DNA of 64,000 nt from Bradyrhizobium sp. NFR13 (GTDB lineage Bacteria > Pseudomonadota > Alphaproteobacteria > Rhizobiales > Xanthobacteraceae). The stretch covers positions 248,001 to 312,000 of the forward strand of contig NZ_FOTP01000001.1 of the NCBI RefSeq assembly GCF_900114605.1. The letters are read 5' to 3'. Below, one piece after another: positions 1 to 64,000 of this stretch. Each line of letters begins with the position of its first letter. Position 1 is the stretch's first letter. Position numbers and translations under genes: made by a program. The notes under the pieces were generated by a model. It was not told the origin of the DNA. It made no database searches and saw only the letters and a program-made list of their open reading frames with translations.

Positions 1-116
1 ACATTCCGGCAGGAAATCACGGGCGAATGGCAGTTTTGCAGGGCGCCGCATGATTGCGATGACACAACCCACGGACGACAACGGATGCATCACATCCGCA
101 ATGGAAGGAGCATCCC

Positions 117-758
117 ATGAGCAAGACGATCGCCGGCATCAAAGTGCCTGACAGCGCCCTCGCCCGTCAGGTCGATCAACTGGTGCGCGATACCGAGAGC
201 GATCTTCTGTATCATCACTCCAATCGCGTTTTCCTGTTCGGCGCGCTCGCCGGACAGCGCAAGGGTCTCAAGGTCGATTCCGAGTTACTTTATGTCGGCG
301 CGATGTTTCACGACATGGGCCTGCAAGCGCCCTATGCGAGCAAGGACGAGCGCTTTGAAGTCGATGGCGCGAATGCTGCCGCCGACTTTCTGCGCAGCCA
401 TAGTATCGATGAGCGCGACATCGACGATGTCTGGGACGCCATCGCGCTTCACACGACACCGGGTATTCCCAAGCACAAGCGGCCGGTGGTGGCGCTCGTG
501 ACGGCTGGTGTCGAAATGGATGTGCTGGGTCTGGAGTATGAGGCCTTTACGGAACATCAGCGCCACGAAGTCTGCGCGTGCCATCCGCGGGGCCATGACT
601 TCAAGAACGGGATCATCGATGCATTTGCCGCGGGGACGATCCACAAGCCGGACACGACCTTTGGCAACGTCAAGGCTGACGTACTGGAACTCCGCAACTC
701 CACCTACAAGCGCGCGAATTTCTGCAGCATCATCCTGAACTCGGCGTGGAGCGAATAA
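117..758 (+). CDS. HD-domain protein (cyanamide hydratase-like HD family)
   Basis: A 213-residue soluble protein with an intact HD metal-phosphohydrolase signature: His33/His34, the His65-Asp66 doublet in AMFHDMGL, His112 and Asp135. HD proteins of this size that begin with a short TIAGIKVPDS-type segment are usually grouped with the cyanamide hydratase / bacterial HD-hydrolase family. The substrate cannot be told from sequence. The start is well supported by AAGGAG about 8 nt before the ATG. No signal peptide or membrane segment is visible, so it is probably cytoplasmic. Its last 29 bases overlap the 3' end of the convergent GT87-like gene. The 116 bases before it show no gene I can support and probably hold its promoter. 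The HD fold is secure; the specific family name is a weaker inference. Confidence 0.85.
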   Translation: MSKTIAGIKVPDSALARQVDQLVRDTESDLLYHHSNRVFLFGALAGQRKGLKVDSELLYVGAMFHDMGLQAPYASKDERFEVDGANAAADFLRSHSIDERDIDDVWDAIALHTTPGIPKHKRPVVALVTAGVEMDVLGLEYEAFTEHQRHEVCACHPRGHDFKNGIIDAFAAGTIHKPDTTFGNVKADVLELRNSTYKRANFCSIILNSAWSE

Positions 759-1926
759 ACTCCCGCACGCGTATGGCGATCAACGCTGCCACCAGCAGCG
801 TTGCGCCAAAGCCCGTGGGAGCGCCGAGAAACGGATAGGCGATCAGGAGCACAGCGGCGAGGCCAAGCACCGGCAGTTCGTGACGGCGAAAGCCTTCAAC
901 GAGACCGATACGGGCGATGAAGCCGACGGCGATGGCCAGCACCATGACGTCATAGAGAAACAGGTACGGCGTCGTGAGCAGCGCGCCGACTGCCAGCGCA
1001 GCGGCTTTCAGTTCATAGCGCGTGCTGCTGCGCCACAGTGGCACGAGCACCGCCACGACGGCTGCAATCATGATCCATTGGAACGTCCAGGCCAGCGGCT
1101 CGCTGCCATCGAAGTAACGCACCAGCGCGAAGATGCTCTGCATCTTTCCCCAAGGCGCGCGGCCTTCGGTGAGGAAAGCCTGCGAGAACATCGGCATCCA
1201 GTGAATGAAGGCCTGCCAACTCTCGGTGCCGAAAGCGAGCCACGACACCGCGGCCAGCAGCACTGTGGTAATGCCCGCGCTGACGAAGGCCTTCCATTGC
1301 GACGCTGCGATCAGCACCAGCGGAAACAGAAATCCGTATTGCGGCTTGTAGCTGAGCAGGCCCAGACAGATGCCCGACAGGATCGGCCGCGTCGGCAGCA
1401 GCACCAGCATGCCGCCGATCAGCGCCGCCGTCAGAAATCCGTTCTGCCCGACAAGGCCGTTGGTGATCACCACCGGAAAAGCCGCAGCCAATAACAGGCC
1501 GAAGGGACGACCGACGATCGCACGCATCGTCGCCAGATATGGCACGAAGCTGACGGCAGCCCAGCCCGCGAAAGCAACAGCATAAGGCAGTTTCGCGAGC
1601 AGTGCCGCGATGAACAAAAACGGCGGCGGATAGTGCCAAGCGAAATTGCCGGGATAGGTCTGACCAAGGACGGCGATCTGGACCTTCTTCTGAATATCCC
1701 AGTCATAGGCCCAGGCCGGATGACCATCGAGCACCAATCGCCCGGCAGACCACACATTGACGAAATCGGTGGGCGAGCCGAGGTCACCTTCGTAGATCCA
1801 GCCGCGACCGTAGAAGGTCGGAAAGAAGGCGATGTTGAGCACGGCCAACACAACGCAGACAATCAGCAGCGCCGGCGGAACGGGGCTGCGCTCGGGTGTC
1901 GAAGTCATGCTGAGCGACGCTGGCAT
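730..1926 (-). CDS. GT87 / DUF2029-like polytopic membrane protein
   Basis: About 398 residues with roughly ten hydrophobic segments, no signal peptide and a long loop after the first helix carrying a YGRGWIYEGDLGSPTDF-type stretch with acidic residues. This is the arrangement of GT-C fold polyprenol-phosphate-dependent mannosyltransferases (GT87, DUF2029). Such enzymes transfer a sugar from a lipid carrier on the outer face of the inner membrane. Acceptor and donor are unknown here. The first possible start upstream is a TTG with no ribosome site. I prefer the ATG at 1926, which has GGGGA just before it; 1944 is an alternative. It converges on and overlaps the HD-domain gene by 29 bases. Confidence 0.7.
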   Translation of the reverse strand: MPASLSMTSTPERSPVPPALLIVCVVLAVLNIAFFPTFYGRGWIYEGDLGSPTDFVNVWSAGRLVLDGHPAWAYDWDIQKKVQIAVLGQTYPGNFAWHYPPPFLFIAALLAKLPYAVAFAGWAAVSFVPYLATMRAIVGRPFGLLLAAAFPVVITNGLVGQNGFLTAALIGGMLVLLPTRPILSGICLGLLSYKPQYGFLFPLVLIAASQWKAFVSAGITTVLLAAVSWLAFGTESWQAFIHWMPMFSQAFLTEGRAPWGKMQSIFALVRYFDGSEPLAWTFQWIMIAAVVAVLVPLWRSSTRYELKAAALAVGALLTTPYLFLYDVMVLAIAVGFIARIGLVEGFRRHELPVLGLAAVLLIAYPFLGAPTGFGATLLVAALIAIRVREFIRSTPSSG

Positions 1927-2044
1927 AGGGTCCCCAATGCGCATCAAGGGCGCCGGGCGACAGTGCCGGGGGAAGTTTGAGGAAGGTTTAAGTGGGGCGT
2001 CGTCCCCGGATCGCGCCTCGCTTCATCCGCGCTACAGTCAATAA

Positions 2045-2070
2045 AAAACGCGGCCTTTCGGCCGCGTTTT
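2045..2070 (-). terminator. Intrinsic terminator of ftsH
   Basis: A perfect 11-bp stem (AAAACGCGGCC / GGCCGCGTTTT) with a TTTC loop lies 22 bases beyond the ftsH stop codon. On the minus strand it is followed by a run of six T. The same hairpin read on the plus strand ends in TTTT, so it could work both ways, but no plus-strand gene ends here. Confidence 0.9.
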
Positions 2071-2091
2071 GCATGTTTGGGTGTCAGGTCT

Positions 2092-4008
<1,917 letters not shown>

Positions 4009-4092
4009 CGATCTTCCTTCGTCGCCGCGCGAAATCGCGGCCTTATTCCCTTGTGAGTCGCCACAAGGGTTCACCCTGGGTCGGTCGAGTAC

Positions 4093-4121
4093 AATCTAGG
4101 TGCGACCGGGGGCGCTGCCAA
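4093..4121 (-). promoter_or_regulatory. Candidate sigma-70-type promoter of ftsH
   Basis: On the minus strand TTGGCA (4121-4116) and TAGATT (4098-4093) are separated by exactly 17 nt. The predicted start would give a leader of about 80 nt before the ftsH ATG. ftsH is often heat-shock controlled; I see no convincing RpoH box here. The placement is good but the call rests on a motif match only. Confidence 0.45.
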
Positions 4122-4241
4122 GGGAACTTGGATGGACTATTTAACGCATCTACGCGCATTTCCGGTTCAAATAATGGCGGTGTTTACTCGGTTTTCCCAC
4201 GGTGGTTAAGGTACCGTGGGCTGGCAGGTGCGTCTTTGCAC

Positions 4242-5270
4242 TCAATCAACGCGGCGACGCCTCGGCGGCGCTGGAACGATTCTCAGACGGTCGTGAGTCA
4301 GCGTGATCATGGCACCGGCGAGCGTCTGCTTCAGCAGAATACCTTTTCCGCCCGATCGCGCGGCCTGAACCATGGCGAATACGAGCGTTTCGACCTTGCC
4401 CAGCTCGGCAGGCCCTTCGTGCCCGACCTGATCGATCATCCGCAGCAACAACCGGACGCGAATTTCCTCCGCCAGCCCCGCAAATGCTCCCGCATCAATG
4501 GCTTCGGGCAGCTTGGGGCTGTGCAGTGCCAGAAAACGCTCTGCCCCGTCGACCATCAGTTCCAGCGCGACATCGGCACGCCGGAGCCGTGTCGCCAACC
4601 GGGCGAGGTTGCGCGAATCGAAGCCCTCGGACGCCAGCGCCGGCATCAGAGCCCGCAACCGCGGACGGGTGTAGCTCGGATCGGAGTTACTCGGATCGGT
4701 CGCGAAGTCGATTTTCGCTTTGGTCAGCGTAGCAACAAGTTGCACTTTCGCGACGTGCAGAAAGGGACGCGCGAGCTGGATGCCGTCGCGCTCGGTCAGC
4801 CGCGCCATGCCGGCAAGGCCGGCAATGCCGCTGCCGCGCGCCATCCGCATCAACAGGGTCTCGGCCTGATCGTCGCGGGTATGCGCGGTGAGTACATGGG
4901 ACGCACCGGCACTACGCGCGGCCTTGGCCAGCAGCAGATAGCGCGCATCGCGGGCCGCGGCAGGTAGTCCGGTTTTCGGCTTGGCGCCAGTCCAGCGGAG
5001 AGTACGGTGAGGAATATCGAGAGATGCCGCGAGCCGCTTTACGTCGCGTGCCTCGAGGGCCGCTTCGGGCCGCAAGCCATGGTCGATGGTTACGGCAATG
5101 AGGTCCGGGCCGCGTTTGAGCCCACGCCGCCACCGCGCGGCGAGCCACATCAGGGCGACGGAATCAGGACCGCCGGACACGGCGAGGACCAATGCTGGCG
5201 CGGACGCCCAGTCAGCGAATAGCTGTTTCGCCATCTGGGCCGAAATCGGCGACTGGTCGTCGTCGGACAT
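4242..5270 (-). CDS. tilS: tRNA(Ile)-lysidine synthetase TilS
   Basis: 342 residues. TilS attaches lysine to C34 of tRNA-Ile(CAU), turning an AUG-reading anticodon into one that reads AUA; it is essential. The N-type ATP-pyrophosphatase PP-loop SGGPDS is at 32-37, followed by the conserved TIDHGLRPEA segment near 60-70 and the HTRDDQAETLLMR segment near 135-147. Length fits the short form lacking the full C-terminal domains. It lies between cpoB and ftsH, the usual order in alphaproteobacteria, with about 230 bases before ftsH that carry a separate candidate promoter. Confidence 0.95.
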   Translation of the reverse strand: MSDDDQSPISAQMAKQLFADWASAPALVLAVSGGPDSVALMWLAARWRRGLKRGPDLIAVTIDHGLRPEAALEARDVKRLAASLDIPHRTLRWTGAKPKTGLPAAARDARYLLLAKAARSAGASHVLTAHTRDDQAETLLMRMARGSGIAGLAGMARLTERDGIQLARPFLHVAKVQLVATLTKAKIDFATDPSNSDPSYTRPRLRALMPALASEGFDSRNLARLATRLRRADVALELMVDGAERFLALHSPKLPEAIDAGAFAGLAEEIRVRLLLRMIDQVGHEGPAELGKVETLVFAMVQAARSGGKGILLKQTLAGAMITLTHDRLRIVPAPPRRRRVD

Positions 5271-5320
5271 GTGTGTCAGAACCGGTTGCGACCCGACTCA
5301 TTGTCCGGGTCGATCTGCCA

Positions 5321-5368
5321 AGGCGTGATCTGACCGAAAATCAGGCTCCACTTTTCGGGATCACGCTT
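5321..5368. repeat. Interspersed palindromic element, copy 1
   Basis: Outer arms AGGCGTGATC (5321-5330) and GATCACGCTT (5359-5368) pair at 9 of 10 positions. After a 3-nt bulge the inner arms CCGAAAA and TTTTCGG pair perfectly. The central CAGGCTCCAC and the overall architecture match a second copy at 33536-33585. The element abuts the cpoB stop codon and may end or stabilise its transcript. Intergenic palindromes of this look are common in Bradyrhizobium relatives. Confidence 0.75.
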
Positions 5369-6383
5369 AGCACTTAACGCGTTTTTGCTCGCGGTCCACG
5401 CCCTGTTTCACGCCCGCCGAGGCACGGGGATATTTCCGTGTCACTTCACCGAAGGCGGCACAGGCCGCTTCCTTTTCCTTCAGCGCAGCCAGCGACTGGC
5501 CGAGGCGCAGCAAGGCATCGGGTGCCTTGGCGGAAGTGTCATATTTCGTGGTCACGCCCAGGAATGTCTCGGCGGCATCGCGATATTTCTGGCGCTGGAA
5601 GAAGCTCTCGCCGAGCCAATACTGCGAATCCGCAATCATTGGATCGCCGGGATATTTCTGGGCGAAGTTGCGCATGGTCTCTTCGGCCAGCGCGTAATCA
5701 CGACGCTGCATATAGCCGATGCCGAGATCGAACTCGTCCTTCGGGGTCGCCCCCGGCGGCAAGGTCGTCAGCGCTGGCGCCGCTCCACCCGGGGCGGCGT
5801 TGCCCAGCGGGAGCGGCTCGCCGGCCGCACGGCCGCCCTGTGCGCCCACTGGCGCATTGGCCGGCATCGGCTGCTGGCCGCCGCCGAGTGCACGCGGCGC
5901 GCCAGGCGCGTTCGGGTTCGCATTGGGATCGAACGCATCGTTGCGGCGACCACCGCGCGGTGCCGGCGCGGGATCTTGCGCAATGGGCGCAGGCGCCGCG
6001 ATCTGCGGCTGTTGCTGATTGTAACCGGGCTGAACCGCAGGCGCCTGCTGCACCGGAGCGGCAGCGACATTGGGCCGGCCTCCTGCGCCTGCTGGGGCGC
6101 CGCTGGCCTGCAACTGCCGGAGCTGATCCTCAAGCTGCCGATTGCGGAACTGCAGTTCTTCATTCTGGCCGGTCAGTTGGCGCAGCTGGTTCTGCAGCCG
6201 CTCGATCTGCAAGCCCTGATCGGCATCGTCGTCGCCTGACTGCTGCTGGCCGTAACCCTGCTGACGCGGAGCCGGTTGACCGAACAACTGCGCGGATACG
6301 GGCGATGCCGTCACGAGCAGGACGGACAATAACGCTGCGCCAGTGAGAGAACGAGATCTGAGCGAATGAGATCTGGATGACAT
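5367..6383 (-). CDS. cpoB: Cell division coordinator CpoB / Tol-Pal protein YbgF
   Basis: 338 residues. A periplasmic partner of TolA that links outer-membrane constriction to peptidoglycan synthesis at division. A Sec signal peptide ending at SPVSAQ covers about the first 32 residues. Next comes a Gln-rich coiled-coil trimerisation stretch (about 55-95, LQNQLRQLTGQNEELQFRNR type), a long low-complexity Ala/Pro/Gln/Gly linker (about 95-215), and C-terminal TPR repeats (about 215-335) with the ADSQYWLGE and LRLGQSL repeat signatures. It follows pal in the same direction but after a strong terminator, so it may have its own promoter in the 110 bases before its ATG. Confidence 0.93.
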   Translation of the reverse strand: MSSRSHSLRSRSLTGAALLSVLLVTASPVSAQLFGQPAPRQQGYGQQQSGDDDADQGLQIERLQNQLRQLTGQNEELQFRNRQLEDQLRQLQASGAPAGAGGRPNVAAAPVQQAPAVQPGYNQQQPQIAAPAPIAQDPAPAPRGGRRNDAFDPNANPNAPGAPRALGGGQQPMPANAPVGAQGGRAAGEPLPLGNAAPGGAAPALTTLPPGATPKDEFDLGIGYMQRRDYALAEETMRNFAQKYPGDPMIADSQYWLGESFFQRQKYRDAAETFLGVTTKYDTSAKAPDALLRLGQSLAALKEKEAACAAFGEVTRKYPRASAGVKQGVDREQKRVKC

Positions 6384-6492
6384 TTGAGCCTGAAAATGAC
6401 CGGTTTAGCGCCCCATCGGCGCGCATCACGATGAGGATTTCACTACGCCAAAAATGTGACTTTCGACAGCGACAAAGGCGCCTGCCCCAAAC

Positions 6493-6529
6493 AAAAATGG
6501 CGCCTGCCCCAGGGGCAGACGCCATTTTT
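6493..6529 (-). terminator. Intrinsic terminator of pal
   Basis: Arms of 18 bases at 6493-6510 and 6512-6529 pair at 17 of 18 positions (AAAAATGGCG... with ...CGCCATTTTT). On the minus strand the stem ends in a T run. It sits 31 bases after the pal stop codon. The half-site GGCGCCTGCCCCA is also present once more just upstream (around 6477-6489). Confidence 0.85.
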
Positions 6530-6554
6530 GATAGCAGCGTATTTGATAGCAGCG
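6527..6554. repeat. Tandem 13-bp direct repeat
   Basis: TTTGATAGCAGCG occurs at 6527-6539 and again at 6542-6554, between the pal stop codon and its terminator. It looks like a small slippage duplication; no function is evident. Confidence 0.7.
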
Positions 6555-6559
6555 CCCGC

Positions 6560-7054
6560 TTACGCGCCGGCGTTCAGCACCGTGACCGCACGGCGGTTCT
6601 GTGACCAGCAGGAGATGTCGTTACAGACGGCGACCGGGCGTTCCTTGCCGTAGGAGATGGTCCGCATGCGGCTCGGATCGATGCCGCGCGAGGCCAGGAA
6701 GGTCCGAACCGACTGGGCACGGCGGGCGCCGAGGGCAATGTTGTATTCGCGGGTGCCGCGCTCGTCCGCATGACCTTCAATGGTGAAGGAGTAGCGGTTA
6801 TACTGCTGCAGCCACTGCGCCTGCTTGTCCAGGGTCGCGATCGCCTGCGGCGACAGTTCGGTCTGGTCGCTCTCGAAGAACACGCGATCGCCAACATTGA
6901 CGACGAAGTCCTGCTGGCTGCCCGGCGTCGCGGCATTGGCCATCGCGCCATCACCACCCAAACCGTTCTTGTTGGCGCAGGCGCCCATCGACAGCGCCAC
7001 GGCCAGCACTGCAGCCAGTTTTAATCCCTGGAGGATACGCATCTGATGCTTCAT
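6560..7054 (-). CDS. pal: Peptidoglycan-associated lipoprotein Pal
   Basis: 164 residues. An outer-membrane lipoprotein that binds peptidoglycan and TolB, tethering the outer membrane to the wall. A lipoprotein signal with lipobox LSMGAC near residues 21-26 is followed by a short linker and an OmpA-like domain (about 55-164). The OmpA domain has the conserved YSFTIEGHADERGTREYN and ALGARRAQSV segments that contact diaminopimelate. The reading frame opens at 7075, but the ATG at 7054 has GGAGG 8 nt before it and gives a proper lipoprotein signal. Unlike the usual order, it is separated from tolB by two genes, and the 269 bases before it probably carry its own promoter. Confidence 0.96.
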   Translation of the reverse strand: MKHQMRILQGLKLAAVLAVALSMGACANKNGLGGDGAMANAATPGSQQDFVVNVGDRVFFESDQTELSPQAIATLDKQAQWLQQYNRYSFTIEGHADERGTREYNIALGARRAQSVRTFLASRGIDPSRMRTISYGKERPVAVCNDISCWSQNRRAVTVLNAGA

Positions 7055-7323
7055 TCCCGGAGCCTCCACGCTCACGCTTTACCCAACTGTCATTCGGTCT
7101 ACAGGGCGTTGGTTAAGCGAACGTTCCGTCAACCTTGATGAGGTGTTGCCAAAACCGATCAAAAGCCACAGGCCGCGAAAAAGCAACGACGTGGTTAATG
7201 GTTGGCAAATGTGGCGCGACGGTGAAGCTTCCGGGAAAGCGGCTGTTTTAGGCAGAATCCTGCTGCGGGACTGCTGGGATAGTCAGCAATGACCGGCGAT
7301 GGGACCGTCGCCAGCCTTCACCC

Positions 7324-8067
7324 TCAGGAGCGGGGCAATATCGCAGTCTGGGCGATATGGAACTCGGATGAATGAAGATCCGGCGCCAGAGGTTCGCTCT
7401 TGCGCTCAAACAAGGCCCGCTGCTCGAAAAGACTGGAGCGGAAATGCGGGTAGCGCATGAAAATGCGTTCGCGCACCGCGGCGTAGTCAGCCGCCATCAG
7501 GCATAGCGGCTTGGTCAGCGTTGGATAGGGCCGCGGCTCGCACATCGGCGTCTGCAGGAAAACCTTGCGATAGAACGCACGATGCTCGGCGCGCACGGTC
7601 GCCGTCCCGATATCGGCTTTGAAATAGCCGCAGGCGACATAGCCCAGCCGAACCGTCATATAGGGCAGTTCAGGAAACCTGGTGCGGTTGTTCGGGTCGG
7701 CCACGAAGCGGTTCGGGTCGACGATGATCTTGCCTTTGTCCAGCTCGGGACGCAGCAGGTCTCCGAATGCATCAACGGCAGGCGTTTCCGGATTGTCCGG
7801 CGTAGCTACGCTGACACGCAGCGAGCTGGCGAGTTCGCCATCGACAAATATCCCGAAAGTCCACGAATTCGGCAAATCGTCGAAACGGTCGGCGAGACGG
7901 CGATCCGCGCGAGGCTCGATGGCCCCTTCATGGAGATAGGCTCTATAGCGCAGGCTATAGATCGCCTCTTTCTCAGCTTCGGTTTCGGCAAGACGGTAGT
8001 CAACCCGGTCGAGAATATCGTTGCTGCGTTTCGAAGCTTCAGTCGCTTGATCGGCCGAAGCCATCAT
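7324..8067 (-). CDS. FeeM-like N-acyl amino acid synthase (LuxI/GNAT fold)
   Basis: 247 residues. The N-terminal half (about 20-175) resembles the FeeM N-acyl amino acid synthases and the related acyl-homoserine lactone synthases: an early LRYRAYLHEGAI stretch with Arg, a FDDLPNSWTFGIFVDGELASSLRV strand pair, a conserved IVDPNRFV segment and MTVRLGYVACGYF. FeeM-type enzymes condense an acyl carrier protein-bound fatty acid with an amino acid. The product here is unknown, and NAT-type acyltransferase is the cautious alternative. Start ATGATG at 8067/8064 has AGGAG before it. It is flanked by a c-di-GMP enzyme and pal inside the tol-pal block, an unusual place that hints at an envelope or signalling role. 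Confidence 0.72.
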   Translation of the reverse strand: MMASADQATEASKRSNDILDRVDYRLAETEAEKEAIYSLRYRAYLHEGAIEPRADRRLADRFDDLPNSWTFGIFVDGELASSLRVSVATPDNPETPAVDAFGDLLRPELDKGKIIVDPNRFVADPNNRTRFPELPYMTVRLGYVACGYFKADIGTATVRAEHRAFYRKVFLQTPMCEPRPYPTLTKPLCLMAADYAAVRERIFMRYPHFRSSLFEQRALFERKSEPLAPDLHSSEFHIAQTAILPRS

Positions 8068-8229
8068 TCCGTCTCCTACGCACCAACGCCATGACTACGC
8101 GAGTAAGGAAACGTTAAAGCTTTCTTAAAAGTTGTCAAAGGTTCTGCCACAATGTGGTTAACCTTTTGCCCATACTTGGCGCGACGAAACGAATGGAAAT
8201 GGAAATTCGAGAGTGTGGCCCGCGGCTGG

Positions 8230-10557
8230 TCAGGCCGGCGTGCGCGTGGCCTCGACAGTGATGTCCGGCTCAGTCACGCGGCGTCCGTGGGACGCATCCA
8301 GGAGCTGCCTGATCCGGGTCGCAGGCACTGGGCGGCTGAACAGATAGCCCTGCGCCTCGCTGATCGTGCCGTCGGCGCTGATCAGTTCGAGCTGCTCGTT
8401 GGTCTCGATGCCTTCGACTACGACCGTCATGCCCAGATCGGCACTGAGGCGCGCCACGCCGCGCAGCAACGTCAATGGACGGTCCGTATCGATCCCTTCC
8501 AGGAACGAGCGATCGATCTTCACCTTCTGCAGCGGGAAATTGTGCAGATAGCTCAGGCTCGAATAGCCGGTGCCGAAATCGTCGAGCGAAATGCGGCAAC
8601 CTGCTGCATGAAGCTGCGCGAGGGCATCGTGGGTCCACTGCGTGTTACGCAGCAGCGACGATTCCGTGATTTCGATTTCGAGACGACGCGCCGGCAAACC
8701 TGACACATCGAGAGCGTAGCGTACCTCGCTCAACACGTCGCGCTGATGAAACTGCTGTGACGAGAAGTTGACGGCGACGCTGACCGCGTCCGGCCACTTC
8801 ATGCATTCGATACAGGCCTTGCGCAAAATCCAGCGGCCAAGATCGACGATCAGACCCATGTCTTCTGCGACGGGAATGATATCGACCGGCGAAACAGTGC
8901 CGCGGACAGGATGATTCCAGCGCAGCAGCGCTTCGCAGGTCGAGATCCGCCCCGACTTCAGATTGACCAGGGGCTGGTAATAAATCTCGAATTCTTCATT
9001 GGCGAGCGCCTGGCGCAAATCCAGTTCGAGAACGCGGCGCGCCTCGACCGTCTGGGCCATCTCGTCGCGGAAGAAGCAGAAGGTGCCACGGCCCGAAGCC
9101 TTGGCACGGTACAGCGCCATGTCGGCGTTCTTCAAAAGGTGGTCGGCGCTGACATCGGGTTCGGTCAAGGCGATGCCGACGCTGGCGCCGATCTCCACCT
9201 GATGATTGTCGACCTCGTAGCGCTCACTGAGCCGCTCGACGATACGGCGCGCCAGATCCGCTGCATCATGATTTGTCTTGATGGCACGCTGGAAAACGAC
9301 AAATTCGTCACCGCCAAAACGAGCCACGAAGTCATCCGCGCGCAACATTTCGCGCAGCCGGTCGGCGACCATGCACAACAGCTGATCGCCGCATGGATGG
9401 CCCAGCGTATCGTTGACCTGCTTGAACTGATCGAGATCGACGAACAGCAGGGCCGACAGCGTCGATTGGTCCGAGCTCTTCAGCATGCGACCGATTTCGT
9501 TTCGGAAACTGACCCGGTTCGGCAGCCCCGTCAATTCGTCGAAACGCGCCATGTGGCTGATACGCGCTTCGGAATTACGGCGCTCGGTAATGTCTTCAAG
9601 CAGAACGACCGTGCCGCCGCCGACCATCGGCTGAAACTTCCACAATAGTGCGCGCTCACTTTCGTGAGCGTGATCAAGGGTCGTGATTTCGGCTGCCTTC
9701 GAGCTTTCAATCTCGGTGATGATGGTCATCGCACTGGCCGACGACACTGTCCCCGCATTGACGCAGAGCGAGACGACTTCGCGAGCAGTCACGCCGCGCT
9801 GCACGAGATCCTCTGGAATCTCCATCATCGCGGTAAAGCGATTATTGAGCACCGCCAACCGACCATCGGCACCGAACATACACAGGCCGTTGGGCATGTT
9901 GTTCAGCGCCGTATCGAACTGGCCGGCGATGGAGCCGACCCGCTCGGTGGCGAGCAGTGCCTTGACGTAGACGTCATGCAGACGAAGCGTGATCCGGCGC
10001 AAGCCGACAAAGAACAGAACGTTCAGAAACGCAAAGCCGATATAGTAGAAGTCACCGTGGATAATCAGTGCCAGCGCCATGGGACCGCACGCCAGCAGCA
10101 CCTGCAACTGCGCGATCTTCGGACGACCATAGGTTCGGCCGGCGCCGGCCGCGATATAAGCGACGGTCACTGCCGTACCCAGCATATGCGCGACCGGATC
10201 ATCGCTGCCGAGCAGAACGACCCAGCACCACAGGCCCAACGCGGCTGCATAGAGCGAGCCGCCAACCATGTAATTAAATTCCCAGCGGATCGCCTCGTCA
10301 GGCGTCAGCGCGGTCTCGCGCTTTTCATATCGGCTGAGCTGAAGGGCCCGTAAAGCGCCAATGACGATGATCAGGGCGGCGCATGGCCACAGCAAAGGAT
10401 TGCCGGTCTTCACCGCAGTCATGACTGCGCCTGTTCCGGCGCAGACCGCACCGGCCAGCATCGGAATCGGGTTCTCGAACAATGAATCGACGAGCGCCGT
10501 GTAGATCGACGGCGACATCGATTTGCTGTTCGTCCGGTTGTAATCGGCGAGCTGCAT
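8230..10557 (-). CDS. Membrane-bound GGDEF/EAL c-di-GMP enzyme
   Basis: About 775 residues. An N-terminal membrane region of about six helices (to about residue 200) is followed by a PAS-like segment, a GGDEF domain and an EAL domain. The cyclase site is intact (FGGDEF) with an inhibitory RADD I-site five residues upstream. The EAL site is intact (CEALLRW, EITES, DDFGTGYSS, EGIE). Both synthesis and breakdown of c-di-GMP are therefore possible; the net activity cannot be told. The membrane domain is homologous to that of the cyclase at 35696-36844. The start is uncertain: GTG at 10587, ATG at 10557 (chosen) or ATG at 10518. It sits between tolB and the FeeM-like gene, transcribed with them. 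Confidence 0.9.
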   Translation of the reverse strand: MQLADYNRTNSKSMSPSIYTALVDSLFENPIPMLAGAVCAGTGAVMTAVKTGNPLLWPCAALIIVIGALRALQLSRYEKRETALTPDEAIRWEFNYMVGGSLYAAALGLWCWVVLLGSDDPVAHMLGTAVTVAYIAAGAGRTYGRPKIAQLQVLLACGPMALALIIHGDFYYIGFAFLNVLFFVGLRRITLRLHDVYVKALLATERVGSIAGQFDTALNNMPNGLCMFGADGRLAVLNNRFTAMMEIPEDLVQRGVTAREVVSLCVNAGTVSSASAMTIITEIESSKAAEITTLDHAHESERALLWKFQPMVGGGTVVLLEDITERRNSEARISHMARFDELTGLPNRVSFRNEIGRMLKSSDQSTLSALLFVDLDQFKQVNDTLGHPCGDQLLCMVADRLREMLRADDFVARFGGDEFVVFQRAIKTNHDAADLARRIVERLSERYEVDNHQVEIGASVGIALTEPDVSADHLLKNADMALYRAKASGRGTFCFFRDEMAQTVEARRVLELDLRQALANEEFEIYYQPLVNLKSGRISTCEALLRWNHPVRGTVSPVDIIPVAEDMGLIVDLGRWILRKACIECMKWPDAVSVAVNFSSQQFHQRDVLSEVRYALDVSGLPARRLEIEITESSLLRNTQWTHDALAQLHAAGCRISLDDFGTGYSSLSYLHNFPLQKVKIDRSFLEGIDTDRPLTLLRGVARLSADLGMTVVVEGIETNEQLELISADGTISEAQGYLFSRPVPATRIRQLLDASHGRRVTEPDITVEATRTPA

Positions 10558-10743
10558 CGGGCGTAAATGCGTCCTGTTCAGGCGCACATTGGTACCGGGT
10601 CCTGATGAAGTCTTTCTGAGGGAACATTGTTAGCGAACTGTTTACGCGTTCGCATAAACAGCAAATCCACTCGTGATTTCAGCGCGGTGGGCAAAGTTTG
10701 CCGGGAATAGCCGGTAATCCGCCCATCGCCGCCAATCATTTGT

Positions 10744-12096
10744 TTACGATAACAATGGCGACCAGGCCGGGTCGGACGCGAAGCCCGGCGTCGGGACCTT
10801 GAGCTCGTTGCGGCCGGACACGTCGACCGTAAAGAGCGATGGCCCCGCTCCCGTATCGCGGAAGAACATGATCACGCGACCGTTCGGCGCGAAGGTCGGA
10901 CCTTCGTTGTGATAGCCCGACGTCAGCAACCGCTCGCCGGATCCGTCCGGCTTCATAATGCCGATCGAGAACTGTCCGCCGCCCTGCTTGGTGAAGGCGA
11001 TATAGTCGCCGCGCGGCGACCAGACCGGGGTGGAGTAGCTGCCTTCGCCGAACGAGATGCGCTGGGCACCGCCACCATTGGCGCTCATCACATAGATCTG
11101 CGGCTTGCCGCCGCGATCCGACTCGAAGCAGATCTTCGAGCCGTCCGGCGCATAGGACGGCGAGGTGTCGATCGCCGGCGTATCGGTAAGGCGCGTCGTC
11201 GATTTGGAGCGCAGATCCATCACGAACAGGTTGGAATTGCCACCCTGCTGCAGGCTCATGATGACGCGCTGGCCATCCGGCGAGAAACGCGGCGAGAACG
11301 ACATGCCCGGAAAGTTGCCGACGATCTCGCGCTGACCGGTCTCGATGTTGAACAGATAGACCTTCGGATCGCCCTGGCCGAATTCCATATAGGTAATCTC
11401 TTGCGTGGACGGCGAGAACCGCGGCGTCAGCACGAGATCCGCTCCACGGGTCAGGTAGCGCACATTGGCGCCGTCCTGATCCATCAGGGCCAGTCGCTTG
11501 ACGCGGCGCTCCTTGGAGCCGGTCTCGTCAACGAAGACCACGCGGCTGTCGAAATAGCCCTTTTCGCCGGTCAGACGTTCATAGATCTGGTCCGAGATGA
11601 TATGGGCGATGCGGCGCCAGTATTCCGGTGACGTGAAGTACTGCTGGCCGGCGAGCTGCTGGCCGGTGGCGACATCCCACAGCCGGAATTCGGCTTTCAG
11701 CCGGCCGTCACCCTGACGGGTCATGCGGCCGGTGACCAGCGCCTGCGCGTTGACGGTCTTCCAGTTCTGGAAGTTCGGCGGCGCATCGATATTGACGGCC
11801 TTCTCGACGAAGGCAGCCGGATCGATCGGCGCGAACATACCGCTGCGCTTGAGATTGTTGGTAATGACCTGAGAGACGCCGACGCTGACTTCGTTATCGG
11901 CGCCGGTGCCAGCCGTAAAATTCGGTATAGCAATCGGCAACGGTGCAAACTCACCACCGGGAATCTGCACGCGGGCCTGACCAAAGGCTGTTCGCGCGCC
12001 AGCCCCGATCAGCAAGCCAGTCGAGGCCATTCCCGCAACGATCTGACGGCGGCTCGGACGAAACAACATCGGGGACAATCCATTCTTGTCGGTCAT
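10744..12096 (-). CDS. tolB: Tol-Pal periplasmic beta-propeller TolB
   Basis: About 450 residues. A periplasmic protein that cycles between Pal and TolA. An N-terminal alpha/beta domain (about 40-170) is followed by a six-bladed propeller with repeated [13 protein letters not shown] / [13 protein letters not shown]-type blades. The leader is unusual: [14 protein letters not shown] resembles a twin-arginine signal and ends near TAFGQA, while TolB is generally a Sec substrate. The frame extends upstream to a TTG, but the ATG at 12096 is preferred; no clear ribosome site is seen for either, so translational coupling to tolA, 44 bases upstream, is possible. Confidence 0.95.
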
Positions 12097-12140
12097 GTTA
12101 CAACTTTGCTCGATCTGCAATCGTCGGCCAGTTGACCGGT

Positions 12141-13172
12141 TTACGATGCGCGCTCGGTGAAAACGGGTTCAAAGAACTTCCACTCTTCAAAAAAGGCCGG
12201 CGGCAGCTTGTAAGGCTGGCACTCAATGATCGCACGCAGCGCGCTCTCTTGATAGACGCGGAAATACGAAGTGGTTGGCTTGCTGACCGGAACTGGCGGC
12301 GTCTCCAGAGTACCGTCACGTTTGATCCTGATGCTGAAGATTGCCTCAGTGAACTGCGCCTCGACGCCGCCATAAGGCTTCTTCCAGCAACGTTCTACTT
12401 GCTGCCTGAACATGCCGCCCCAGGTCGCCACATTATTGCCAGCCGCGCCTTTGGCCGTACCGAGTGCATCATTCGGATTCACGGCAGATCCGGTGACCGA
12501 CTGACGGGTCGGATCCCGCTTATCGATCAGTGCCGCGATCTTCGATTGGTCGAATACGCGCTCGGCCTTCTTGGCTTCTTCAGCTTTGGCTTTGGCCTTT
12601 GCCTCAGCCTTGGCTTTCGCGTCGGCGTCCGCCTTGGCTTTGGCCTCGGCCTTCGCCTTTGCTTCCGCTTTGGCCTTGGCATCCGCCACGGCCTTCGCCT
12701 TGGCGGCTTCTGCCTGTTCCTTGGCATCGGCTTCAGCTTCCGCCTTGGCTTCGGCTAACGCTGCGGCTTTGGCTTCCGCCTTGGCCTTGGCATCCGCCGC
12801 GGCTTTGGCTGCAGCCTCGGCCTTTGCCGCTGCTTCCGCCTTGGCCGCCTCCGCCGCTGCTTTCTCGTCGGTCTTTGGTTGTTCCTTCGGCGCCGTCTCC
12901 GTGATGACGGGCGCCTTCTTGTCGTCGATCTTGCCGACAGTGTCCTCAACGGGAGGCTTGGCCTCGCCGACCTTATCTACGCGCGGGGTTTTGTTTTCCG
13001 GCTTGGCGGTCTTGATGCCGGCCATAGCCTTGGCGGGCTCCATCGAGACCTCGACACCGACAGAGTCTTCCATCGGCACTTCCAATGCCTTGGAAGAGAA
13101 CGTGAGCAGGCCCCACCCGATCACGATCACGTGCAAGGCAACCGACGCAATGAGTGTCTTGTCGACCTTCAC
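12141..13172 (-). CDS. tolA: TolA, energy transducer of the Tol-Pal system
   Basis: 343 residues. It spans the periplasm between TolQ-TolR and TolB/Pal. One transmembrane helix at about 6-24 (domain I), a long helical domain II (about 80-225) made almost only of Ala, Lys, Glu and Asp, and a C-terminal globular domain III (about 235-343). The DNA of domain II (about 12560-12870) is itself an imperfect repeat of AAG/GCC codons, so length variation between strains is likely. The start is a GTG at 13172 with a weak ribosome site; 45 bases separate it from tolR. Confidence 0.94.
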
Positions 13173-13217
13173 GATCAGATTTCCCGTCCTGCTCCTGCTG
13201 GCGCCTGCGTCATTATC

Positions 13218-13691
13218 TTACGTCCCCTGCTCCGGCAGGATCACGATATTGGCCTTGAACCCGGCGGCGCGGACCGTGCCGAGCAATTTCATCATGTCCG
13301 TGTAGCAAACGTCCCGGTCGCCACGGAGAAACACGGTGTTGTCGGTTTCCGAACGCGTGGCACGGATCGCAGTGATTTTGGTCGCGAGTTCGCTCGCCGG
13401 AACCAGGGCGTCGCCGACATAGGTCTCGACCGCCGAATTGCAGCCGCCACCAGTGCGCTTCACCGACACGGTGAGCGGCGGCGTATTCTGCGACATCGAC
13501 TTGCCACCGCTGGCGATCGGCAAATCGATGTCGATGGTCGAGGTCATCAGCGGCGCCGACACCATGAAGATGATCATCAACACGAGCATGACGTCGACCA
13601 TCGGGGTGACGTTGATCTCGGCCATGACAGCAGCACGCCGGCGCCCGCGCCGACCTCCGCCACCACCGCCCGAGCCCATATTCATCCCCAT
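13218..13691 (-). CDS. tolR: TolR, ExbD-family proton-channel subunit
   Basis: 157 residues. Works with TolQ to use the proton gradient to energise TolA. After a Gly/Arg-rich N-terminus there is one transmembrane helix (about 28-48) containing the catalytic Asp of the motif NVTPMVDVMLVLMIIFMV, then a periplasmic domain. Compared with typical ExbD/TolR it has a Gly-rich stretch of about seven residues right after the start. Several ATGs lie in the first 20 bases, so the exact start is uncertain. 37 bases separate it from tolQ. Confidence 0.95.
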   Translation of the reverse strand: MGMNMGSGGGGGGRRGRRRAAVMAEINVTPMVDVMLVLMIIFMVSAPLMTSTIDIDLPIASGGKSMSQNTPPLTVSVKRTGGGCNSAVETYVGDALVPASELATKITAIRATRSETDNTVFLRGDRDVCYTDMMKLLGTVRAAGFKANIVILPEQGT

Positions 13692-13728
13692 GACCGGGTG
13701 CTCACTTCAAGGTTCAATCCATCAGCCA

Positions 13729-14442
13729 TCAGGCGCGCTCGTCGATCTGGCGCGACAGGATCGCTGAAAACTCGTCCGCAAACCCCTCCAGGCGCTGGGC
13801 CTGTTTGTTCACTTCTGAGGTGAATTTATTGTAGAAAATAGTCGCCGGGATGGCGGCGATAAGGCCGATGGCTGTGGCAAACAGCGCTTCCGCGATGCCC
13901 GGGGCGACCACCGCGAGCGAGGTGTTCTTCGAGGCGGCGATCGCCTGGAAGCTCGACATGATGCCCCAGACGGTGCCGAACAGGCCGACGAAGGGGCCGG
14001 CCGAACCGACGGTCGCCAGCACCAGAAGCCGGCGCTCGAGGCGTTCGACCTCGCGGGCGATGGAGACGTTCATCACCTTGTCGATGCGCATCTGCAGACC
14101 GGTGAAGGAGCGTGCCTGGCTTTCGAACGACCGCTTCCATTCGCGCATGGCCGCGACGAAACAGGCCGCCATCGACTGCGTCGGCTTGGCGGAGAGCGCA
14201 CGATACAGATCCTCGATGGACTCGCCGGACCAGAAGGCCTGCTCGAACCGATCCATCGCGCGACGGGTGCGCGAATACAGGAAAATCTTGTCGATCGCGA
14301 TCGCCCAGACCCACACCGAACAACCCAGCAGTCCCAGCATGACCGCTTTCACGATCCAGTGGGCCTGCAGGAACAGCGCGATCAGCGAAACGTCGGATGA
14401 AGCCAGCGGCAGGGCTGACTGCGCCACATCGGCCGGATTCAT
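13729..14442 (-). CDS. tolQ: TolQ, MotA/ExbB-family proton-channel subunit
   Basis: 237 residues with three transmembrane helices (about 25-47, 140-162, 175-198). The conserved LATVGSAGPFVGLFGTVWGI segment holds the Thr/Pro residues that line the proton path. First gene of the tol operon, with GAGAGGAT about 7 nt before the ATG. The thioesterase gene ybgC that often precedes tolQ is not present: the next gene upstream is the DUF2852 protein, after a terminator. Confidence 0.96.
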   Translation of the reverse strand: MNPADVAQSALPLASSDVSLIALFLQAHWIVKAVMLGLLGCSVWVWAIAIDKIFLYSRTRRAMDRFEQAFWSGESIEDLYRALSAKPTQSMAACFVAAMREWKRSFESQARSFTGLQMRIDKVMNVSIAREVERLERRLLVLATVGSAGPFVGLFGTVWGIMSSFQAIAASKNTSLAVVAPGIAEALFATAIGLIAAIPATIFYNKFTSEVNKQAQRLEGFADEFSAILSRQIDERA

Positions 14443-14744
14443 GAACGGTATCCTCTCAACGCAAAAATCCTCAATTTGCCAGCGACTTGCTCATCGCTGG
14501 TGTCGCAGCCACGCATCGCCCGCGGCGCGGAACGCCAGTGCAATGTTCTTGTTGTGTCGCATGGAGGGCTTGTCCGAAGCCGAGCCCTAAATTCCCTGCC
14601 AACATGTCAAAACAAGGGCTTGCACGCGTTTCTGCGGCTTTTACCAGACGCCAGTCATGGTTAATGCGGAGTTACCAAAGCGTGTTTTGGCCGAGAAATG
14701 AAGCGGTATTCGCTTGTTCGTGAAGGGCTCGTGACAAAGCAAAA
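14443..14744 (-). other. Region upstream of tolQ without a gene
   Basis: About 300 bases between the DUF2852 terminator and tolQ. I see no convincing coding sequence. On the minus strand a TTGACA near 14606-14611 could be a -35 element, but no good -10 follows at 16-18 nt, so the tol promoter is not located with confidence. Confidence 0.4.
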
Positions 14745-14772
14745 CCGCCCGCCTGAATGATCAGACGGGCGG
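14745..14772 (-). terminator. Intrinsic terminator after the DUF2852 gene
   Basis: Twelve-base arms CCGCCCGCCTGA and TCAGACGGGCGG with an ATGA loop and a single mismatch. On the minus strand the stem is followed by TTTTGCTTTG. It lies about 60 bases after the DUF2852 stop codon and separates it from the tol operon. Confidence 0.82.
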
Positions 14773-14830
14773 CGATGTCGGCATCGGGCGAAGGGGGCGC
14801 TACCGCCTGACGCCTATCAGTTTGGGGCTG

Positions 14831-15310
14831 TTAGCCCTGCGGCTGATTGTTATCCGATGGCGGGGTCGGCTTTGGGCGGTGCTGCGCCATGAACGCGTCG
14901 AACTCTTCCTTGTCCTTGGCGTGACGCAGGCGATCGAGGAAGTTCTTGAATTCGTGCTGCTCTTCCTCGAGGCGGCGCAGGGTTTCGACGCGATATTCGT
15001 CGAAAGCGCGGTTGCCGGAGGTCGGCTGACCGAAGCCGAAGCCCGATCCGAAGCCATGACGCTCCATGCGGTTGCGCATGCGCTCCATCTTGTACTGCAT
15101 CCGCTCCATCTTGTTCTCGAAACGGCCGTTACGATCCCAGCAACCCATTTTTCTGCTCCCGAGTGTGAAGAAGAGAAGTGCGAGGCCAACCGGCCACCAG
15201 ATGATAAAACCGAGCACGATCAATACGATGTGCCATGGTGAGCGCATCTGGTAGGACACCCGATCATCGGCGGGTGGACCCCATCGATTGTAATCTGCAG
15301 CGTTGGCCAT
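14831..15310 (-). CDS. DUF2852 membrane-anchored protein
   Basis: 159 residues. One strong hydrophobic stretch at about 27-52 (IVLIVLGFIIWWPVGLALLFF type), then a basic, Met/Arg/Glu-rich coiled-coil region (about 65-90) and a second charged helix near 105-140. This matches the DUF2852 family of alphaproteobacteria, whose function is not known to me. The ATG at 15310 has GGAGAGG in front; upstream in-frame codons lack a site. A perfect palindrome lies 36 bases before the start, and a TetR gene lies further upstream in the same direction, so regulation by a dimeric repressor is likely. Confidence 0.85.
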   Translation of the reverse strand: MANAADYNRWGPPADDRVSYQMRSPWHIVLIVLGFIIWWPVGLALLFFTLGSRKMGCWDRNGRFENKMERMQYKMERMRNRMERHGFGSGFGFGQPTSGNRAFDEYRVETLRRLEEEQHEFKNFLDRLRHAKDKEEFDAFMAQHRPKPTPPSDNNQPQG

Positions 15311-15345
15311 TTTCCTCTCCATCAGCGGCACCATGCCGCTTGTGA

Positions 15346-15364
15346 ATGTAAATAACATTTACAT
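15346..15364. promoter_or_regulatory. Perfect palindrome upstream of the DUF2852 gene
   Basis: ATGTAAAT-AAC-ATTTACAT: 8-bp arms, 3-bp centre, in the 107 bases between the TetR stop codon and the DUF2852 start. Size and symmetry fit a dimeric repressor operator. It differs from the palindrome in front of the TetR gene (16154-16176), so the binding protein may be another regulator. Confidence 0.5.
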
Positions 15365-15417
15365 ACGTAGCTCACGGCCGGATTTTGTCAAGGCGACCGC
15401 AAGGGGAGCGCCGCAAA

Positions 15418-16122
15418 TTATTTTGGGGCGGTTCCCCAAGGACCCGATTTGGGCGCTGTAGATGTGTCGGACTTGTGGACGTTTTGGTCGGTTGGAAAGC
15501 CCAGTCCGCGCAAATAAATCAGCGCACCGGCCTCCAGCAGGTCGTCCGGCGACATCGGCAATTTGCGCCGCGCGGCATCGCCGCGGCCGAACAGCGAGGC
15601 CACGCCATGCGCCAGCGACCAGATGTGCAGCGCCATCATCATCGCCGGCGGACGCGTCACGCCCGGCGGCGTCAAGGCGGCCAAACGTTCTGCCGCCGCA
15701 CGGATCACACCGAAGGCACGTTCTCCCGCCGCGGCCAGTTCAGGACTGGAATCTACGGGGATTCCGGATTCGAACATCGCCGAATAGAAGGCCGGTTCAG
15801 TGCGGGCGAAGTTCAAATACGCCTTGCCGATCCGCTCGAAGGCCGTGACCGTATTCGGACGGCCATCATCCCACGCCGCCGTCAGCACCTGCTCGAACTG
15901 CTCGAAGCCACGCTGCGCGATGCTGGCGAGGAGGTCGTCGCGATCGCGGAAATGGCGATAGGGCGCGGCCGCGCTGACGCCGGCCGTGCGCGCGGCATCG
16001 GCGAAGGTGAAACCCGCGGGCCCCTTCTCCGCGATCAGCCCGAGCGCTGCCTGCAGCAGCGCCTCTTTCAGATTTCCGTGGTGATAACCGCGCTCGCCGC
16101 GGCTGTCTTTGCGCCAGCTCAT
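15418..16122 (-). CDS. TetR/AcrR-family regulator with WHG-type C-terminal domain
   Basis: 234 residues. The N-terminal helix-turn-helix is clear (about 15-60: ALLQAALGLIAEKGPAGFT ... VSAAAPYRHFRDRDDLLA). The C-terminal ligand domain (about 85-205), with HIWSLAHGVASLFGRGD, matches the WHG domain found in TetR proteins that often control efflux or fatty-acid-related genes. Ligand unknown. A 23-bp palindrome 32 bases before its start suggests autoregulation. It lies upstream of and in the same direction as the DUF2852 gene. Confidence 0.9.
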   Translation of the reverse strand: MSWRKDSRGERGYHHGNLKEALLQAALGLIAEKGPAGFTFADAARTAGVSAAAPYRHFRDRDDLLASIAQRGFEQFEQVLTAAWDDGRPNTVTAFERIGKAYLNFARTEPAFYSAMFESGIPVDSSPELAAAGERAFGVIRAAAERLAALTPPGVTRPPAMMMALHIWSLAHGVASLFGRGDAARRKLPMSPDDLLEAGALIYLRGLGFPTDQNVHKSDTSTAPKSGPWGTAPK

Positions 16123-16153
16123 GTGAAGGGCTTTAACATAAGCCGGGCCAAAA

Positions 16154-16176
16154 GGTCACACCAAAACGGTGTGACC
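16154..16176. promoter_or_regulatory. Probable operator of the TetR gene
   Basis: GGTCACACC-AAAAC-GGTGTGACC: perfect 9-bp arms with a 5-bp centre, 32 bases before the TetR start codon. This is a classical position and size for autorepression. A shorter role as an RNA hairpin in the leader cannot be excluded. Confidence 0.6.
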
Positions 16177-16285
16177 GGCGCAAATTCCCTCAACAAATCA
16201 ACGCCCGCCGCATGCGGAAATCCTGCGGCAGGCATGCGGCCGTGTTGCGACACGACCGTTTCATGCCCGTCGCAGTGATTTTGCC

Positions 16286-16711
16286 TCAGCCGAGCCGCTT
16301 TGCGGTGGTCTGCATCTCCTCGAATCCCGAGGCGACGGCCTGCACGTCCTCCGGATAATCGGCCATTTCCTGCACCTGGCGGATCTCGATCACCTCGTTG
16401 GGCGTCGCCGGGCAGCGGCTGGCCCAGGCGATGGCCTCGTCGCGCGAGGCGACGTCGATCATCCAGTAGCCGCCCAGCACTTCTTTGGATTCCGCGAACG
16501 GCCCATCGGTCACCACCGGCTTGCCGGATGGAAAGGACACCCGCGCGCCCATCGATGGCGGGTGCAGTCCATCGCAGGTGATCAGCACGCCGGCATCCAT
16601 CAGCGCCTTGTTATAGGCCATCATCGCGGCGACGCGCTCGACGTCCTCCGGCACGGTGCCCGGCGCCGCAGTCTCATAGCCGCCGGGGATCATCAGCATC
16701 ATGAATCGCAT
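16286..16711 (-). CDS. YciI/DGPF-family protein (copy 1)
   Basis: 141 residues of the YciI-like ferredoxin-fold family, with the DGPF motif (VTDGPFAESKEVLGGYWMIDVASRDEAIAWASRCP) near 65-100. Proteins of this type are typically partners of ECF41/ECF42 sigma factors or act as small enzymes or ligand binders of unknown substrate. It follows another YciI gene after 27 bases, so the two are probably one transcript. The ATG at 16711 gives the usual MRFMMLM start. One such sigma factor lies 8 kb away (24592-25893), and a matching promoter is seen before the upstream YciI gene. Confidence 0.85.
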   Translation of the reverse strand: MRFMMLMIPGGYETAAPGTVPEDVERVAAMMAYNKALMDAGVLITCDGLHPPSMGARVSFPSGKPVVTDGPFAESKEVLGGYWMIDVASRDEAIAWASRCPATPNEVIEIRQVQEMADYPEDVQAVASGFEEMQTTAKRLG

Positions 16712-16738
16712 GGTCACTATCCCTATTGATCTCTTTGC

Positions 16739-17155
16739 TTATTTCTTCGCGGCTTGCGCGCGCAGCCGCTCTTCCTTCTCGCGCAATTCGGGTGTCAGAG
16801 CCTCGCCGAAATCCTCGGCCGCAAACACCTGACGGATCTCGATCTCGTCGCCGGACGCAAACGGCGCGCGCTTCATCCACGCGATTGCCTCGTCCTTCGA
16901 GGCAACGTCGATCAGCCAGAAGCCGGCAATCAAATCGCGTGTTACATCGAACGGCCCCTGCTTCACCACTGGCTCACTGCCGGTAAAGGTGATCCGCGCG
17001 CCTTTCGACGTTGGATGCAGCCCCTCGCCGGCCTGCATCACGCCGGCATTGCACATCTCCTCATTGAACTTGCCCATCGCGGTCAGCAGTTCCGTCGTCG
17101 GCATCACGCCGGCTTCGGTGTCCTTGTTCGCATGCACGATCACCATGAAACGCAT
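16739..17155 (-). CDS. YciI/DGPF-family protein (copy 2)
   Basis: 138 residues, MRFMVIVHANKDTEAG start and a VKQGPFDVTRDLIAGFWLIDVASKDEAIAWMKRAPF core in which the family Asp-Gly-Pro-Phe is Gln-Gly-Pro-Phe. Homologous to the next gene but clearly diverged. GGAG lies 8 nt before the ATG. First gene of the YciI-YciI pair. A TGTCGG-N17-CGTC promoter-like motif 37 nt before the start ties it to the ECF42-type sigma factor of this window. The biochemical role is unknown. Confidence 0.87.
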   Translation of the reverse strand: MRFMVIVHANKDTEAGVMPTTELLTAMGKFNEEMCNAGVMQAGEGLHPTSKGARITFTGSEPVVKQGPFDVTRDLIAGFWLIDVASKDEAIAWMKRAPFASGDEIEIRQVFAAEDFGEALTPELREKEERLRAQAAKK

Positions 17156-17191
17156 CGGTCTTTCTCCGTTGGAAGGTTCGACTGCAAGGAT

Positions 17192-17218
17192 GACGAAGCA
17201 GCTTTTGCCAGTCCGACA
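17192..17218 (-). promoter_or_regulatory. Candidate ECF promoter of the YciI pair
   Basis: Minus strand: TGTCGG (17218-17213), 17 nt, CGTC (17195-17192), followed by AT. Same sequence blocks and identical spacing as at 18325, 24579 and 26301. The CGTC lies 37 nt before the start codon. ECF promoters of the 41/42 groups have a TGTC-type -35 and a short CGTC- or CGA-type -10. Confidence 0.6.
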
Positions 17219-17252
17219 CGGGGCAAGAAATTATTTCAGAGGTCATGCAACC

Positions 17253-17618
17253 TTACGACGCCTGCTTCTGGAATACCCCATCCCTGTATGTCGCGCCGAA
17301 ATACACATCGATCGACCGGATGAGATCGCCCTCGAAGCCGAAGACTTCGGTGTTGCGAAAACTCTTGCCGTCCTTCGCCACGCAACGATAGGTCACGAAA
17401 GCCGTATCGCCATCGACGGCGATACGCTCAAGATCATGCTGCGCGATCCAGTCGGCGACACGCCAGCAGCGGGCGAAATAGGTCGCCTTGTCGATCCCGT
17501 CATCGAACGGGCTCGTAAAGGTGAAGTCGTCCGTGAACGCATCTTCGACGGCCTTGCGGTCATTGCGCAGATAGGCTGCAAACAAGTCTCGGATGATCCT
17601 GGCCTTGTCGGCACTCAT
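17253..17618 (-). CDS. SnoaL-like / NTF2-fold protein
   Basis: 121 residues. Single SnoaL-like domain: the helix IIRDLFAAYLRNDRKAVEDAF, the FTFTSPFDD stretch, and a final strand region IRSIDVYFGATYRDG. Such proteins may be small hydrolases, isomerases or ligand binders; no substrate can be assigned. The reading frame is open for 67 more codons upstream, but these overlap the GST gene; the ATG at 17618 has GGAGGAG 8 nt before it. It starts 5 bases after the GST stop codon, so it is surely co-transcribed with that gene and shares its ECF-type promoter. Confidence 0.85.
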   Translation of the reverse strand: MSADKARIIRDLFAAYLRNDRKAVEDAFTDDFTFTSPFDDGIDKATYFARCWRVADWIAQHDLERIAVDGDTAFVTYRCVAKDGKSFRNTEVFGFEGDLIRSIDVYFGATYRDGVFQKQAS

Positions 17619-17623
17619 GATGC

Positions 17624-18271
17624 TCACTCCTCCGGAAACATATGTGCATACGGCTCCGCCTCCTTCACCACCCGTGCGAATGATGGACGCGCCAGCAACC
17701 GGCCAAGATAGGCCGAGACGTTGCGATGTGCGTCTCCGAGCGGATGCACCTTGTTCGCGTAGTAGAGCGCCGGCGCAGCCGCACAGTCGGCGAGCGTGAA
17801 CGCTGTGCCCATCGCCCACGCGTTCGTCGCCATCTGCCTGTCGATCATGCCGTAGGACGTGGTGAGCAACGCCCGCGCCATGGCCACACCATGCGGATCC
17901 TTCTTGTCGGCCGGCACCAGACGGTCGCCGACGATCTTCTGCGTCGGCGTGTGCACATAGAGATCATAGAAGCGGTCGCGTAACCGCATCTGCAGGCCGG
18001 CGTCGCCATCGGGGATGAAACGCGTGCGGCCGGGAAAATGCCGGTCGAGAAACTCGATGACAATGGAGGACTCCGGCACGATCGCGCCGCGCGCATCGTC
18101 CTGCAGCACGGGGAATTTGCCGATCGGCCACAGTTTCAACAGCGCCGCGCGCTCGGCTTCGTCGCCGAGATTGACCATATGCGGCGTGAACGGCGTGTCG
18201 TTCTCGTACAGCGCGACCAGCGTCTTCCAGCAATAGGACGACAGCGGGTGATAGTGGAGCGTGAGCGACAT
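17624..18271 (-). CDS. Glutathione S-transferase family protein
   Basis: 215 residues. An N-terminal thioredoxin-like domain (about 1-80: LTLHYHPLSSYCWKTLVALYEN, then FPVLQDD with the cis-Pro, then ESSIVIEFLD with the Glu-Ser that binds the gamma-glutamyl group) and an all-helical C-terminal domain (about 90-215). Ser/Cys at the active site (SSYC) suggests a beta- or Ser-type class. Substrate unknown, probably an electrophile. AGGAG precedes the ATG at 18271. First gene of a GST-SnoaL pair with the shared TGTCGG-N17-CGTC motif 28 nt upstream. Confidence 0.92.
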   Translation of the reverse strand: MSLTLHYHPLSSYCWKTLVALYENDTPFTPHMVNLGDEAERAALLKLWPIGKFPVLQDDARGAIVPESSIVIEFLDRHFPGRTRFIPDGDAGLQMRLRDRFYDLYVHTPTQKIVGDRLVPADKKDPHGVAMARALLTTSYGMIDRQMATNAWAMGTAFTLADCAAAPALYYANKVHPLGDAHRNVSAYLGRLLARPSFARVVKEAEPYAHMFPEE

Positions 18272-18298
18272 GGTTTCTCCTGCATGTTGTTGCTGGAA

Positions 18299-18325
18299 GA
18301 CGAACAGGAACAGGCCGTTCCGACA
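18299..18325 (-). promoter_or_regulatory. Candidate ECF promoter of the GST-SnoaL pair
   Basis: Minus strand: TGTCGG (18325-18320), 17 nt, CGTC (18302-18299) followed by TT, 28 nt before the GST start. Identical blocks and spacing to three other sites near the ECF42-type sigma gene. Confidence 0.6.
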
Positions 18326-18432
18326 AGCCCATCGCAAAAATTTCGGCCGAAAATCCGGGCTTGTCCCGCCCTGCTCCGTCTCCTAAACAGGCCGCGCAAA
18401 CAACAAGCCATCGATAACCATCAGGGCAGGAC

Positions 18433-19236
18433 ATGACCAAGGCTGACGGCAAGGAACAGATTCGCAAGGTTGCACTCGTCACGGGCGCCGCACGCGGCAT
18501 TGGCCTTGCCGTGGCCAAGCGTTTTCTTGGCGAGGGCTATCGTGTCGCGCTGCTGGATATCGAACGCGAGCTGCTCGACGCCAGCGTCAAGGCGCTGAAC
18601 GATCCCGACAACACGCTGGCGCTGCATACGGATGTCTCCGACGCCGCTGCTGTCGACAAGGCCTTTGCTGCCACGCAGGCCCGCTTCGGCCGGCTCGATG
18701 CGCTGGTCAACAATGCCGGCATTGCGAATTTCAAGCCTCTGCTCGAGACGACGCTGGAGGAGTGGGAACGCATCATGGCCGTGAACCTCACCGGCCCGTT
18801 CCTGTGCACCAAGGCGGCGGCCCCCTTGATGCGCGAGCATGGCGGCGGCGCCATCGTCAACATCGCCTCGATCTCGGCGCTGCGCGCGTCCACCCTGCGC
18901 GTCGCCTACGGCACCAGCAAGGCCGGCATCATTCACTTCACCAAGCAGTCCGCTGTCGAGCTCGCGCTGCTCGGAATCCGCGTCAATGCGGTGGCGCCCG
19001 GTCCTGTCGAGACCGCAATGGCGAAAGCCGTGCATACGCCGGCAATCCGCGCCGATTATCACGATGCGATTCCGCTCAATCGCTACGGCGGCGAGGACGA
19101 ACTCGCCGACGCGATCTTCTTCCTGTGCAGCGACCGGTCGAGCTATATCACCGGCCAGATGCTGGCGGTCGACGGCGGTTTCGACGCCACGGGCATCGGC
19201 CTGCCGACGCTGCGGCGCGAGGGCATCAACGGCTAG
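18433..19236 (+). CDS. SDR-family NAD(P)-dependent oxidoreductase
   Basis: 267 residues, a classical short-chain dehydrogenase. Cofactor motif TGAARGIG near 17-24, NNAG near 92-95, catalytic Ser around 138 and the YGTSKAG (Tyr-x-x-x-Lys) motif near 157-163. The Asp after the second strand (LLDIERE) favours NAD over NADP. The C-terminal MLAVDGGF is standard. Substrate unknown. Divergent from the GST gene across 160 bases, in which I see the GST promoter but no matching ECF motif for this gene. Confidence 0.92.
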   Translation: MTKADGKEQIRKVALVTGAARGIGLAVAKRFLGEGYRVALLDIERELLDASVKALNDPDNTLALHTDVSDAAAVDKAFAATQARFGRLDALVNNAGIANFKPLLETTLEEWERIMAVNLTGPFLCTKAAAPLMREHGGGAIVNIASISALRASTLRVAYGTSKAGIIHFTKQSAVELALLGIRVNAVAPGPVETAMAKAVHTPAIRADYHDAIPLNRYGGEDELADAIFFLCSDRSSYITGQMLAVDGGFDATGIGLPTLRREGING

Positions 19237-19319
19237 CGAAAGTCAGTGCCCGGATGACGCGCAGCATCATCCGATTACACGACTTCCGGTTTCACGCATC
19301 TCCGCCAGCTTAGAGAGAT

Positions 19320-19337
19320 ACTAATTCCAGACTAATT
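19320..19337. repeat. Tandem ACTAATT repeat upstream of the receptor gene
   Basis: ACTAATT (19320-19326), CCAG, ACTAATT (19331-19337): 7-bp direct repeats with an 11-bp period, 80 bases before the TonB-dependent receptor start. Direct repeats on one face of the helix are typical of OmpR/PhoB-type activator sites. No Fur, Irr or RirA box was recognised. Confidence 0.4.
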
Positions 19338-19416
19338 GTATGACGCCCCGGACGTCTTTCGGCTGCGTCGCTGCGTGATAAGTCGCCTGCATCACTTGGT
19401 AATGGGGTGCGGGCAA

Positions 19417-21663
19417 ATGACATTCAAATCTTCCACACATCTGGGATGGCTGGTCGGGACGGCGCTGCCGATGCTGGCGCTGATCACGACGCCATCGCAG
19501 GCGCAATCGCCGCAAGGCAGCACGGCATTGCCGGCCGTTGTGGTGGATCAACCCGTTCGACCGGCCGCGCGTGCGCGCGCGACCCGCCCATCGACCGCAC
19601 GCGCGCGTGCAACGCGCCAGGCTGCGGCACGCAACAATGCGCCGGTTGCGGCTGCCATCGCGGCTCCCGGCGTTCGTGCCGAGACCGCCACCGGCCCGGT
19701 GCAGGGCTATCTCGCCAATCGCGGCATGGGCGGCACCAAGACCGACACGCCACTGCGCGAGACGCCGCAGTCGATCTCGGTCGTGACCGCCGATCGCATC
19801 ACCGACCAGGGCGGCCTGTCCGTGCAGGAAACCCTGCGCTATGTGCCCGGCGTGACCGCCGATCCGTTCGGCGGCGATGCCCGCGGCGACTACACATTGA
19901 TCCGCGGCCAGGAGCCGAGCCGCTATCTCGACGGCATGCAGGGCTCGCGGCTCAGCCAGGTGCTGGAATGGCGCCGCGATCCCTATGCGCTGGAGCGCAT
20001 CGAGGTACTGCGCGGGCCGTCGTCCGTGCTGTATGGCGGCTCGTCCACCGGCGGTGTGCTCAACGAAGTGTCGAAGCGCCCGCAGGCCGAATCCCGTAAC
20101 GAGATCGGCGTGCAATATGGCTCCTTCGACCGCAAGCAATTGCAGATGGACTCCACCGGCAAGCTGACCAAGGATGGCGAGTGGCTGTATCGCTTCGTCG
20201 GCGTGTTGCGCGACTCCAACTCGCAGGTCGACTACGTGCCGAACGACCGCATCCTGCTGGCGCCGTCGCTGACCTGGCGCCCGACCAACGACATCTCCTG
20301 GACCGTGCTCGGCAACTACCAGAAGGACAGTTCCAGCTCGTTCAGCGCCTTCCTGCCCATCGAAGGCGTGCTGAAGCCTGGCCCGAACGGCTTCATCCCG
20401 GTCAACCGCTTTGCCGGCGAGCCGAATTACGATCGCTACAACATCACCACCGGCGGCGTCACCAGCCTCTACGAGCAGAGCTTCGGCGATGTGCTGAAGA
20501 TCAAGCAGAGCTTCCGCTACAGCCACACCGACGGCGATTACGCCATCATGTATCCGGACCTGTATTCCAACCCGACGAATCCATTCCTGGATGCCGGCCG
20601 GCGTACCGTGCAGCGGATCTACTACGCCCGTCAGGCCGCGAAGGACGCCTTCACCTCCGACAGCAATGCCGAGATCAAGCTGCAGACCGGCGCGGTGTCG
20701 CACAAGGTGCTGGTCGGCATCGACTATCTCGGCCTGCACGAGAAAACCCGCAGCGGCACCGGCCTCGATCCGCGGCCATTCGATCTGTATGCGCCGGTCT
20801 ATAGTAGTTTCTCCGCGTCGCTGACCGACGATCCCCAGGCGCAGCAGCGCCAGACCGGCTTCTATGCCCAGGACCAGATGCGGCTGGGCCCGTGGCTGGC
20901 GCTGCTCGGCGTGCGGCAGGACTATGTCAGCTATAGTGTCGAGGGACTGCCCACCCAGAACGACAGGGCCACCACCGGCCGCGCCGCGCTGATGTACGAA
21001 TTGCCGTTCGGCGTGACGCCCTATGTGTCCTGGGCGCAATCGTTCAACCCGGTATTCGGCGCCAACACCTGCGAAAGCGGATTCTGCAAGCCGGTGCGCG
21101 GCGAGCAGTTCGAGGTCGGTTTCAAGTACAATCCGTTCGCCGGCACCGCGATCAATGCGGCGATCTACGACACCACCGAGCGCAACAGGCTGTCCTCCGG
21201 ACCCGGCGTCTTCTCGATCCAGACCGGCCAGGTGCGGATCAAGGGCGCCGAGCTGGAAGTGCTGACCAGCGTCACACCCAATCTCGACCTGATTGGCGCC
21301 TATGCCTATACCGACGCGCGGATCGAGTCCGGCGACAATGCCGGCAAGCGCGTCGCCAGCGTGCCGCAGCAGCAGGCCTCATTGTGGGGCAAATATCGCC
21401 TGGCATCGCTCGGCCTGCCTGACGTCACCGTCGGCGCCGGTGTGCGCTATATCGGCGAATCCTGGGACGGCATCGACGTGCTGCGCACGCCCGACTACAC
21501 GCTGTTCGACGCCATGGTGCGCTGGGACAACGGCTCGTGGCGGCTGCAGTTCAATGCGACCAATATTGCCGACACCCGCAACATCGCCACCTGTCTGTCA
21601 TTCGGCGACTGCTTCTACGGCATGGGCCGCACGCTGCTCAGCACCGCGACCTATCGGTTCTGA
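19417..21663 (+). CDS. TonB-dependent siderophore receptor (FhuA/FoxA type)
   Basis: About 748 residues. An outer-membrane 22-strand barrel importing ferric siderophores. Signal peptide ending near PSQAQ (about residue 30), a TonB-box-like LPAVVVDQP, an unusual Arg/Ala-rich linker (about 45-75), then the plug (about 95-215; ETPQSISVVTADRI, LRYVPGVTADPFGGDARGDY, IEVLRGPSSVLYGG) and the barrel ending in YRF with a C-terminal aromatic. Siderophore specificity cannot be told; the family includes hydroxamate receptors. The ATG at 19417 follows a GGGGTGCGGG stretch; ATG 19402 is an alternative. No siderophore synthesis or inner-membrane importer gene lies next to it. Confidence 0.93.
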   Translation: MTFKSSTHLGWLVGTALPMLALITTPSQAQSPQGSTALPAVVVDQPVRPAARARATRPSTARARATRQAAARNNAPVAAAIAAPGVRAETATGPVQGYLANRGMGGTKTDTPLRETPQSISVVTADRITDQGGLSVQETLRYVPGVTADPFGGDARGDYTLIRGQEPSRYLDGMQGSRLSQVLEWRRDPYALERIEVLRGPSSVLYGGSSTGGVLNEVSKRPQAESRNEIGVQYGSFDRKQLQMDSTGKLTKDGEWLYRFVGVLRDSNSQVDYVPNDRILLAPSLTWRPTNDISWTVLGNYQKDSSSSFSAFLPIEGVLKPGPNGFIPVNRFAGEPNYDRYNITTGGVTSLYEQSFGDVLKIKQSFRYSHTDGDYAIMYPDLYSNPTNPFLDAGRRTVQRIYYARQAAKDAFTSDSNAEIKLQTGAVSHKVLVGIDYLGLHEKTRSGTGLDPRPFDLYAPVYSSFSASLTDDPQAQQRQTGFYAQDQMRLGPWLALLGVRQDYVSYSVEGLPTQNDRATTGRAALMYELPFGVTPYVSWAQSFNPVFGANTCESGFCKPVRGEQFEVGFKYNPFAGTAINAAIYDTTERNRLSSGPGVFSIQTGQVRIKGAELEVLTSVTPNLDLIGAYAYTDARIESGDNAGKRVASVPQQQASLWGKYRLASLGLPDVTVGAGVRYIGESWDGIDVLRTPDYTLFDAMVRWDNGSWRLQFNATNIADTRNIATCLSFGDCFYGMGRTLLSTATYRF

Positions 21664-21695
21664 GGCGAACCGGTACCCACTTCGCTCGAAAACGC

Positions 21696-22178
21696 TCAGA
21701 GAACGCGCAGACCCAGCATAAAAAACGCCAGCGCGCCGGTGGATGCCACCGTGCGCACGTGGTTCCAGCCGGTCCAGACCGACAGATAGCGCGTCCACAG
21801 ACTTGTGGCCTCGGCGCTGTCGGCGGGCGCGGCAGCGAGCGCATCGTTCAGCGGTACGTTGAAGACAACCGTGACGAGGAAGGTGCCGACGGTATAGAGC
21901 ATCGCCCCCGTGACGAGGTAGGGTGATGCCGGATGCGACCAGTTCAGCACCGCGATCACAGCGATGATGACGCAGAGCAGCACCGTGCCCATGAAAGCGG
22001 TGAGAAACAGCGGACTGAGAATCGTGCTGTTGATCGACTGCATCGCGGCAATTCCGGCCGGCGCCGGCAGCTTGCCGAGCGCAGTCATCACCGTGACCGA
22101 GAACACGAAAAACAACCCGGCCATCAGGCCAGAGCCTATCGCCGCCGCAAATGTAAGACCGAACGACATTCGTCCCAT
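21696..22178 (-). CDS. DUF1772 membrane protein (anthrone oxygenase-like)
   Basis: 160 residues with four hydrophobic segments. The pattern GSGLMAGLFFVFSVTVMTALGKLPAPAGIAAMQSIN followed by VPLNDAL matches DUF1772, a family that includes fungal anthrone oxygenases; bacterial members are uncharacterised. Start: ATG 22178 or 22169, both near a GAGG; the frame further upstream overlaps the preceding gene and lacks a site. It follows the Bcr/CflA exporter after 40 bases and is likely in the same transcript. Confidence 0.8.
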   Translation of the reverse strand: MGRMSFGLTFAAAIGSGLMAGLFFVFSVTVMTALGKLPAPAGIAAMQSINSTILSPLFLTAFMGTVLLCVIIAVIAVLNWSHPASPYLVTGAMLYTVGTFLVTVVFNVPLNDALAAAPADSAEATSLWTRYLSVWTGWNHVRTVASTGALAFFMLGLRVL

Positions 22179-22218
22179 CCTCACCTCGACCACGTTGGCG
22201 CGCAGCCTAGCAGCTTTA

Positions 22219-23418
22219 CTACTCCGCGAGCTGCGGCGAAAGTTCGCGCGGACGTAGCGTGGCGATACTGACGGCAAGCGCACCGACCGCCGTGCTGGCA
22301 ATGGTCGCGACCATCGGCAGCGAGGTGCCGTCGAAGAACAGCCCGGACACGCCGATCATCACGCCGCCACTGACCATCTGCAGCGTGCCACCCAGGGCGG
22401 AGGCGATACCGGCGATGGGACCATGGTTCTCCAGCGACAGCACCATGGTCGACGGGATCACCAGACCAAGGAAGGCGAAGGACACAAACAGCAGCGGAAT
22501 CAGCAGGGCAAGGCTTGTGAAGCCGACCAGTGTCAGCGCCAGCAGCACGACTGCGAAAAACGCATAGGCCGACACCGCCGCCATCACAACGCGGCCCATG
22601 CCGAAGCGGCCACCGAGGAAACCCGCAAATTGCGAGGCGCCGATGAAGCCAATGGCGTTCACCGAGAAAGCAAGGCTGTATTGCGTCGGCGTCAGGCCGT
22701 AGTGACCGATATAGACAAAGGACGATGTCGCGAGGAACGCGAAAAAGCTCGCCATGCCGAGGCCGCCGATGAAGGTGAGCCCGAGAAAGTGCCAGTCGCG
22801 CAGGAGTTCGCCGAAGCTGCCGAGCACATTGCGCACACTGCCCGAGATGCGCTCATGCGCAGGGCGCGTCTCCGGCAGCAACAAGGCCACCAGCACGAGG
22901 GCAATGACGGCTGCGATGGTCGTTGCGACAAACACCGCGCGCCAGCCGAACGGCGCGATCAACGCGCTGCCGCCGAGCGGCGCGAGGATTGGTGACACCG
23001 AGAAGACCAGCATCACCAGCGACATCAGTTTCGTCGCCTCGACGCCGGTGTGCAGATCGCGAATGATGGCACGCGGAATCACGCCCATGGCAGCGGCGCC
23101 GAGACCCTGGACGAAGCGGAACGTGATCAACCAGGCCACACCCGGCGCCAGTGCACAGCCGATCGAACCCGCAATAAACAGCATCAGACCCGCATAAAGC
23201 GGCGCCTTGCGGCCATAGACATCGGACAACGGACCATAGGCGATCTGGCACAGGCCGAAAGCAATGAAGAACGCGATCAGCGTCATCTGCGTCGCCGAGG
23301 TCGTGGTGTGCAGGTCGGCAGTGATCGCCGGCAGCGCCGGCAGATACATGTCGATGGCGAAGGGGCCAACGGCGGAGAGCAGGCCGAGCACGACGGCGTT
23401 GCGGGTAAAGGCGGACAT
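22219..23418 (-). CDS. Bcr/CflA-family multidrug efflux MFS transporter
   Basis: 399 residues, 12 predicted transmembrane helices. A drug/proton antiporter of the Bcr/CflA branch: the N-terminal DMYLPALPAI motif with an Asp in helix 1, motif A GPLSDVYGRKAPLY between helices 2 and 3, and an RFVQGLGAAAMGVIPRAIIRDL stretch with the antiporter Arg. Substrates are unknown; relatives export bicyclomycin, chloramphenicol or sulfonamides. It is probably co-transcribed with the DUF1772 gene. The 271 bases before it contain a palindromic element but no gene. Confidence 0.93.
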   Translation of the reverse strand: MSAFTRNAVVLGLLSAVGPFAIDMYLPALPAITADLHTTTSATQMTLIAFFIAFGLCQIAYGPLSDVYGRKAPLYAGLMLFIAGSIGCALAPGVAWLITFRFVQGLGAAAMGVIPRAIIRDLHTGVEATKLMSLVMLVFSVSPILAPLGGSALIAPFGWRAVFVATTIAAVIALVLVALLLPETRPAHERISGSVRNVLGSFGELLRDWHFLGLTFIGGLGMASFFAFLATSSFVYIGHYGLTPTQYSLAFSVNAIGFIGASQFAGFLGGRFGMGRVVMAAVSAYAFFAVVLLALTLVGFTSLALLIPLLFVSFAFLGLVIPSTMVLSLENHGPIAGIASALGGTLQMVSGGVMIGVSGLFFDGTSLPMVATIASTAVGALAVSIATLRPRELSPQLAE

Positions 23419-23620
23419 GGGATTTTCTTTTCTCGCTCAACGTGGCCGTGACGCATCTTTCGATCGCTGATCGTGACACGCCGGCTGGAATGAGGGGCAA
23501 GGCACAGCCCCTCACAACACCAAAGATCTCTCGGGGCGCCTTGTAGCGGAAGCGCCCCCCAGACGCCAATCAAGCCGCTGGCATTGTGCTCTACCCTTCA
23601 CCCGCCGCAAAGATGCGGCG

Positions 23621-23670
23621 ACCTCTCCCCGCCTAGCGAAGCTTCGCTTCGCGGGGATGCGGGGAGAGGT
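23621..23670. repeat. Palindromic intergenic element (ACCTCTCCCCGC type)
   Basis: Perfect 12-bp outer arms ACCTCTCCCCGC (23621-23632) and GCGGGGAGAGGT (23659-23670), with an inner GCGAAGC / GCTTCGC hairpin. Located just after the VOC gene stop and well before the exporter gene. Elements with this core are widespread in rhizobial genomes; here it could serve as a terminator. Confidence 0.7.
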
Positions 23671-23689
23671 TAAGGAAGAAAGCCCGCGC

Positions 23690-24097
23690 TTATTCAAACG
23701 CGCAATTGATCATCCAGGGAGCGCCGAATTTATCGACACACATGCCAAATCCCTTTGACCAGAACGTGGCGCCGAACGGCATCTTGATGGTGCCGCCCTC
23801 GGACAATGCCGCGAAGACCTTGGCGCCATCTGCGGCATCCTTGATCTGCAGACAGACCGACATGCCCTGCATCTTTTCGAAGTAATCTGGCGGCGCGTCC
23901 GAAGCCATGATGACCGCGCCATCGACCGAGATCTGGCCATGCAGCACTTTCTTGGCCATCGACGGCGGCATCTGTTCCGCCGCAGGCGAGCCTTCCACAT
24001 GCATGATGACGTCGATCTTGGCGCCAATCGCCTTCACATAGAAATTGAGGGCCTCTTCGCAATTGCCGTTGTAGTGAAGATAGGGATTGACCTGCAT
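23690..24097 (-). CDS. VOC-family protein (PhnB / YjdN-like)
   Basis: 135 residues of the vicinal-oxygen-chelate fold: NPYLHYNGNCEEALNFYVKAIGAK at the start, the middle HGQISVDGAVIMASDAPP, and the end FGMCVDKFGAPWMINC. This subgroup is annotated as PhnB or glyoxalase-like; its members have no agreed activity and are unrelated to phosphonate use despite the name. GGAGGAAAG precedes the ATG. It starts 15 bases after the DoxX-like gene and shares its promoter, which carries the same motif as the sigma-factor operon. Confidence 0.9.
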   Translation of the reverse strand: MQVNPYLHYNGNCEEALNFYVKAIGAKIDVIMHVEGSPAAEQMPPSMAKKVLHGQISVDGAVIMASDAPPDYFEKMQGMSVCLQIKDAADGAKVFAALSEGGTIKMPFGATFWSKGFGMCVDKFGAPWMINCAFE

Positions 24098-24112
24098 CGT
24101 TCTTTCCTCCGA

Positions 24113-24514
24113 TTAAAGACTTTGGGGGCGGATCGGGATCATCGCGCGTAAACGGGGATCGCGCAGGTACAGCCCGCCCCATGCCATTACGCCGATGTAA
24201 AAGCCAAACAACAGATGCGTGAACAGCGGGCTGTCGACGCGCAGATGCGTTGCCATCGCGCCACCAAGCAACCCGGTGAGCAGGATTGCGCCGAGGATCG
24301 ACGTTTGCGGCAGCGCGTAGAGCAAGGCGCAGAGCAGCGTGATGATGCCGAGCAGACGCGCCTGATTGACGCTGCCGCTATAGCCGAGCTGCTGCATGGT
24401 CTCGGTGACCTCCTTGATCGGCACCAGCTTGATGCCGCCGTCCATGACCAGGAAGAGGACTACGAGGGTACTGAGGATGCGGCCGATCCAGATTGAGGCA
24501 CGGGAAATGGGCAT
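24113..24514 (-). CDS. DoxX-like membrane protein
   Basis: 133 residues with four transmembrane helices. IGRILSTLVVLFLVMDGGIKLV and the later GYSGSVNQARLLGIITLLCALLYALP match the DoxX_2 family. DoxX relatives are small membrane proteins linked to oxidative or thiol stress; exact function unknown. The ATG at 24514 has AGGA 7 nt before it; the preceding TTG is not needed. It follows the sigma factor gene after 77 bases, in which lies its own TGTCGG-N17-CGTC motif 39 nt before the start. Confidence 0.85.
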   Translation of the reverse strand: MPISRASIWIGRILSTLVVLFLVMDGGIKLVPIKEVTETMQQLGYSGSVNQARLLGIITLLCALLYALPQTSILGAILLTGLLGGAMATHLRVDSPLFTHLLFGFYIGVMAWGGLYLRDPRLRAMIPIRPQSL

Positions 24515-24552
24515 CAAATGGTCCTGCGGTTCGAATGGTGTGTCGTCTCAAA

Positions 24553-24579
24553 GACGAGCGGCGTGGGCGCAATCCGACA
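24553..24579 (-). promoter_or_regulatory. Candidate ECF promoter of the DoxX-VOC pair
   Basis: Minus strand: TGTCGG (24579-24574), 17 nt, CGTC (24556-24553) followed by TT, 39 nt before the DoxX-like start and directly behind the sigma-factor gene. Same blocks and spacing as the three other sites. Confidence 0.6.
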
Positions 24580-24591
24580 CCGCCATGAAAA

Positions 24592-25893
24592 TTATTTCGG
24601 ACCGGCTGCCTTGTTCTTGGCCTTAATTGCAACCTTCGCCCGCGGCTTGCTCTCCAGCATCAGCCGGTCGAGATGCATCCGGATGTGATCGGCCTCCGCC
24701 GACGTATTTGCCAGCGCGATGGCGCGGTTGAAGCTCTCGCGCGCTTCGTCATTGCGGTCAAGTTGCATCAGATAGGCGCCCTGCACGCCGAAAAAGTGGA
24801 AGTAATTTGAAAGTTTCGCGGCCAGCGGCGCGATCATCTCCAGCGCCGCTTCGGGGCCGCGCACTTTCGACACCGCCACCGAGCGATTGAGCGTGATCAC
24901 CGGCGACGGCTGCAGGATTTCCAGCGACCCATAAAGCAGTTCGATCTGCGCCCAGTCGGTATCTTCCGGCTTGGCCGCGCGGGCATGGAGCGCAGCAATG
25001 GCCGCCTGGATCTGATAGGCGCCGGTGCGGCGATGGCGCATCGCCTTGTCGATCAACGCCAGGCCTTCGGCGATCATCTTGCTGTTCCACAGCGTGCGAT
25101 CCTGATCGTCGAGCAACACCAGCGCGCCATTGGCATCGAAGCGCGCCGCCGAGCGGGCATATTGCAGCAGCATCAACGCGACCAGGCCCATGATCTCCGG
25201 CTCGGCGGGAAACAGCTTGAGCAGCAACCGGCCCAGACGGATCGCCTCCTCGCACAACGGCGCGCGGAGATTGATACTTTCACCTGACGCCGAATAGCCC
25301 TCGTTGAAAATCAGATAGAGCATGGCGGCCACGGCAGCGAGACGCTCGCTGCGCTCCGGCGCGCCCGGCGTCTCGAACGGCACATTGGCCTTGGCCACGG
25401 CAGATTTGGCGCGGGTAATGCGCTGTTCCATCGCGGCGTCCGAGACGAGGAACGCGCGTGCGATCTGCTTCACTGTCAGGCCCGAGACGATCCGAAGTGC
25501 CAGCGCGATTTGCTGCGTCGCCGGGAGCTGCGGATGGCAGCAGATGAACAGCAGCCGCAGGATATCGTCGCGATAATGCGAGCCATCAAGCCGGTCGGCG
25601 AGCTCGCTTTCGGCATCATCCAGATCAGATATCGCATGGTCGTCGTCCGGCAGCGGCTGCTGTTTCGCACCGCGGCGGATATCGTCGATGGCGACGTTGC
25701 GGCCAACCATGATGAGCCAGGCTGCCGCATCGCGCGGCGGGCCGTTCTGCGGCCAGGTCTTCAGCGCCCGCAGGCAGGCGTTCTGGAACGCCTCCTCCGC
25801 AGTGTCCAAATTGCGGAAATAGCGCAGCAGCGCGCCGAGCGCCTGGGGACGCGCCGAGGTCAGCGCCGCATCGATCCAGGCGACATCGGTCAT
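24592..25893 (-). CDS. ECF42-type RNA polymerase sigma factor with C-terminal extension
   Basis: 433 residues, far longer than a plain ECF sigma factor. Region 2 (about 8-80, AEEAFQNACLRALKTWP and WLIMVGRNVAIDDIRR), region 4 (about 115-165, QQIALALRIVSGLTVKQIARAFLVSDAAMEQRITRAK), then about 260 residues of helical, TPR-like extension beginning LYLIFNEGYSA (DUF6596). This architecture defines ECF42, whose genes are coupled with YciI/DGPF genes. In ECF42 the extension, not an anti-sigma protein, is thought to control activity. Its ATG overlaps the YciI stop codon (ATGA). The signal is unknown; the neighbourhood suggests detoxification of reactive compounds. Confidence 0.93.
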   Translation of the reverse strand: MTDVAWIDAALTSARPQALGALLRYFRNLDTAEEAFQNACLRALKTWPQNGPPRDAAAWLIMVGRNVAIDDIRRGAKQQPLPDDDHAISDLDDAESELADRLDGSHYRDDILRLLFICCHPQLPATQQIALALRIVSGLTVKQIARAFLVSDAAMEQRITRAKSAVAKANVPFETPGAPERSERLAAVAAMLYLIFNEGYSASGESINLRAPLCEEAIRLGRLLLKLFPAEPEIMGLVALMLLQYARSAARFDANGALVLLDDQDRTLWNSKMIAEGLALIDKAMRHRRTGAYQIQAAIAALHARAAKPEDTDWAQIELLYGSLEILQPSPVITLNRSVAVSKVRGPEAALEMIAPLAAKLSNYFHFFGVQGAYLMQLDRNDEARESFNRAIALANTSAEADHIRMHLDRLMLESKPRAKVAIKAKNKAAGPK

Positions 25894-26255
25894 GGCTGGA
25901 ACGCTCCGTGAAAGACGCCAATGGGTCGGATCTCATAGGCCCCGCCGGGATTGGCGCGGCCGAGGTCCTGCGCAATCTCCAGCGCGCCATCGAGGTTTTC
26001 TGCCTCGACGACGTAGAAACCGAGCAACTGTTCCTTCGTTTCAGCGAAGGGGCCGTCCAGCACCACCGGCGGCTCGTCCTTGCGCAGCGTTGTCGCCGCG
26101 GTGGTCGGCAGCAGGCGCGCCACCGGGCCGAGCCGGCCCTGCTGCGCCAGCTTGCCGTGCACGACGGCGAGCTTCGCCATCACGGCGTCGTCTTCGTCTT
26201 TCGACCAGCCGCCGACAACGGCTTCATCATGGTAGCAAAGGATGGCGTACAGCAT
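25890..26255 (-). CDS. YciI/DGPF-family partner of the ECF42 sigma factor
   Basis: 121 residues. MLYAILCYHDEAVVGGWSKDEDDAVM start and LDGPFAETKEQLLGFYVVEAENLDGALEIAQDLGR core with an intact Asp-Gly-Pro-Phe motif. Translationally coupled to the sigma gene by a 4-base overlap, the standard ECF42 arrangement. AAGGAG precedes the ATG. A promoter-like TGTCGG-N17-CGTC lies 20 nt before the start, which fits self-activation by the sigma factor. It may sense or process the inducing compound; this is inference. Confidence 0.92.
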   Translation of the reverse strand: MLYAILCYHDEAVVGGWSKDEDDAVMAKLAVVHGKLAQQGRLGPVARLLPTTAATTLRKDEPPVVLDGPFAETKEQLLGFYVVEAENLDGALEIAQDLGRANPGGAYEIRPIGVFHGAFQP

Positions 26256-26274
26256 GAGGGCTCCTTGGATGAAA

Positions 26275-26301
26275 GACGGTCGGCACGGTGCGATGCCGAC
26301 A
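26275..26301 (-). promoter_or_regulatory. Candidate autoregulated ECF promoter of the YciI-sigma operon
   Basis: Minus strand: TGTCGG (26301-26296), 17 nt, CGTC (26278-26275) followed by TT, 20 nt before the YciI start. This is the site expected for self-activation, and its match to the sites at 17192, 18299 and 24553 is what defines the motif. Confidence 0.62.
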
Positions 26302-26376
26302 GGTTAGCGGAAATTATTGTTGGGAGCGCGGCGAATGCTGAGCAGGTTCCGCAGACGCGTCAGCGCGCAGAACCGA

Positions 26377-27036
26377 TCAAGCGACAGCCCGACACAGGAT
26401 GCTGACCGCACCGTTGGCAATGGCCTGCAATTCGGTGCGGGGAACGCCAGCTCGAGCGCGAACCGCCAGCGAATATAACGTCGCGGACGCCATCTGCGAG
26501 AGCACGGCGATATCGGTCGCTGCAGGCAGCTCGCCACGTTTCACCGCAGTGCGGAAGCACCAACCAAAGGCGTCATCGACATCCGCAAAGCCCTGATGGA
26601 CGAGTGCACGAATCTCGGGATCGGCGATGGCGTCCGACGCCACCGTCATCACGGTAAAACAGCCGCGCGGCTGTTCGCCCGACAGATAAATATCGAGCGC
26701 GACTTCGAAGAAGCGCCGTAACCGTTCGCGAATGTCGATATCGGCCTTGAAGATATCGACCATCGGCGCCGTGTAGTCCTCGCGGTAGCGCTGGTAGCTC
26801 TTGATATAGAGCGCGCGTTTGTCGCCGAAGGCGCCATAGAGACTCGGTCGGTTCATGCCGGTCACAGCGCTGAGATCGTCGAGCGACGTCGCGGCATAAC
26901 CATCCCTGCGAAACACCGCCAGCACCTGCCCCAACGCCACGTCCGGCTCATAGGCACGCGGCCGCCCCCGTCGTTTGGGCTCGGCAGGTACCTCCGGCTT
27001 TGCTTTCGCGACCGTGCCTTTTCTTTTTTGTACCAT
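26377..27036 (-). CDS. TetR/AcrR-family regulator
   Basis: 219 residues. A basic Lys/Arg-rich leader (KRRGRPRAYEPD) precedes the HTH (about 30-80, VLAVFRRDGYAATSLDDLSAVTGMNRPSLYGAFGDKRALY). The C-terminal domain has the GCFTVMTVASDA stretch of the TetR_C family seen in regulators of redox-active or electrophile-detoxifying enzymes. A Cys in that stretch could be a sensor. Divergent from the GST gene at 27136. A long imperfect inverted repeat spans its start codon and the intergenic region, so it probably represses itself and the GST gene. Confidence 0.9.
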   Translation of the reverse strand: MVQKRKGTVAKAKPEVPAEPKRRGRPRAYEPDVALGQVLAVFRRDGYAATSLDDLSAVTGMNRPSLYGAFGDKRALYIKSYQRYREDYTAPMVDIFKADIDIRERLRRFFEVALDIYLSGEQPRGCFTVMTVASDAIADPEIRALVHQGFADVDDAFGWCFRTAVKRGELPAATDIAVLSQMASATLYSLAVRARAGVPRTELQAIANGAVSILCRAVA

Positions 27037-27082
27037 TTCGCATTAAATCCCTTGACCGGATTTATATTATGCGAAACAGTAC
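27030..27082. promoter_or_regulatory. Inverted repeat between the TetR and GST genes
   Basis: GTACCATTTCGCAT (27030-27043) and ATGCGAAACAGTAC (27069-27082) are inverted copies matching at 12 of 14 positions, 25 bases apart. The left arm covers the TetR start codon. They could be two half-operators bridged by repressor or two separate sites. Confidence 0.45.
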
Positions 27083-27135
27083 GAAAATCAATTGACGGAT
27101 CGACCGCAATGGTCTGTCAGCTCAAGGAGGCTTCC

Positions 27136-27786
27136 ATGGATTTGTATTTCTCCCCGATGGCCTGTTCGATGGCGACACGTATCGCGCTGTATGAAGCAGA
27201 GGCCGGCAGTGCTGCGCGATTCCTCGAGGTCGATCCGCTGAGCAAGGAGGTCCGCAATGATGGTTCGGATTTCCGCAGCGTGAATCCGCTGGGGCTGGTG
27301 CCGACGCTGCGCACCGACGACGGCGTGATCCTCACCGAGAACGCCGCGATCCTGCAGCATGTCGCCGACTGGTTTCCACACTCCAAGATCGCGGCGGGCT
27401 CGGGCATCGACCGCAGCCTGCTGCAGCAGTGGCTCTGCTTCATCGGCACCGAACTGCACAAGGGATTTTTCGTCCCCCTGCTCGCCAAGAAGGCGCCGGC
27501 CGAGATGAAGGCCTATACGCTGCAGAACGGCCAGTCGCGACTGACCTATCTCGAGAACCATCTCACCGGACGTGAGTTCCTGCTCGACAGGTTCAGCGTC
27601 GCCGATGCGTATCTGGTGACAGTGCTGAACTGGACGATGGTGTTGCCGGAGATCGATCTGAATAACTGGCCGGCGATCAAGGCCTATCACAAGCGCCTGC
27701 GCGAGCGGCCGAGCATCGTGCGTGCGATCACCGAAGAGTTCGAGCTGTTCAAGGCCGAGCAGGAGCGCCACAAGGCGGCGGCGTAA
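27136..27786 (+). CDS. Glutathione S-transferase (GstA/beta-like)
   Basis: 216 residues. Thioredoxin-like domain with MDLYFSPMACSMATRIALYEAEAG (the Cys of beta-class GSTs near residue 9), LGLVPTLRTDDG with cis-Pro, and LTENAAILQHVAD with the Glu-Asn pair. The helical C-terminal domain has FLLDRFSVADAYLVTVLNW. Very similar in layout to bacterial GstA. A perfect AAGGAGG lies 6 nt before the ATG at 27136; the longer upstream frame is not needed. Divergently paired with a TetR gene that probably controls it. Its stop codon directly abuts that of the convergent phnE gene. Confidence 0.94.
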   Translation: MDLYFSPMACSMATRIALYEAEAGSAARFLEVDPLSKEVRNDGSDFRSVNPLGLVPTLRTDDGVILTENAAILQHVADWFPHSKIAAGSGIDRSLLQQWLCFIGTELHKGFFVPLLAKKAPAEMKAYTLQNGQSRLTYLENHLTGREFLLDRFSVADAYLVTVLNWTMVLPEIDLNNWPAIKAYHKRLRERPSIVRAITEEFELFKAEQERHKAAA

Positions 27787-28635
27787 TCACGCCACCGCGC
27801 GGCGGCCGATGATGGCAAAGCGCAGTCGGCTGGAGATCCAGTCGATTGCCGCCACCGCGACCAGGATCATCAGGAACAGGAATGAGACCTTCTGCCATTC
27901 CAGCACCCGGATCTGTTCGGCGAGCTGAAGACCGATGCCGCCCGCACCGACGATACCGATGATGGTGGCGGATCGGGTGTTGGACTCAATGAAATACAGC
28001 ACCTGACCGGCAATCACCGGCAGCACCTGCGGCATCAGGCCGAAGCGAATCTCATGCAACGCGCTGCCACCGGAGGCGCGGATGCCTTCGACCTGTTTTC
28101 TGTCGGCGGCCTCGATGGCTTCCGAAAACAATTTGCCGAACGCGCCGAAATCCGAAATCGCGATTGCCAGCACACCAGCGAACGGGCCGAGACCGACGAC
28201 ATTGATCCAGACCAGCGCCCAGATCAGCGTATCGACCCCGCGGATCGAATCCAGAAACCGCCTGACCGGAAAGCGCAGCCAGGCTGACGGGATAACGTTC
28301 CGTGCGGCGAGCAGGCTGGCGGGCAGCGCGAACGCGGCTGCGAGGGTCGTGCCTAGCAGTGCGATCGACAGCGTCTCGCCCATGGCCTGGAGATAGGCAG
28401 GCAGTGACGAACCGGGATTTGGCGGGATCATCATCATGGTGATCCAGCCGAGTTCGCGCAGGCCGTTCCACATCCGCGCCGGCGAGAAGTCGAGCTCGTT
28501 GAGTCCGAAGATGAACAGGGCCAGCGCCGCGACCAGGATGGTGGGCGCACCGGCGCGCGACGCCATCGGGCGGTTGAAGACATCAGGATAGCGCCCGCGC
28601 AACTCCTGGGTATTGATGTCAGGCTGCCTGCTCAT
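27787..28635 (-). CDS. phnE: Phosphonate ABC transporter permease PhnE (second)
   Basis: 282 residues with about six transmembrane helices and the ABC permease coupling loop near KQVEGIRASGGSALHEIRFGLMPQVLP, ending in GAGGIGLQLAEQIRVLEWQKVSF. Part of an importer for phosphonates or related phosphorus compounds. Its ATG overlaps the stop codon of the first permease gene. Two PhnE proteins forming a heterodimer are common in rhizobial phn operons. Last gene of phnC-phnD-phnE-phnE. Confidence 0.93.
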   Translation of the reverse strand: MSRQPDINTQELRGRYPDVFNRPMASRAGAPTILVAALALFIFGLNELDFSPARMWNGLRELGWITMMMIPPNPGSSLPAYLQAMGETLSIALLGTTLAAAFALPASLLAARNVIPSAWLRFPVRRFLDSIRGVDTLIWALVWINVVGLGPFAGVLAIAISDFGAFGKLFSEAIEAADRKQVEGIRASGGSALHEIRFGLMPQVLPVIAGQVLYFIESNTRSATIIGIVGAGGIGLQLAEQIRVLEWQKVSFLFLMILVAVAAIDWISSRLRFAIIGRRAVA

Positions 28636-29516
28636 GATCTGGCTTCCTTACCGAACAGACGGCCGCGCAGCCAACCAGTCGCGATATCGATAATGAACAC
28701 GGTGACGATGATCATCAGCAGGATCGCACTGACGTCCGAATAATAGAATTTTCTGACAGCAACGACGAGCTCCTGACCGATGCCGCCCGCGCCGACGAAG
28801 CCCATCACTGAGGCGCCGCGCACATTGATCTCGAACCGCAGCAGCGTGTAGCTGGCAAAGCCGGCCGCGACCTGCGGCAACACGGCAAAGCGCATGCAGT
28901 CGATCCAGCCAGCTCCGGTTGAGCGAATGCCTTCCACTGGCTTCATGTCGATATTCTCGACGATCTCGCCATAGAGCTTGCCGAGCGCGCCAACACAGTG
29001 GATCGCGATCGCCAGCACGCCGGCCATCGGGCCAAGGCCGAAGGCGATGACGAAGATCAGCGCGAACACGATATCCGGCACGGTACGGCAGAATTCCATG
29101 AAGCGGCGCACGGCAAAGCGCAGCGGCGCGGACGGCGCGGTGTTCTCGGCCGCAAGAAAATTCAACCCGAAGGCCAGCACGGCACCGATCAGCGTGCCGA
29201 CATAACTGATCAGCACGGTCTCGCCGAGCAGCGACAACCACTTCTTCCAGCCCCAGAACCATTCATTGACGTCGGTCCAGACCCGGGTGCCGGCTTCGAG
29301 CGTGAAGATGCGATCGAAATAGCTGCCGAAGTTTCCGATCTTCTCCACGAAGGTCCTGACATTGACCTCGGCCCCCAATGCCGCGACGAAGAGCGCGGCG
29401 AAGCAAGCGACCACGACGAGCATCGTGCGCAACCGCCGGCGCGCGACCGCCTTGCGATAGGCGTCATTCAGCGCAGCGAGCTGCGGAGCCGGAAGAATGG
29501 AAACGGCGGCGGACAT
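28632..29516 (-). CDS. phnE: Phosphonate ABC transporter permease PhnE (first)
   Basis: 294 residues, about six transmembrane helices, coupling loop DMKPVEGIRSTGAGWIDCMRFAVLPQV and GAGGIGQELVVAVRKFYYSDVSA at the C-terminal side. It is a diverged paralogue of the following permease. Separated from phnD by 80 bases containing a strong hairpin that could lower permease expression relative to the binding protein. Confidence 0.93.
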   Translation of the reverse strand: MSAAVSILPAPQLAALNDAYRKAVARRRLRTMLVVVACFAALFVAALGAEVNVRTFVEKIGNFGSYFDRIFTLEAGTRVWTDVNEWFWGWKKWLSLLGETVLISYVGTLIGAVLAFGLNFLAAENTAPSAPLRFAVRRFMEFCRTVPDIVFALIFVIAFGLGPMAGVLAIAIHCVGALGKLYGEIVENIDMKPVEGIRSTGAGWIDCMRFAVLPQVAAGFASYTLLRFEINVRGASVMGFVGAGGIGQELVVAVRKFYYSDVSAILLMIIVTVFIIDIATGWLRGRLFGKEARS

Positions 29517-29551
29517 GACGTGCGGGCCTATCTGGGATCAGACACAGAAAA

Positions 29552-29579
29552 GGAGCCGGACCATTTCTGATCCGGCTCC
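29552..29579 (-). terminator. Hairpin between phnD and phnE (attenuator-like)
   Basis: GGAGCCGGA (29552-29560) and TCCGGCTCC (29571-29579) form a perfect 9-bp stem with a 10-nt loop. On the minus strand CCTTTTCTG follows. It may be a partial terminator or a 3' stabiliser of the phnD message, as often found after binding-protein genes. Confidence 0.6.
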
Positions 29580-29596
29580 CTTCAATGATCAGGCGA

Positions 29597-30535
29597 TCAG
29601 GACGCCTTCTTCTTGCGAAGTGCGTCGACGAACTTGATCAGGTCGATGGTGGCGTCCCAATCCTTGGTGGTCGCGGCGTGGAAGCCCTTCTTCTGGCCGT
29701 CCGACAGCTTGTCGAATGCGGCCTTGTCCTTGGTCGGCGCGTCGGTGAAGGCCTTGGCGATGGCAACCTTGAGCTCTTCCGGCAGGTCGGAGCTATAGGC
29801 ATAGGGGCCGTTAATGATCGGGGCCGACTTGTGGATGATGCGGAAGTCTTCTTTCTTCATCGCCGAACCATCGGCATTCTTCAGCATGCCCTTGGTCAGC
29901 ATCTGCTGCAGCGTCGAGTCGTTGTCGTTGGTCCACTGGTTGGCGGCGACATCGACGGTGCCCTGCGACAGCGCGAGCATCGCGTTTTCATGGCTGCCGG
30001 TGAACACGACCTTGCTGAAATAGGTGTCGGCATCGGAGATGCCCATCTTGTCCAGCTCGAAGCGCGGCACGTTGTTGCCCGAGGTCGAGTTCGGATCGAC
30101 CAGGCCGAGGTTCTTGCCCTTCAGATTGTCGACCGACTTGTAGGGGCTCGACGCCTTAACGAAGAATACCGAGTAGTAACCGGTCGAGCCATCGATGTTG
30201 ATGTCGTTGGCAAAGGCATCGGTCTTGACGCCGGTGAGACGGGCGCGTGCGAACGAGGCCGAGCCGTAGCTTGCGATGTGGATGTTGCCGGAACGCTGAC
30301 CTTCGATTACGGCTGCGTAGTCATTGGCGATACGCAGATTGACCTTCACGCCGAGCTCTTTCGACAGATAGGCGACGAACGGCGCCCAGCGCTCGGTGAC
30401 GCCCGAGGCGTTCTCGGCGGGAACGACGGCGAAGGTCAGTTCCGGATACTTGGCCTTGTAATCCTGGGCCGAGGCCGAGGTGGCGGCGAAAGCCAGCGCC
30501 GCGGCGCTGAGCAGAATGGAGCGACGGTTGATCAT
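29597..30535 (-). CDS. phnD: Phosphonate ABC transporter substrate-binding protein PhnD
   Basis: 312 residues. Signal peptide with an NRRSILLSAAALAFAATSASAQ leader, then a type II periplasmic binding fold: LTFAVVPAENASGVTERWAPFVAYLSKELG, GSASFARAR, and NSTSGNNVPRFEL, where Ser/Thr residues contact the phosphonate oxygens in PhnD. Binds phosphonates (2-aminoethylphosphonate or alkylphosphonates) and possibly phosphite. Second gene of the phnCDEE operon. Confidence 0.95.
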   Translation of the reverse strand: MINRRSILLSAAALAFAATSASAQDYKAKYPELTFAVVPAENASGVTERWAPFVAYLSKELGVKVNLRIANDYAAVIEGQRSGNIHIASYGSASFARARLTGVKTDAFANDINIDGSTGYYSVFFVKASSPYKSVDNLKGKNLGLVDPNSTSGNNVPRFELDKMGISDADTYFSKVVFTGSHENAMLALSQGTVDVAANQWTNDNDSTLQQMLTKGMLKNADGSAMKKEDFRIIHKSAPIINGPYAYSSDLPEELKVAIAKAFTDAPTKDKAAFDKLSDGQKKGFHAATTKDWDATIDLIKFVDALRKKKAS

Positions 30536-30590
30536 GACAGTCCCTGTTTTGATCTGAGGTGAAACGTTTTTTCTTGGTAGAAGGCGCGTC

Positions 30591-30631
30591 TATCGCGGCG
30601 ATGCCATCGTTACGATGACGTCACCGCGATA
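30591..30631 (-). repeat. Double hairpin between phnC and phnD
   Basis: Outer arms TATCGCGG (30591-30598) and CCGCGATA (30624-30631) enclose an inner CATCG-TTA-CGATG hairpin (30605-30617). There is no T run, so it is not a classical terminator; it may influence phnC versus phnD message stability. Confidence 0.5.
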
Positions 30632-30647
30632 ATTTCAACGCACTCAA

Positions 30648-31457
30648 TCACGCGACGGCAGCAACACCGTATTCGGGAACGCGGACAGGCGTCGGCATAT
30701 GCGCCGATCCCATCACCTCGTCGGCTTCGAGATCGTAGAGTTCGCGGGCGATATGTTCGGTGAGCGCGGAGGGCGCGCCGTCGAACACGACGCGGCCGGC
30801 GGACATACCGATCAAGCGATCGCAATAGGTACGCGCCAGATCGAGCGAATGCAGGTTGCACATCACGGTGATGCCGAAGTGCTTGTTGATGCGCAGCAGC
30901 GCATCCATGACGATGCGGGTGTTGCGCGGATCGAGCGAGGCGATCGGCTCGTCCGCGAGGATAATGTCGGGCTGCTGCACGAGGGCGCGGGCGATGGCGA
31001 CGCGCTGCTGCTGACCGCCGGAGAGCTGATCGGCGCGCTGCGAGGCATATTGCGCCATGTCGAACTGTTCCAGCGCCGACATCGCCAGCGCGCGGTCGTC
31101 CTCGGGCCACATCTGGGTCAGCGAGCGCCACTGCGGCATCTCGGCCAGGCGGCCCATCAGCACATTGGTCAGCACGTCGAGACGGCCGACGAGATTGAAC
31201 TGCTGGAAGATCATCGCCGAGCGCGCGCGCCACTTGCGCAGATCGCGGCCCTTGAGCGCGGTGACATCCACGCCATCAAATACGATACGGCCTTCGGTCG
31301 GCTCGCACAGGCGATTGATCATGCGCAGCATGGTCGACTTGCCGGCACCGGAACGGCCGATCACGCCGACGAATGCGCCAGGCTTGATCTCGAACGACGC
31401 GTTATCGACGGCAGCCTTGGCGCCGAAACGGCACGTCAGCTTATCCACCACCAGCAT
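30648..31457 (-). CDS. phnC: Phosphonate ABC transporter ATP-binding protein PhnC
   Basis: 269 residues. Walker [10 protein letters not shown] near 36-44, signature LSGGQQQR near 145-152, Walker B IILADEP just after, and the switch His in [11 protein letters not shown]. The full PhnC length and C-terminal extension ([12 protein letters not shown]) are present. The ATG at 31457 has GGAG 6 nt before it; the upstream TTG is rejected. First gene of phnCDEE, divergent from the hexapeptide transferase gene across 224 bases holding a PhoB-like box. Confidence 0.95.
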
Positions 31458-31580
31458 GAGGCACTCCAATGACAATAGACATCGCCACCGGTAACGCCCG
31501 CGTTTAACAGTGATGTGACATGTGCCCTGCGCATACGGGTTATCCTCCTTGCGGGAAAAACACGCCCGAATTCATACTGA

Positions 31581-31598
31581 CGTCACGACACCGTCACG
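31581..31598. promoter_or_regulatory. Candidate Pho box between the divergent phn operons
   Basis: CGTCACG-ACAC-CGTCACG: two 7-bp direct repeats separated by 4 bp, the architecture of a PhoB site (consensus repeats close to CTGTCAT). The downstream repeat CCGTCAC differs from CTGTCAY at one position; the upstream repeat fits less well. The location between two phosphonate operons fits phosphate control. Confidence 0.45.
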
Positions 31599-31681
31599 AA
31601 ACCGACCGAAGAGGTGCCCGCGCGCCAGCGCATACTCTCATATATCGCCCATCGATTCCTCTTCCGTCGCACGAGCGTCAC

Positions 31682-32332
31682 ATGGCCGGAAAACAACTCT
31701 CGCTCACGCCAGCGGTCGATCCCACGGCGAAACTCGTCGATACCGAGCTCGGCGCCTATACCGAAGTCGGTGCGCGCACGATCCTCAATGAAGTGACGAT
31801 GGGCGACTATTCATATGTCGTGAATGACGCGCAGATCACCTACACGACGATCGGAAAGTTCTGCTCGATTGCGGCGATGACGCGAATCAATCCCGGCAAT
31901 CACCCGATGCACCGGGCGACGCAAGCCCACTTCACCTATCGCGCCAGCGCCTATTTTCCCGGCGAGAGCGACGACGCCGACTTCTTCGCCTGGCGCCGCG
32001 CGCATCACTGCACCATCGGCCATGACGTCTGGCTTGGTCATGGCGCCATCGTGCTGCCCGGCCGCAAGATCGGCACTGGTTCTGTGATCGCCGCCGGCGC
32101 CATCGTGACCAAGGACGTCGCCCCCTATACGATCGTTGCCGGCAATCCGGCGCGGGCGGTGCGGCGACGATTTTCGGAAGCCGTGGAAGACGGGCTGATG
32201 GACCTCGCCTGGTGGAACTGGGACCACGAGATGCTACGACAGGCGCTACCGGATTTCCGCAAGCTCCCGGTCGAGGATTTCTTGAGCAAGTATAAAGGCG
32301 TCAAGGCGCCCAGGCAGATGGCAGTGACATGA
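31682..32332 (+). CDS. Phosphonate-cluster hexapeptide-repeat transferase
   Basis: 216 residues. Left-handed beta-helix acyltransferase of the xenobiotic/chloramphenicol acetyltransferase type (LGAYTEVGARTILNEVTMGDYSYVVNDAQI, then GHDVWLGHGAIVLPGRKIGTGSVIAAGAIVTKDV). The family member found in phn operons is known as the phn hexapeptide protein; it may acetylate aminoalkyl phosphonates or intermediates, but its reaction is not established. Start at 31682 by homology of the N-terminus; the ribosome site is weak. Its stop codon overlaps the phnM start (ATGA), so translation is coupled. Confidence 0.9.
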   Translation: MAGKQLSLTPAVDPTAKLVDTELGAYTEVGARTILNEVTMGDYSYVVNDAQITYTTIGKFCSIAAMTRINPGNHPMHRATQAHFTYRASAYFPGESDDADFFAWRRAHHCTIGHDVWLGHGAIVLPGRKIGTGSVIAAGAIVTKDVAPYTIVAGNPARAVRRRFSEAVEDGLMDLAWWNWDHEMLRQALPDFRKLPVEDFLSKYKGVKAPRQMAVT

Positions 32333-33516
32333 CTGGACTTTTCATCGACGGCGGACGCACTTTGCTCGGCCAGGACATCGCCGAGACTTCGCTGCAGATT
32401 GGGGATGGCGTGATTGCGGACATCGGATCAGATTCGACCCATGGCACGCTCGGCCTCGACGCTTCCAACCTGCTGGTGCTGCCGGGAATCGTCGACCTGC
32501 ATGGCGACGCCTTCGAGCGGCAGTTGATGCCGCGCCCCGGCGTCGACTTCCCGGTCGATGTCGCCTTGATCGACAGCGACCGGCAGGCCATCGCCAATGG
32601 CATCACCACAGTGTTTCATGGCACCACATGGTCCTGGGAGCCGGGCCTGCGCGGCGCGGAGAACGCCCGCAAGCTGCTGGATGCCATCGAGACGCTGCGG
32701 CCGCAGCTCGCGTCAGACACCCGCTTCCATCTGCGGCAGGAGACGTTCAACCTCGACGCGGAAGACGAGATCCTGGGCTGGCTGAAGGCCGGCCGCATCG
32801 ATCTCCTCGCCTTCAACGACCACATGGACCTCGCAGGAATCTCGAAGCCGGCGAAGCGCGCGCGAATGGTGGAGCGCACCGGGCTCACCAGCGAAGCCTT
32901 CGATCAAATGGTCGATCGCGTGCTGTCGCGCACCGATGAGGTGCCTGCCTCGATTGCCCGCCTCGCCAAAGCGGCGAACGCTGCCGACGTACCGACGCTC
33001 TCGCATGATGACGCAACCCCTGCGATGCGCGACGACTTCCGCAAGCTCGGCGTCAATATCGCCGAATTCCCGATCAACGTGGAAACCGCACAAGCCGCTG
33101 CTGATGCTGGTGACTTCATCGTATTCGGCGCACCTAACGTCGTGCGGGGTGGTAGCCACACCGGCTGGACCAAGGCATCCGACATGATCGCCAAGGGCCT
33201 CTGCTCGATTCTCGCCTCCGACTACTATTATCCCGCGCAACTGCTGGCCACGTTCCGGCTACTCCATGACGGCATTCTGTCGCTGCCACAGGCCTGGGCA
33301 CTGATCTCGTCGGCACCAGCGAAAGCCGCCGGTCTCACCGACCGTGGCGAGATCGCCCAAGGACGCCGCGCCGATTTGCTGCTCGTCGATGACAGCGTCG
33401 CAATGCGTCCGCGCATCGTCGCCGTGATCGTGCAGGGTAAGCTCGTGCATCTGACCGATGCCACAAGGCTCGAGCCGGCGCGTACCATGCAACGCAAAGC
33501 TATTGCCGCGGCGTGA
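32329..33516 (+). CDS. phnM: PhnM, ribose 1-methylphosphonate 5-triphosphate diphosphatase
   Basis: 395 residues of the amidohydrolase superfamily. PhnM removes pyrophosphate from alpha-D-ribose 1-(alkyl)phosphonate 5-triphosphate in the C-P lyase route. Metal site motif LPGIVDLHGDAFERQLMPRPG near 50-70, further ligands in FHGTTWSW, AFNDHMDLAG, TLSHDD and LASDYYYPAQLLATF. Normally found beside phnGHIJKL, which are not in this window. Translationally coupled to the hexapeptide transferase gene. Confidence 0.95.
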   Translation: MTGLFIDGGRTLLGQDIAETSLQIGDGVIADIGSDSTHGTLGLDASNLLVLPGIVDLHGDAFERQLMPRPGVDFPVDVALIDSDRQAIANGITTVFHGTTWSWEPGLRGAENARKLLDAIETLRPQLASDTRFHLRQETFNLDAEDEILGWLKAGRIDLLAFNDHMDLAGISKPAKRARMVERTGLTSEAFDQMVDRVLSRTDEVPASIARLAKAANAADVPTLSHDDATPAMRDDFRKLGVNIAEFPINVETAQAAADAGDFIVFGAPNVVRGGSHTGWTKASDMIAKGLCSILASDYYYPAQLLATFRLLHDGILSLPQAWALISSAPAKAAGLTDRGEIAQGRRADLLLVDDSVAMRPRIVAVIVQGKLVHLTDATRLEPARTMQRKAIAAA

Positions 33517-33535
33517 AGCGGCGCCTCTCTTGCTT

Positions 33536-33585
33536 GAGCATGATCGTTCCCGAAAAACCGGCATCCACTTTTCGGGATCATGCTC
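33536..33585. repeat. Interspersed palindromic element, copy 2
   Basis: Perfect outer arms GAGCATGATC (33536-33545) and GATCATGCTC (33576-33585). After a 3-nt bulge the inner arms CCCGAAAA (33549-33556) and TTTTCGGG (33569-33576) pair perfectly. Same architecture and core as the copy at 5321-5368. It sits 19 bases after phnM and ends 12 bases before the DUF1045 start, inside the operon. Confidence 0.82.
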
Positions 33586-33597
33586 TATGGTGCGGCC

Positions 33598-34299
33598 ATG
33601 ACTGAATTCCCGCGCTACGCGATCTATTACGCCCCCGATGCCGACAGTGCCCTCGCCCGCTTCGGCGCCGAGATCCTCGGCTACGATCCTTTCACCGGAA
33701 ATGACGTGCTGGTGCCCGGCGATCTCATCATGCAGGCGCCGGATTGGCCGGCACTAATCAAGGATCCACGCAAATACGGCTTTCATGCCACGCTGAAGGC
33801 CCCATTCTCGCTGGCGCCTAACAGCACCGAAGCCAACCTGATCGCGGCTTTCAATGACTTCGCCCGGATGCCCCGCACCACCCCGAAAATCTCGCCGGTG
33901 GTTCGTATCATCAGCGGCTTCACAGCTGTTGTGCCGGATGCGCCCTCCACTGAGCTCGCCGCATTGGCGCAGACCTGTGTCGAAGGATTCGAGGTGTTCC
34001 GCGCACCGATGACGCCGGAAGATCGCGCACGGCGCAAACCGGAGAACCTGACGCCGCGGCAGGTCGAGCAGCTGGATCGCTTCGGCTATCCCTATGTGCG
34101 CGACGACTTCCGCTTTCACATGACACTGACCGGCCGGCTTGCGGCCGAGCGCAGCACAGCGGTGCTGGCGATGTTGCAGCAGCGGTTCGCGACACTTGAT
34201 CTCACATCACTGCGGATCGACCGCATCAGCTTGTTTTGCCAGGCATCGGCCACGTCGCGCTTCCAGGTGCTGCGCCACGCGCCGCTGACAGCGATTTGA
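33598..34299 (+). CDS. DUF1045 phosphonate-operon protein (2H phosphoesterase fold)
   Basis: 233 residues. Two His-x-Thr motifs, HATL (about residue 62) and HMTL (about residue 174), mark the 2H phosphoesterase superfamily; DUF1045 is its phosphonate-operon branch. The activity is not established. 2H enzymes open cyclic phosphodiesters, so a role on the cyclic ribose 1,2-phosphate of the C-P lyase route, in place of PhnP, is a reasonable inference. Start ATG 33598, directly behind a palindromic element that could affect its translation. It converges on the zinc GTPase gene with 4 bases between. Confidence 0.88.
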   Translation: MTEFPRYAIYYAPDADSALARFGAEILGYDPFTGNDVLVPGDLIMQAPDWPALIKDPRKYGFHATLKAPFSLAPNSTEANLIAAFNDFARMPRTTPKISPVVRIISGFTAVVPDAPSTELAALAQTCVEGFEVFRAPMTPEDRARRKPENLTPRQVEQLDRFGYPYVRDDFRFHMTLTGRLAAERSTAVLAMLQQRFATLDLTSLRIDRISLFCQASATSRFQVLRHAPLTAI

Positions 34300-34303
34300 C
34301 GCA

Positions 34304-35515
34304 TCACGAGGATGCCATCTCGTCGGCCCGTTTCCAGGCCGGAAAGGGATCGGCGAGCCTGGCCCAGCCGGCGATATCCATGTCGGGCTTGCCGGGCACG
34401 AGGCAGGCATCGAGCCGGCGGCGGATGTCGCTCTCGTCCATATCGGAACCGATGAAGACGATCTCCTGACGCCGGTCGCCATAGATCTCGTTCCAGTTTT
34501 TCTTCAACGATTGCCGCCAATACGGATCGTCCGGCCAGCGATCAACGGGGACATTAGCCCACCAGAAACCCATGCCCTCGGTGCGCACGATGGCACCCGC
34601 CTGACTGAGCTCGCCGACCCATTGTGGTCGTGTCGCCAGCCAGAAATGGCCCTTGCTGCGGATCACGCCGGCCCAGCTCTCGCGCAGGAAGGCCTGAAAC
34701 TTCACCGGATCGAACGGCCGCCGCGCGCGATAGACGAAATTCGTCACGCCGTATTCCTCGGTCTCCGGCACGTGTTCGGCGAAGCCATAGAGCTCCTTGT
34801 GCCAGAGCGGGTGCTGCTGGGCCTTCTCAAAATCGAAGCGCCCGGTATCGAGCACGCGATCGAACGGCACATTGGCAAAATTCGCCTCGATAATGTCGGC
34901 GTCGGGATTGAGCGCGCAGATGATCTTGCGCGCGGCGTTGCATTGCTCAAGCGTGGCGTCATTGACCTTGTTGAGCACCACGACATCGGCGAATTCGATC
35001 TGCTCCACCAGCAGGTCCACCAGCGTCCGCTTGTCACCGTCGAGCGCCTCGCCGCGATCCTGCAGAAAGTCGGTGGAGGAATAGTCCTTCAACAGATTCA
35101 CCGCATCGACCACCGTCACCATGGTGTCGAGCTCCGCCACATCGGAAAGGCTATCGCCATTCTCGTCACGGAAATCGAAGGTCGCAGCCACCGGCAGCGG
35201 CTCTGCAATTCCGGTGGATTCGATCAGCAGGTAATCGAACCGCCGGCTCTCGGCGAGAGCCCTCACTTCCTTGAGCAGATCGTCGCGCAGCGTGCAGCAG
35301 ATGCAGCCATTGGTCATTTCGACCAGCTTCTCATCCGTCCGAGACAGGTTGGCACCGCCATCGCGAACCAGATCCGCATCGATGTTCACCTCGCTCATGT
35401 CGTTCACAATCACCGCCACCTTCAGGCCGTGACGGTTGTTCAGCACATGGTTCAGCAAAGTTGTCTTTCCAGCCCCGAGGAAGCCGGACAAGACCGTGAC
35501 GGGGAGTTTTTGCAT
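34304..35515 (-). CDS. zigA: G3E-family zinc chaperone GTPase (ZigA / CobW-like)
   Basis: 403 residues. Walker [13 protein letters not shown] at about 9-20, the metal motif GCICC near 65-69, a Glu-Ser-Thr-Gly-Ile switch motif near 96-100, the LNKVND guanine-binding motif near 181-186 and a C-terminal CobW domain (about 265-390, containing [25 protein letters not shown]). Members of this branch deliver zinc to client enzymes under zinc starvation. A Zur-type palindrome lies 54 bases before the start. The ATG at 35515 fits the family N-terminus ([12 protein letters not shown]); an upstream GTG is possible but not supported. Confidence 0.9.
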
Positions 35516-35568
35516 CGAGATCGAACAGTCTTTTGAGGGTACGGGACATGAGGCTCTTCTCACATGTA

Positions 35569-35585
35569 ATGTTATAACATAACAT
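35569..35585 (-). promoter_or_regulatory. Zur-type operator upstream of zigA
   Basis: ATGTTAT-AAC-ATAACAT: 7-bp arms, 3-bp centre. This is close to the TGTTATA-ATATAACA type of Zur box known from proteobacteria, and the gene behind it is a zinc-starvation GTPase. The overlap of motif and function makes the call fairly strong. Confidence 0.75.
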
Positions 35586-35695
35586 ATGAGATGCCTGTCA
35601 ACCCGCTCGCGCCGATCCTGTCGATGCGCTGTCAGCTTTTCTGATCTGCAGGAAATCTCATCTGGCGCGGTCAGCCCGCGCTCATTGCATCGACG

Positions 35696-36844
35696 CTAGC
35701 CTGCCCGTGCCATCGTCTCGGTATCCGCGGGCTTGGCGAAGGTCACGCGGTTTCGGCCGCCGGCTTTCGATGCGTAAAGAGCCCTGTCGGCAGCAGGTGT
35801 GAGATCGCAGGGATCATCACCCTCGCGGCCAATGGCTATACCGACGCTGGCGCCAACCGTCAGTTCCAGATCATCAATGACGAACGGCTCCGAGAGCGTC
35901 CGAATGATGCGGCGGCCCAGCAACATAGCCTCCTCGCGATTGCCGACGACGGATTGCACGACGACGAATTCGTCTCCGCCCATGCGCACCGCGAAATCGC
36001 CGTCGCGCAGAATTCCGCTGAGCCGGCTCGCGACTGCCTGCAGCAGCGCATCGCCCACCGGATGGCCATGCACGTCGTTGACCTCCTTGAACCGGTCGAG
36101 ATCGACGCTGTGAACGGCGATGAGACAGCCCGTTGCCCGGGCCCGCGCGGCGATGATCGCCAGGCGCTCCTGAAAACCAAGCCGGTTGGCCAGGCCCGTC
36201 AGCGCATCGTGCCGTGCGAGGGTCGAGAATTCGTGCTTGAGCGAGATCTGCTCGATATTCTGCCGATAGATGAAACGCACGGTCTCGAAGCTGCCAAGCA
36301 GGAACGCGATCAGGATCACAGCATAGAATGCCAGATTGCTATCGACGCGGGCCAGCGCTGAGAATGCCGTCGGCAAGGCAACCAGCATCAAGGCCGGCAA
36401 CGCGATCCCGGGGCGGACGGAAATCCGGCAGACGATGCCAGCCGCATAGCCGAAGACCAGCGCCGTTGCGAGGAGTTGATGCGCAGGATTCTTCGCCCAG
36501 AAAGTCGCCGCACCAAGCAGACCGATCAAACTCGCGAAGACGTAGCTGCTCCACGCGTAAAGCCGCTCCCATCGCTCGGCCGCGGCGATAGTGAAGCTGC
36601 GTTGACCTTTGCTGCGATGATAGACGCCCTCGGCGGCCACGCGGAAGATCGTGACGATCGCTCCGGCTGCACTCAACCCGTAGAACCATGGATTTGCAGA
36701 ATTAATGGCGACGTGACACGAGACGATGGCCAGTGTGAAGCCGGCAATCGAGAGCGGCACACGCGTCTGAAAGAGCATGTCAATCAGTTCAATCCGGACA
36801 TGGTCCGGAACGCCTACGAAAATTGATTTCCAGAATCTGACCAC
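35696..36844 (-). CDS. Membrane-bound diguanylate cyclase (GGDEF)
   Basis: About 382 residues. Six hydrophobic segments to about residue 180 form a membrane sensor; then a C-terminal GGDEF domain (about 210-370) with intact MGGDEF and an RDGD I-site five residues before it, so an active, product-inhibited c-di-GMP synthase is expected. No EAL domain. The membrane part is homologous to that of the GGDEF/EAL protein at 8230-10557. Upstream TTG has no ribosome site; I choose GTG at 36844, which has GGGGAGAGG just before it. Divergent from a histidine kinase gene. Confidence 0.88.
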   Translation of the reverse strand: MVRFWKSIFVGVPDHVRIELIDMLFQTRVPLSIAGFTLAIVSCHVAINSANPWFYGLSAAGAIVTIFRVAAEGVYHRSKGQRSFTIAAAERWERLYAWSSYVFASLIGLLGAATFWAKNPAHQLLATALVFGYAAGIVCRISVRPGIALPALMLVALPTAFSALARVDSNLAFYAVILIAFLLGSFETVRFIYRQNIEQISLKHEFSTLARHDALTGLANRLGFQERLAIIAARARATGCLIAVHSVDLDRFKEVNDVHGHPVGDALLQAVASRLSGILRDGDFAVRMGGDEFVVVQSVVGNREEAMLLGRRIIRTLSEPFVIDDLELTVGASVGIAIGREGDDPCDLTPAADRALYASKAGGRNRVTFAKPADTETMARAG

Positions 36845-37238
36845 GTCGCCTCTCCCCGAAGCACCCGATACCGCCAAAGTCTGAAATTTTCATCGGCGAA
36901 CTCGCTCAAAATCTAACTGAGTTAATCGGCAGTTACCAAACGTCCCGCTTGCCTCAATGCATCTCCGACCCTGCGAGTGAGACGGCTGACCCGGCAATGC
37001 GCGGGCTGGCCGTTTGCCCGCTGACGATGCCAACCATCTCTTGCATCCCTTGGCATCTGCACTTCCAGCATCCTTGTACTTCCGCCATCAGCGGTCCTTA
37101 GGCGTTTCAAACGTCCCAATTTCTGGTAGACGAAGCCGTCCCGGCGACCAGCCGAACGACATTCCCCAGATATCCACACGACTTGCCGCCAGGTCTCTGG
37201 GGCCGATTGAGTGCAGACGACCGGGCACAGCTGGCCTC
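36845..37238. other. Divergent promoter region between cyclase and histidine kinase
   Basis: About 390 bases without a convincing gene. Frames that are open on either strand here lack ribosome sites and recognisable domains. It must hold the promoters of both flanking genes; I could not place them with confidence. Confidence 0.4.
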
Positions 37239-38741
37239 ATGAACGACCTGTTGATCAAATTCGGTCTGCGCTTCGAGAACGCTGAACAGGAAGCAAGCTT
37301 TGTCCGAAGCTTTGCGCTCGGAGAGCTTCGCCGCGCCCAGGCGGCGATGGTGCTCGGTGCAATCGTCTATTGCGCTTTCGCCATCTGGGACCGGATTCTC
37401 GATCCCCTCATATGGACCACGACATTCGCCATCCGCGCCGCGGTAGCCGCCATCGTTCTGCTACCCCTCACCGCGGCGCTGTTTCTGCCGCGTGCACACC
37501 GCTGGGCTGAGCCGATCTATCTGCTCTATTGCGTCGTGCCGGGCTGCGTCCTCAGCATCATCTATCTGTTCATCGATCGCGGCTTCGAACATTCCACGGC
37601 CGGAATGATCATCGTGATCCTGTTCGTCTCGACGCTGCTGCCGCTTCGCCTCCCCGCACTGACGGTTTTCTGCATCACCACATGGGCGTGCTTCATCTAT
37701 TGCCAGACCTTTGCGACCTATCTGACGGACGGCCTGCGCTTCATCAACAATTTCGAGATCGGCTTTGCCTATGTGCTCTCGCTTTATGCGGTCGGTGCGC
37801 GGGAATTTCAGGCGCGGCGTCAGTTCCAGACATCGCAAGCGCTGCAGGACGAGAAAGAGCGCTCTGTTGCCGCGCTGGTTGAACTGCAGAATACGCAGGG
37901 ACAGCTGGTGCAGGCCGAGAAACTGGCGTCGCTCGGTCAGCTGGTCGCCGGTGTCTCGCATGAAGTCAGCACGCCGCTTGGCGTCGCCTTGACCACGGCG
38001 ACAGTCCTCGAAGGCGAGCTGAAGATGCTGACCGCCACGATCGAATCCGGCCAGGTACGGCGCTCCGCGCTCACGCGCAGCATCGCGCGGCTCAGCGAGG
38101 GCATGAAACTACTGTTCGACAATCATCGGCGGGCTGCGGACCTGGTCCATAGCTTCAAACAAGTCGCGACTGACGAAGCCAGCCAGGAACGCCGCACGTT
38201 CGAGATGCGTGGCTGGCTTGGCGAAGTCATGAGCACGCTGCAGCCGCTGCTCGACCGCAGAGGCCACACGGTTCGCGTGATATGCGAGGACGGCATCGTG
38301 GCGGACACTTATCCCGGTGCCCTCGCGCAGGTTATTCGAAATCTGGCGCTGAATGCAGCGGTCCATGGCTTTCCCGATGGCCGCGCCGGCGTAATCGAGC
38401 TTGCCGTCTTGCGGCTGGACGATTGCAACATGCGCGTCGTTGTGGCCGACAATGGCAACGGCATTCCGCCGGACGATCTGCCGAAAATTTTCGATCCGTT
38501 TTTCACGACACGGCGTGACAAAGGCAGCACCGGCCTCGGCCTTCACATCGTCTTCAATCTGGTCGTATCGACCCTGAAGGGGCAAATCGATCTTGCCAGC
38601 GAACCGTGGCAAGGCACACGGTTCACACTGGACTTGCCGCTGGATCCCGAGAACCCGGGCTCACCGGCGTTCAAGACGCGCGAATTTCAGATCGGTCGTG
38701 GCGCGACAGGGACCGAAACCCGCCATCGCGCCTTGTCGTGA
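37239..38741 (+). CDS. Orphan membrane sensor histidine kinase
   Basis: About 500 residues. Around six transmembrane helices (about 38-190), a coiled-coil linker (about 195-225, [35 protein letters not shown]), then a phospho-acceptor H-box [14 protein letters not shown] (His near 240) and a HATPase_c domain with N-box [13 protein letters not shown]1 [28 protein letters not shown]. The sequence resembles the kinases with an HEVxTPLG box (DctB/HPK4-like). No response regulator or receiver domain lies nearby, so the partner is unknown. The start at 37239 is by length only; upstream frame is open. It converges on the GGT-like gene with 4 bases between. Confidence 0.85.
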
Positions 38742-38745
38742 TCGA

Positions 38746-40323
38746 TCAGAAACCGAGCGCCATGCCGTCCTTGCGGTGATCCGAGGCGCCAAGCAATACG
38801 CCGCGCTGGTAATCGATCTGGATCGCCTGCGCGCCGCCGATGCCGGCATCCATCATCTGCAGCTTGTGGCCGCGCGCGGCGAGTTCGTTGCGCACCGCCT
38901 CCGGGATCGTGTTTTCGACCTGCAGCACGTTGTTGGTCGCAAACGAGCGCGCCGCCTCGGCCGCTTCCTGGATGTCCATCTTCAGATCGAGCACATTGGA
39001 GACATACTGCGCATGACCGGTGGCCTGATAGTGGCCGCCCATCACGCCGAACGGCATCACCGCACGGCCATCCTTCATCAGCATGCCCGGAATGATCGTG
39101 TGCATCGGCCGCTTGCGCGGGCCGAGCGAATTCACATGGCCCGGCTTGGCGCGGAAGCTCCAGCCGCGGTGATGCAGCAGCACGCCCGACTTCTTGGCAT
39201 AGATGCCGCTGCCGAAGGGGCCGAACAGCGAATTGATCAGCGACACCGCATTAAGGTCGCGATCGACCACGGTGAGATACACCGTGTCCTTATGGATGAC
39301 GGAATCCCACTCCTCTTCCGGCGACGCTTTCTTCATGTCGATCTTGGCGCGGAGGTCGCCGATAAACTTGTCGGACAGGAAACGCTCGACATCGGTCTTC
39401 GCAACAGCCGGATCGCAGAAATAGGCATCACGGGTGCGATAGGCCGCCTTGGTCGCTTCGGCCAGCACATGGATACGGTCGGCCTCGCTCAGGTTCTTGA
39501 TGTCGTAGCCGGCAAGGATGCGCAGGATCATCAGTGCCGCGAGGCCCTGTCCATTGGGCGGACATTCGGTGACGTCATAGCCCTGATAATTGGTCGCAAT
39601 CGGCGTCACATAATCGGAACGCTGCTCGTTGAAATCGTCGGCCTCATGCGCGCCGCCGACGGCGCGCAGCGTGGTGATGATGTCGTCAGCCACCTGGCCC
39701 TGATAGAAGCCGTTGCGGCCTTCGCGCGCGACGCGGCGCAGCGTGGCGGCGAGCGCCGGCTGGACGCGCTTGTCGCCGACCGCGGGGGCATGGCCGCCCG
39801 GCAGGTACTGCGCGGTCGCGTCGGGGTGCAGTTCCAGCTTGCGGCGCCATTTGGCCCAGTCGGCGGACACGCGCGGGGTGATGAGGAAGCCGTTCTCGGC
39901 GGCATCGATGGCCGCGGCAAACACGTCGGCCAGCGGCTTCGAGCCATGATCCTTGCTGAGCGTGCACCAGGCATCGATGGCGCCGGGCACGGTGACGGTC
40001 TCGACACAGGTCTCTGGAATGTCGCGGGCGCCGGACGCCGCATATTTCTCGGAATCGATCTTGGCCGGGGTGCGGCCGGAGCCGTTCAGCGCGATCGGCG
40101 CTCCGCCCTTCGGCGAATAGAGGGCAAAACAGTCGCCGCCGATACCGGTCATGGCCGGATCCACCACGCATTGCACCGCGACCGCCGCCAGCGCCGCATC
40201 AATGGCATTACCGCCGGACTTCAGCATCTCCACCGCAGCCAGCGTCGCCAACGGATGCGAGGTTGCAGCCATCCCATGCTCGGCAACGGCAACGGAACGG
40301 GCGACGGCCATGAAATCACGCAT
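38746..40323 (-). CDS. Gamma-glutamyltransferase-family protein (cytoplasmic)
   Basis: 525 residues, an Ntn-hydrolase of the GGT family. The N-terminal segment [49 protein letters not shown] is typical. The likely autoprocessing and catalytic Thr is in [11 protein letters not shown] (about residue 346), followed by GPFGSG and the oxyanion-type segment. No signal peptide is present, unlike secreted GGTs, so it acts in the cytosol, like YwrD-type enzymes. It could split gamma-glutamyl amides. Last gene of the eight-gene operon starting with the NylB-like hydrolase. Confidence 0.9.
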
Positions 40324-40332
40324 GAGAGTCCT

Positions 40333-40629
40333 CTATCGGTACGAAGCCGCCTGGCGCAGATCGCGCGATGAGGCGGGAGAGATGCGGTCGAGCGCCGAGC
40401 AGATCGGCCCCCAGGCGCGCGGGGATGGCGTGTGGTTTAGCGTGTGAATCGGCAGTGCGGTAGCCGTTAGCGCAATAATGATACCGGCAGCTGCCACCGC
40501 GAGCGCGATGTCGCGCCGCAACCCAGCCGTGCAGATCGTTGCGCGGCTCCCGGGGCCTATGCGGCCTGCCCGCATCCGCCCGATTAGCGCGGCACACGCG
40601 GCGAACAGGGCCAGGAGACAGCAGATCAT
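40333..40629 (-). CDS. Small membrane protein in the amine oxidase operon
   Basis: 98 residues with a hydrophobic N-terminal stretch (MICCLLALFAACAALIG) and a second one near 43-60 (IALAVAAAGIIIALTATALP), then a polar tail. I do not recognise a family. The ATG at 40629 has GGGAG 6 nt before it and lies 22 bases after the amine oxidase stop codon; the GGT-like gene begins 9 bases after it ends. The tight packing argues that it is real. Role unknown; it may anchor or shield an enzyme of the pathway. Confidence 0.55.
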   Translation of the reverse strand: MICCLLALFAACAALIGRMRAGRIGPGSRATICTAGLRRDIALAVAAAGIIIALTATALPIHTLNHTPSPRAWGPICSALDRISPASSRDLRQAASYR

Positions 40630-40651
40630 ATTGCGCTCCCCGGCCCTGGCC

Positions 40652-42679
40652 TCAGGACTTGTGACAGCAGGAGCTGGTGGCGGTTCCCGCCGCACCATCG
40701 GTGCTCAGCACGCTGCGGCCATTGCGCTCCGGCGCGATATCCTGCGCCGGATTGGCCGCGAAGAAGCCGTTCGGCTTCAGCATGAAGCCGGCATATTCCA
40801 CCGGCATCACCGGGAAGTCCTCGGGCTTGCAGACATGGGTGTGACCGAATGAGTGCCAGAGCACGATGTCAGTGTTCTCGATATTGCGATTCTGCTCGAT
40901 GTAACGCGGCAGGCCGTCGCCGCCGGCATGGACGTTCGGGTAATCGCCGCTGGCGTATTTTTCGGCGGGATCATAGGCCGTGACCCAGACATGCTTGGTG
41001 GCGAAGCCGCCGCGCTTGCGCACGAAGCTGCCTTCCTGCGCCAGCATTAGCGGGCTCGGCATCACGGAGAGCTTGTAACCGGTGGGATTGCCGACGCTGT
41101 TCTTGCTGTTCGGGTTGGTGACCTTCCAATAACGGCCGCTCTGGCCCTCGGCGATCGCCGCCGCGTCGCGTTCGCGGGACAATGTGCGGCTCTTGAGATC
41201 GAACGCATTGCCATGCGGATTGTCGGTACCCCATGGGCGTTGCGCAAATTCGTGCTCGGTCACGGTGTTACCGCCGCCATCGAGATCCATATGCATGCGA
41301 ACATTGAAAAAGTGCTGGTGCGTCGGACCGCCCAAGTTCTCATCGACCATGCCGCCCCATGCATATTTCTGGCCGGGCGTAACTGCCGCCGTTTGGATGA
41401 TGCCGGTGAGCTTGGCCTCAAGCTGGATCGTGCCGTCCTGATAGAGGTACCAGAAAAAGCCGTAGTCGTAGTTTCCAACCGTGGCGAAGAAGCTGATGAC
41501 AAGCCGGCGCGAGCGGCGCACTTCGAACAGCCCGTTACGGAATTCGTAATGCTTCCAGAGGATGCCGTAATCCTCCTCGTGCATGCAGACCGCATTCTTC
41601 ATGTTGAACGGTTTGCCCTGCTCATCCGCCGCCGGGATGTCGAAATAGTGGATGTTGCCGAGGCAGTCGCAGCCCAGCTCCAGCGCATTGGCCAGCATGC
41701 CCAGGCCATATTCGCCGGCATCGAAAGCTGACTTCCAGTAATGATTGGCGCTCGGATCGGCGTAAGGCACCACCATTTCGGTGACGCTGGCGCGGTGGAT
41801 GATGGAGCGCTTCCTATCGCCATCCTGATAGGCAAGCTGGTTCAGGACCAGCCCTTCGCGCGGCGTGAAGCCGACGCGAAAACTCCACTTCTGCCACTCC
41901 ACGTTCCAGCCATCGACCTTGAAACTCGGCCCTTCCGGCTGCTCGATATTCAGCGGCTTGATGTCGGTGCGCGGAGTGGTGTTCTCGTGGGCGCCATAAT
42001 TGCGTTTCTTCTTCGGAATCGGAATGACGACCTCGTCATCGAGCAGATCCACCACCTTTTGATGGATCAGATCAACGACGGCCACGACACCCTCGACCGG
42101 ATGCGCATAGGCATTGTCCTTGATATCCTCGCGGAAGAACGTGACAGCGCGCACGATGCGGCGGCCACGCTCGAAATCGCGATCGAAAAAGCCTGACGAG
42201 AACGGATCGACCTGCGCCATCTCCATATCCTTGTCGGACAGGCCACGGCGGCGCATGGCATTGCGCCAGCCCTCATCGGACTTGACGATCTGTTCGCACA
42301 GCATGAATTCGCCGATCATCACTGGCGGCTGGCCGTAAGGCGCTTCGGAATTCGGCAGCAGCTTGGTTCCGACAATCTTTCCAACCGTAAGGTCGACGAT
42401 GTATTCAGTCGATGCGCCGGTTTCGGAGTCCAGCACGACGATGAACGCGAGCCGCGGAAGCGGCGTGCCACTGGCATAGGCGCGCAGATCGGCCTTGCTT
42501 GGCTCTTCCAGTCGCACGATGGGAAAGCGGGCCCGCGCCGACAGTTTGGCATCCCTCCTGACGAGATCGCAGGCCGCGCCGATTTCATCGAGCGACAGCG
42601 GATTGAGCGGATGGAACGGCACCGGCGCAGCCGTTGGCTGAACGGTCGCATCGCTCTCGATCTTGGTCATGACCGTCAT
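40652..42679 (-). CDS. tynA: Primary-amine oxidase (copper, topaquinone)
   Basis: 675 residues. Oxidises a primary amine to aldehyde, ammonia and hydrogen peroxide. All key residues are visible: the cofactor Tyr in TVGNYDYGFFW (near 403), the catalytic-base Asp in SAFDAGEYGLG (near 320), and the copper His pair HQHFF (near 454), with a third His expected near the C-terminus. No signal peptide, so cytoplasmic as in Arthrobacter rather than periplasmic as in E. coli TynA. AGGAG precedes the ATG at 42679. It lies between the ABC transporter and the GGT-like gene in one operon. Substrate amine not known. Confidence 0.96.
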   Translation of the reverse strand: MTVMTKIESDATVQPTAAPVPFHPLNPLSLDEIGAACDLVRRDAKLSARARFPIVRLEEPSKADLRAYASGTPLPRLAFIVVLDSETGASTEYIVDLTVGKIVGTKLLPNSEAPYGQPPVMIGEFMLCEQIVKSDEGWRNAMRRRGLSDKDMEMAQVDPFSSGFFDRDFERGRRIVRAVTFFREDIKDNAYAHPVEGVVAVVDLIHQKVVDLLDDEVVIPIPKKKRNYGAHENTTPRTDIKPLNIEQPEGPSFKVDGWNVEWQKWSFRVGFTPREGLVLNQLAYQDGDRKRSIIHRASVTEMVVPYADPSANHYWKSAFDAGEYGLGMLANALELGCDCLGNIHYFDIPAADEQGKPFNMKNAVCMHEEDYGILWKHYEFRNGLFEVRRSRRLVISFFATVGNYDYGFFWYLYQDGTIQLEAKLTGIIQTAAVTPGQKYAWGGMVDENLGGPTHQHFFNVRMHMDLDGGGNTVTEHEFAQRPWGTDNPHGNAFDLKSRTLSRERDAAAIAEGQSGRYWKVTNPNSKNSVGNPTGYKLSVMPSPLMLAQEGSFVRKRGGFATKHVWVTAYDPAEKYASGDYPNVHAGGDGLPRYIEQNRNIENTDIVLWHSFGHTHVCKPEDFPVMPVEYAGFMLKPNGFFAANPAQDIAPERNGRSVLSTDGAAGTATSSCCHKS

Positions 42680-42743
42680 AGGCAAAACTCCTGAAGGCGC
42701 TTGGCGCCGCGAGGGATTGGAAAGCGTCGAGGGTTAAGGGAAT

Positions 42744-44354
42744 TCATTGGAAGCGCTCGCGACCGGGAGCCGCCGAGAACAAGGCTTGCGTGTAAGGGTG
42801 CTGCGGATTGCCGAAGATGTCGGCGGTCGGACCACTTTCGACGATCTCGCCGGACTTCATCACCATGATGCGGTCGCATAACTCGCCGGCGACGCGCAGG
42901 TCGTGGGTGATGAACAACATGGCCAGTCCAAGCCGGCTGCGCAGATCGGCGAACAGTTTCAACACCTGTGCCTGCACAGTGACGTCAAGCGCCGAGACCG
43001 CCTCATCTGCGATCAGGATTTGCGGCTCCGAGGCCAATGCCCGCGCAATGCAGATGCGCTGGCGCTGCCCGCCCGAGAATTCATGCGGAAAGCGATCGAG
43101 GATCTGGGTGTCCATGCCGACGAGCTCCAGCAAGGTCGCCACCCTGGCGCGCGCCGCTTCGGGCGTCGCTCCGAAATTGACGACGCCTTCAATCAGGGAC
43201 TGCCCGACCGACAGACGCGGATTGAGCGACCGATACGGATCCTGAAATACGACCTGAATGTAGCGACGATGCGGACGCAGCGTCTCGTTCGACGCGCGGG
43301 CAATGTCGGTGCCGAGGAGACTAATCTGCCCACCCGTCGGCTTCATCAGCCGCGACACGCAACGCGCCAGCGTCGATTTGCCGGAGCCGGACTCCCCGAC
43401 CACGCCGAGAATTTCACCGCGGCCCAAAGTGAATGCGGCTTCCTTGACCGCCAGCGTCACCCGGCCCCGGCCGAAGAAGCCGCGATGGCCATAGGTCATC
43501 TTCAGCGCCTTCACTTCCAGCACCGCTGGCGACGATTCACGCATTTCGGCGGACTTGCGAATGCCTTTGGGCACGGACTCGATCAACAGGCGCGTGTAAG
43601 GTTGCGCAGGATTCTTCAGGACCGCGTCGGCGCTCCCGCTTTCGACAACGACGCCCTTCTGCATCACCACCACCTGATCGGCGATATCGGCGACGACACC
43701 GAAATCGTGGGTAATGAACAGCACGCCAATATTCTTGCGCTTCACCAGATCCTTGATCAGCACCAGGATCTGCTTCTGGGTGGTGACGTCGAGCGCGGTG
43801 GTCGGCTCGTCGGCGATCAAAAGGATCGGTTCCAGCAGCATCGCCATCGCGATCATTACGCGCTGGCGCTGACCGCCAGAGAGCTGGTGCGGATAGGCAT
43901 GCATCATCTGCGCGGCATTCGGCAGCAACATGTCTTCCAGCGCCGCGAGAACGCGCTTGTCGACCTCGGCCTTGGGATGCCGCTTTTCGGAATGCCATTC
44001 GATCAGCTCGGCAAGCTGCTCGCGCACGGTCATCACCGGATTGAGCGCCGTCATCGGTTCCTGGAAGATCATGCCAATGCGGCTGCCGCGTAGCTCACGC
44101 ATCCGGTCGGATGTGGCCCCGATCAGCTCTTCACCGAGCAGCTTGATCGAGCCGGCGACAGGCTTCAGCCCTTGCGGCAGCAACCCCATGACACTGAAAG
44201 CTGTCACTGACTTGCCGGAGCCGGATTCACCGACGACGCAGACGATCTGCCCGCGCGGCACGGTGACATCAATATCTCGGACGATACGGCGCCCATCGGC
44301 ATCATGCGTCAGCTCGACGGTGAGACCCGCGACTTTCAGGACGGCCCCGCTCAT
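42744..44354 (-). CDS. Dual ATP-binding protein of a peptide/nickel-type ABC importer
   Basis: 536 residues, a fusion of DppD- and DppF-like ATPases. Two Walker A motifs (GESGSGKS near 39-46 and again near 315-322), two signatures (LSGGQRQR and FSGGQRQR) and two Walker B motifs ([15 protein letters not shown]). The first half has the C-terminal [16 protein letters not shown] region typical of oligopeptide ATPases. Fused forms are common in rhizobia. It powers import together with the two permeases and binding protein encoded just upstream; the ATG overlaps the preceding stop codon. Confidence 0.95.
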
Positions 44355-45241
44355 TTGACGCCTCCCACCGAACGCGCCAGCCGGGGATCGAGCATGTCAC
44401 GCAACCCCTCGCCGAGCCGATTGATGCCGAGCACGGTGAGCGCGATGCAGATGCCGGGGAACAGCATCAAGCCTGGCCTGACCTGAAAATACAGCCGCGC
44501 GTCGGCCATCATGTTGCCCCAGCTCGGAATCTCGTCGGGCATGCCGATGCCGAGGAAAGACAGCGAGGCTTCGATCAGGATCGCGGACGAGGCGATATAG
44601 GTCGCCTGCACGATCAGGGGGGCGAGAATGTTAGGGACGATGTGTCTGATCACCAGCACCGGCAGCCGTGTGCCCATGCTGACAGCAGCCTCGACATAGG
44701 CCTCCTCGCGTACTGTGAGCACCACGCTGCGCACCATGCGTGCCACGCGGGGAATTTCGGGAATGGCGATGGCGATGCAGATGGTGACGAGATTGGCGCC
44801 GAGTCCACCGATTAGCGCGATGGCCAGCAGGATCGCGGGGATCGCCATCATGCCGTCCATCATGCGCATCAGCACATTGTCGATCCAGCGCACCATGCCG
44901 GCAATCAGGCCGAGCGCGCCGCCGGCGATGACGGCAATGATAGCCACCACCGCGCCGACGATCAGCGACACGCGGCTCCCGTAGATCAGCCGGCTCCAGA
45001 TATCGCGGCCGAGATTGTCGGTACCGAGCCAGTTGACCGCGCTCGGCGGACGCAAACGCAATCGCGGCTTGAGCGCAGCTGGATCCACCGTCCACAAAAC
45101 GTTGGCAAAGATCGCGACCAGTGCGAGCAGGACGAGAACCCCGAGACCGAACAGGATCGTCTTGTTGCGCAACAGCTTGCCGACGAAGGTCCAGATGCCG
45201 ACAGGCGAAGACGCTGGCGCTATGACGGTGGTCGCGGTCAT
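44351..45241 (-). CDS. Peptide/nickel-type ABC permease, DppC-like
   Basis: 296 residues, six transmembrane helices with an N-terminal OppC_N segment ([27 protein letters not shown]) and [19 protein letters not shown]. Coupling loop [27 protein letters not shown]. Overlaps both neighbours by 4 bases (ATGA), so its translation is coupled. Confidence 0.94.
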
Positions 45242-46188
45242 TGCGCGCTGATCCTCGGATCAAAGAAGGTGTAGCTGATATCGACCAGGAGATTGATCGC
45301 CACATAGGCGCCGCCGAACACCATGATGATGCCCTGGATTACCGGATAGTCACGCGCCAGAACCGAGTCGATCGTGAGACGGCCCAGGCCGGGCAGATTG
45401 AACACGCTCTCGGTGACGACGACCCCGCCGATCAGCAATGCGACACCGATGCCGACGATGGACACGATCGGTACTGCCGCGTTGCGCAGCGCATGTTTGA
45501 ACACCACAATGCGCTCCGGCAGACCCTTGGCCCGCGCTGTGCGGACGAAATCCTCGTTCAGAACTTCAAGCAGGCTGGTGCGCGCGACGCGGGCGATCAA
45601 CGCGACGTAAACAAGGCTCAGTGTCAGCGTCGGCAGTGCAAGGTGCCAGAGGAGCACGCCGAGGCCCGCGGATAGGGGCGCGTAACCCTGCACGGGGAAC
45701 AATCCCAGCTGCATCGACAGCAGATAGATCCAGAAATAGCCGATCGCGAAGGTCGGCACAGCGAAGCCGGTGACCGAGGTCCACATGGCAAAACGGTCGA
45801 GCCAGCCGCCACGACGCCAGGCAGCGAATACGCCGATTGGCACGCCGACGAGCACCGAGAAGACGATCGTGGTGATCGACACCGAAAGTGTCGGCCCGAT
45901 GCGTTGCGCGATCAGCGTCGAGACCGGCTGGTTGGAGACAATCGATGTCCCCAGATCGCCCTGTAGCAGTCGCCACAGCCAGTGCAGGAACTGCATCGGC
46001 AAGGGCTGATCGAGGCCAAGCCGCGCGCGGATCGCAACAATGGCTGCCGGATCGGCATTGTCGCCGGCAAGCTGCGCCACGGGATCCCCGGACGAGAACC
46101 GCAACAGCAGAAACGCGATCAGCGCGACCACCGCGAGCACGGGGACGACGGATACAGACCGCTTCAGGAGGACGCCGGCGACTGCCAT
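45238..46188 (-). CDS. Peptide/nickel-type ABC permease, DppB-like
   Basis: 316 residues, six transmembrane helices, with the typical DppB N-terminal helix, LLRFSSGDPVAQLAGDNADPAAIVAIRARLGLDQPL, and the coupling loop RTARAKGLPERIVVFKHALRNA. It begins 4 bases after the binding-protein stop codon. Confidence 0.94.
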   Translation of the reverse strand: MAVAGVLLKRSVSVVPVLAVVALIAFLLLRFSSGDPVAQLAGDNADPAAIVAIRARLGLDQPLPMQFLHWLWRLLQGDLGTSIVSNQPVSTLIAQRIGPTLSVSITTIVFSVLVGVPIGVFAAWRRGGWLDRFAMWTSVTGFAVPTFAIGYFWIYLLSMQLGLFPVQGYAPLSAGLGVLLWHLALPTLTLSLVYVALIARVARTSLLEVLNEDFVRTARAKGLPERIVVFKHALRNAAVPIVSIVGIGVALLIGGVVVTESVFNLPGLGRLTIDSVLARDYPVIQGIIMVFGGAYVAINLLVDISYTFFDPRISAQ

Positions 46189-46192
46189 CGTG

Positions 46193-47785
46193 TTATGCCG
46201 TCTTCTCGACGTTCCAGAACAACGGCGCAGGCGCGTGGACGATATTCTTCAGCGCCTTGCTATGCGACACCGGCTGACGGAACTGACCGCCCGGAATATG
46301 CGTCATCACATCGTAAGCGCGTTTCTGGATCGCCTCGGCGACCGTCTTCTGCGCCGCGGCCTCAGGCTCCAGCGCGAATTTGTTGCGCAGACTTTCGATC
46401 TCGACGTCCTCCGGCCAGCCGAAGAAGCCGCCGTTCTTCCCGCGGGTGTCGAGTACGGTGCTGGCCAGCGGGTTCATCAGTTCAGTCGTGGTGGTAACCC
46501 AATGGGTCATCGACCAGCCGCCATTGGCGGTCGAATCCTGCTTGACGCGGCGCGCCAGCACCGAGCCCCAGTCCATGGTCTGCACTTCGACGTTCATGCC
46601 GATGGCACGGAGCTTCTGCGCGGTGACGGTGCTGGAGCCGGACAGCAACGGCGAGTCCGTGCCCTGCAGCATCACGACCTTCTCCCCCTTGTAACCGCCC
46701 TTCTTCAGGAGGTCCTTGGCGCGTGCAATATCCGGCTTGGTGTTCCAGCCAAGCTCGCTCGCCAGCGGCGTGGTGACGCCGAACATTGCAGCGGAAGCCT
46801 GATAATATTCGGGATTGCCGACCTGCGCATCGAGCCAGTCGGCCTGGTCGCTCGCATACATCACGGCCTGCCGGATTTCCTGCTTGTTGAACGGCTCCGT
46901 GAGCCAGTTCATGCGCACCACCGACATGAAGCCGAGTGGATTGTAGTCGGCGACGGTCACGTCCTTTGCAGCGATCAGCGACGGCAGGATGTCGTGCGGC
47001 GCGGCTTCGAGAAAATCGATCTCCTTGTTGATCAGCGCGTTCGCCGCCGTCTGGAAGTCCGGCATGCTGATCCATTCATAGCGATCGATCTTGACGATCT
47101 TGCCGCCAGCGAGACCATCGGATGGCTCGTCGCGCGAAACGTAATCAGGATTGCGCTCATAGACGGCCCGGCTGCCCGGACGAAACTCCGACGCGATAAA
47201 GCGGAATGGACCGGAGCCAACGAACTCCGTGACGGGCTGATCCGGCGCCTGCGCGGCAAGGCGGGCCGGCATGATGAAGGGCATGATGCTGGACGGCTTG
47301 GCCAGTGTCTGCAGCACCTGCCCGTAGGGGGACTTCAGCATCATCTGGAACGTCCGGTCGTCGACGGGCTTCAGCTCCGCGACGAAACCCATCATCCGCG
47401 AGCCCATGGTGTCGCGCTTGGTCCAGCGCTGCAGCGACGGGATCACGTCGGCCGACGTCACCGGCGCGCCATCATGAAACTTCAGGCCCGAGCGCAGCCT
47501 GAACGTATAGGTAAGCTTGTCGGCAGAGACCTCATAGGCCTCCACCATCTGCGGCCGGACCTGGAATTTCGAATCGGTGGAGAACAGCGTGTCATAGATG
47601 TTCAGGCCGTGGTTGCGGCCGGTCCATGCGGTGTTGATCAGGGGATCGGTGGCACGCAGCGGCGCGTGCATGACGGCGCGGATGACCTTGCTTGATTGTG
47701 CGCGCGCGATGCGCGGCATCATGCCTACGGCAAGACCCGCGGCACCGGCCTTGAGCAACGAGCGACGACTGAAATCACTGAACAT
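46193..47785 (-). CDS. ABC substrate-binding protein (SBP family 5), Tat-exported
   Basis: 530 residues. The leader MFSDFSRRSLLKAGAAG with SRRSLLK is a textbook twin-arginine signal, cleaved near ARAQSS. The mature protein has the family 5 periplasmic fold for peptides and related compounds (TYTFRLRSGLKFHDGAPVTSADVIPSLQRW). GGAG precedes the ATG at 47785. Family 5 proteins bind di- and oligopeptides, opines, or other amides. The ligand here is probably the substrate of the downstream enzymes (inference). Confidence 0.95.
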   Translation of the reverse strand: MFSDFSRRSLLKAGAAGLAVGMMPRIARAQSSKVIRAVMHAPLRATDPLINTAWTGRNHGLNIYDTLFSTDSKFQVRPQMVEAYEVSADKLTYTFRLRSGLKFHDGAPVTSADVIPSLQRWTKRDTMGSRMMGFVAELKPVDDRTFQMMLKSPYGQVLQTLAKPSSIMPFIMPARLAAQAPDQPVTEFVGSGPFRFIASEFRPGSRAVYERNPDYVSRDEPSDGLAGGKIVKIDRYEWISMPDFQTAANALINKEIDFLEAAPHDILPSLIAAKDVTVADYNPLGFMSVVRMNWLTEPFNKQEIRQAVMYASDQADWLDAQVGNPEYYQASAAMFGVTTPLASELGWNTKPDIARAKDLLKKGGYKGEKVVMLQGTDSPLLSGSSTVTAQKLRAIGMNVEVQTMDWGSVLARRVKQDSTANGGWSMTHWVTTTTELMNPLASTVLDTRGKNGGFFGWPEDVEIESLRNKFALEPEAAAQKTVAEAIQKRAYDVMTHIPGGQFRQPVSHSKALKNIVHAPAPLFWNVEKTA

Positions 47786-47819
47786 GGCGGTCTCCAGGCA
47801 ATGAGGGTGATGCGAAATG

Positions 47820-49019
47820 TCAGACCGAAGATTTGGACAGCGCCTCGCCGATGGCGCGGAACGCCGCAAGCCAGCGATGGTCGATGGCGATATCCATCGG
47901 CTTTGGTTGTGCCGCGACCTTGACGATCACCGTATCGGTGGTGGGGTCGATGTAGATCCACTGACCGTGGATGCCGACGGCGGCCAGATCGAGCCGTGCG
48001 GGATCGATAGTGTACCAGCAGGCGCGATAGCGGCCGCTCGGGAAGACGAAAGCGAGATCGCCATTCGCCCAGGCCTGGGTATCCCCGTTGAGATGGATAT
48101 CGTCGATCCAGCTGCCGGGCACCACCTGCGTTCCGTTGGCCAGACCGCGGTTGCGGATCATCTCGCCGAAGCGCCCGAGATCACGCACTGTCGCGCAAAC
48201 GCCGCCAGCAGAGCGCGACGCGCCATGGGTATCGAGCGTGATATAGGCGTCGTCTTCGGCACCCATTGGCGCCCAGACGTAATCGGACAGGATCTGCGCA
48301 TAGGGCTTGCCACAGGCCTTCTCATAGACCCAGCCCAGCACGTCGGTATTGGTCGACACATAGTGGAACACCTTGCCATGCGGGCCGCCATTCGGCCGCA
48401 GCGTCGCAAGGAAGCTGCGTTGGTCGCCCTGCGCAGTGCCGTTCGGCAGCACGTCCCAGCCATTGCAGAGACGATATTTGACGACGTCGCCTTCCGGATC
48501 GTCGTAGTCCTCGTCGAATTTGATCGCGACCGTCATGTCGAGCAGGTTGCGGACCGTGCAACTGCCGTAAACCGACGACGCAACTTCCGGAACGTAATGG
48601 GTGACCGGCTTATCGGGATCGAGCAGACCGCGCTCGACCAGCACGCCTCCCAGCGTGCCGCAAATCGATTTGCTGACCGAGCACACCAGATGAGGCGTAT
48701 GCGGGGTCATGCCCTCGCCGTACCATTCGCTGACGATTTTGCCGTGCTGCATCACCAACAATCCGTCGGCATAGGTCTGCGCCAGCGTTTCGGCGACCGT
48801 CGTCTGCTTTCCGTCGGCGACAAAGGCCACCGTGGTGAGATCGCAAACGGACGACGTCAAGACGCTCGGTGTCGAGGAGCGTCGGATATTCGCCGTTGGC
48901 AGCACCTGTCGCGTATTGCGAAAGCTCCACTGACTGTACGGATAATTCCGCCAGTTGAACCGGGTTACCAGCGCTTCGGCCGAAGGAGGCGCCCCCTTCA
49001 TGACGTCACTTGGCTTCAT
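47820..49019 (-). CDS. Serine hydrolase, class C beta-lactamase fold (NylB-like amidase)
   Basis: 399 residues. Catalytic Ser-x-x-Lys in VCSVSKSICG (near 115), and the Tyr motif HYVSTNTDVLGWVYEK that stands where NylB and esterase relatives have Tyr-x-Ser/Asn. The family includes 6-aminohexanoate-dimer hydrolase, D-aminopeptidases and esterases. No signal peptide, so cytosolic. The ATG at 49019 has GAGG 5 nt before it; in-frame codons upstream do not. First gene of the eight-gene operon, divergent from an AraC regulator. Likely cleaves an amide imported by the adjacent transporter. Confidence 0.88.
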   Translation of the reverse strand: MKPSDVMKGAPPSAEALVTRFNWRNYPYSQWSFRNTRQVLPTANIRRSSTPSVLTSSVCDLTTVAFVADGKQTTVAETLAQTYADGLLVMQHGKIVSEWYGEGMTPHTPHLVCSVSKSICGTLGGVLVERGLLDPDKPVTHYVPEVASSVYGSCTVRNLLDMTVAIKFDEDYDDPEGDVVKYRLCNGWDVLPNGTAQGDQRSFLATLRPNGGPHGKVFHYVSTNTDVLGWVYEKACGKPYAQILSDYVWAPMGAEDDAYITLDTHGASRSAGGVCATVRDLGRFGEMIRNRGLANGTQVVPGSWIDDIHLNGDTQAWANGDLAFVFPSGRYRACWYTIDPARLDLAAVGIHGQWIYIDPTTDTVIVKVAAQPKPMDIAIDHRWLAAFRAIGEALSKSSV

Positions 49020-49225
49020 CTCGACCTCGTATGGCACCGCAGCATGATGGCAAGCGGCCGTTGCGGGCTGCTCGGATGCGTGATCATCGGCGGAGGCCAA
49101 TTTGGCCGTTATCAAGAATCAGCAATTCTTCCGAGAATCAGCACATGCCTTTCCGGCTGGACTGGCATAGGCTTTGCTTAAATTGACGATTGCACATCGA
49201 TTGGTCGGCCAAGAGTGGATCCAGC

Positions 49226-50233
49226 ATGCTGTTGTCTCCTGATGTCTCCGCTGGTGGAAGCGCTGCAATAGCTACGGATTCCTGGCTATTCGACGCCGCA
49301 AGCGATGACGTCGATACGCATTGCGCCAATCTCGGCCGCTGGCGGCTGGACTACGATCAGATCAGCAGCGGCGCTTTTCGCGGCACTTTCACCGAGGTAC
49401 GGCTCCCCAGACTTCAGGTGTTCAGGGAAACCACGAGCCAGAAAGTGCGGCAATACGGGCTACTCGGCAGCGACAGTTTCGGCATCGCGCTACCGTGGAA
49501 CACCCAGACCGATATCAACTTCAACGGTGGCTGCATGTCGCCGGGCAATGTGATCGCGTGCTTCGATGCAGAGGTCGACATGTGCACACCGCCGGAATTC
49601 GAACTGCGCGGTGTGGTGATGGACGCGGCGCTGATGGAAAAAACGCTGGCGGCCTTGCAGATCGAACTGCCTGACGGCCTCTGGCACCAGTTGAGAGAAC
49701 TGAAGACAGATCCCGACGCCATCGACCGGGTCCGGCAGTTGCTCGTCTATGTGCATCAGATCGTCGCGGAGACACCGCAGATTCTGGACGACATCGCCGC
49801 GCGTCAGCACCTCGAAGACAATTTGCTGTCGGAGATCATTGATCTGTTGCCGACGCTGCAGCCCTGCGACGACCTGCGCGGCGGCAATGCACGCAAGCGT
49901 CTGGTCGAACGCGCCTGCGCCTTGATGCTGGCCCGGCCGGATGAGCCTATGTCGATCCTCGACGTCTGCAAGGGTGTCGGCGCCAGCCGCCGCAAGCTCA
50001 ACTACTGTTTCCAGGACGTGCTCGGCAGCAATCCGATCCACTATCTTCGCGCGGTGCGTCTCAACCGCGTGCGCCGCGAGCTGAAGCAATGCACCGATGA
50101 ACAGATCGGCGTGTACGACATCGCGGTGAAGTGGGGTTTCTGGCACTTCAGCCAGTTCTCGCTCGACTACAAGCGCCACTTTGCGGAATTGCCGTCCGAA
50201 ACCTTGCGTCGGGCGCGGATGCTTCACTCCTAG
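49226..50233 (+). CDS. AraC-family regulator (EutR/FeaR-like)
   Basis: About 335 residues. The N-terminal 200 residues form a ligand domain of the kind seen in EutR- or FeaR-like activators (RLPRLQVFRETTSQKVRQYGLLGSDSFGIALPW); the C-terminal 100 residues hold two HTH motifs (MSILDVCKGVGASRRKLNYCFQDVLGSNPIHYLRAVRLNRVRREL and IYDIAVKWGFWHFSQFSLDYKRHFAELPSE-type). In that family the inducer is often an amine, aldehyde or ethanolamine compound. Divergent from the amide/amine operon across about 206 bases, so it is the likely activator. Start ATG 49226; a TTG at 49190 is possible. Confidence 0.92.
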   Translation: MLLSPDVSAGGSAAIATDSWLFDAASDDVDTHCANLGRWRLDYDQISSGAFRGTFTEVRLPRLQVFRETTSQKVRQYGLLGSDSFGIALPWNTQTDINFNGGCMSPGNVIACFDAEVDMCTPPEFELRGVVMDAALMEKTLAALQIELPDGLWHQLRELKTDPDAIDRVRQLLVYVHQIVAETPQILDDIAARQHLEDNLLSEIIDLLPTLQPCDDLRGGNARKRLVERACALMLARPDEPMSILDVCKGVGASRRKLNYCFQDVLGSNPIHYLRAVRLNRVRRELKQCTDEQIGVYDIAVKWGFWHFSQFSLDYKRHFAELPSETLRRARMLHS

Positions 50234-51252
50234 CGCACCGGCCCCGCGGGTGAACGGCGCGGCGCCGAGCGCGCAGTCTCATATTCATCGCGCGTGCGGG
50301 CGACCAGCGTCGCTACGGGCTCGATTGCAGCAACGCCTGAGACAGAGTGGCCTGCGCTCCAGACGTCGCGCCATCGCTTGACCCCGGACGTCGCTTGCCG
50401 GCCATAGAGCGCATCGGCGCGTTCTTTGGTCATGTCCGCCGGCAGATCTTTCGGATCAAGGCCCGCGGCGACAATGGAGGGAACCAGCGTATTGGTTTCC
50501 AGGCCGGTGAAGGCCCGTGACAGCAGGACATCGTCGAGCTCGGACGTGACGAGCATCCGCTTGTACTCGTCCACCGCCATGCTCTCCTCGGTGGCAATGA
50601 ACTTGGTGCCCATATAGCTGAGATCACAGCCGAGCACCTCGGCAGCAAACACCGCCTGCCCGTCCGACACGCCGCCGGCCAGCACGACCGGTCCCTCCCA
50701 GAACGAACGAACCGCGCGGACGAAGGAAAAGCCGTTGACCCAGCCGGTCTGCCCGCCAGCACCCGCTGTCAGCAAGACGAGACCGTCGACTCCCGCGGCA
50801 ATGGCCTTCTTGGCATGACGGATCGAGGCGACATCGGCAAACACCATACAGCCTGCCTCATGCAGCGGACCAACGACCGCATCCGGCGGTCCGACGCTGG
50901 TGATCACCATCTCGCAGCCATGCCGGATCACCGTCGCCAGATCATCCTGCAAGGTCTCGCGACGAATGATGAGATTCGGACAGAACGGCGCGTCGTTCGG
51001 CCCGAGCGCGCCTAGAATGCGGGCTATCCAGTCATCGAGTTCGTCGTCGGTTCGGCAATTGGCCGTTGGAAACGAACCGATCACCCCAGCCTCGCAGGCG
51101 GCAATGACAAGTTCCGGGCCTGACACGCGAAACATCGGCGCCGCGACCAAAGGCACTGAGAGCCGCGGCCGGATTGTTTCCGCAAAACGCGCGGCACTCG
51201 TTTTACCACTGGGGTCGTTGATCACGCGGCGGTCACCCGAAGGCAGCGGCAT
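50230..51252 (-). CDS. Nitronate monooxygenase-like flavoprotein
   Basis: 340 residues, an FMN TIM barrel. LSVPLVAAPMFRVSGPELV at the start, the catalytic-region LTAGAGGQTGW, phosphate-binding VLAGGVSDG and YMGTKFIATEES. The family includes nitronate monooxygenases that detoxify 3-nitropropionate and alkyl nitronates, and enoyl reductases. The active-site His of class I enzymes is not obvious to me, so exact activity is open. GGGAGGG precedes the ATG. Its stop codon overlaps that of the AraC gene by 4 bases (tail to tail). Confidence 0.9.
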   Translation of the reverse strand: MPLPSGDRRVINDPSGKTSAARFAETIRPRLSVPLVAAPMFRVSGPELVIAACEAGVIGSFPTANCRTDDELDDWIARILGALGPNDAPFCPNLIIRRETLQDDLATVIRHGCEMVITSVGPPDAVVGPLHEAGCMVFADVASIRHAKKAIAAGVDGLVLLTAGAGGQTGWVNGFSFVRAVRSFWEGPVVLAGGVSDGQAVFAAEVLGCDLSYMGTKFIATEESMAVDEYKRMLVTSELDDVLLSRAFTGLETNTLVPSIVAAGLDPKDLPADMTKERADALYGRQATSGVKRWRDVWSAGHSVSGVAAIEPVATLVARTRDEYETARSAPRRSPAGPVR

Positions 51253-51545
51253 CTGTTTCCCTCCCTCTCATTTTTCAGGAGGATAGCCGGAATTCTCCGG
51301 CGGCCGCTATGAGCCGGACGGAATGTCCGGCATGACGCGGCTACTCCGCGGGCGATGCCATCCCGTGCTCATGCGCCTGGCCATTTTCGTCGCCCTCGCG
51401 GCCCGAGCGCCGTCGCGATGACCATGCCGCCCGCGACGGCGCAGGCCCGATAACCCATCCGATTTCTTAACCGATTGATCACCATAGTCGGCCAAGCTGC
51501 GCCATTGCGCGGCATGCCGCTGCGCGCGCTTGGACCGGATACGGC

Positions 51546-51968
51546 ATGTTCCAGATGTTCCTGCGGGCCCGTGCCCAGAACTATCTTCGCAGCCTTGTCG
51601 GCGAGCGTGAATTCAGGGCGCGCTCCGCCGAGCGCGATGCCGAGACTGATCGCGAGCGGCTGGATTTCGTCCTTTCAGCCCTCGATAGCGCGCTCAGCAA
51701 TGCCGAAGCCGAGCAGGCCGGCCTCACCCGGCGCGTCGACGATGTGCTGGCGCGCGCGGCTGTGACCTTCGGCAATGGGGACGACGAATATCTGACGCGG
51801 GAGAAGCTCGACAGCGATCACCTCGACCTGTTCGAGACCGAAATTTCAAACGGTCAGCGCCGTTTGCGCGACCTTGCTGTCAGCATCTCGCATTTCAAGT
51901 TCCTGAGAACCGCCATGCTGTCGCGGTTTCCGGATTACAAGGCCCCCGCGTCGCGGACACCATCGTAA
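51546..51968 (+). CDS. Conserved-looking hypothetical coiled-coil protein
   Basis: 140 residues, very rich in Arg, Glu, Asp and Ala, largely helical; FRARSAERDAETDRERLDFVLSALDSALSNAEAEQAGLTRRVDDVL is a probable coiled coil. I do not recognise a family. Codon use agrees with neighbouring genes. The 293 bases before it hold no gene I can support. It converges on the GT4 glycosyltransferase gene with 10 bases between. Start 51546 or 51555. Confidence 0.6.
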   Translation: MFQMFLRARAQNYLRSLVGEREFRARSAERDAETDRERLDFVLSALDSALSNAEAEQAGLTRRVDDVLARAAVTFGNGDDEYLTREKLDSDHLDLFETEISNGQRRLRDLAVSISHFKFLRTAMLSRFPDYKAPASRTPS

Positions 51969-51978
51969 CGGCAGGCGC

Positions 51979-53190
51979 CTATTCGCTTCGGGCGGAATCT
52001 TTGGCATCGCTCCAGCGCCGCTTGAAGCCCGCCGGATCCGGCGAACCGCCATCGCGATTACGCCGCCGCTCACCGCTGAATGTCCGCATGTGATCGTTCA
52101 CGAACGACGTCAGTTCATTGCGGAAACGCTCAGCAGAGAATTTCTCGGCTTGCATTCGGCAGTCGGCACGCGAAAACGAGCTTTCATTCGCCACGAAGGC
52201 ACGGACGCATTCAGCAATCGCTTTCGGCTCGTTGGAATCGAAAAACATGCCGGTGCGCAATTCGGGAGAGGCCGAGACCGTCTCGCGCGCACCGCCGCGA
52301 CCGAACGCCAGAACCGGCGCGCCCTCGGATTCCGCTTCGACAACGATGATCCCGAAGTCTTCCTCGGCGGCAAAAACGAAGGCACGCGCCGTCGCCATCA
52401 ATTCGCGCAGCTTCTCGTCGCTGACGAAACCGACAAATGTCACGTTCGGGCCGGCGATCGCCTTCAACCGCTCCGCATCCGGGCCATCACCGGCGACGAT
52501 CAGCTTCTGGTCCGGCAGTTCGGCAAAGGCCTGGATCACGGCTTCGATCTTCTTGTAGGGTACCAGACGACTGGCCGCGAGAAAGTGATCCCCGGTAGGC
52601 AGATCGGGCGGCAGCTTCGACATGGTCACCGGCGGATAGATGACCTTGGCGTCGCGGCCATAGACCTTCTTGATCCGCTTGGCGACGAAATTGGAATTCG
52701 CCAGCATGGCATCCGGTCCATGGGCCGTGCGCACGTCCCAGATCCGGATCCGGTGCAGCAGCGCCCGCGCCAGTGCGCTCTTGATGCCGGCAGTGTAGCC
52801 GCTTTCATTCAGATAAGCGTGCTGCAAGTCCCACGCATAACGCATCGGCGAATGCACATAGGACACGTGAAGCTGGTTCGGGCCGGTGATCACGCCCTTG
52901 GCCACCGCGTAGCTGCTGGAAATAACCAGGTCGTAGCCCGACAGATCGAACTGCTCGATCGCGATCGGCATGAGTGGCAAATATGACCGATGACGTTTGC
53001 GGATGAACGGCATCTTCTGCAGGAAGCTGGTACGCGCCTTCTTGAAGCCAATCTTGGCGCGATCTTCCGGCGTCAGCACATCGAACAGCGTGAACACATC
53101 CGCTTCCGGATAGCACTGTAATATCTCGCGCAGCACCTGCTCGGCACCGCCCAGCGTGTAGAGCCAATCGTGGACGACAGCGACGCGCAT
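51979..53190 (-). CDS. GT4-family glycosyltransferase
   Basis: 403 residues, GT-B fold. The N-terminal VVHDWLYTLGGAEQVLREIL is the acceptor-side Gly-Gly loop; the C-terminal donor domain has PPVTMSKLPP, LAASRLVPYKK, IVAGDGPDAERLK and the E-x7-E motif AAEEDFGIIVVEAESEG. Such enzymes build lipopolysaccharide or exopolysaccharide from nucleotide sugars. The last 30 residues are basic and disordered. It stands alone, not within a polysaccharide cluster, so the acceptor is unknown. Confidence 0.93.
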   Translation of the reverse strand: MRVAVVHDWLYTLGGAEQVLREILQCYPEADVFTLFDVLTPEDRAKIGFKKARTSFLQKMPFIRKRHRSYLPLMPIAIEQFDLSGYDLVISSSYAVAKGVITGPNQLHVSYVHSPMRYAWDLQHAYLNESGYTAGIKSALARALLHRIRIWDVRTAHGPDAMLANSNFVAKRIKKVYGRDAKVIYPPVTMSKLPPDLPTGDHFLAASRLVPYKKIEAVIQAFAELPDQKLIVAGDGPDAERLKAIAGPNVTFVGFVSDEKLRELMATARAFVFAAEEDFGIIVVEAESEGAPVLAFGRGGARETVSASPELRTGMFFDSNEPKAIAECVRAFVANESSFSRADCRMQAEKFSAERFRNELTSFVNDHMRTFSGERRRNRDGGSPDPAGFKRRWSDAKDSARSE

Positions 53191-53452
53191 AGGACCTCAA
53201 CGGCGAAAACGACGAATGTGGACTGGCCTGAAAATAGACCAACGTGCCCCTTCTACAATCCACTCCTACAACTTGCGTTAATTCGATTGCGAACTGTCGG
53301 TAAAAATTGAATCAATTCAGATGTGTTCTGATAACCTCTGGGAAGATGCTACCCGGTTTGCCGGACGCGGTCGGCACCATATCCATCCAGGGCGGACCAG
53401 CGCACATTCCGGCGCATCATCCGCGCCATCAGCATAACGAGAGTTTTTGCGC

Positions 53453-54391
53453 ATGATGACGTTACGCCAGGTTGAAGTGATCCGCGCCGTCATGGTGACG
53501 GGCACCATTGGCGGCGCTGCCAAACTCCTGAACGTGTCCGCGCCCGGCATCAGCCGCCTGGTCAAATACACCGAGAAGTCGCTCGGCATCCGCTTCTTCC
53601 AGCGCCAGAACGGACGCTACTTTCCGACGCCGGAAGCGCAGAATATTTTCGAGCAGATCAACGGTGTCTACAAGAAAGTCGACGATCTCACCGAGATCAT
53701 CTCCAAAATTGGCCACGGAACGCTGTCGGAACTACGCATCGGATCGGTTCCCAGTATCTCGCAGGTGATGGTGCCTCGCGCCATCGAGCAGGTGCGGCGC
53801 CGTTATCCCGGCCTGCGGATCGACATCAACATTCTCAAGCTTGAAGAGGCGATTGACTATCTGCTGCTCGGTCGCGGCGACTGCGTCGCCATGAGCTATC
53901 GGCTCGAACATCCGGGTCTCGACTTCATGCCGCTGGCATCCGGCGAACTGTTCTGCATCGTGCCAACGGGACACGAACTCGCAGGTCGCAAGCAGGTGTC
54001 GGCCAGGGAGATCATCCAGTACCCCCTCATCGGCATCGATCCCAACGATCCCTATGGCCGGATCATGGCGGAGATCTTCGCCCGCAATAAACTCAAATAC
54101 GACATCACCATCCGGGCGAGATTTGGCACCACGGTCTGCGCCCTGGTGAAGGCGGGGTTGGGCATCGCGGTCATCGACCAGTTCACGGTGGCCCATGGCG
54201 GCTATCCCGGCGTCGAGGTGATCCGCATCGTCGAACCCACCCGGTTCGATACCTATGTCGCCGTGAAACGCGGTGCGCCGCTGTCACTGCATATCGAGCA
54301 TTTCATCGACTGCCTGCGCACCGAGATGCGCGCAGTCGGCTCTCACAAAATTGCCGCTGCAAAGCCCGCCTCGCGCGTCCGAAAAAAATAA
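53453..54391 (+). CDS. LysR-family regulator of the shikimate/quinate operon
   Basis: About 312 residues. HTH at about 1-60 (MTLRQVEVIRAVMVTGTIGGAAKLLNVSAPGISRLVKYTEKSLGIRFFQR) and a type II binding-protein-like effector domain (about 90-295). Related regulators control amino-acid and aromatic-acid catabolic genes. It lies directly upstream of and in the same direction as the dehydrogenase gene, with palindromic sites starting at its own stop codon. Start ATG 53453 with a GAGAG; TTG 53447 is less likely. The effector is presumably quinate, shikimate or dehydroshikimate (inference). Confidence 0.93.
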   Translation: MMTLRQVEVIRAVMVTGTIGGAAKLLNVSAPGISRLVKYTEKSLGIRFFQRQNGRYFPTPEAQNIFEQINGVYKKVDDLTEIISKIGHGTLSELRIGSVPSISQVMVPRAIEQVRRRYPGLRIDINILKLEEAIDYLLLGRGDCVAMSYRLEHPGLDFMPLASGELFCIVPTGHELAGRKQVSAREIIQYPLIGIDPNDPYGRIMAEIFARNKLKYDITIRARFGTTVCALVKAGLGIAVIDQFTVAHGGYPGVEVIRIVEPTRFDTYVAVKRGAPLSLHIEHFIDCLRTEMRAVGSHKIAAAKPASRVRKK

Positions 54392-54417
54392 CATCATGTT
54401 ATGTTTGTTGTATAACA
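54388..54417. promoter_or_regulatory. Double palindrome between LysR and dehydrogenase genes
   Basis: ATAACAT-C-ATGTTAT (54388-54402) is a perfect 15-bp palindrome that covers the LysR stop codon. Its right half is reused in TGTTAT-N9-ATAACA (54397-54417). Three related half-sites in a row fit a LysR recognition site plus activation site for the downstream operon. The half-sites resemble a Zur box, but the downstream genes have no link to zinc. Confidence 0.5.
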
Positions 54418-54495
54418 GGGTAATTGTGTTAGATCGCCGCCGCGCTATCTTTCTTTCCAGTTTTCCGATGAACGACTGACAGTGACCTTCGATCC

Positions 54496-55386
54496 ATGAC
54501 CTCTGCGGCACCCCATCACCCGGCAACGGGCCAACGCTTTCTCACCGGCTTGCTCGGCGCCCCGATCGCGCATTCGGCGTCGCCGGCGATGCATGAGCGG
54601 GCCGCCCAGGCGATGGGCGCACACTGTTACTATCAGCTGATCGAAATCGCCGGCGCCGACCGTAGCGAGTTACGCCTCATTCTCGACAGCGTCCGTCGCC
54701 TCGGCTTTGCCGGTATCAACGTGACTTTTCCCTATAAGGAAGCGATCGTCGACCTGCTGGATGATCTATCGCCCGGGGCCAAGGCCATCGGCGCCGTCAA
54801 CACTGTCGTGGTCCGCGATGACAGGCTGACTGGCCACAACACCGACACCACCGGCTTTGCAAGGGCCGCCAGGCAACTGGTCGCCAATTCCAACCACGGC
54901 CCGGTCGCGGTCATCGGCACCGGCGGCGTCGGCAAGGCCATCGCCTTTGCATTAGCCGATCTCGGCGTTTCGGAGATCCGGATTTTCGATACGGACACGG
55001 CCAAGGCCCGGCATCTCGTTTCCCTGCTCAACAACCGGCAAAGCATCCGCTTGGCGGACAGCGTCGATGACGCGGTTCGCGGTGCGGTCGGCATCGTCAA
55101 CGGCACACCCATCGGCATGTTGCCCAATCGCGGCACGCCGGTGCCCGATGCGCTGCTGCATGCGGAAGCGTGGGTTGCGGATGCGGTGTACTCCCCGCTG
55201 TGGACGCCGCTGCTCAACGCGGCCAGGGCGAAGGGAGCGCCGGTCATGAACGGCCGCGATCTGGCGGTCTACCAGGCCGCGGATGCCTTTGAGTTGTTTA
55301 CAGGATTTGCGCCTTCACCGACCGAAATGGGAATTGCTTTCGACGCTGTCATGGTCAAAAGGTACCCGACACCAAACGCAGCCTGA
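54496..55386 (+). CDS. Shikimate/quinate dehydrogenase (catabolic AroE paralogue)
   Basis: 296 residues with the AroE fold. Substrate Ser-x-Ser pair SASP at 27-30, catalytic Lys81 in NVTFPYKEA and Asp117 in GHNTDTTG, cofactor loop GTGGVGKA at 141-148, NGTPIGM and a C-terminal QAADAFELFTG. NVTFPYKE in place of the biosynthetic NVTVPHKE is typical of catabolic or NAD-linked quinate/shikimate dehydrogenases. The operon context (dedicated importer, QuiC at the end) supports oxidation of shikimate or quinate to dehydroshikimate or dehydroquinate. A biosynthetic role cannot be excluded by sequence alone. Confidence 0.9.
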   Translation: MTSAAPHHPATGQRFLTGLLGAPIAHSASPAMHERAAQAMGAHCYYQLIEIAGADRSELRLILDSVRRLGFAGINVTFPYKEAIVDLLDDLSPGAKAIGAVNTVVVRDDRLTGHNTDTTGFARAARQLVANSNHGPVAVIGTGGVGKAIAFALADLGVSEIRIFDTDTAKARHLVSLLNNRQSIRLADSVDDAVRGAVGIVNGTPIGMLPNRGTPVPDALLHAEAWVADAVYSPLWTPLLNAARAKGAPVMNGRDLAVYQAADAFELFTGFAPSPTEMGIAFDAVMVKRYPTPNAA

Positions 55387-55391
55387 ATGAA

Positions 55392-55411
55392 GCGGCCGCT
55401 CATAAGGCCGC
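55392..55411 (+). terminator. Short hairpin before the binding-protein gene
   Basis: GCGGCC (55392-55397) and GGCCGC (55406-55411) form a 6-bp stem in the 60-base gap between the dehydrogenase and binding-protein genes. No T run follows, so termination would be weak at best; it may adjust relative expression. Confidence 0.4.
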
Positions 55412-55446
55412 GCCCACAAACACCACAATAGCAACAGGAGGATTCA

Positions 55447-56589
55447 ATGAAGCCAGTATTTTTGGCGAGCGCCCTGCTCGCGACTGTATTGACCGGCGCT
55501 GCCATCGCGCAGTCCGGAGCCCCCATTAAACTCGCCAATGTCGCCGAATTGTCCGGCGGCGGCGCCACCGTCGGCACCAACTGGAAGAACGGCATCGATC
55601 TCGCGATCGAGGAGATCAATTCCAAGGGCGGTGTGCTCGGCCGCAAGCTGGAAGTGACCCACGCAGACTCGCAGTCCAATCCGGGCGTCGCACGTGCGCA
55701 GGTCCAGAAGGCGCTGGATGCCGAACCTTATGTGCTGCTCGGGCCCGGCTATTCCGGTTCGGTGAAGGTCACCGCACCGCTCGCCGCCGAAGCCGGCATC
55801 GCGCAGATCATGGGCGGCGAAGCCGCCGAACTGACCCAGGCTGGCAACAAGTTTCTGTTCCGCACCTCGTTCGGCCAGCAGTCGTCGATGCCGAAGGTCG
55901 CCAAATACATCAATGACGAACTGAAAGCGAAGTCTGTCGCCATCGTCTGGGTCAACAACGACTTCGGTAAAGGCGGGCGCGATTCCATCAGCAAGGAATT
56001 CGCCAAGTACAATATCAAGGTCGCGGCCGATCTCTCCACCGAAGCCGGTCAGGCCGATTTCGCCGCCGATGTCAGCAAGATCAAGGCAGCGGCGCCGGAT
56101 GCGGTCTTCGTCTATGTCAACGAAGAAGAGAGCGCGCGCATACTCAAGGAGCTGAAGCGCCAGGGCATCACCGTGCCGCTGGTCGGCGAAACCACGCTGG
56201 TCGGACAGAAGGTGGTCGAACTTGCTGGCGACGCAGCCAATGGTGCCCGTGGCCATGTCGGCCTCACCACCGACGCGCCAGTCGAACTGATCAAGGCGTT
56301 CCGCGACAAGTTCGTGAAGAAGTACAACTACGTTCCGGACCATAACGGCCTCAAGGGCTGGCTCGCGATCTACATGATCAAGGCCACCACCGAGAAGATG
56401 GGCAAGGTCGATTCCAAGGGCTTCGCCGACGCCCTGCATGGCTTCACCATCACCGCCGCCAAGGAGCCGGGCATCCTGATGGACGCAACCTTCGACGCCA
56501 ACGGCGATATCGATCGCCAGGGTTTCCTGGTCGAGATCGTCGAAGGCAAGCAGGTCGTCAAGCAGGTGCTGCCAAAGCTGAACAACTGA
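55447..56589 (+). CDS. Branched-chain-type ABC substrate-binding protein (shikimate/quinate candidate)
   Basis: 380 residues. Sec signal peptide cleaved near AIAQSG, then a type I periplasmic binding fold (Peripla_BP_6): IKLANVAELSGGGATVGTNWKNGIDLAIEEINSKGGVLGRKLEV, LLGPGYSGSVKVTAPLAAEAGI. This family serves amino acids but also many aromatic and alicyclic acids. The operon suggests shikimate, quinate or a related acid as ligand (inference). A strong AGGAGG lies 5 nt before the ATG. Followed by a long palindromic element before the permease genes. Confidence 0.93.
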   Translation: MKPVFLASALLATVLTGAAIAQSGAPIKLANVAELSGGGATVGTNWKNGIDLAIEEINSKGGVLGRKLEVTHADSQSNPGVARAQVQKALDAEPYVLLGPGYSGSVKVTAPLAAEAGIAQIMGGEAAELTQAGNKFLFRTSFGQQSSMPKVAKYINDELKAKSVAIVWVNNDFGKGGRDSISKEFAKYNIKVAADLSTEAGQADFAADVSKIKAAAPDAVFVYVNEEESARILKELKRQGITVPLVGETTLVGQKVVELAGDAANGARGHVGLTTDAPVELIKAFRDKFVKKYNYVPDHNGLKGWLAIYMIKATTEKMGKVDSKGFADALHGFTITAAKEPGILMDATFDANGDIDRQGFLVEIVEGKQVVKQVLPKLNN

Positions 56590-56601
56590 CGGCCCCTCAG
56601 C

Positions 56602-56740
56602 CGTCATTGCGAGCCCTGACGAAATTGGCAACGCCAGTTTCGTTTGGGCGAAGCAATCCAGATGTCAGGAGCGAAGGCCGGATTGCTTCGTCGCTTCGCT
56701 AAGGGGAAAGCCGTAGGCTTTCCCTGACCTCGCAATGACG
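56602..56740. repeat. Nested palindromic intergenic element
   Basis: Perfect 12-bp outer arms CGTCATTGCGAG (56602-56613) and CTCGCAATGACG (56729-56740) enclose inner arms CGAAGCAATCC (56649-56659) / GGATTGCTTCG (56680-56690) and a hairpin GGGAAAGCC-GTA-GGCTTTCCC (56704-56724). The CGTCATTGCGAG...GAAGCAATCC signature is common in genomes of this family. It lies between the binding-protein and permease genes and could reduce expression of the latter. Confidence 0.85.
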
Positions 56741-56784
56741 ACCGATAGATCATTCACATCCACGCAACGCGTGGGAGACACACC

Positions 56785-57660
56785 ATGTCCAATCTTCTCG
56801 ACCTCTTGATCGCAGGTCTTGCCACCGGCGCGATCTACGCCATCGTCGCGGTCGGCTTCACGCTGCTGTGGCAGACCTCACAGACCATCAATTTCGCGCA
56901 GGGCGAATTCGTCATGCTACCAGCCTTCCTGATGCTGGCGGTGATGCATGCTGGCGCACCGTTCTGGCTGGCGATCCTGATTGGTATCGCACTGTCGCTG
57001 CTGCTGCTGGGCCTCGGCTTCAAGATGCTGCTGGTCGATCCAATGCTACGCCATGGCGTGCTGCCGCTGGCGATTGCGACCATGGCCCTGGCCATCGGCA
57101 TCAAGGAAGCCGCCAAGCAATTCTGGAGCGCCGAAGCCTCGCCATTTCCATCGATCATCCCGGGCGGTGACATCACGATTTTCGGCCGCGTCGTCGCCTT
57201 GCAGAGCATTGGCGTGCTGGTGCTGGCGATCCTCGCCGTACTCGGCCTGACAACGCTGCTGAACCGCACTTCCATCGGTCACCAGATGCAGGCTGCCGCG
57301 CAGAACCCGACGGTCGCGCGCATCATTGGCGTGCCCGTCGAACGCATGATCCTGCTGACCTTCCTGATCAACGCGTTTCTGGTCGCGCTGGCCTCGCTGC
57401 TCATCACGCCTATCTATCTCGCCAAGTTCTCCAACGGCGAAGTGCTCGGCCAGGCAGCGTTCATCGCCGCCATTGTCGGCGGCTTCAACCAGGTCCGCGG
57501 CGCCATTGCCGGCGGCCTGCTGATCGGCGTCGTCGACAATCTGTCAGCCGCCTATGTCTCCACCCAGTATCGCGCCGCCGTGCCATTGGTTCTGCTGATC
57601 GCGATCATTCTGTTTCGGCCACAGGGCATGCTCGGCCGACCCGAGGAGCGCACCGTATGA
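56785..57660 (+). CDS. Branched-chain-type ABC permease, LivH-like
   Basis: 291 residues with about eight hydrophobic segments; GLATGAIYAIVAVGFTLLWQTSQTINFAQGEFVMLPAF is the classical LivH start and VGGFNQVRGAIAGGLLIGVVDNL its conserved end region. First permease of the transporter downstream of the binding protein. Its stop codon overlaps the next start (ATGA). Confidence 0.94.
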   Translation: MSNLLDLLIAGLATGAIYAIVAVGFTLLWQTSQTINFAQGEFVMLPAFLMLAVMHAGAPFWLAILIGIALSLLLLGLGFKMLLVDPMLRHGVLPLAIATMALAIGIKEAAKQFWSAEASPFPSIIPGGDITIFGRVVALQSIGVLVLAILAVLGLTTLLNRTSIGHQMQAAAQNPTVARIIGVPVERMILLTFLINAFLVALASLLITPIYLAKFSNGEVLGQAAFIAAIVGGFNQVRGAIAGGLLIGVVDNLSAAYVSTQYRAAVPLVLLIAIILFRPQGMLGRPEERTV

Positions 57661-58652
57661 CCGCGGCCAAGTATCTCAAGATCGGCTTCGGCATCGTTGT
57701 CATTGCCGCGCTGATCATCGTTCCGATGAACTTCAACCGCTACGGCCTGTTCATCCTGAGCCAGTGGGCCGTGATGACCATCGCCGCCATGGGGCTCAAT
57801 CTGACGCTGGGCTATGCAGGGCAGGTCTCGCTGGCGCAGGGCGCCTTTGTCGGCATCGGCGCTTATACGGCTGCGATCATGACATCGAATGGTCTGCCGC
57901 TCATCGGAGCGCTCGGCGTTGCCATCGTGCTGTGTTTCGCTATCGGCTGGATCCTCGGCTATCCCGCCCTGCGCGTACAGCACCACTATCTGGCTTTTGT
58001 AACCCTCGCCTTTTCGACACTCGCTTTTCTCGTGTTTCGGAACGAGGATTGGCTGACCAAGGGCATTTACGGCATCAGCAACATCCCTCGCCCCGAACTC
58101 TTCGGCTATCCGACGCGGCGGCCACTGCCGTTCTATTATGTCTGCCTGGGATCTCTCGGCATCGTCTCGCTAGCCGTCTGGTGGCTGATCCGTTCGCCTT
58201 GGGGCCGTGCTTTCATCGCACTGCGCGAAAATCCCGTGCGTGCTCTCTCGCTCGGCATCGACACACGGCGCTATACGCTGATGGCCTTTGCGATCGGCTC
58301 CGCACTCGGCGGTGTCGCCGGCACGCTCTATGCGCCGCTGACCCAATATGTCGATCCCGTGCCGTTCCATCTGTCGTTGTCACTCGACCTCCTGATGATG
58401 GTGATCGTCGGCGGCTCCGGTTTCTTCTTCGGGCCGTTCCTTGGCGCGATGATCGCCGTGTTGCTGCCTGAATGGCTGCGCTTCACGCAGGGCTACTACC
58501 TCATGCTTTATGCCATCGCGGTGATTCTGCTGCTGATCTACTCACCCACCGGCATTCTCGGCATCCTCGACCGTTTCATCTCTGAACGCCGGACAAAGGC
58601 GGCCTCGGCCCAGCGCGCCGTTGCGAAGGCCAAGCTGGAGGTGACGCCATGA
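57657..58652 (+). CDS. Branched-chain-type ABC permease, LivM-like
   Basis: 331 residues with about nine hydrophobic segments; NLTLGYAGQVSLAQGAFVGIGAYTAAI and ALRENPVRALSLGIDTRRYTLMAFAIGSALGGVAGTLYA are LivM hallmarks. Overlaps both neighbours by 4 bases, so translation of the whole importer is coupled. Confidence 0.94.
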   Translation: MTAAKYLKIGFGIVVIAALIIVPMNFNRYGLFILSQWAVMTIAAMGLNLTLGYAGQVSLAQGAFVGIGAYTAAIMTSNGLPLIGALGVAIVLCFAIGWILGYPALRVQHHYLAFVTLAFSTLAFLVFRNEDWLTKGIYGISNIPRPELFGYPTRRPLPFYYVCLGSLGIVSLAVWWLIRSPWGRAFIALRENPVRALSLGIDTRRYTLMAFAIGSALGGVAGTLYAPLTQYVDPVPFHLSLSLDLLMMVIVGGSGFFFGPFLGAMIAVLLPEWLRFTQGYYLMLYAIAVILLLIYSPTGILGILDRFISERRTKAASAQRAVAKAKLEVTP

Positions 58653-59392
58653 GCGTGGTTCTTGAAGTCAGCAATATCCGCAAGAGCTTTGGCGGCATCA
58701 ACGCCGTCAACGGAGTGTCGTTCGATGTCCAGGAAGGCGAAATCCTCGGCCTGATCGGCCCCAATGGCTGCGGCAAATCCACGCTGTTCAACTGCATTCT
58801 CGGCCAGCTCACGCCGAGCGCCGGGGAAGTGAAGGTCGACGGCAAGGTGGTCACTGGTATGCGACCTTCAGATCTGAACGGCCTTGGCGTCAGCCGCACC
58901 TTCCAGCTCCTGCAGGTATTCCCAAAGCTCTCGGTGCGCGAGAACCTGATCCTTGCCGGGCAGGAGCATCAGGGCAACATGCTGTCACGCCTGATCGGCC
59001 CGTCCGACGCCGGACTGACCGAGGCTGCCAACCAGATGATCGGCTTCTTCAAGCTCGACCATCTCGCCAACGAGCCTGCAGGTGGCCTCTCCTACGGCCA
59101 ACAGAAGCTACTCGATGCGGCAATGGCCTTCATGGGCGGACCGCGCCTCGTGCTCCTCGACGAACCCGCCGGCGGCGTCAACCTGACCATGCTGGCCGAT
59201 CTCAAGGACCGCCTCGCGGCGATCAACCGTGAGAAGCGCGCCACTTTCGTTGTCATCGAGCACAACATGGAATTCGTGATGTCGCTCTGCACACGCGTGA
59301 TGGTGATGGCCGAAGGCAAGGTTCTTGCGGTGGGGCGACCGGACGAAATCCGCGCCAATCCTGCCGTGATCGAAGCCTATCTGGGACATTGA
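58649..59392 (+). CDS. Branched-chain-type ABC ATP-binding protein, LivG-like
   Basis: 247 residues. Walker A GPNGCGKST near 36-44, signature LSYGQQKLLDAA near 150, Walker B LVLLDEPAGGVN, and a switch His in VIEHNMEFVMSLC. The LivG-specific C-terminus VIEAYLGH is complete. One of a pair of ATPases with the next gene, 10 bases downstream. Confidence 0.95.
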   Translation: MSVVLEVSNIRKSFGGINAVNGVSFDVQEGEILGLIGPNGCGKSTLFNCILGQLTPSAGEVKVDGKVVTGMRPSDLNGLGVSRTFQLLQVFPKLSVRENLILAGQEHQGNMLSRLIGPSDAGLTEAANQMIGFFKLDHLANEPAGGLSYGQQKLLDAAMAFMGGPRLVLLDEPAGGVNLTMLADLKDRLAAINREKRATFVVIEHNMEFVMSLCTRVMVMAEGKVLAVGRPDEIRANPAVIEAYLGH

Positions 59393-59402
59393 GGACAGTG
59401 CC

Positions 59403-60143
59403 ATGAGCGATGCAATCCTGGACGTTCAGAACCTTGTCGGCGGCTACGGCAAGATGACAATCCTGAATGGCACCACCTTCTCGGTGCCGGCTGGGTCGAT
59501 CACCACCGTCATCGGGCCAAACGGCGCCGGCAAGTCTACGGTGTTCAAGGCCATCTTTGGCCTATTGAAGCTGCGCGAAGGCAAGGTCACATTCAAAGGC
59601 AAGGACGTCACCGGTCTCAGCCAACGCGCGCTTCTGACGGCAGGCATCTGCTACGTTCCGCAGGGCCGCAATATCTTCCCGGAGCTCACGGTTCGTCACA
59701 ATATTGAACTCGGTGCCGTCGCCGCCGGCCGCGAGATCACCGATCTGCCGGCCCGTATCGAGGCCGCTCTCGACAAATTCCCCGTGCTCCGCACCAAAGC
59801 CAAGCAGCAGGCCTCGACCCTGTCCGGTGGCGAGCAGAAGCAGCTCGAAATCGCCCGCGGCCTGCTGCTCAATCCGCAGCTGGTGCTGATCGATGAGCCC
59901 TCCATCGGGCTGTCCCCGCTGATGGTGCTGCAGACCTTCAATATCCTGAAGGAGCTGCGCGACCGCGGCGTCTCGATCCTGATGATCGAGCAAAACGCAC
60001 GCTCGGCACTGGAGATTTCCGACTTCGGTATCGTGCTCGAACTCGGCCAGACCCGCTTGATGGACAAGGCCGACCGTGTGCTCAATGATCCGCGCATCGG
60101 ACAGTTGTTCCTCGGCGGCGCCATGACGGAGACCGCGGCATGA
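59403..60143 (+). CDS. Branched-chain-type ABC ATP-binding protein, LivF-like
   Basis: 246 residues. Walker A GPNGAGKST, LivF-specific YVPQGRNIFPELTVRHNIELG, signature LSGGEQKQLEIARGL, Walker B LVLIDEPSIGLSP. Its stop codon overlaps the QuiC start (ATGA), which ties the importer to the catabolic enzyme. Confidence 0.95.
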   Translation: MSDAILDVQNLVGGYGKMTILNGTTFSVPAGSITTVIGPNGAGKSTVFKAIFGLLKLREGKVTFKGKDVTGLSQRALLTAGICYVPQGRNIFPELTVRHNIELGAVAAGREITDLPARIEAALDKFPVLRTKAKQQASTLSGGEQKQLEIARGLLLNPQLVLIDEPSIGLSPLMVLQTFNILKELRDRGVSILMIEQNARSALEISDFGIVLELGQTRLMDKADRVLNDPRIGQLFLGGAMTETAA

Positions 60144-61999
60144 ACAAGCTCTCGATCGCCACCGTCTCGCTATCAGGCGCACTGGATGAGAAACTCCGCG
60201 CCATCGCAGCTGCCGGCTTTGACGAGGTCGAGATCTTTGAAGCGGACCTTCTGTCCTTCAACGGAAGCCCCAGGGATGTCGGCCAGATGTGCCGCGACCT
60301 CGGTCTGACCATCTGCGCTTTTCAGCCCTTCCGCGATTTCGAGGGCATGCCGGAGCCGCAGCGCAGCCGCAACTTCGCACGCGCGGCGCGCAAGTTCGAC
60401 CTGATGAAGGAATTGCAGACGGATTTGATGCTGATCTGTAGCAACATCTCGCCGGCCTCGCTCGGCGGCATCGACCGTGCAGCGGCGGATTTTCATGAGC
60501 TTGGGGACCTCGCCGCGCAGCATGGCATGCGTGTCGGTTTCGAAGCACTCGCATGGGGCGCTCATGTCAACGACTATCGCGATGCCTGGGAGATCGTGCG
60601 CCGCGCCAATCACCCGTCCATCGGCGTGATCCTCGATAGCTTCCATGCACTGGCCCCGGCATTTCCCGTCAGTGCCATTGCATCGATCCCGGCCGACAAG
60701 ATCTTTCTGGTGCAGCTCGCCGACGCGCCTAAGCTGGGCCTCGATGTCCTGTCCTGGAGCCGGCATTTCCGCTGCTTCCCCGGTCAGGGCGACCTGCCTG
60801 TAGCCAAGTTCATGGAAGCCGTGCAAGCCACCGGCTATAGCGGCGCGTGGTCGCTCGAGATTTTCAACGACCAGTTCCGCGCAGGTTCCGCCGTTCGCAC
60901 CGCCACGGACGGGTTGCGCTCACTGATCCTGTTGCAGGATCAACTGGCAAAGACACCGGCCGATGCCCTGCAGCCAAAGACATCCACCCGCGGCGTCGGC
61001 TTCGTCGAATTTGCCGTCAATGAGACCAAGGCGGCGGACCTTGCGACGCTGCTTGGCCAGCTCGGCTTTCGCAAGACCGGCGCTCATCGCAGCAAGGACG
61101 TCGAACGCTGGTCCCAGGGCGCTATCGAGCTCGTGATCAATTCCGAACCGGATGGCTTCGCGCATTCGCATTACGTGACGCATGGTGCCGGCGTGTGCGC
61201 CATCGCACTGGACGTGGGCAATACCAAGCAGGCCATGGCGCGCGCTGAAGCATTGCAGGCGCGGACATTCTATCAGCCGGTCGGACCGGGCGAACTGGAA
61301 ATCCCGGCAATCCACGGCGTCGGCGGAAGTCTGCTCTATTTCCTGGAAGCGGCCGGCAAGAACTGGGATACCGATTTCGAGCCGCTCAAGAGCGATGCCG
61401 GTCCAGACCATCTCTCCGTCGTCGATCACATCTCGCAATCGATGCCCTATGACGAGATGTTGTCGTGGCTTCTATTTTACACCGGCATTCTCGACCTGCA
61501 GCGCCTGCCGCAGATGGAAATTCCGGACCCGGTTGGCCTCGTGCAAAGCCAGGCGCTGATATCGGCCAATCAGTCGCTGCGCATCATCCTGAACGGATCA
61601 TCCGCAACACGCACGCTGTCGAACCGCTTCATCTCCGAGTTCTTCGGTTCCGGCGTGCAGCATATCGCGTTCTTGTGCGACGATATCTTTGCTGCTGTGG
61701 CCGATATGCGCAAACGCGGCGCCAAATTCCTGCGGATTCCCGACAATTATTACGATGATGTGGAAGCCAAATACGGGCTCGACGCCGAGCTGATGGCCGC
61801 GCTGCGCGACAACCAGATCCTGTATGATCGCGAAGGCGATGGCGAATTCTTCCAGATCTACACGCCGAGCTTCGATGAGCGCTTCTTCTTCGAGATTGTC
61901 GAGCGCCGCAACTATCAGGGATTCGGTGCGCCCAATGCAGGCATCCGGCTCGCCGCGCAAACGCGTGACGCGCGGCCTGTGTCCGTGCCGCGCGCCTGA
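60140..61999 (+). CDS. quiC: 3-dehydroshikimate dehydratase QuiC (TIM barrel + HPPD-like domain)
   Basis: 619 residues. The N-terminal half (about 1-270) is an AP-endonuclease-2-type TIM barrel (VSLSGALDEKLRAIAAAGFDEVEIFEADL, VGFEALAWGAHVNDYRDAW, GVILDSFHAL, WSLEIFNDQF) with the metal ligands of dehydroshikimate dehydratases. The C-terminal half (about 285-610) is a vicinal-oxygen-chelate region like 4-hydroxyphenylpyruvate dioxygenase, ending FFEIVERRNYQGFGAPNAG. The fused form converts 3-dehydroshikimate to protocatechuate. The ring-cleavage genes (pca) are not in this window. Coupled to LivF by a 4-base overlap; last gene of the operon. Confidence 0.94.
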   Translation: MNKLSIATVSLSGALDEKLRAIAAAGFDEVEIFEADLLSFNGSPRDVGQMCRDLGLTICAFQPFRDFEGMPEPQRSRNFARAARKFDLMKELQTDLMLICSNISPASLGGIDRAAADFHELGDLAAQHGMRVGFEALAWGAHVNDYRDAWEIVRRANHPSIGVILDSFHALAPAFPVSAIASIPADKIFLVQLADAPKLGLDVLSWSRHFRCFPGQGDLPVAKFMEAVQATGYSGAWSLEIFNDQFRAGSAVRTATDGLRSLILLQDQLAKTPADALQPKTSTRGVGFVEFAVNETKAADLATLLGQLGFRKTGAHRSKDVERWSQGAIELVINSEPDGFAHSHYVTHGAGVCAIALDVGNTKQAMARAEALQARTFYQPVGPGELEIPAIHGVGGSLLYFLEAAGKNWDTDFEPLKSDAGPDHLSVVDHISQSMPYDEMLSWLLFYTGILDLQRLPQMEIPDPVGLVQSQALISANQSLRIILNGSSATRTLSNRFISEFFGSGVQHIAFLCDDIFAAVADMRKRGAKFLRIPDNYYDDVEAKYGLDAELMAALRDNQILYDREGDGEFFQIYTPSFDERFFFEIVERRNYQGFGAPNAGIRLAAQTRDARPVSVPRA

Positions 62000-62014
62000 C
62001 GAACTCGTTAAGAC

Positions 62015-62386
62015 TTACTTCGGCCGAACGCTCTGATCGCCACCAGGACTGCCGGGCGGCGGAATCACCGGCGTATTGCTGCTATCCGAATTCGGCGGGG
62101 GTGCTCGCATCGCGGGATCGACATTGCTCGGCGGGCACAGAACGCCATCGGACTTCGCAAGCCTATCGCCCAGCGGTTCCGGGCTCTGGCCCGTTGTCGT
62201 ACCGCTGGGAGCAATCGTCCCCTTTGGAGTCGTTTGTGTCGGTGCGCAATTGGCATTTGCACGTTCGGCCGCCGGCGGCGCGGTCTGCGCGGGAGGGGTG
62301 ATGGGCGTTGGCGGCGCCTGCGCGAAGACAGCGCTGGAACCGGCGATGACGAGACCTGCGATGACGAGTGACTGTTTGATCTGCAT
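62015..62386 (-). CDS. Exported Pro/Thr-rich hypothetical protein
   Basis: 123 residues. Signal peptide MQIKQSLVIAGLVIAGSSAVFAQ, then a low-complexity region with PPTPITPPAQTAPPAAE, a Cys pair (NCAPTQTTP and LCPPSNVDP) that could form a disulfide, and SNTPVIPPPGSPGGDQSVRPK at the end. No domain recognised; similar small exported proteins are frequent in this bacterial group. Start ATG 62386, chosen because it begins the signal peptide; the ribosome site is weak. Confidence 0.72.
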   Translation of the reverse strand: MQIKQSLVIAGLVIAGSSAVFAQAPPTPITPPAQTAPPAAERANANCAPTQTTPKGTIAPSGTTTGQSPEPLGDRLAKSDGVLCPPSNVDPAMRAPPPNSDSSNTPVIPPPGSPGGDQSVRPK

Positions 62387-62437
62387 CCGGAGCAAACCGC
62401 GGGCGCCAGCGGAGGTTCCGACCTCACGCTGCAACAG

Positions 62438-63076
62438 TCAGGATTTAATGTAGCGGATCAGCGAAAAATGCCCCATCGGCGGCATCGGCCGGCGCTCGGC
62501 CAGCGTGATCCCGCCATGGACCGTCGCCCAGTCCGCCAGACGCTTCCACGGAAATTCCGGTCGCCAGCCGAGCCGGCGTGCCAGCGGCGCAAAGGCCAGT
62601 TCGAAAACCTTGCGCGGACCGCTTTCGGCACCGATGTGATTGACGAGAATAAGCTCGCCGCCTGGCTTCAACACGCGGATGAAATCGTCCAGCGTCGCTT
62701 CCGGATCGGGTACGGCGGTGATGACATATTGCGCCACGACGGCATCGAAATGATTGTCGGGGAATGCGAGATTTTTCGCATCCATGACCGCCAGCGTTTC
62801 GACATTGGTGAGATTGTGGGTGCGAACGCGCTCATGCGCCTTGCGCAGCATCGGCTCGGAAATATCGACGCCGCAAATCTTCGTGGTGCGGGCGTAATCG
62901 ACCAGCGACAATCCGGTGCCGACACCGACATCCAGAATGCGGCCGCCGATGCGATCAGCCTCGATGATGGTCGATTGCCGACCGCTATCGAACACCTTGC
63001 CAAAAACGAGATCGTAAATCGGCGCCCAGCGCCCGTAAGCCTTCGCGACCCCTGCGCGGTCGATATCGCCAGCCAT
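62438..63076 (-). CDS. pmtA: PmtA-like phospholipid N-methyltransferase
   Basis: 212 residues, class I SAM-dependent methyltransferase. SAM motif I ILDVGVGTGLSL near 48-59, motif II VDISEPMLRKAH, post-motif FDAVVAQYVITAVPDPEATLDDFIRVLKPGGELIL. The N-terminal AYGRWAPIYDLVFGKVF is characteristic of the Rhodobacter-type PmtA that methylates phosphatidylethanolamine towards phosphatidylcholine. It might instead methylate another lipid; the match is by recognised pattern. Upstream lies mnmA in the same direction. Confidence 0.85.
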   Translation of the reverse strand: MAGDIDRAGVAKAYGRWAPIYDLVFGKVFDSGRQSTIIEADRIGGRILDVGVGTGLSLVDYARTTKICGVDISEPMLRKAHERVRTHNLTNVETLAVMDAKNLAFPDNHFDAVVAQYVITAVPDPEATLDDFIRVLKPGGELILVNHIGAESGPRKVFELAFAPLARRLGWRPEFPWKRLADWATVHGGITLAERRPMPPMGHFSLIRYIKS

Positions 63077-63093
63077 GCCCCTACCCTGAACTC

Positions 63094-64000
63094 TTACACA
63101 CGCATCGCTGCGACGGGGGGCACATTAGCATCGCGTGGGGAGGCGCTGACAGGGCTTTTCGCCGCAGCGCTCTTGATGAAGCCGCCGCCAAGCACGCGGG
63201 CCTGACCGTCCGGCGCGTCGTAGAACACACAGGCCTGACCGGGCGATACACCCTCTTCGCCGCCGACCAGTTCGATCTCGTAGCCGCCATTCACAGCACG
63301 CAACCAAGCTGGCTGTGGTCCACGGGTCGAGCGCACCTTGACGAACAATTCGAGACCACTGCCCACAGCGCTTTCCAGCGTCCCGCCGCCGATCCAGTTG
63401 ACGTCGCGCAGCACAATGCGGTGCATCCGCAAGGCCTCACGCGGGCCGACGACCACGCGCCGGGTGACAGCGTCGAGCTTGATCACATAGAGCGGCGCAC
63501 TCGCTGCAATACCGAGGCCGCGGCGCTGGCCGATGGTGAAATGGATAATGCCGTCGTGGCGGCCGATGACATGGCCATCCATATCAACGATCTCGCCCGG
63601 CTCGAGCGCATTCGGCTTCAGGCGCTCGATCACGTCAGTGTAGCGGCCGGACGGCACGAAGCAGATGTCCTGGCTGTCCTGCTTGTCGGCGACCGACAGA
63701 TCGAACTGGCGGGCCAGTTCGCGGGTCTGCGGCTTGCTCATGTCGCCGAGTGGAAAGCGGAGATAATCGAGCTGCTCCTGCGTGGTGGCGAACAGGAAAT
63801 AGCTCTGGTCCCGATCGGCATCGGCCGCGCAGACCATGGCGCGCGAGCCGTCAGCAAGGCGGCGTGAGGCCACGTAATGCCCGGTCGCCAGCGCCTGCGC
63901 GCCGAGATCGCGCGCGGTCGCCAGCAGGTCGCGGAACTTGACCGAACGATTGCACTCGATGCACGGCACCGGCGTTTCACCGGAAGCATAGCTCGCGGCG
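63094..64000 (-). CDS. mnmA: tRNA 2-thiouridylase MnmA (5' end beyond the window)
   Basis: The C-terminal ~300 residues of MnmA, which puts sulfur on U34 of Lys, Glu and Gln tRNAs. The nucleophilic Cys in [10 protein letters not shown] and the second catalytic Cys in [12 protein letters not shown] are present, as are the tRNA-binding GHYVASRR and the beta-barrel C-terminus ([10 protein letters not shown]). The frame stays open to base 64000, upstream reading [12 protein letters not shown], so the N-terminal PP-loop lies outside. The GTG at 63969 is internal and not a start. The final residues beyond the usual end form a short Ala/Ser-rich tail. Confidence 0.95.

Follow-up and report, generated by a model that had tools for sequence, protein, structure and literature searches.

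A candidate ECF42 sigma factor regulon with a TGTCGG-N17-CGTC promoter in Bradyrhizobium sp. NFR13

ECF42 sigma factors have been described as widely distributed. In Bradyrhizobium sp. NFR13 a gene for a predicted sigma of this type lies in a cluster of small operons, four of which are preceded by the same two-part motif. Is this motif the promoter read by the sigma, and how far does the regulon extend?

Promoter sites and genes of the cluster

An exact pattern search of the 64,000-nucleotide stretch of DNA analysed here (the window) found exactly four matches to TGTCGG-N17-CGTC, all on the minus strand, all between open reading frames and each shortly upstream of a start codon. Dinucleotide shuffles gave a mean of 0.32 matches per window and a largest count of two; none of 100 shuffles reached four. 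The sequence-only reading had placed the sites at these positions, had put the chance expectation well under one per 64 kb and had noted TT or AT after every CGTC, and all three points hold. The features are as follows.

26377-27036 and 15418-16122: TetR-family genes flanking the cluster (Pfam)
26311-26318, minus strand: A/T-rich, UP-element-like element upstream of promoter 1, read from the window sequence
26275-26301, minus strand: promoter 1, exact match, upstream of YciI-sigma; CGTC followed by TT, 19 nt to ATG
25890-26255, minus strand: YciI-family protein, 121 aa (PF03795), sharing 4 nt with the start of the sigma gene
24592-25893, minus strand: ECF42-type sigma factor, 433 aa, with C-terminal extension (PF04542, PF08281, PF20239)
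24553-24579, minus strand: promoter 2, exact match, upstream of DoxX-VOC; TT, 38 nt to ATG
24113-24514, minus strand: DoxX-like protein (PF13564, DoxX_2)
23690-24097, minus strand: VOC / YjdN-like protein, 3-dmu-9_3-mt/Glyoxalase (PF06983 and PF00903; NF007537 below cut-off)
18299-18325, minus strand: promoter 3, exact match, upstream of GST-SnoaL; TT, 27 nt to ATG
17624-18271, minus strand: glutathione S-transferase-like protein (PF13417 and others)
17253-17618, minus strand: SnoaL-like protein (PF12680, SnoaL_2)
17192-17218, minus strand: promoter 4, exact match, upstream of YciI-YciI; AT, 36 nt to ATG
16739-17155, minus strand: YciI-family protein, first of the pair (PF03795)
16286-16711, minus strand: YciI-family protein, second of the pair (PF03795)

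The Pfam names agree with the operon contents first read from the letters. The span 17192-26301 also holds four genes that lack the motif, encoding an SDR, a TonB-dependent receptor, a Bcr/CflA-type MFS protein and an Anthrone_oxy-type protein.

The sigma factor and its known relatives

The sigma has Sigma70_r2 (PF04542) and Sigma70_r4_2 (PF08281) above cut-off with no other sigma region, and it matches TIGR02937 above cut-off. The region 4 match ends at residue 165 and is followed by DUF6596 (PF20239) at 184-285. The long C-terminal extension of the earlier reading stands, and an ECF42-like assignment is supported. In a predicted model (mean pLDDT 74 over the whole chain) the extension is helical and TPR-like, built of helix pairs, and 10-residue blocks from 231 to 390 have pLDDT 81-96. 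The best Foldseek matches to it were mostly TPR proteins, none at an E value of 1e-3 or better, and no Pfam TPR domain was matched in the sigma. YciI lies directly upstream in 80 of 80 orthologous loci and is fused to the sigma gene in none of them; such a fusion is cited for Caulobacter in the excerpt of PMC8999054. Pfam found no anti-sigma among the 13 other proteins within 15418-27036.

The closest described system is RpoE10 (SMc01150) of Sinorhizobium meliloti, an ECF42 sigma. According to the available part of PMC6180224, its promoters are TGTCGG-N17-CGTC and drive glyoxalase-like and SRPBCC genes, and three promoters of the group carry this motif and spacing; the sequence precedes mapped starts. 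The window sites match the group promoter mapped for RpoE10. All three motifs were found again in S. meliloti DNA, before the YciI-sigma operon, an SRPBCC gene and a PF06983 (3-dmu-9_3-mt, glyoxalase-like) gene, each with an A/T tract upstream (by eye) as at promoter 1. The S. meliloti operon has the same 4-nt YciI-sigma overlap, and the sigma behind YciI in the record of strain Ak57 is 68.8% identical to that of the window. Other counterparts are described in secondary accounts (partial texts of PMC8999054, PMC8103513 and PMC9023288): ECF-10 of Pseudomonas putida and Sven_0747, Sven_4377 and Sven_7131 of Streptomyces venezuelae have a TPR-rich extension of ~200 residues that is essential for activity, and a YCII gene lies nearby.

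The grouping of YciI, GST, SnoaL, DoxX and VOC proteins under one sigma had at first looked new. It loses that status, as the promoter is published for RpoE10 in the part of PMC6180224 cited above, and so is the association of an ECF42 sigma with proteins of the YciI, glyoxalase-like and hydrophobic-ligand-binding kinds. Because a related bacterium had already provided both the promoter and this kind of sigma, the locus counts as one more example, well supported, to which some new details are added. These are the A/T element, a second system with TGTCGT-N17-CGAC and a CATANT sequence in many sigma-operon promoters.

Related loci and the whole genome

Among 80 loci with a sigma orthologue, the motif gave 205 matches at N17 and 3-34 at each of N12-16 and N18-22; raw counts overstate the significance, since probably shared coding sequence gives 34 matches at N17 in a control with each half reversed and also 34 for the real motif at N13. 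Eight of the 205 sites were too near a locus end and were left out. Of the remaining 197, 153 had ATG with a Shine-Dalgarno-like sequence 10-60 nt downstream; among 119 matches with spacings of 13-16 or 18-22 the count was 10, and among 5000 randomly chosen places it was 248. The A/T element, about 14 nt upstream of the motif, recurs as well, positions -16 to -13 of 189 sites being 91% A+T against a background of 35%. In 16 other genomes 15 of 90 high-scoring sites had no ATG and Shine-Dalgarno-like site within 110 nt, judged at the start picked by script; the flank score is not independent of the motif, because it was trained on motif-picked sites, some in near-identical Tardiphaga loci.

Conservation in relatives, a point raised by the sequence-only reading, was borne out. 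The motif precedes the YciI-sigma operon in 72 of the 80 loci (missing in 8), and across 198 genomes of the family its density follows the sigma: 1.22 per Mb where the orthologue is 69% or more identical (n=87), 0.45 with only a more distant relative (n=35) and 0.39 with neither (n=76). The sigma may seem absent from some genomes simply because the assembly is broken there (genome G138 has a motif at a contig end). A reversed-pattern control gave 0.19-0.26 per Mb in all three classes. Within the 10 genera that have both kinds of genome, the mean was 4.87 motifs with the orthologue (n=52) against 1.67 without (n=30), with a p of 1e-5, the floor of the permutation test. The motif is very probably the promoter of the sigma, as judged from these sequence comparisons.

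Genome-wide, the bare pattern is mildly enriched (43 sites, 25 for the reversed pattern). The form TGTCGG-N17-CGTCHT occurs at 11 sites against 3 in the reversed control, and all 11 precede an ATG with a Shine-Dalgarno-like site, at 19-95 nt. Seven lie outside the window, upstream of AHSA1, MFS, DUF899, DUF1428-VOC, VOC, YciI and GST genes. The regulon first proposed was local; that part is ruled out by these seven sites, and its core, that the four window operons form one regulon, is supported by the spacing, position, co-occurrence and synteny tests. Allowing up to one mismatch gave 110 sites in the genome against 92 in the reversed control, so that a looser motif added nothing clear to the 11 exact sites. 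For S. meliloti, the excerpt of PMC6180224 gives six genes up on RpoE10 overexpression, compared with the 11 operons predicted here; GST, DUF899, DUF1428, MFS and DoxX are additions to the RpoE10 genes listed in that excerpt. No description of the wider regulon was found in the portions of open-licence PMC literature covered.

Mechanism, alternatives and a second system

Taken together, an ECF42 counterpart of RpoE10 would drive at least 11 operons through TGTCGG-N17-CGTC and the A/T element, a reading given a probability of about 0.92. Observed directly are the motif, its fixed spacing, its position before starts, the gene content and the correlation with sigma presence. The sigma would bind the motif, region 4 recognising TGTCGG as the -35 element and region 2 recognising CGTC as the -10 element, with a fixed 17 bases between the two and with help from the A/T element just upstream. 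RNA polymerase would thereby be sent to operons of small enzymes and carriers of the YciI, GST, VOC, DoxX, SnoaL, AHSA1-type SRPBCC, DUF899, DUF1428 and MFS families. Instead of an anti-sigma, the TPR-like extension may control sigma activity, probably together with the YciI protein translated alongside it, and the trigger may be toxic or oxidative chemical stress. In this soil bacterium one specialised sigma with a near-invariant promoter signature appears to activate some twelve small operons of the detoxification type. The promoter is so strict that the regulon can be read from sequence alone; the recurring targets (YciI, GST, VOC, AHSA1, DUF899, DUF1428) hint at the chemistry being countered, and several unnamed families gain one shared physiological setting.

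The motif could instead be the operator of another regulator, such as one of the flanking TetR proteins. This is very improbable: the two half-sites are unlike and form no palindrome, the distance to the start suits a promoter, the same sequence lies upstream of mapped starts in S. meliloti (PMC6180224, in part) and its density tracks the sigma orthologue, also within genera. Chance in G+C-rich DNA, to which the modest excess of the bare pattern lends some colour, is a near-negligible explanation of the cluster, with the spacing, co-occurrence, whole-genome start-site, within-genus and position tests all contrary; for the HT form it is effectively refuted by the genome count, co-occurrence and the within-genus test.

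Autoregulation of the YciI-sigma operon, also claimed at the outset, is uncertain. In its favour, the operon keeps the exact motif in most orthologous loci with many different spacers, which suggests selection for use, and positive feedback is therefore possible, if unproven. Against it, the SMc01151-rpoE10 operon, with the same motif overlapping its mapped start, was not induced by RpoE10 overexpression (PMC6180224, in the part available). The targets may then depend on the sigma while its own operon does not, the motif there being silent or competing with an overlapping housekeeping promoter. CATANT lies within the spacer at 32 of 69 sigma-operon sites but at 4 of 140 others, and its position would put a transcription start close to CGTC; no good housekeeping -35 to pair with it was seen by eye in the sigma-operon promoters, and promoter 1 of the window has no CATANT. 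We give this non-autoregulated arrangement real weight, clearly short of an even chance.

A second ECF42-type sigma is encoded in the same genome (G000:C9:168016-169197). It is 44% identical to the window sigma and has the same domains, but its region 4 falls just under the Pfam cut-off; a YciI-like gene (by sequence likeness) lies upstream here too, and the upstream motif, TGTCGT-N17-CGAC, shares the 17-base spacing. A common ECF42 code may be proposed tentatively, at odds only a little below even: the spacer, TGTCG and the A/T element would be kept, and the sixth -35 base (G/T/A) and one -10 base (CGTC/CGAC) would differ, insulating coexisting paralogues. The window-type sigma would have become the centre of a regulon that spans the genome and takes in a dozen operons of the detoxification type, its own promoter carrying a second one (CATANT) in the spacer in many species, and the paralogue may control hardly anything other than its own operon. 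TGTCGT-N17-CGACTG matched in 61 of 198 genomes, many of the spacers chance-like, with one site in the window's own genome and two in the reversed control. Among 20 paralogue upstream regions selected from a longer list, 18 had TGTCG(T/A)-N17-CG(A/T)C and two had none; in a few the site was far from, or not clearly upstream of, the DGPF-bearing ORF. By eye, 16 genomes, including that of the window, had one TGTCGT-N17-CGACTG site 403-543 nt before a listed paralogue sigma.

Promoter motif and sigma gene in the window

The window holds exactly four copies of the motif TGTCGG-N17-CGTC, in which a 17-base spacer separates the presumed -35 and -10 elements. All are on the minus strand, at the coordinates proposed by the sequence-only reading. 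The expected number is 0.32, and four or more were found in 0 of 100 shuffles. Each site lies 19-38 nt from an ATG and heads a two-gene operon:

26301-26275, minus strand, motif before YciI (25890-26255) and the ECF42-type sigma gene (24592-25893)
24579-24553, minus strand, motif before DoxX-VOC
18325-18299, minus strand, motif before GST-SnoaL
17218-17192, minus strand, motif before YciI-YciI

The sigma protein has 433 aa and consists of Sigma70_r2, Sigma70_r4_2 and DUF6596 domains. Its closest named relatives are from Tardiphaga, with up to 98% identity, which makes Tardiphaga the probable genus of the host. Four genes within the same span, encoding an SDR, a TonB-dependent receptor, an MFS (Bcr/CflA) and an Anthrone_oxy-type protein, have no motif before them and stand outside the regulon. 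Directly after the VOC gene, at 23621-23670, ACCTCTCCCCGC...GCGGGGAGAGGT form a terminator- or REP-like inverted repeat that encloses a palindrome.

Spacing, position and extent of the regulon

Loci with an orthologue of the sigma gene were collected (the best 80 of 304 found, 1.48 Mb). N17 gave 205 motif matches and each spacing of N12-16 and N18-22 gave 3-34; at least one motif was present in 79 of the 80 loci. However, a control with each half reversed was also highest at N17, with 34 matches, the number given by the real motif at N13, and kinship among the loci means that shared coding sequence can inflate such counts. The position of the sites is stronger evidence for promoters than the spacing counts. 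An ATG with a Shine-Dalgarno-like sequence (SD) was found 10-60 nt downstream of 137/178 N17 sites followed by HT (the form TGTCGG-N17-CGTCHT) and 16/19 without it, versus 10/119 sites at spacings 13-16 and 18-22 and 248/5000 random positions; the fully reversed pattern gave two usable sites only, neither with a start. YciI lies immediately 5' of the sigma gene in all of these best 80 loci. The two genes overlap in 71 of them as judged by blast match. For eight of the other nine the match starts within the gene, and starts 9-12 nt earlier give a 4-nt overlap as well, leaving L103 as the sole locus with a gap. The motif is kept within 200 nt 5' of YciI in 72/80 loci; 71 of these sites lie 19-34 nt from the YciI start, and the spacers are of many different sequences.

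A spacer-and-flank matrix was trained on the 205 N17 sites. It gives a score above 0 to 11 of the 43 exact motif sites in the window genome, and no more than -4.4 to the remaining 32. The 11 high scorers coincide with the full set of TGTCGG-N17-CGTCHT sites in the genome, and each has an ATG and SD 19-95 nt downstream; for the low scorers this was seen within 110 nt in 4/32, at a script-picked start. The four operons proposed in the window are retained, but the regulon is not local, since 7 of the 11 predicted promoters lie outside the window, ahead of genes for AHSA1, MFS_1, DUF899, DUF1428-Glyoxalase, Glyoxalase-3-dmu-9_3-mt, YCII and GST. One motif-preceded YciI gene (L133:6384-6794, a locus on contig C12 of the window genome, G000) is 57% identical to the sigma-linked YciI, has no sigma among the ORFs listed beside it, and might serve as a further partner of the window's sigma. 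Three copies of the 27-mer TGTCGGGATTCCGGGTTCGGTCCCGTC are present in the genome (G000:C4:428, C7:255542 and C11:214095); this sequence is perhaps a dispersed repeat rather than a promoter.

Sixteen further genomes were picked for holding an orthologue; 4 belong to the same genus and 12 to other genera. They contain 121 HT-form sites, all of which were fetched. Ninety score above 0; 75 of these have an ATG and SD within 110 nt, versus 10 of the 31 low scorers. First genes of the 90 were clustered, and the clusters were named by likeness to Pfam-scanned window-genome proteins rather than by per-protein scans; a few of the ORFs picked look doubtful. The clusters are YciI (22), AHSA1-like (9), GST (8), YjdN-like (7), VOC (7), DUF1428-like (6), DUF899-like (6), MFS (5), DoxX (3) and others. 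AHSA1, VOC, DUF1428, DUF899 and GST clusters are present in 4/4 same-genus genomes and MFS in 3/4. From these target families we infer a detoxification role.

Among 198 genomes of the family, HT-form density was 1.22 per Mb in the 87 whose orthologue is at least 69% identical, 0.45 in 35 where the sole relative is more distant (best E ~1e-136 to 1e-61) and 0.39 in 76 with neither; the reversed pattern gave 0.19, 0.26 and 0.21. The orthologue class differs from the rest with a Mann-Whitney p of 2.7e-22, a statistic that ignores relatedness. Within the 10 genera holding both kinds, genomes with an orthologue averaged 4.87 motifs (n=52) versus 1.67 (n=30), and a within-genus stratified permutation gave p = 1e-5, the floor of the test.

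Relation to RpoE10 and promoter anatomy

The grouping had been thought new. PMC6180224 already shows the core claim for the Sinorhizobium meliloti RpoE10 group, as both promoters and target types are published there. Its three printed promoter sequences are all TGTCGG-N17-CGTC. Two of them were located in the DNA of strain Ak57, and the third on pSymB of strain 1021. The targets reported are glyoxalase-like and hydrophobic-ligand-binding proteins, and the S. meliloti YCII-sigma operon was reported as not induced. As far as searches of open-licence PMC papers show, the additions here are the wider target list, an A/T element and a paralogue contrast.

Across 189 sites, the stretch from -16 to -13 upstream of TGTCGG has 91% A+T (background 35%), which would fit an UP element. 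CATANT lies within the spacer of 32/69 sigma-operon promoters (loci L034-L113) versus 4/140 other sites, and GGCATA in 32 versus 5, counts dominated by related species. CATANT is possibly an embedded second promoter or binding site; as a -10 it would put the start near CGTC, reminiscent of the S. meliloti case. No good -35 for it was seen, and the window's own sigma-operon site has no CATANT.

Most likely, sigma regions 4 and 2 would read the two promoter elements at fixed spacing, and alpha subunits may contact the A/T element. Between about residues 230 and 390 the predicted sigma model consists of helix pairs. The PDB entries most like the model are a mixture of TPR proteins and ECF sigmas, and all of these matches are weak (best E 2.5e-3). 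The extension is described as essential for ECF42 activity (PMC8999054; PMC9023288), and the YCII protein is suggested to take part (PMC8999054).

A second ECF42 system and plasmid relatives

The window genome has a second ECF42-type sigma (G000:C9:168016-169197), 44% identical and downstream of its own YciI-like gene. The site 5' of this pair (L127:4531-4557, a locus on C9) is TGTCGT-N17-CGAC, itself preceded by an A/T tract. TGTCGT-N17-CGACTG occurs once in the genome and its reversed control twice, so the count alone is meaningless and the location is informative. Such a site was seen by eye 403-543 nt before a listed paralogue in 16 genomes (the window genome and 15 others of the family). 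TGTCG(T/A)-N17-CG(A/T)C is present in 18/20 fetched paralogue upstream regions. The sixth base is T in 8 of them, 7 of which have CGAC, and A in 10, of which 8 have CGTC and 2 have CGAC. These sequences suggest that one -35 base, and partly one -10 base, may keep the paralogues apart.

A related sigma (44%) is found on Pseudomonas aeruginosa and Acinetobacter plasmids, and plasmid records of Klebsiella (64) and Escherichia (29) also give matches. On the P. aeruginosa plasmid record L278 the sigma is followed by YciI, YciI, NTF2-like and VOC genes, with TGTCGA-N17-CGAC ahead of the first YciI and of the NTF2-like gene.
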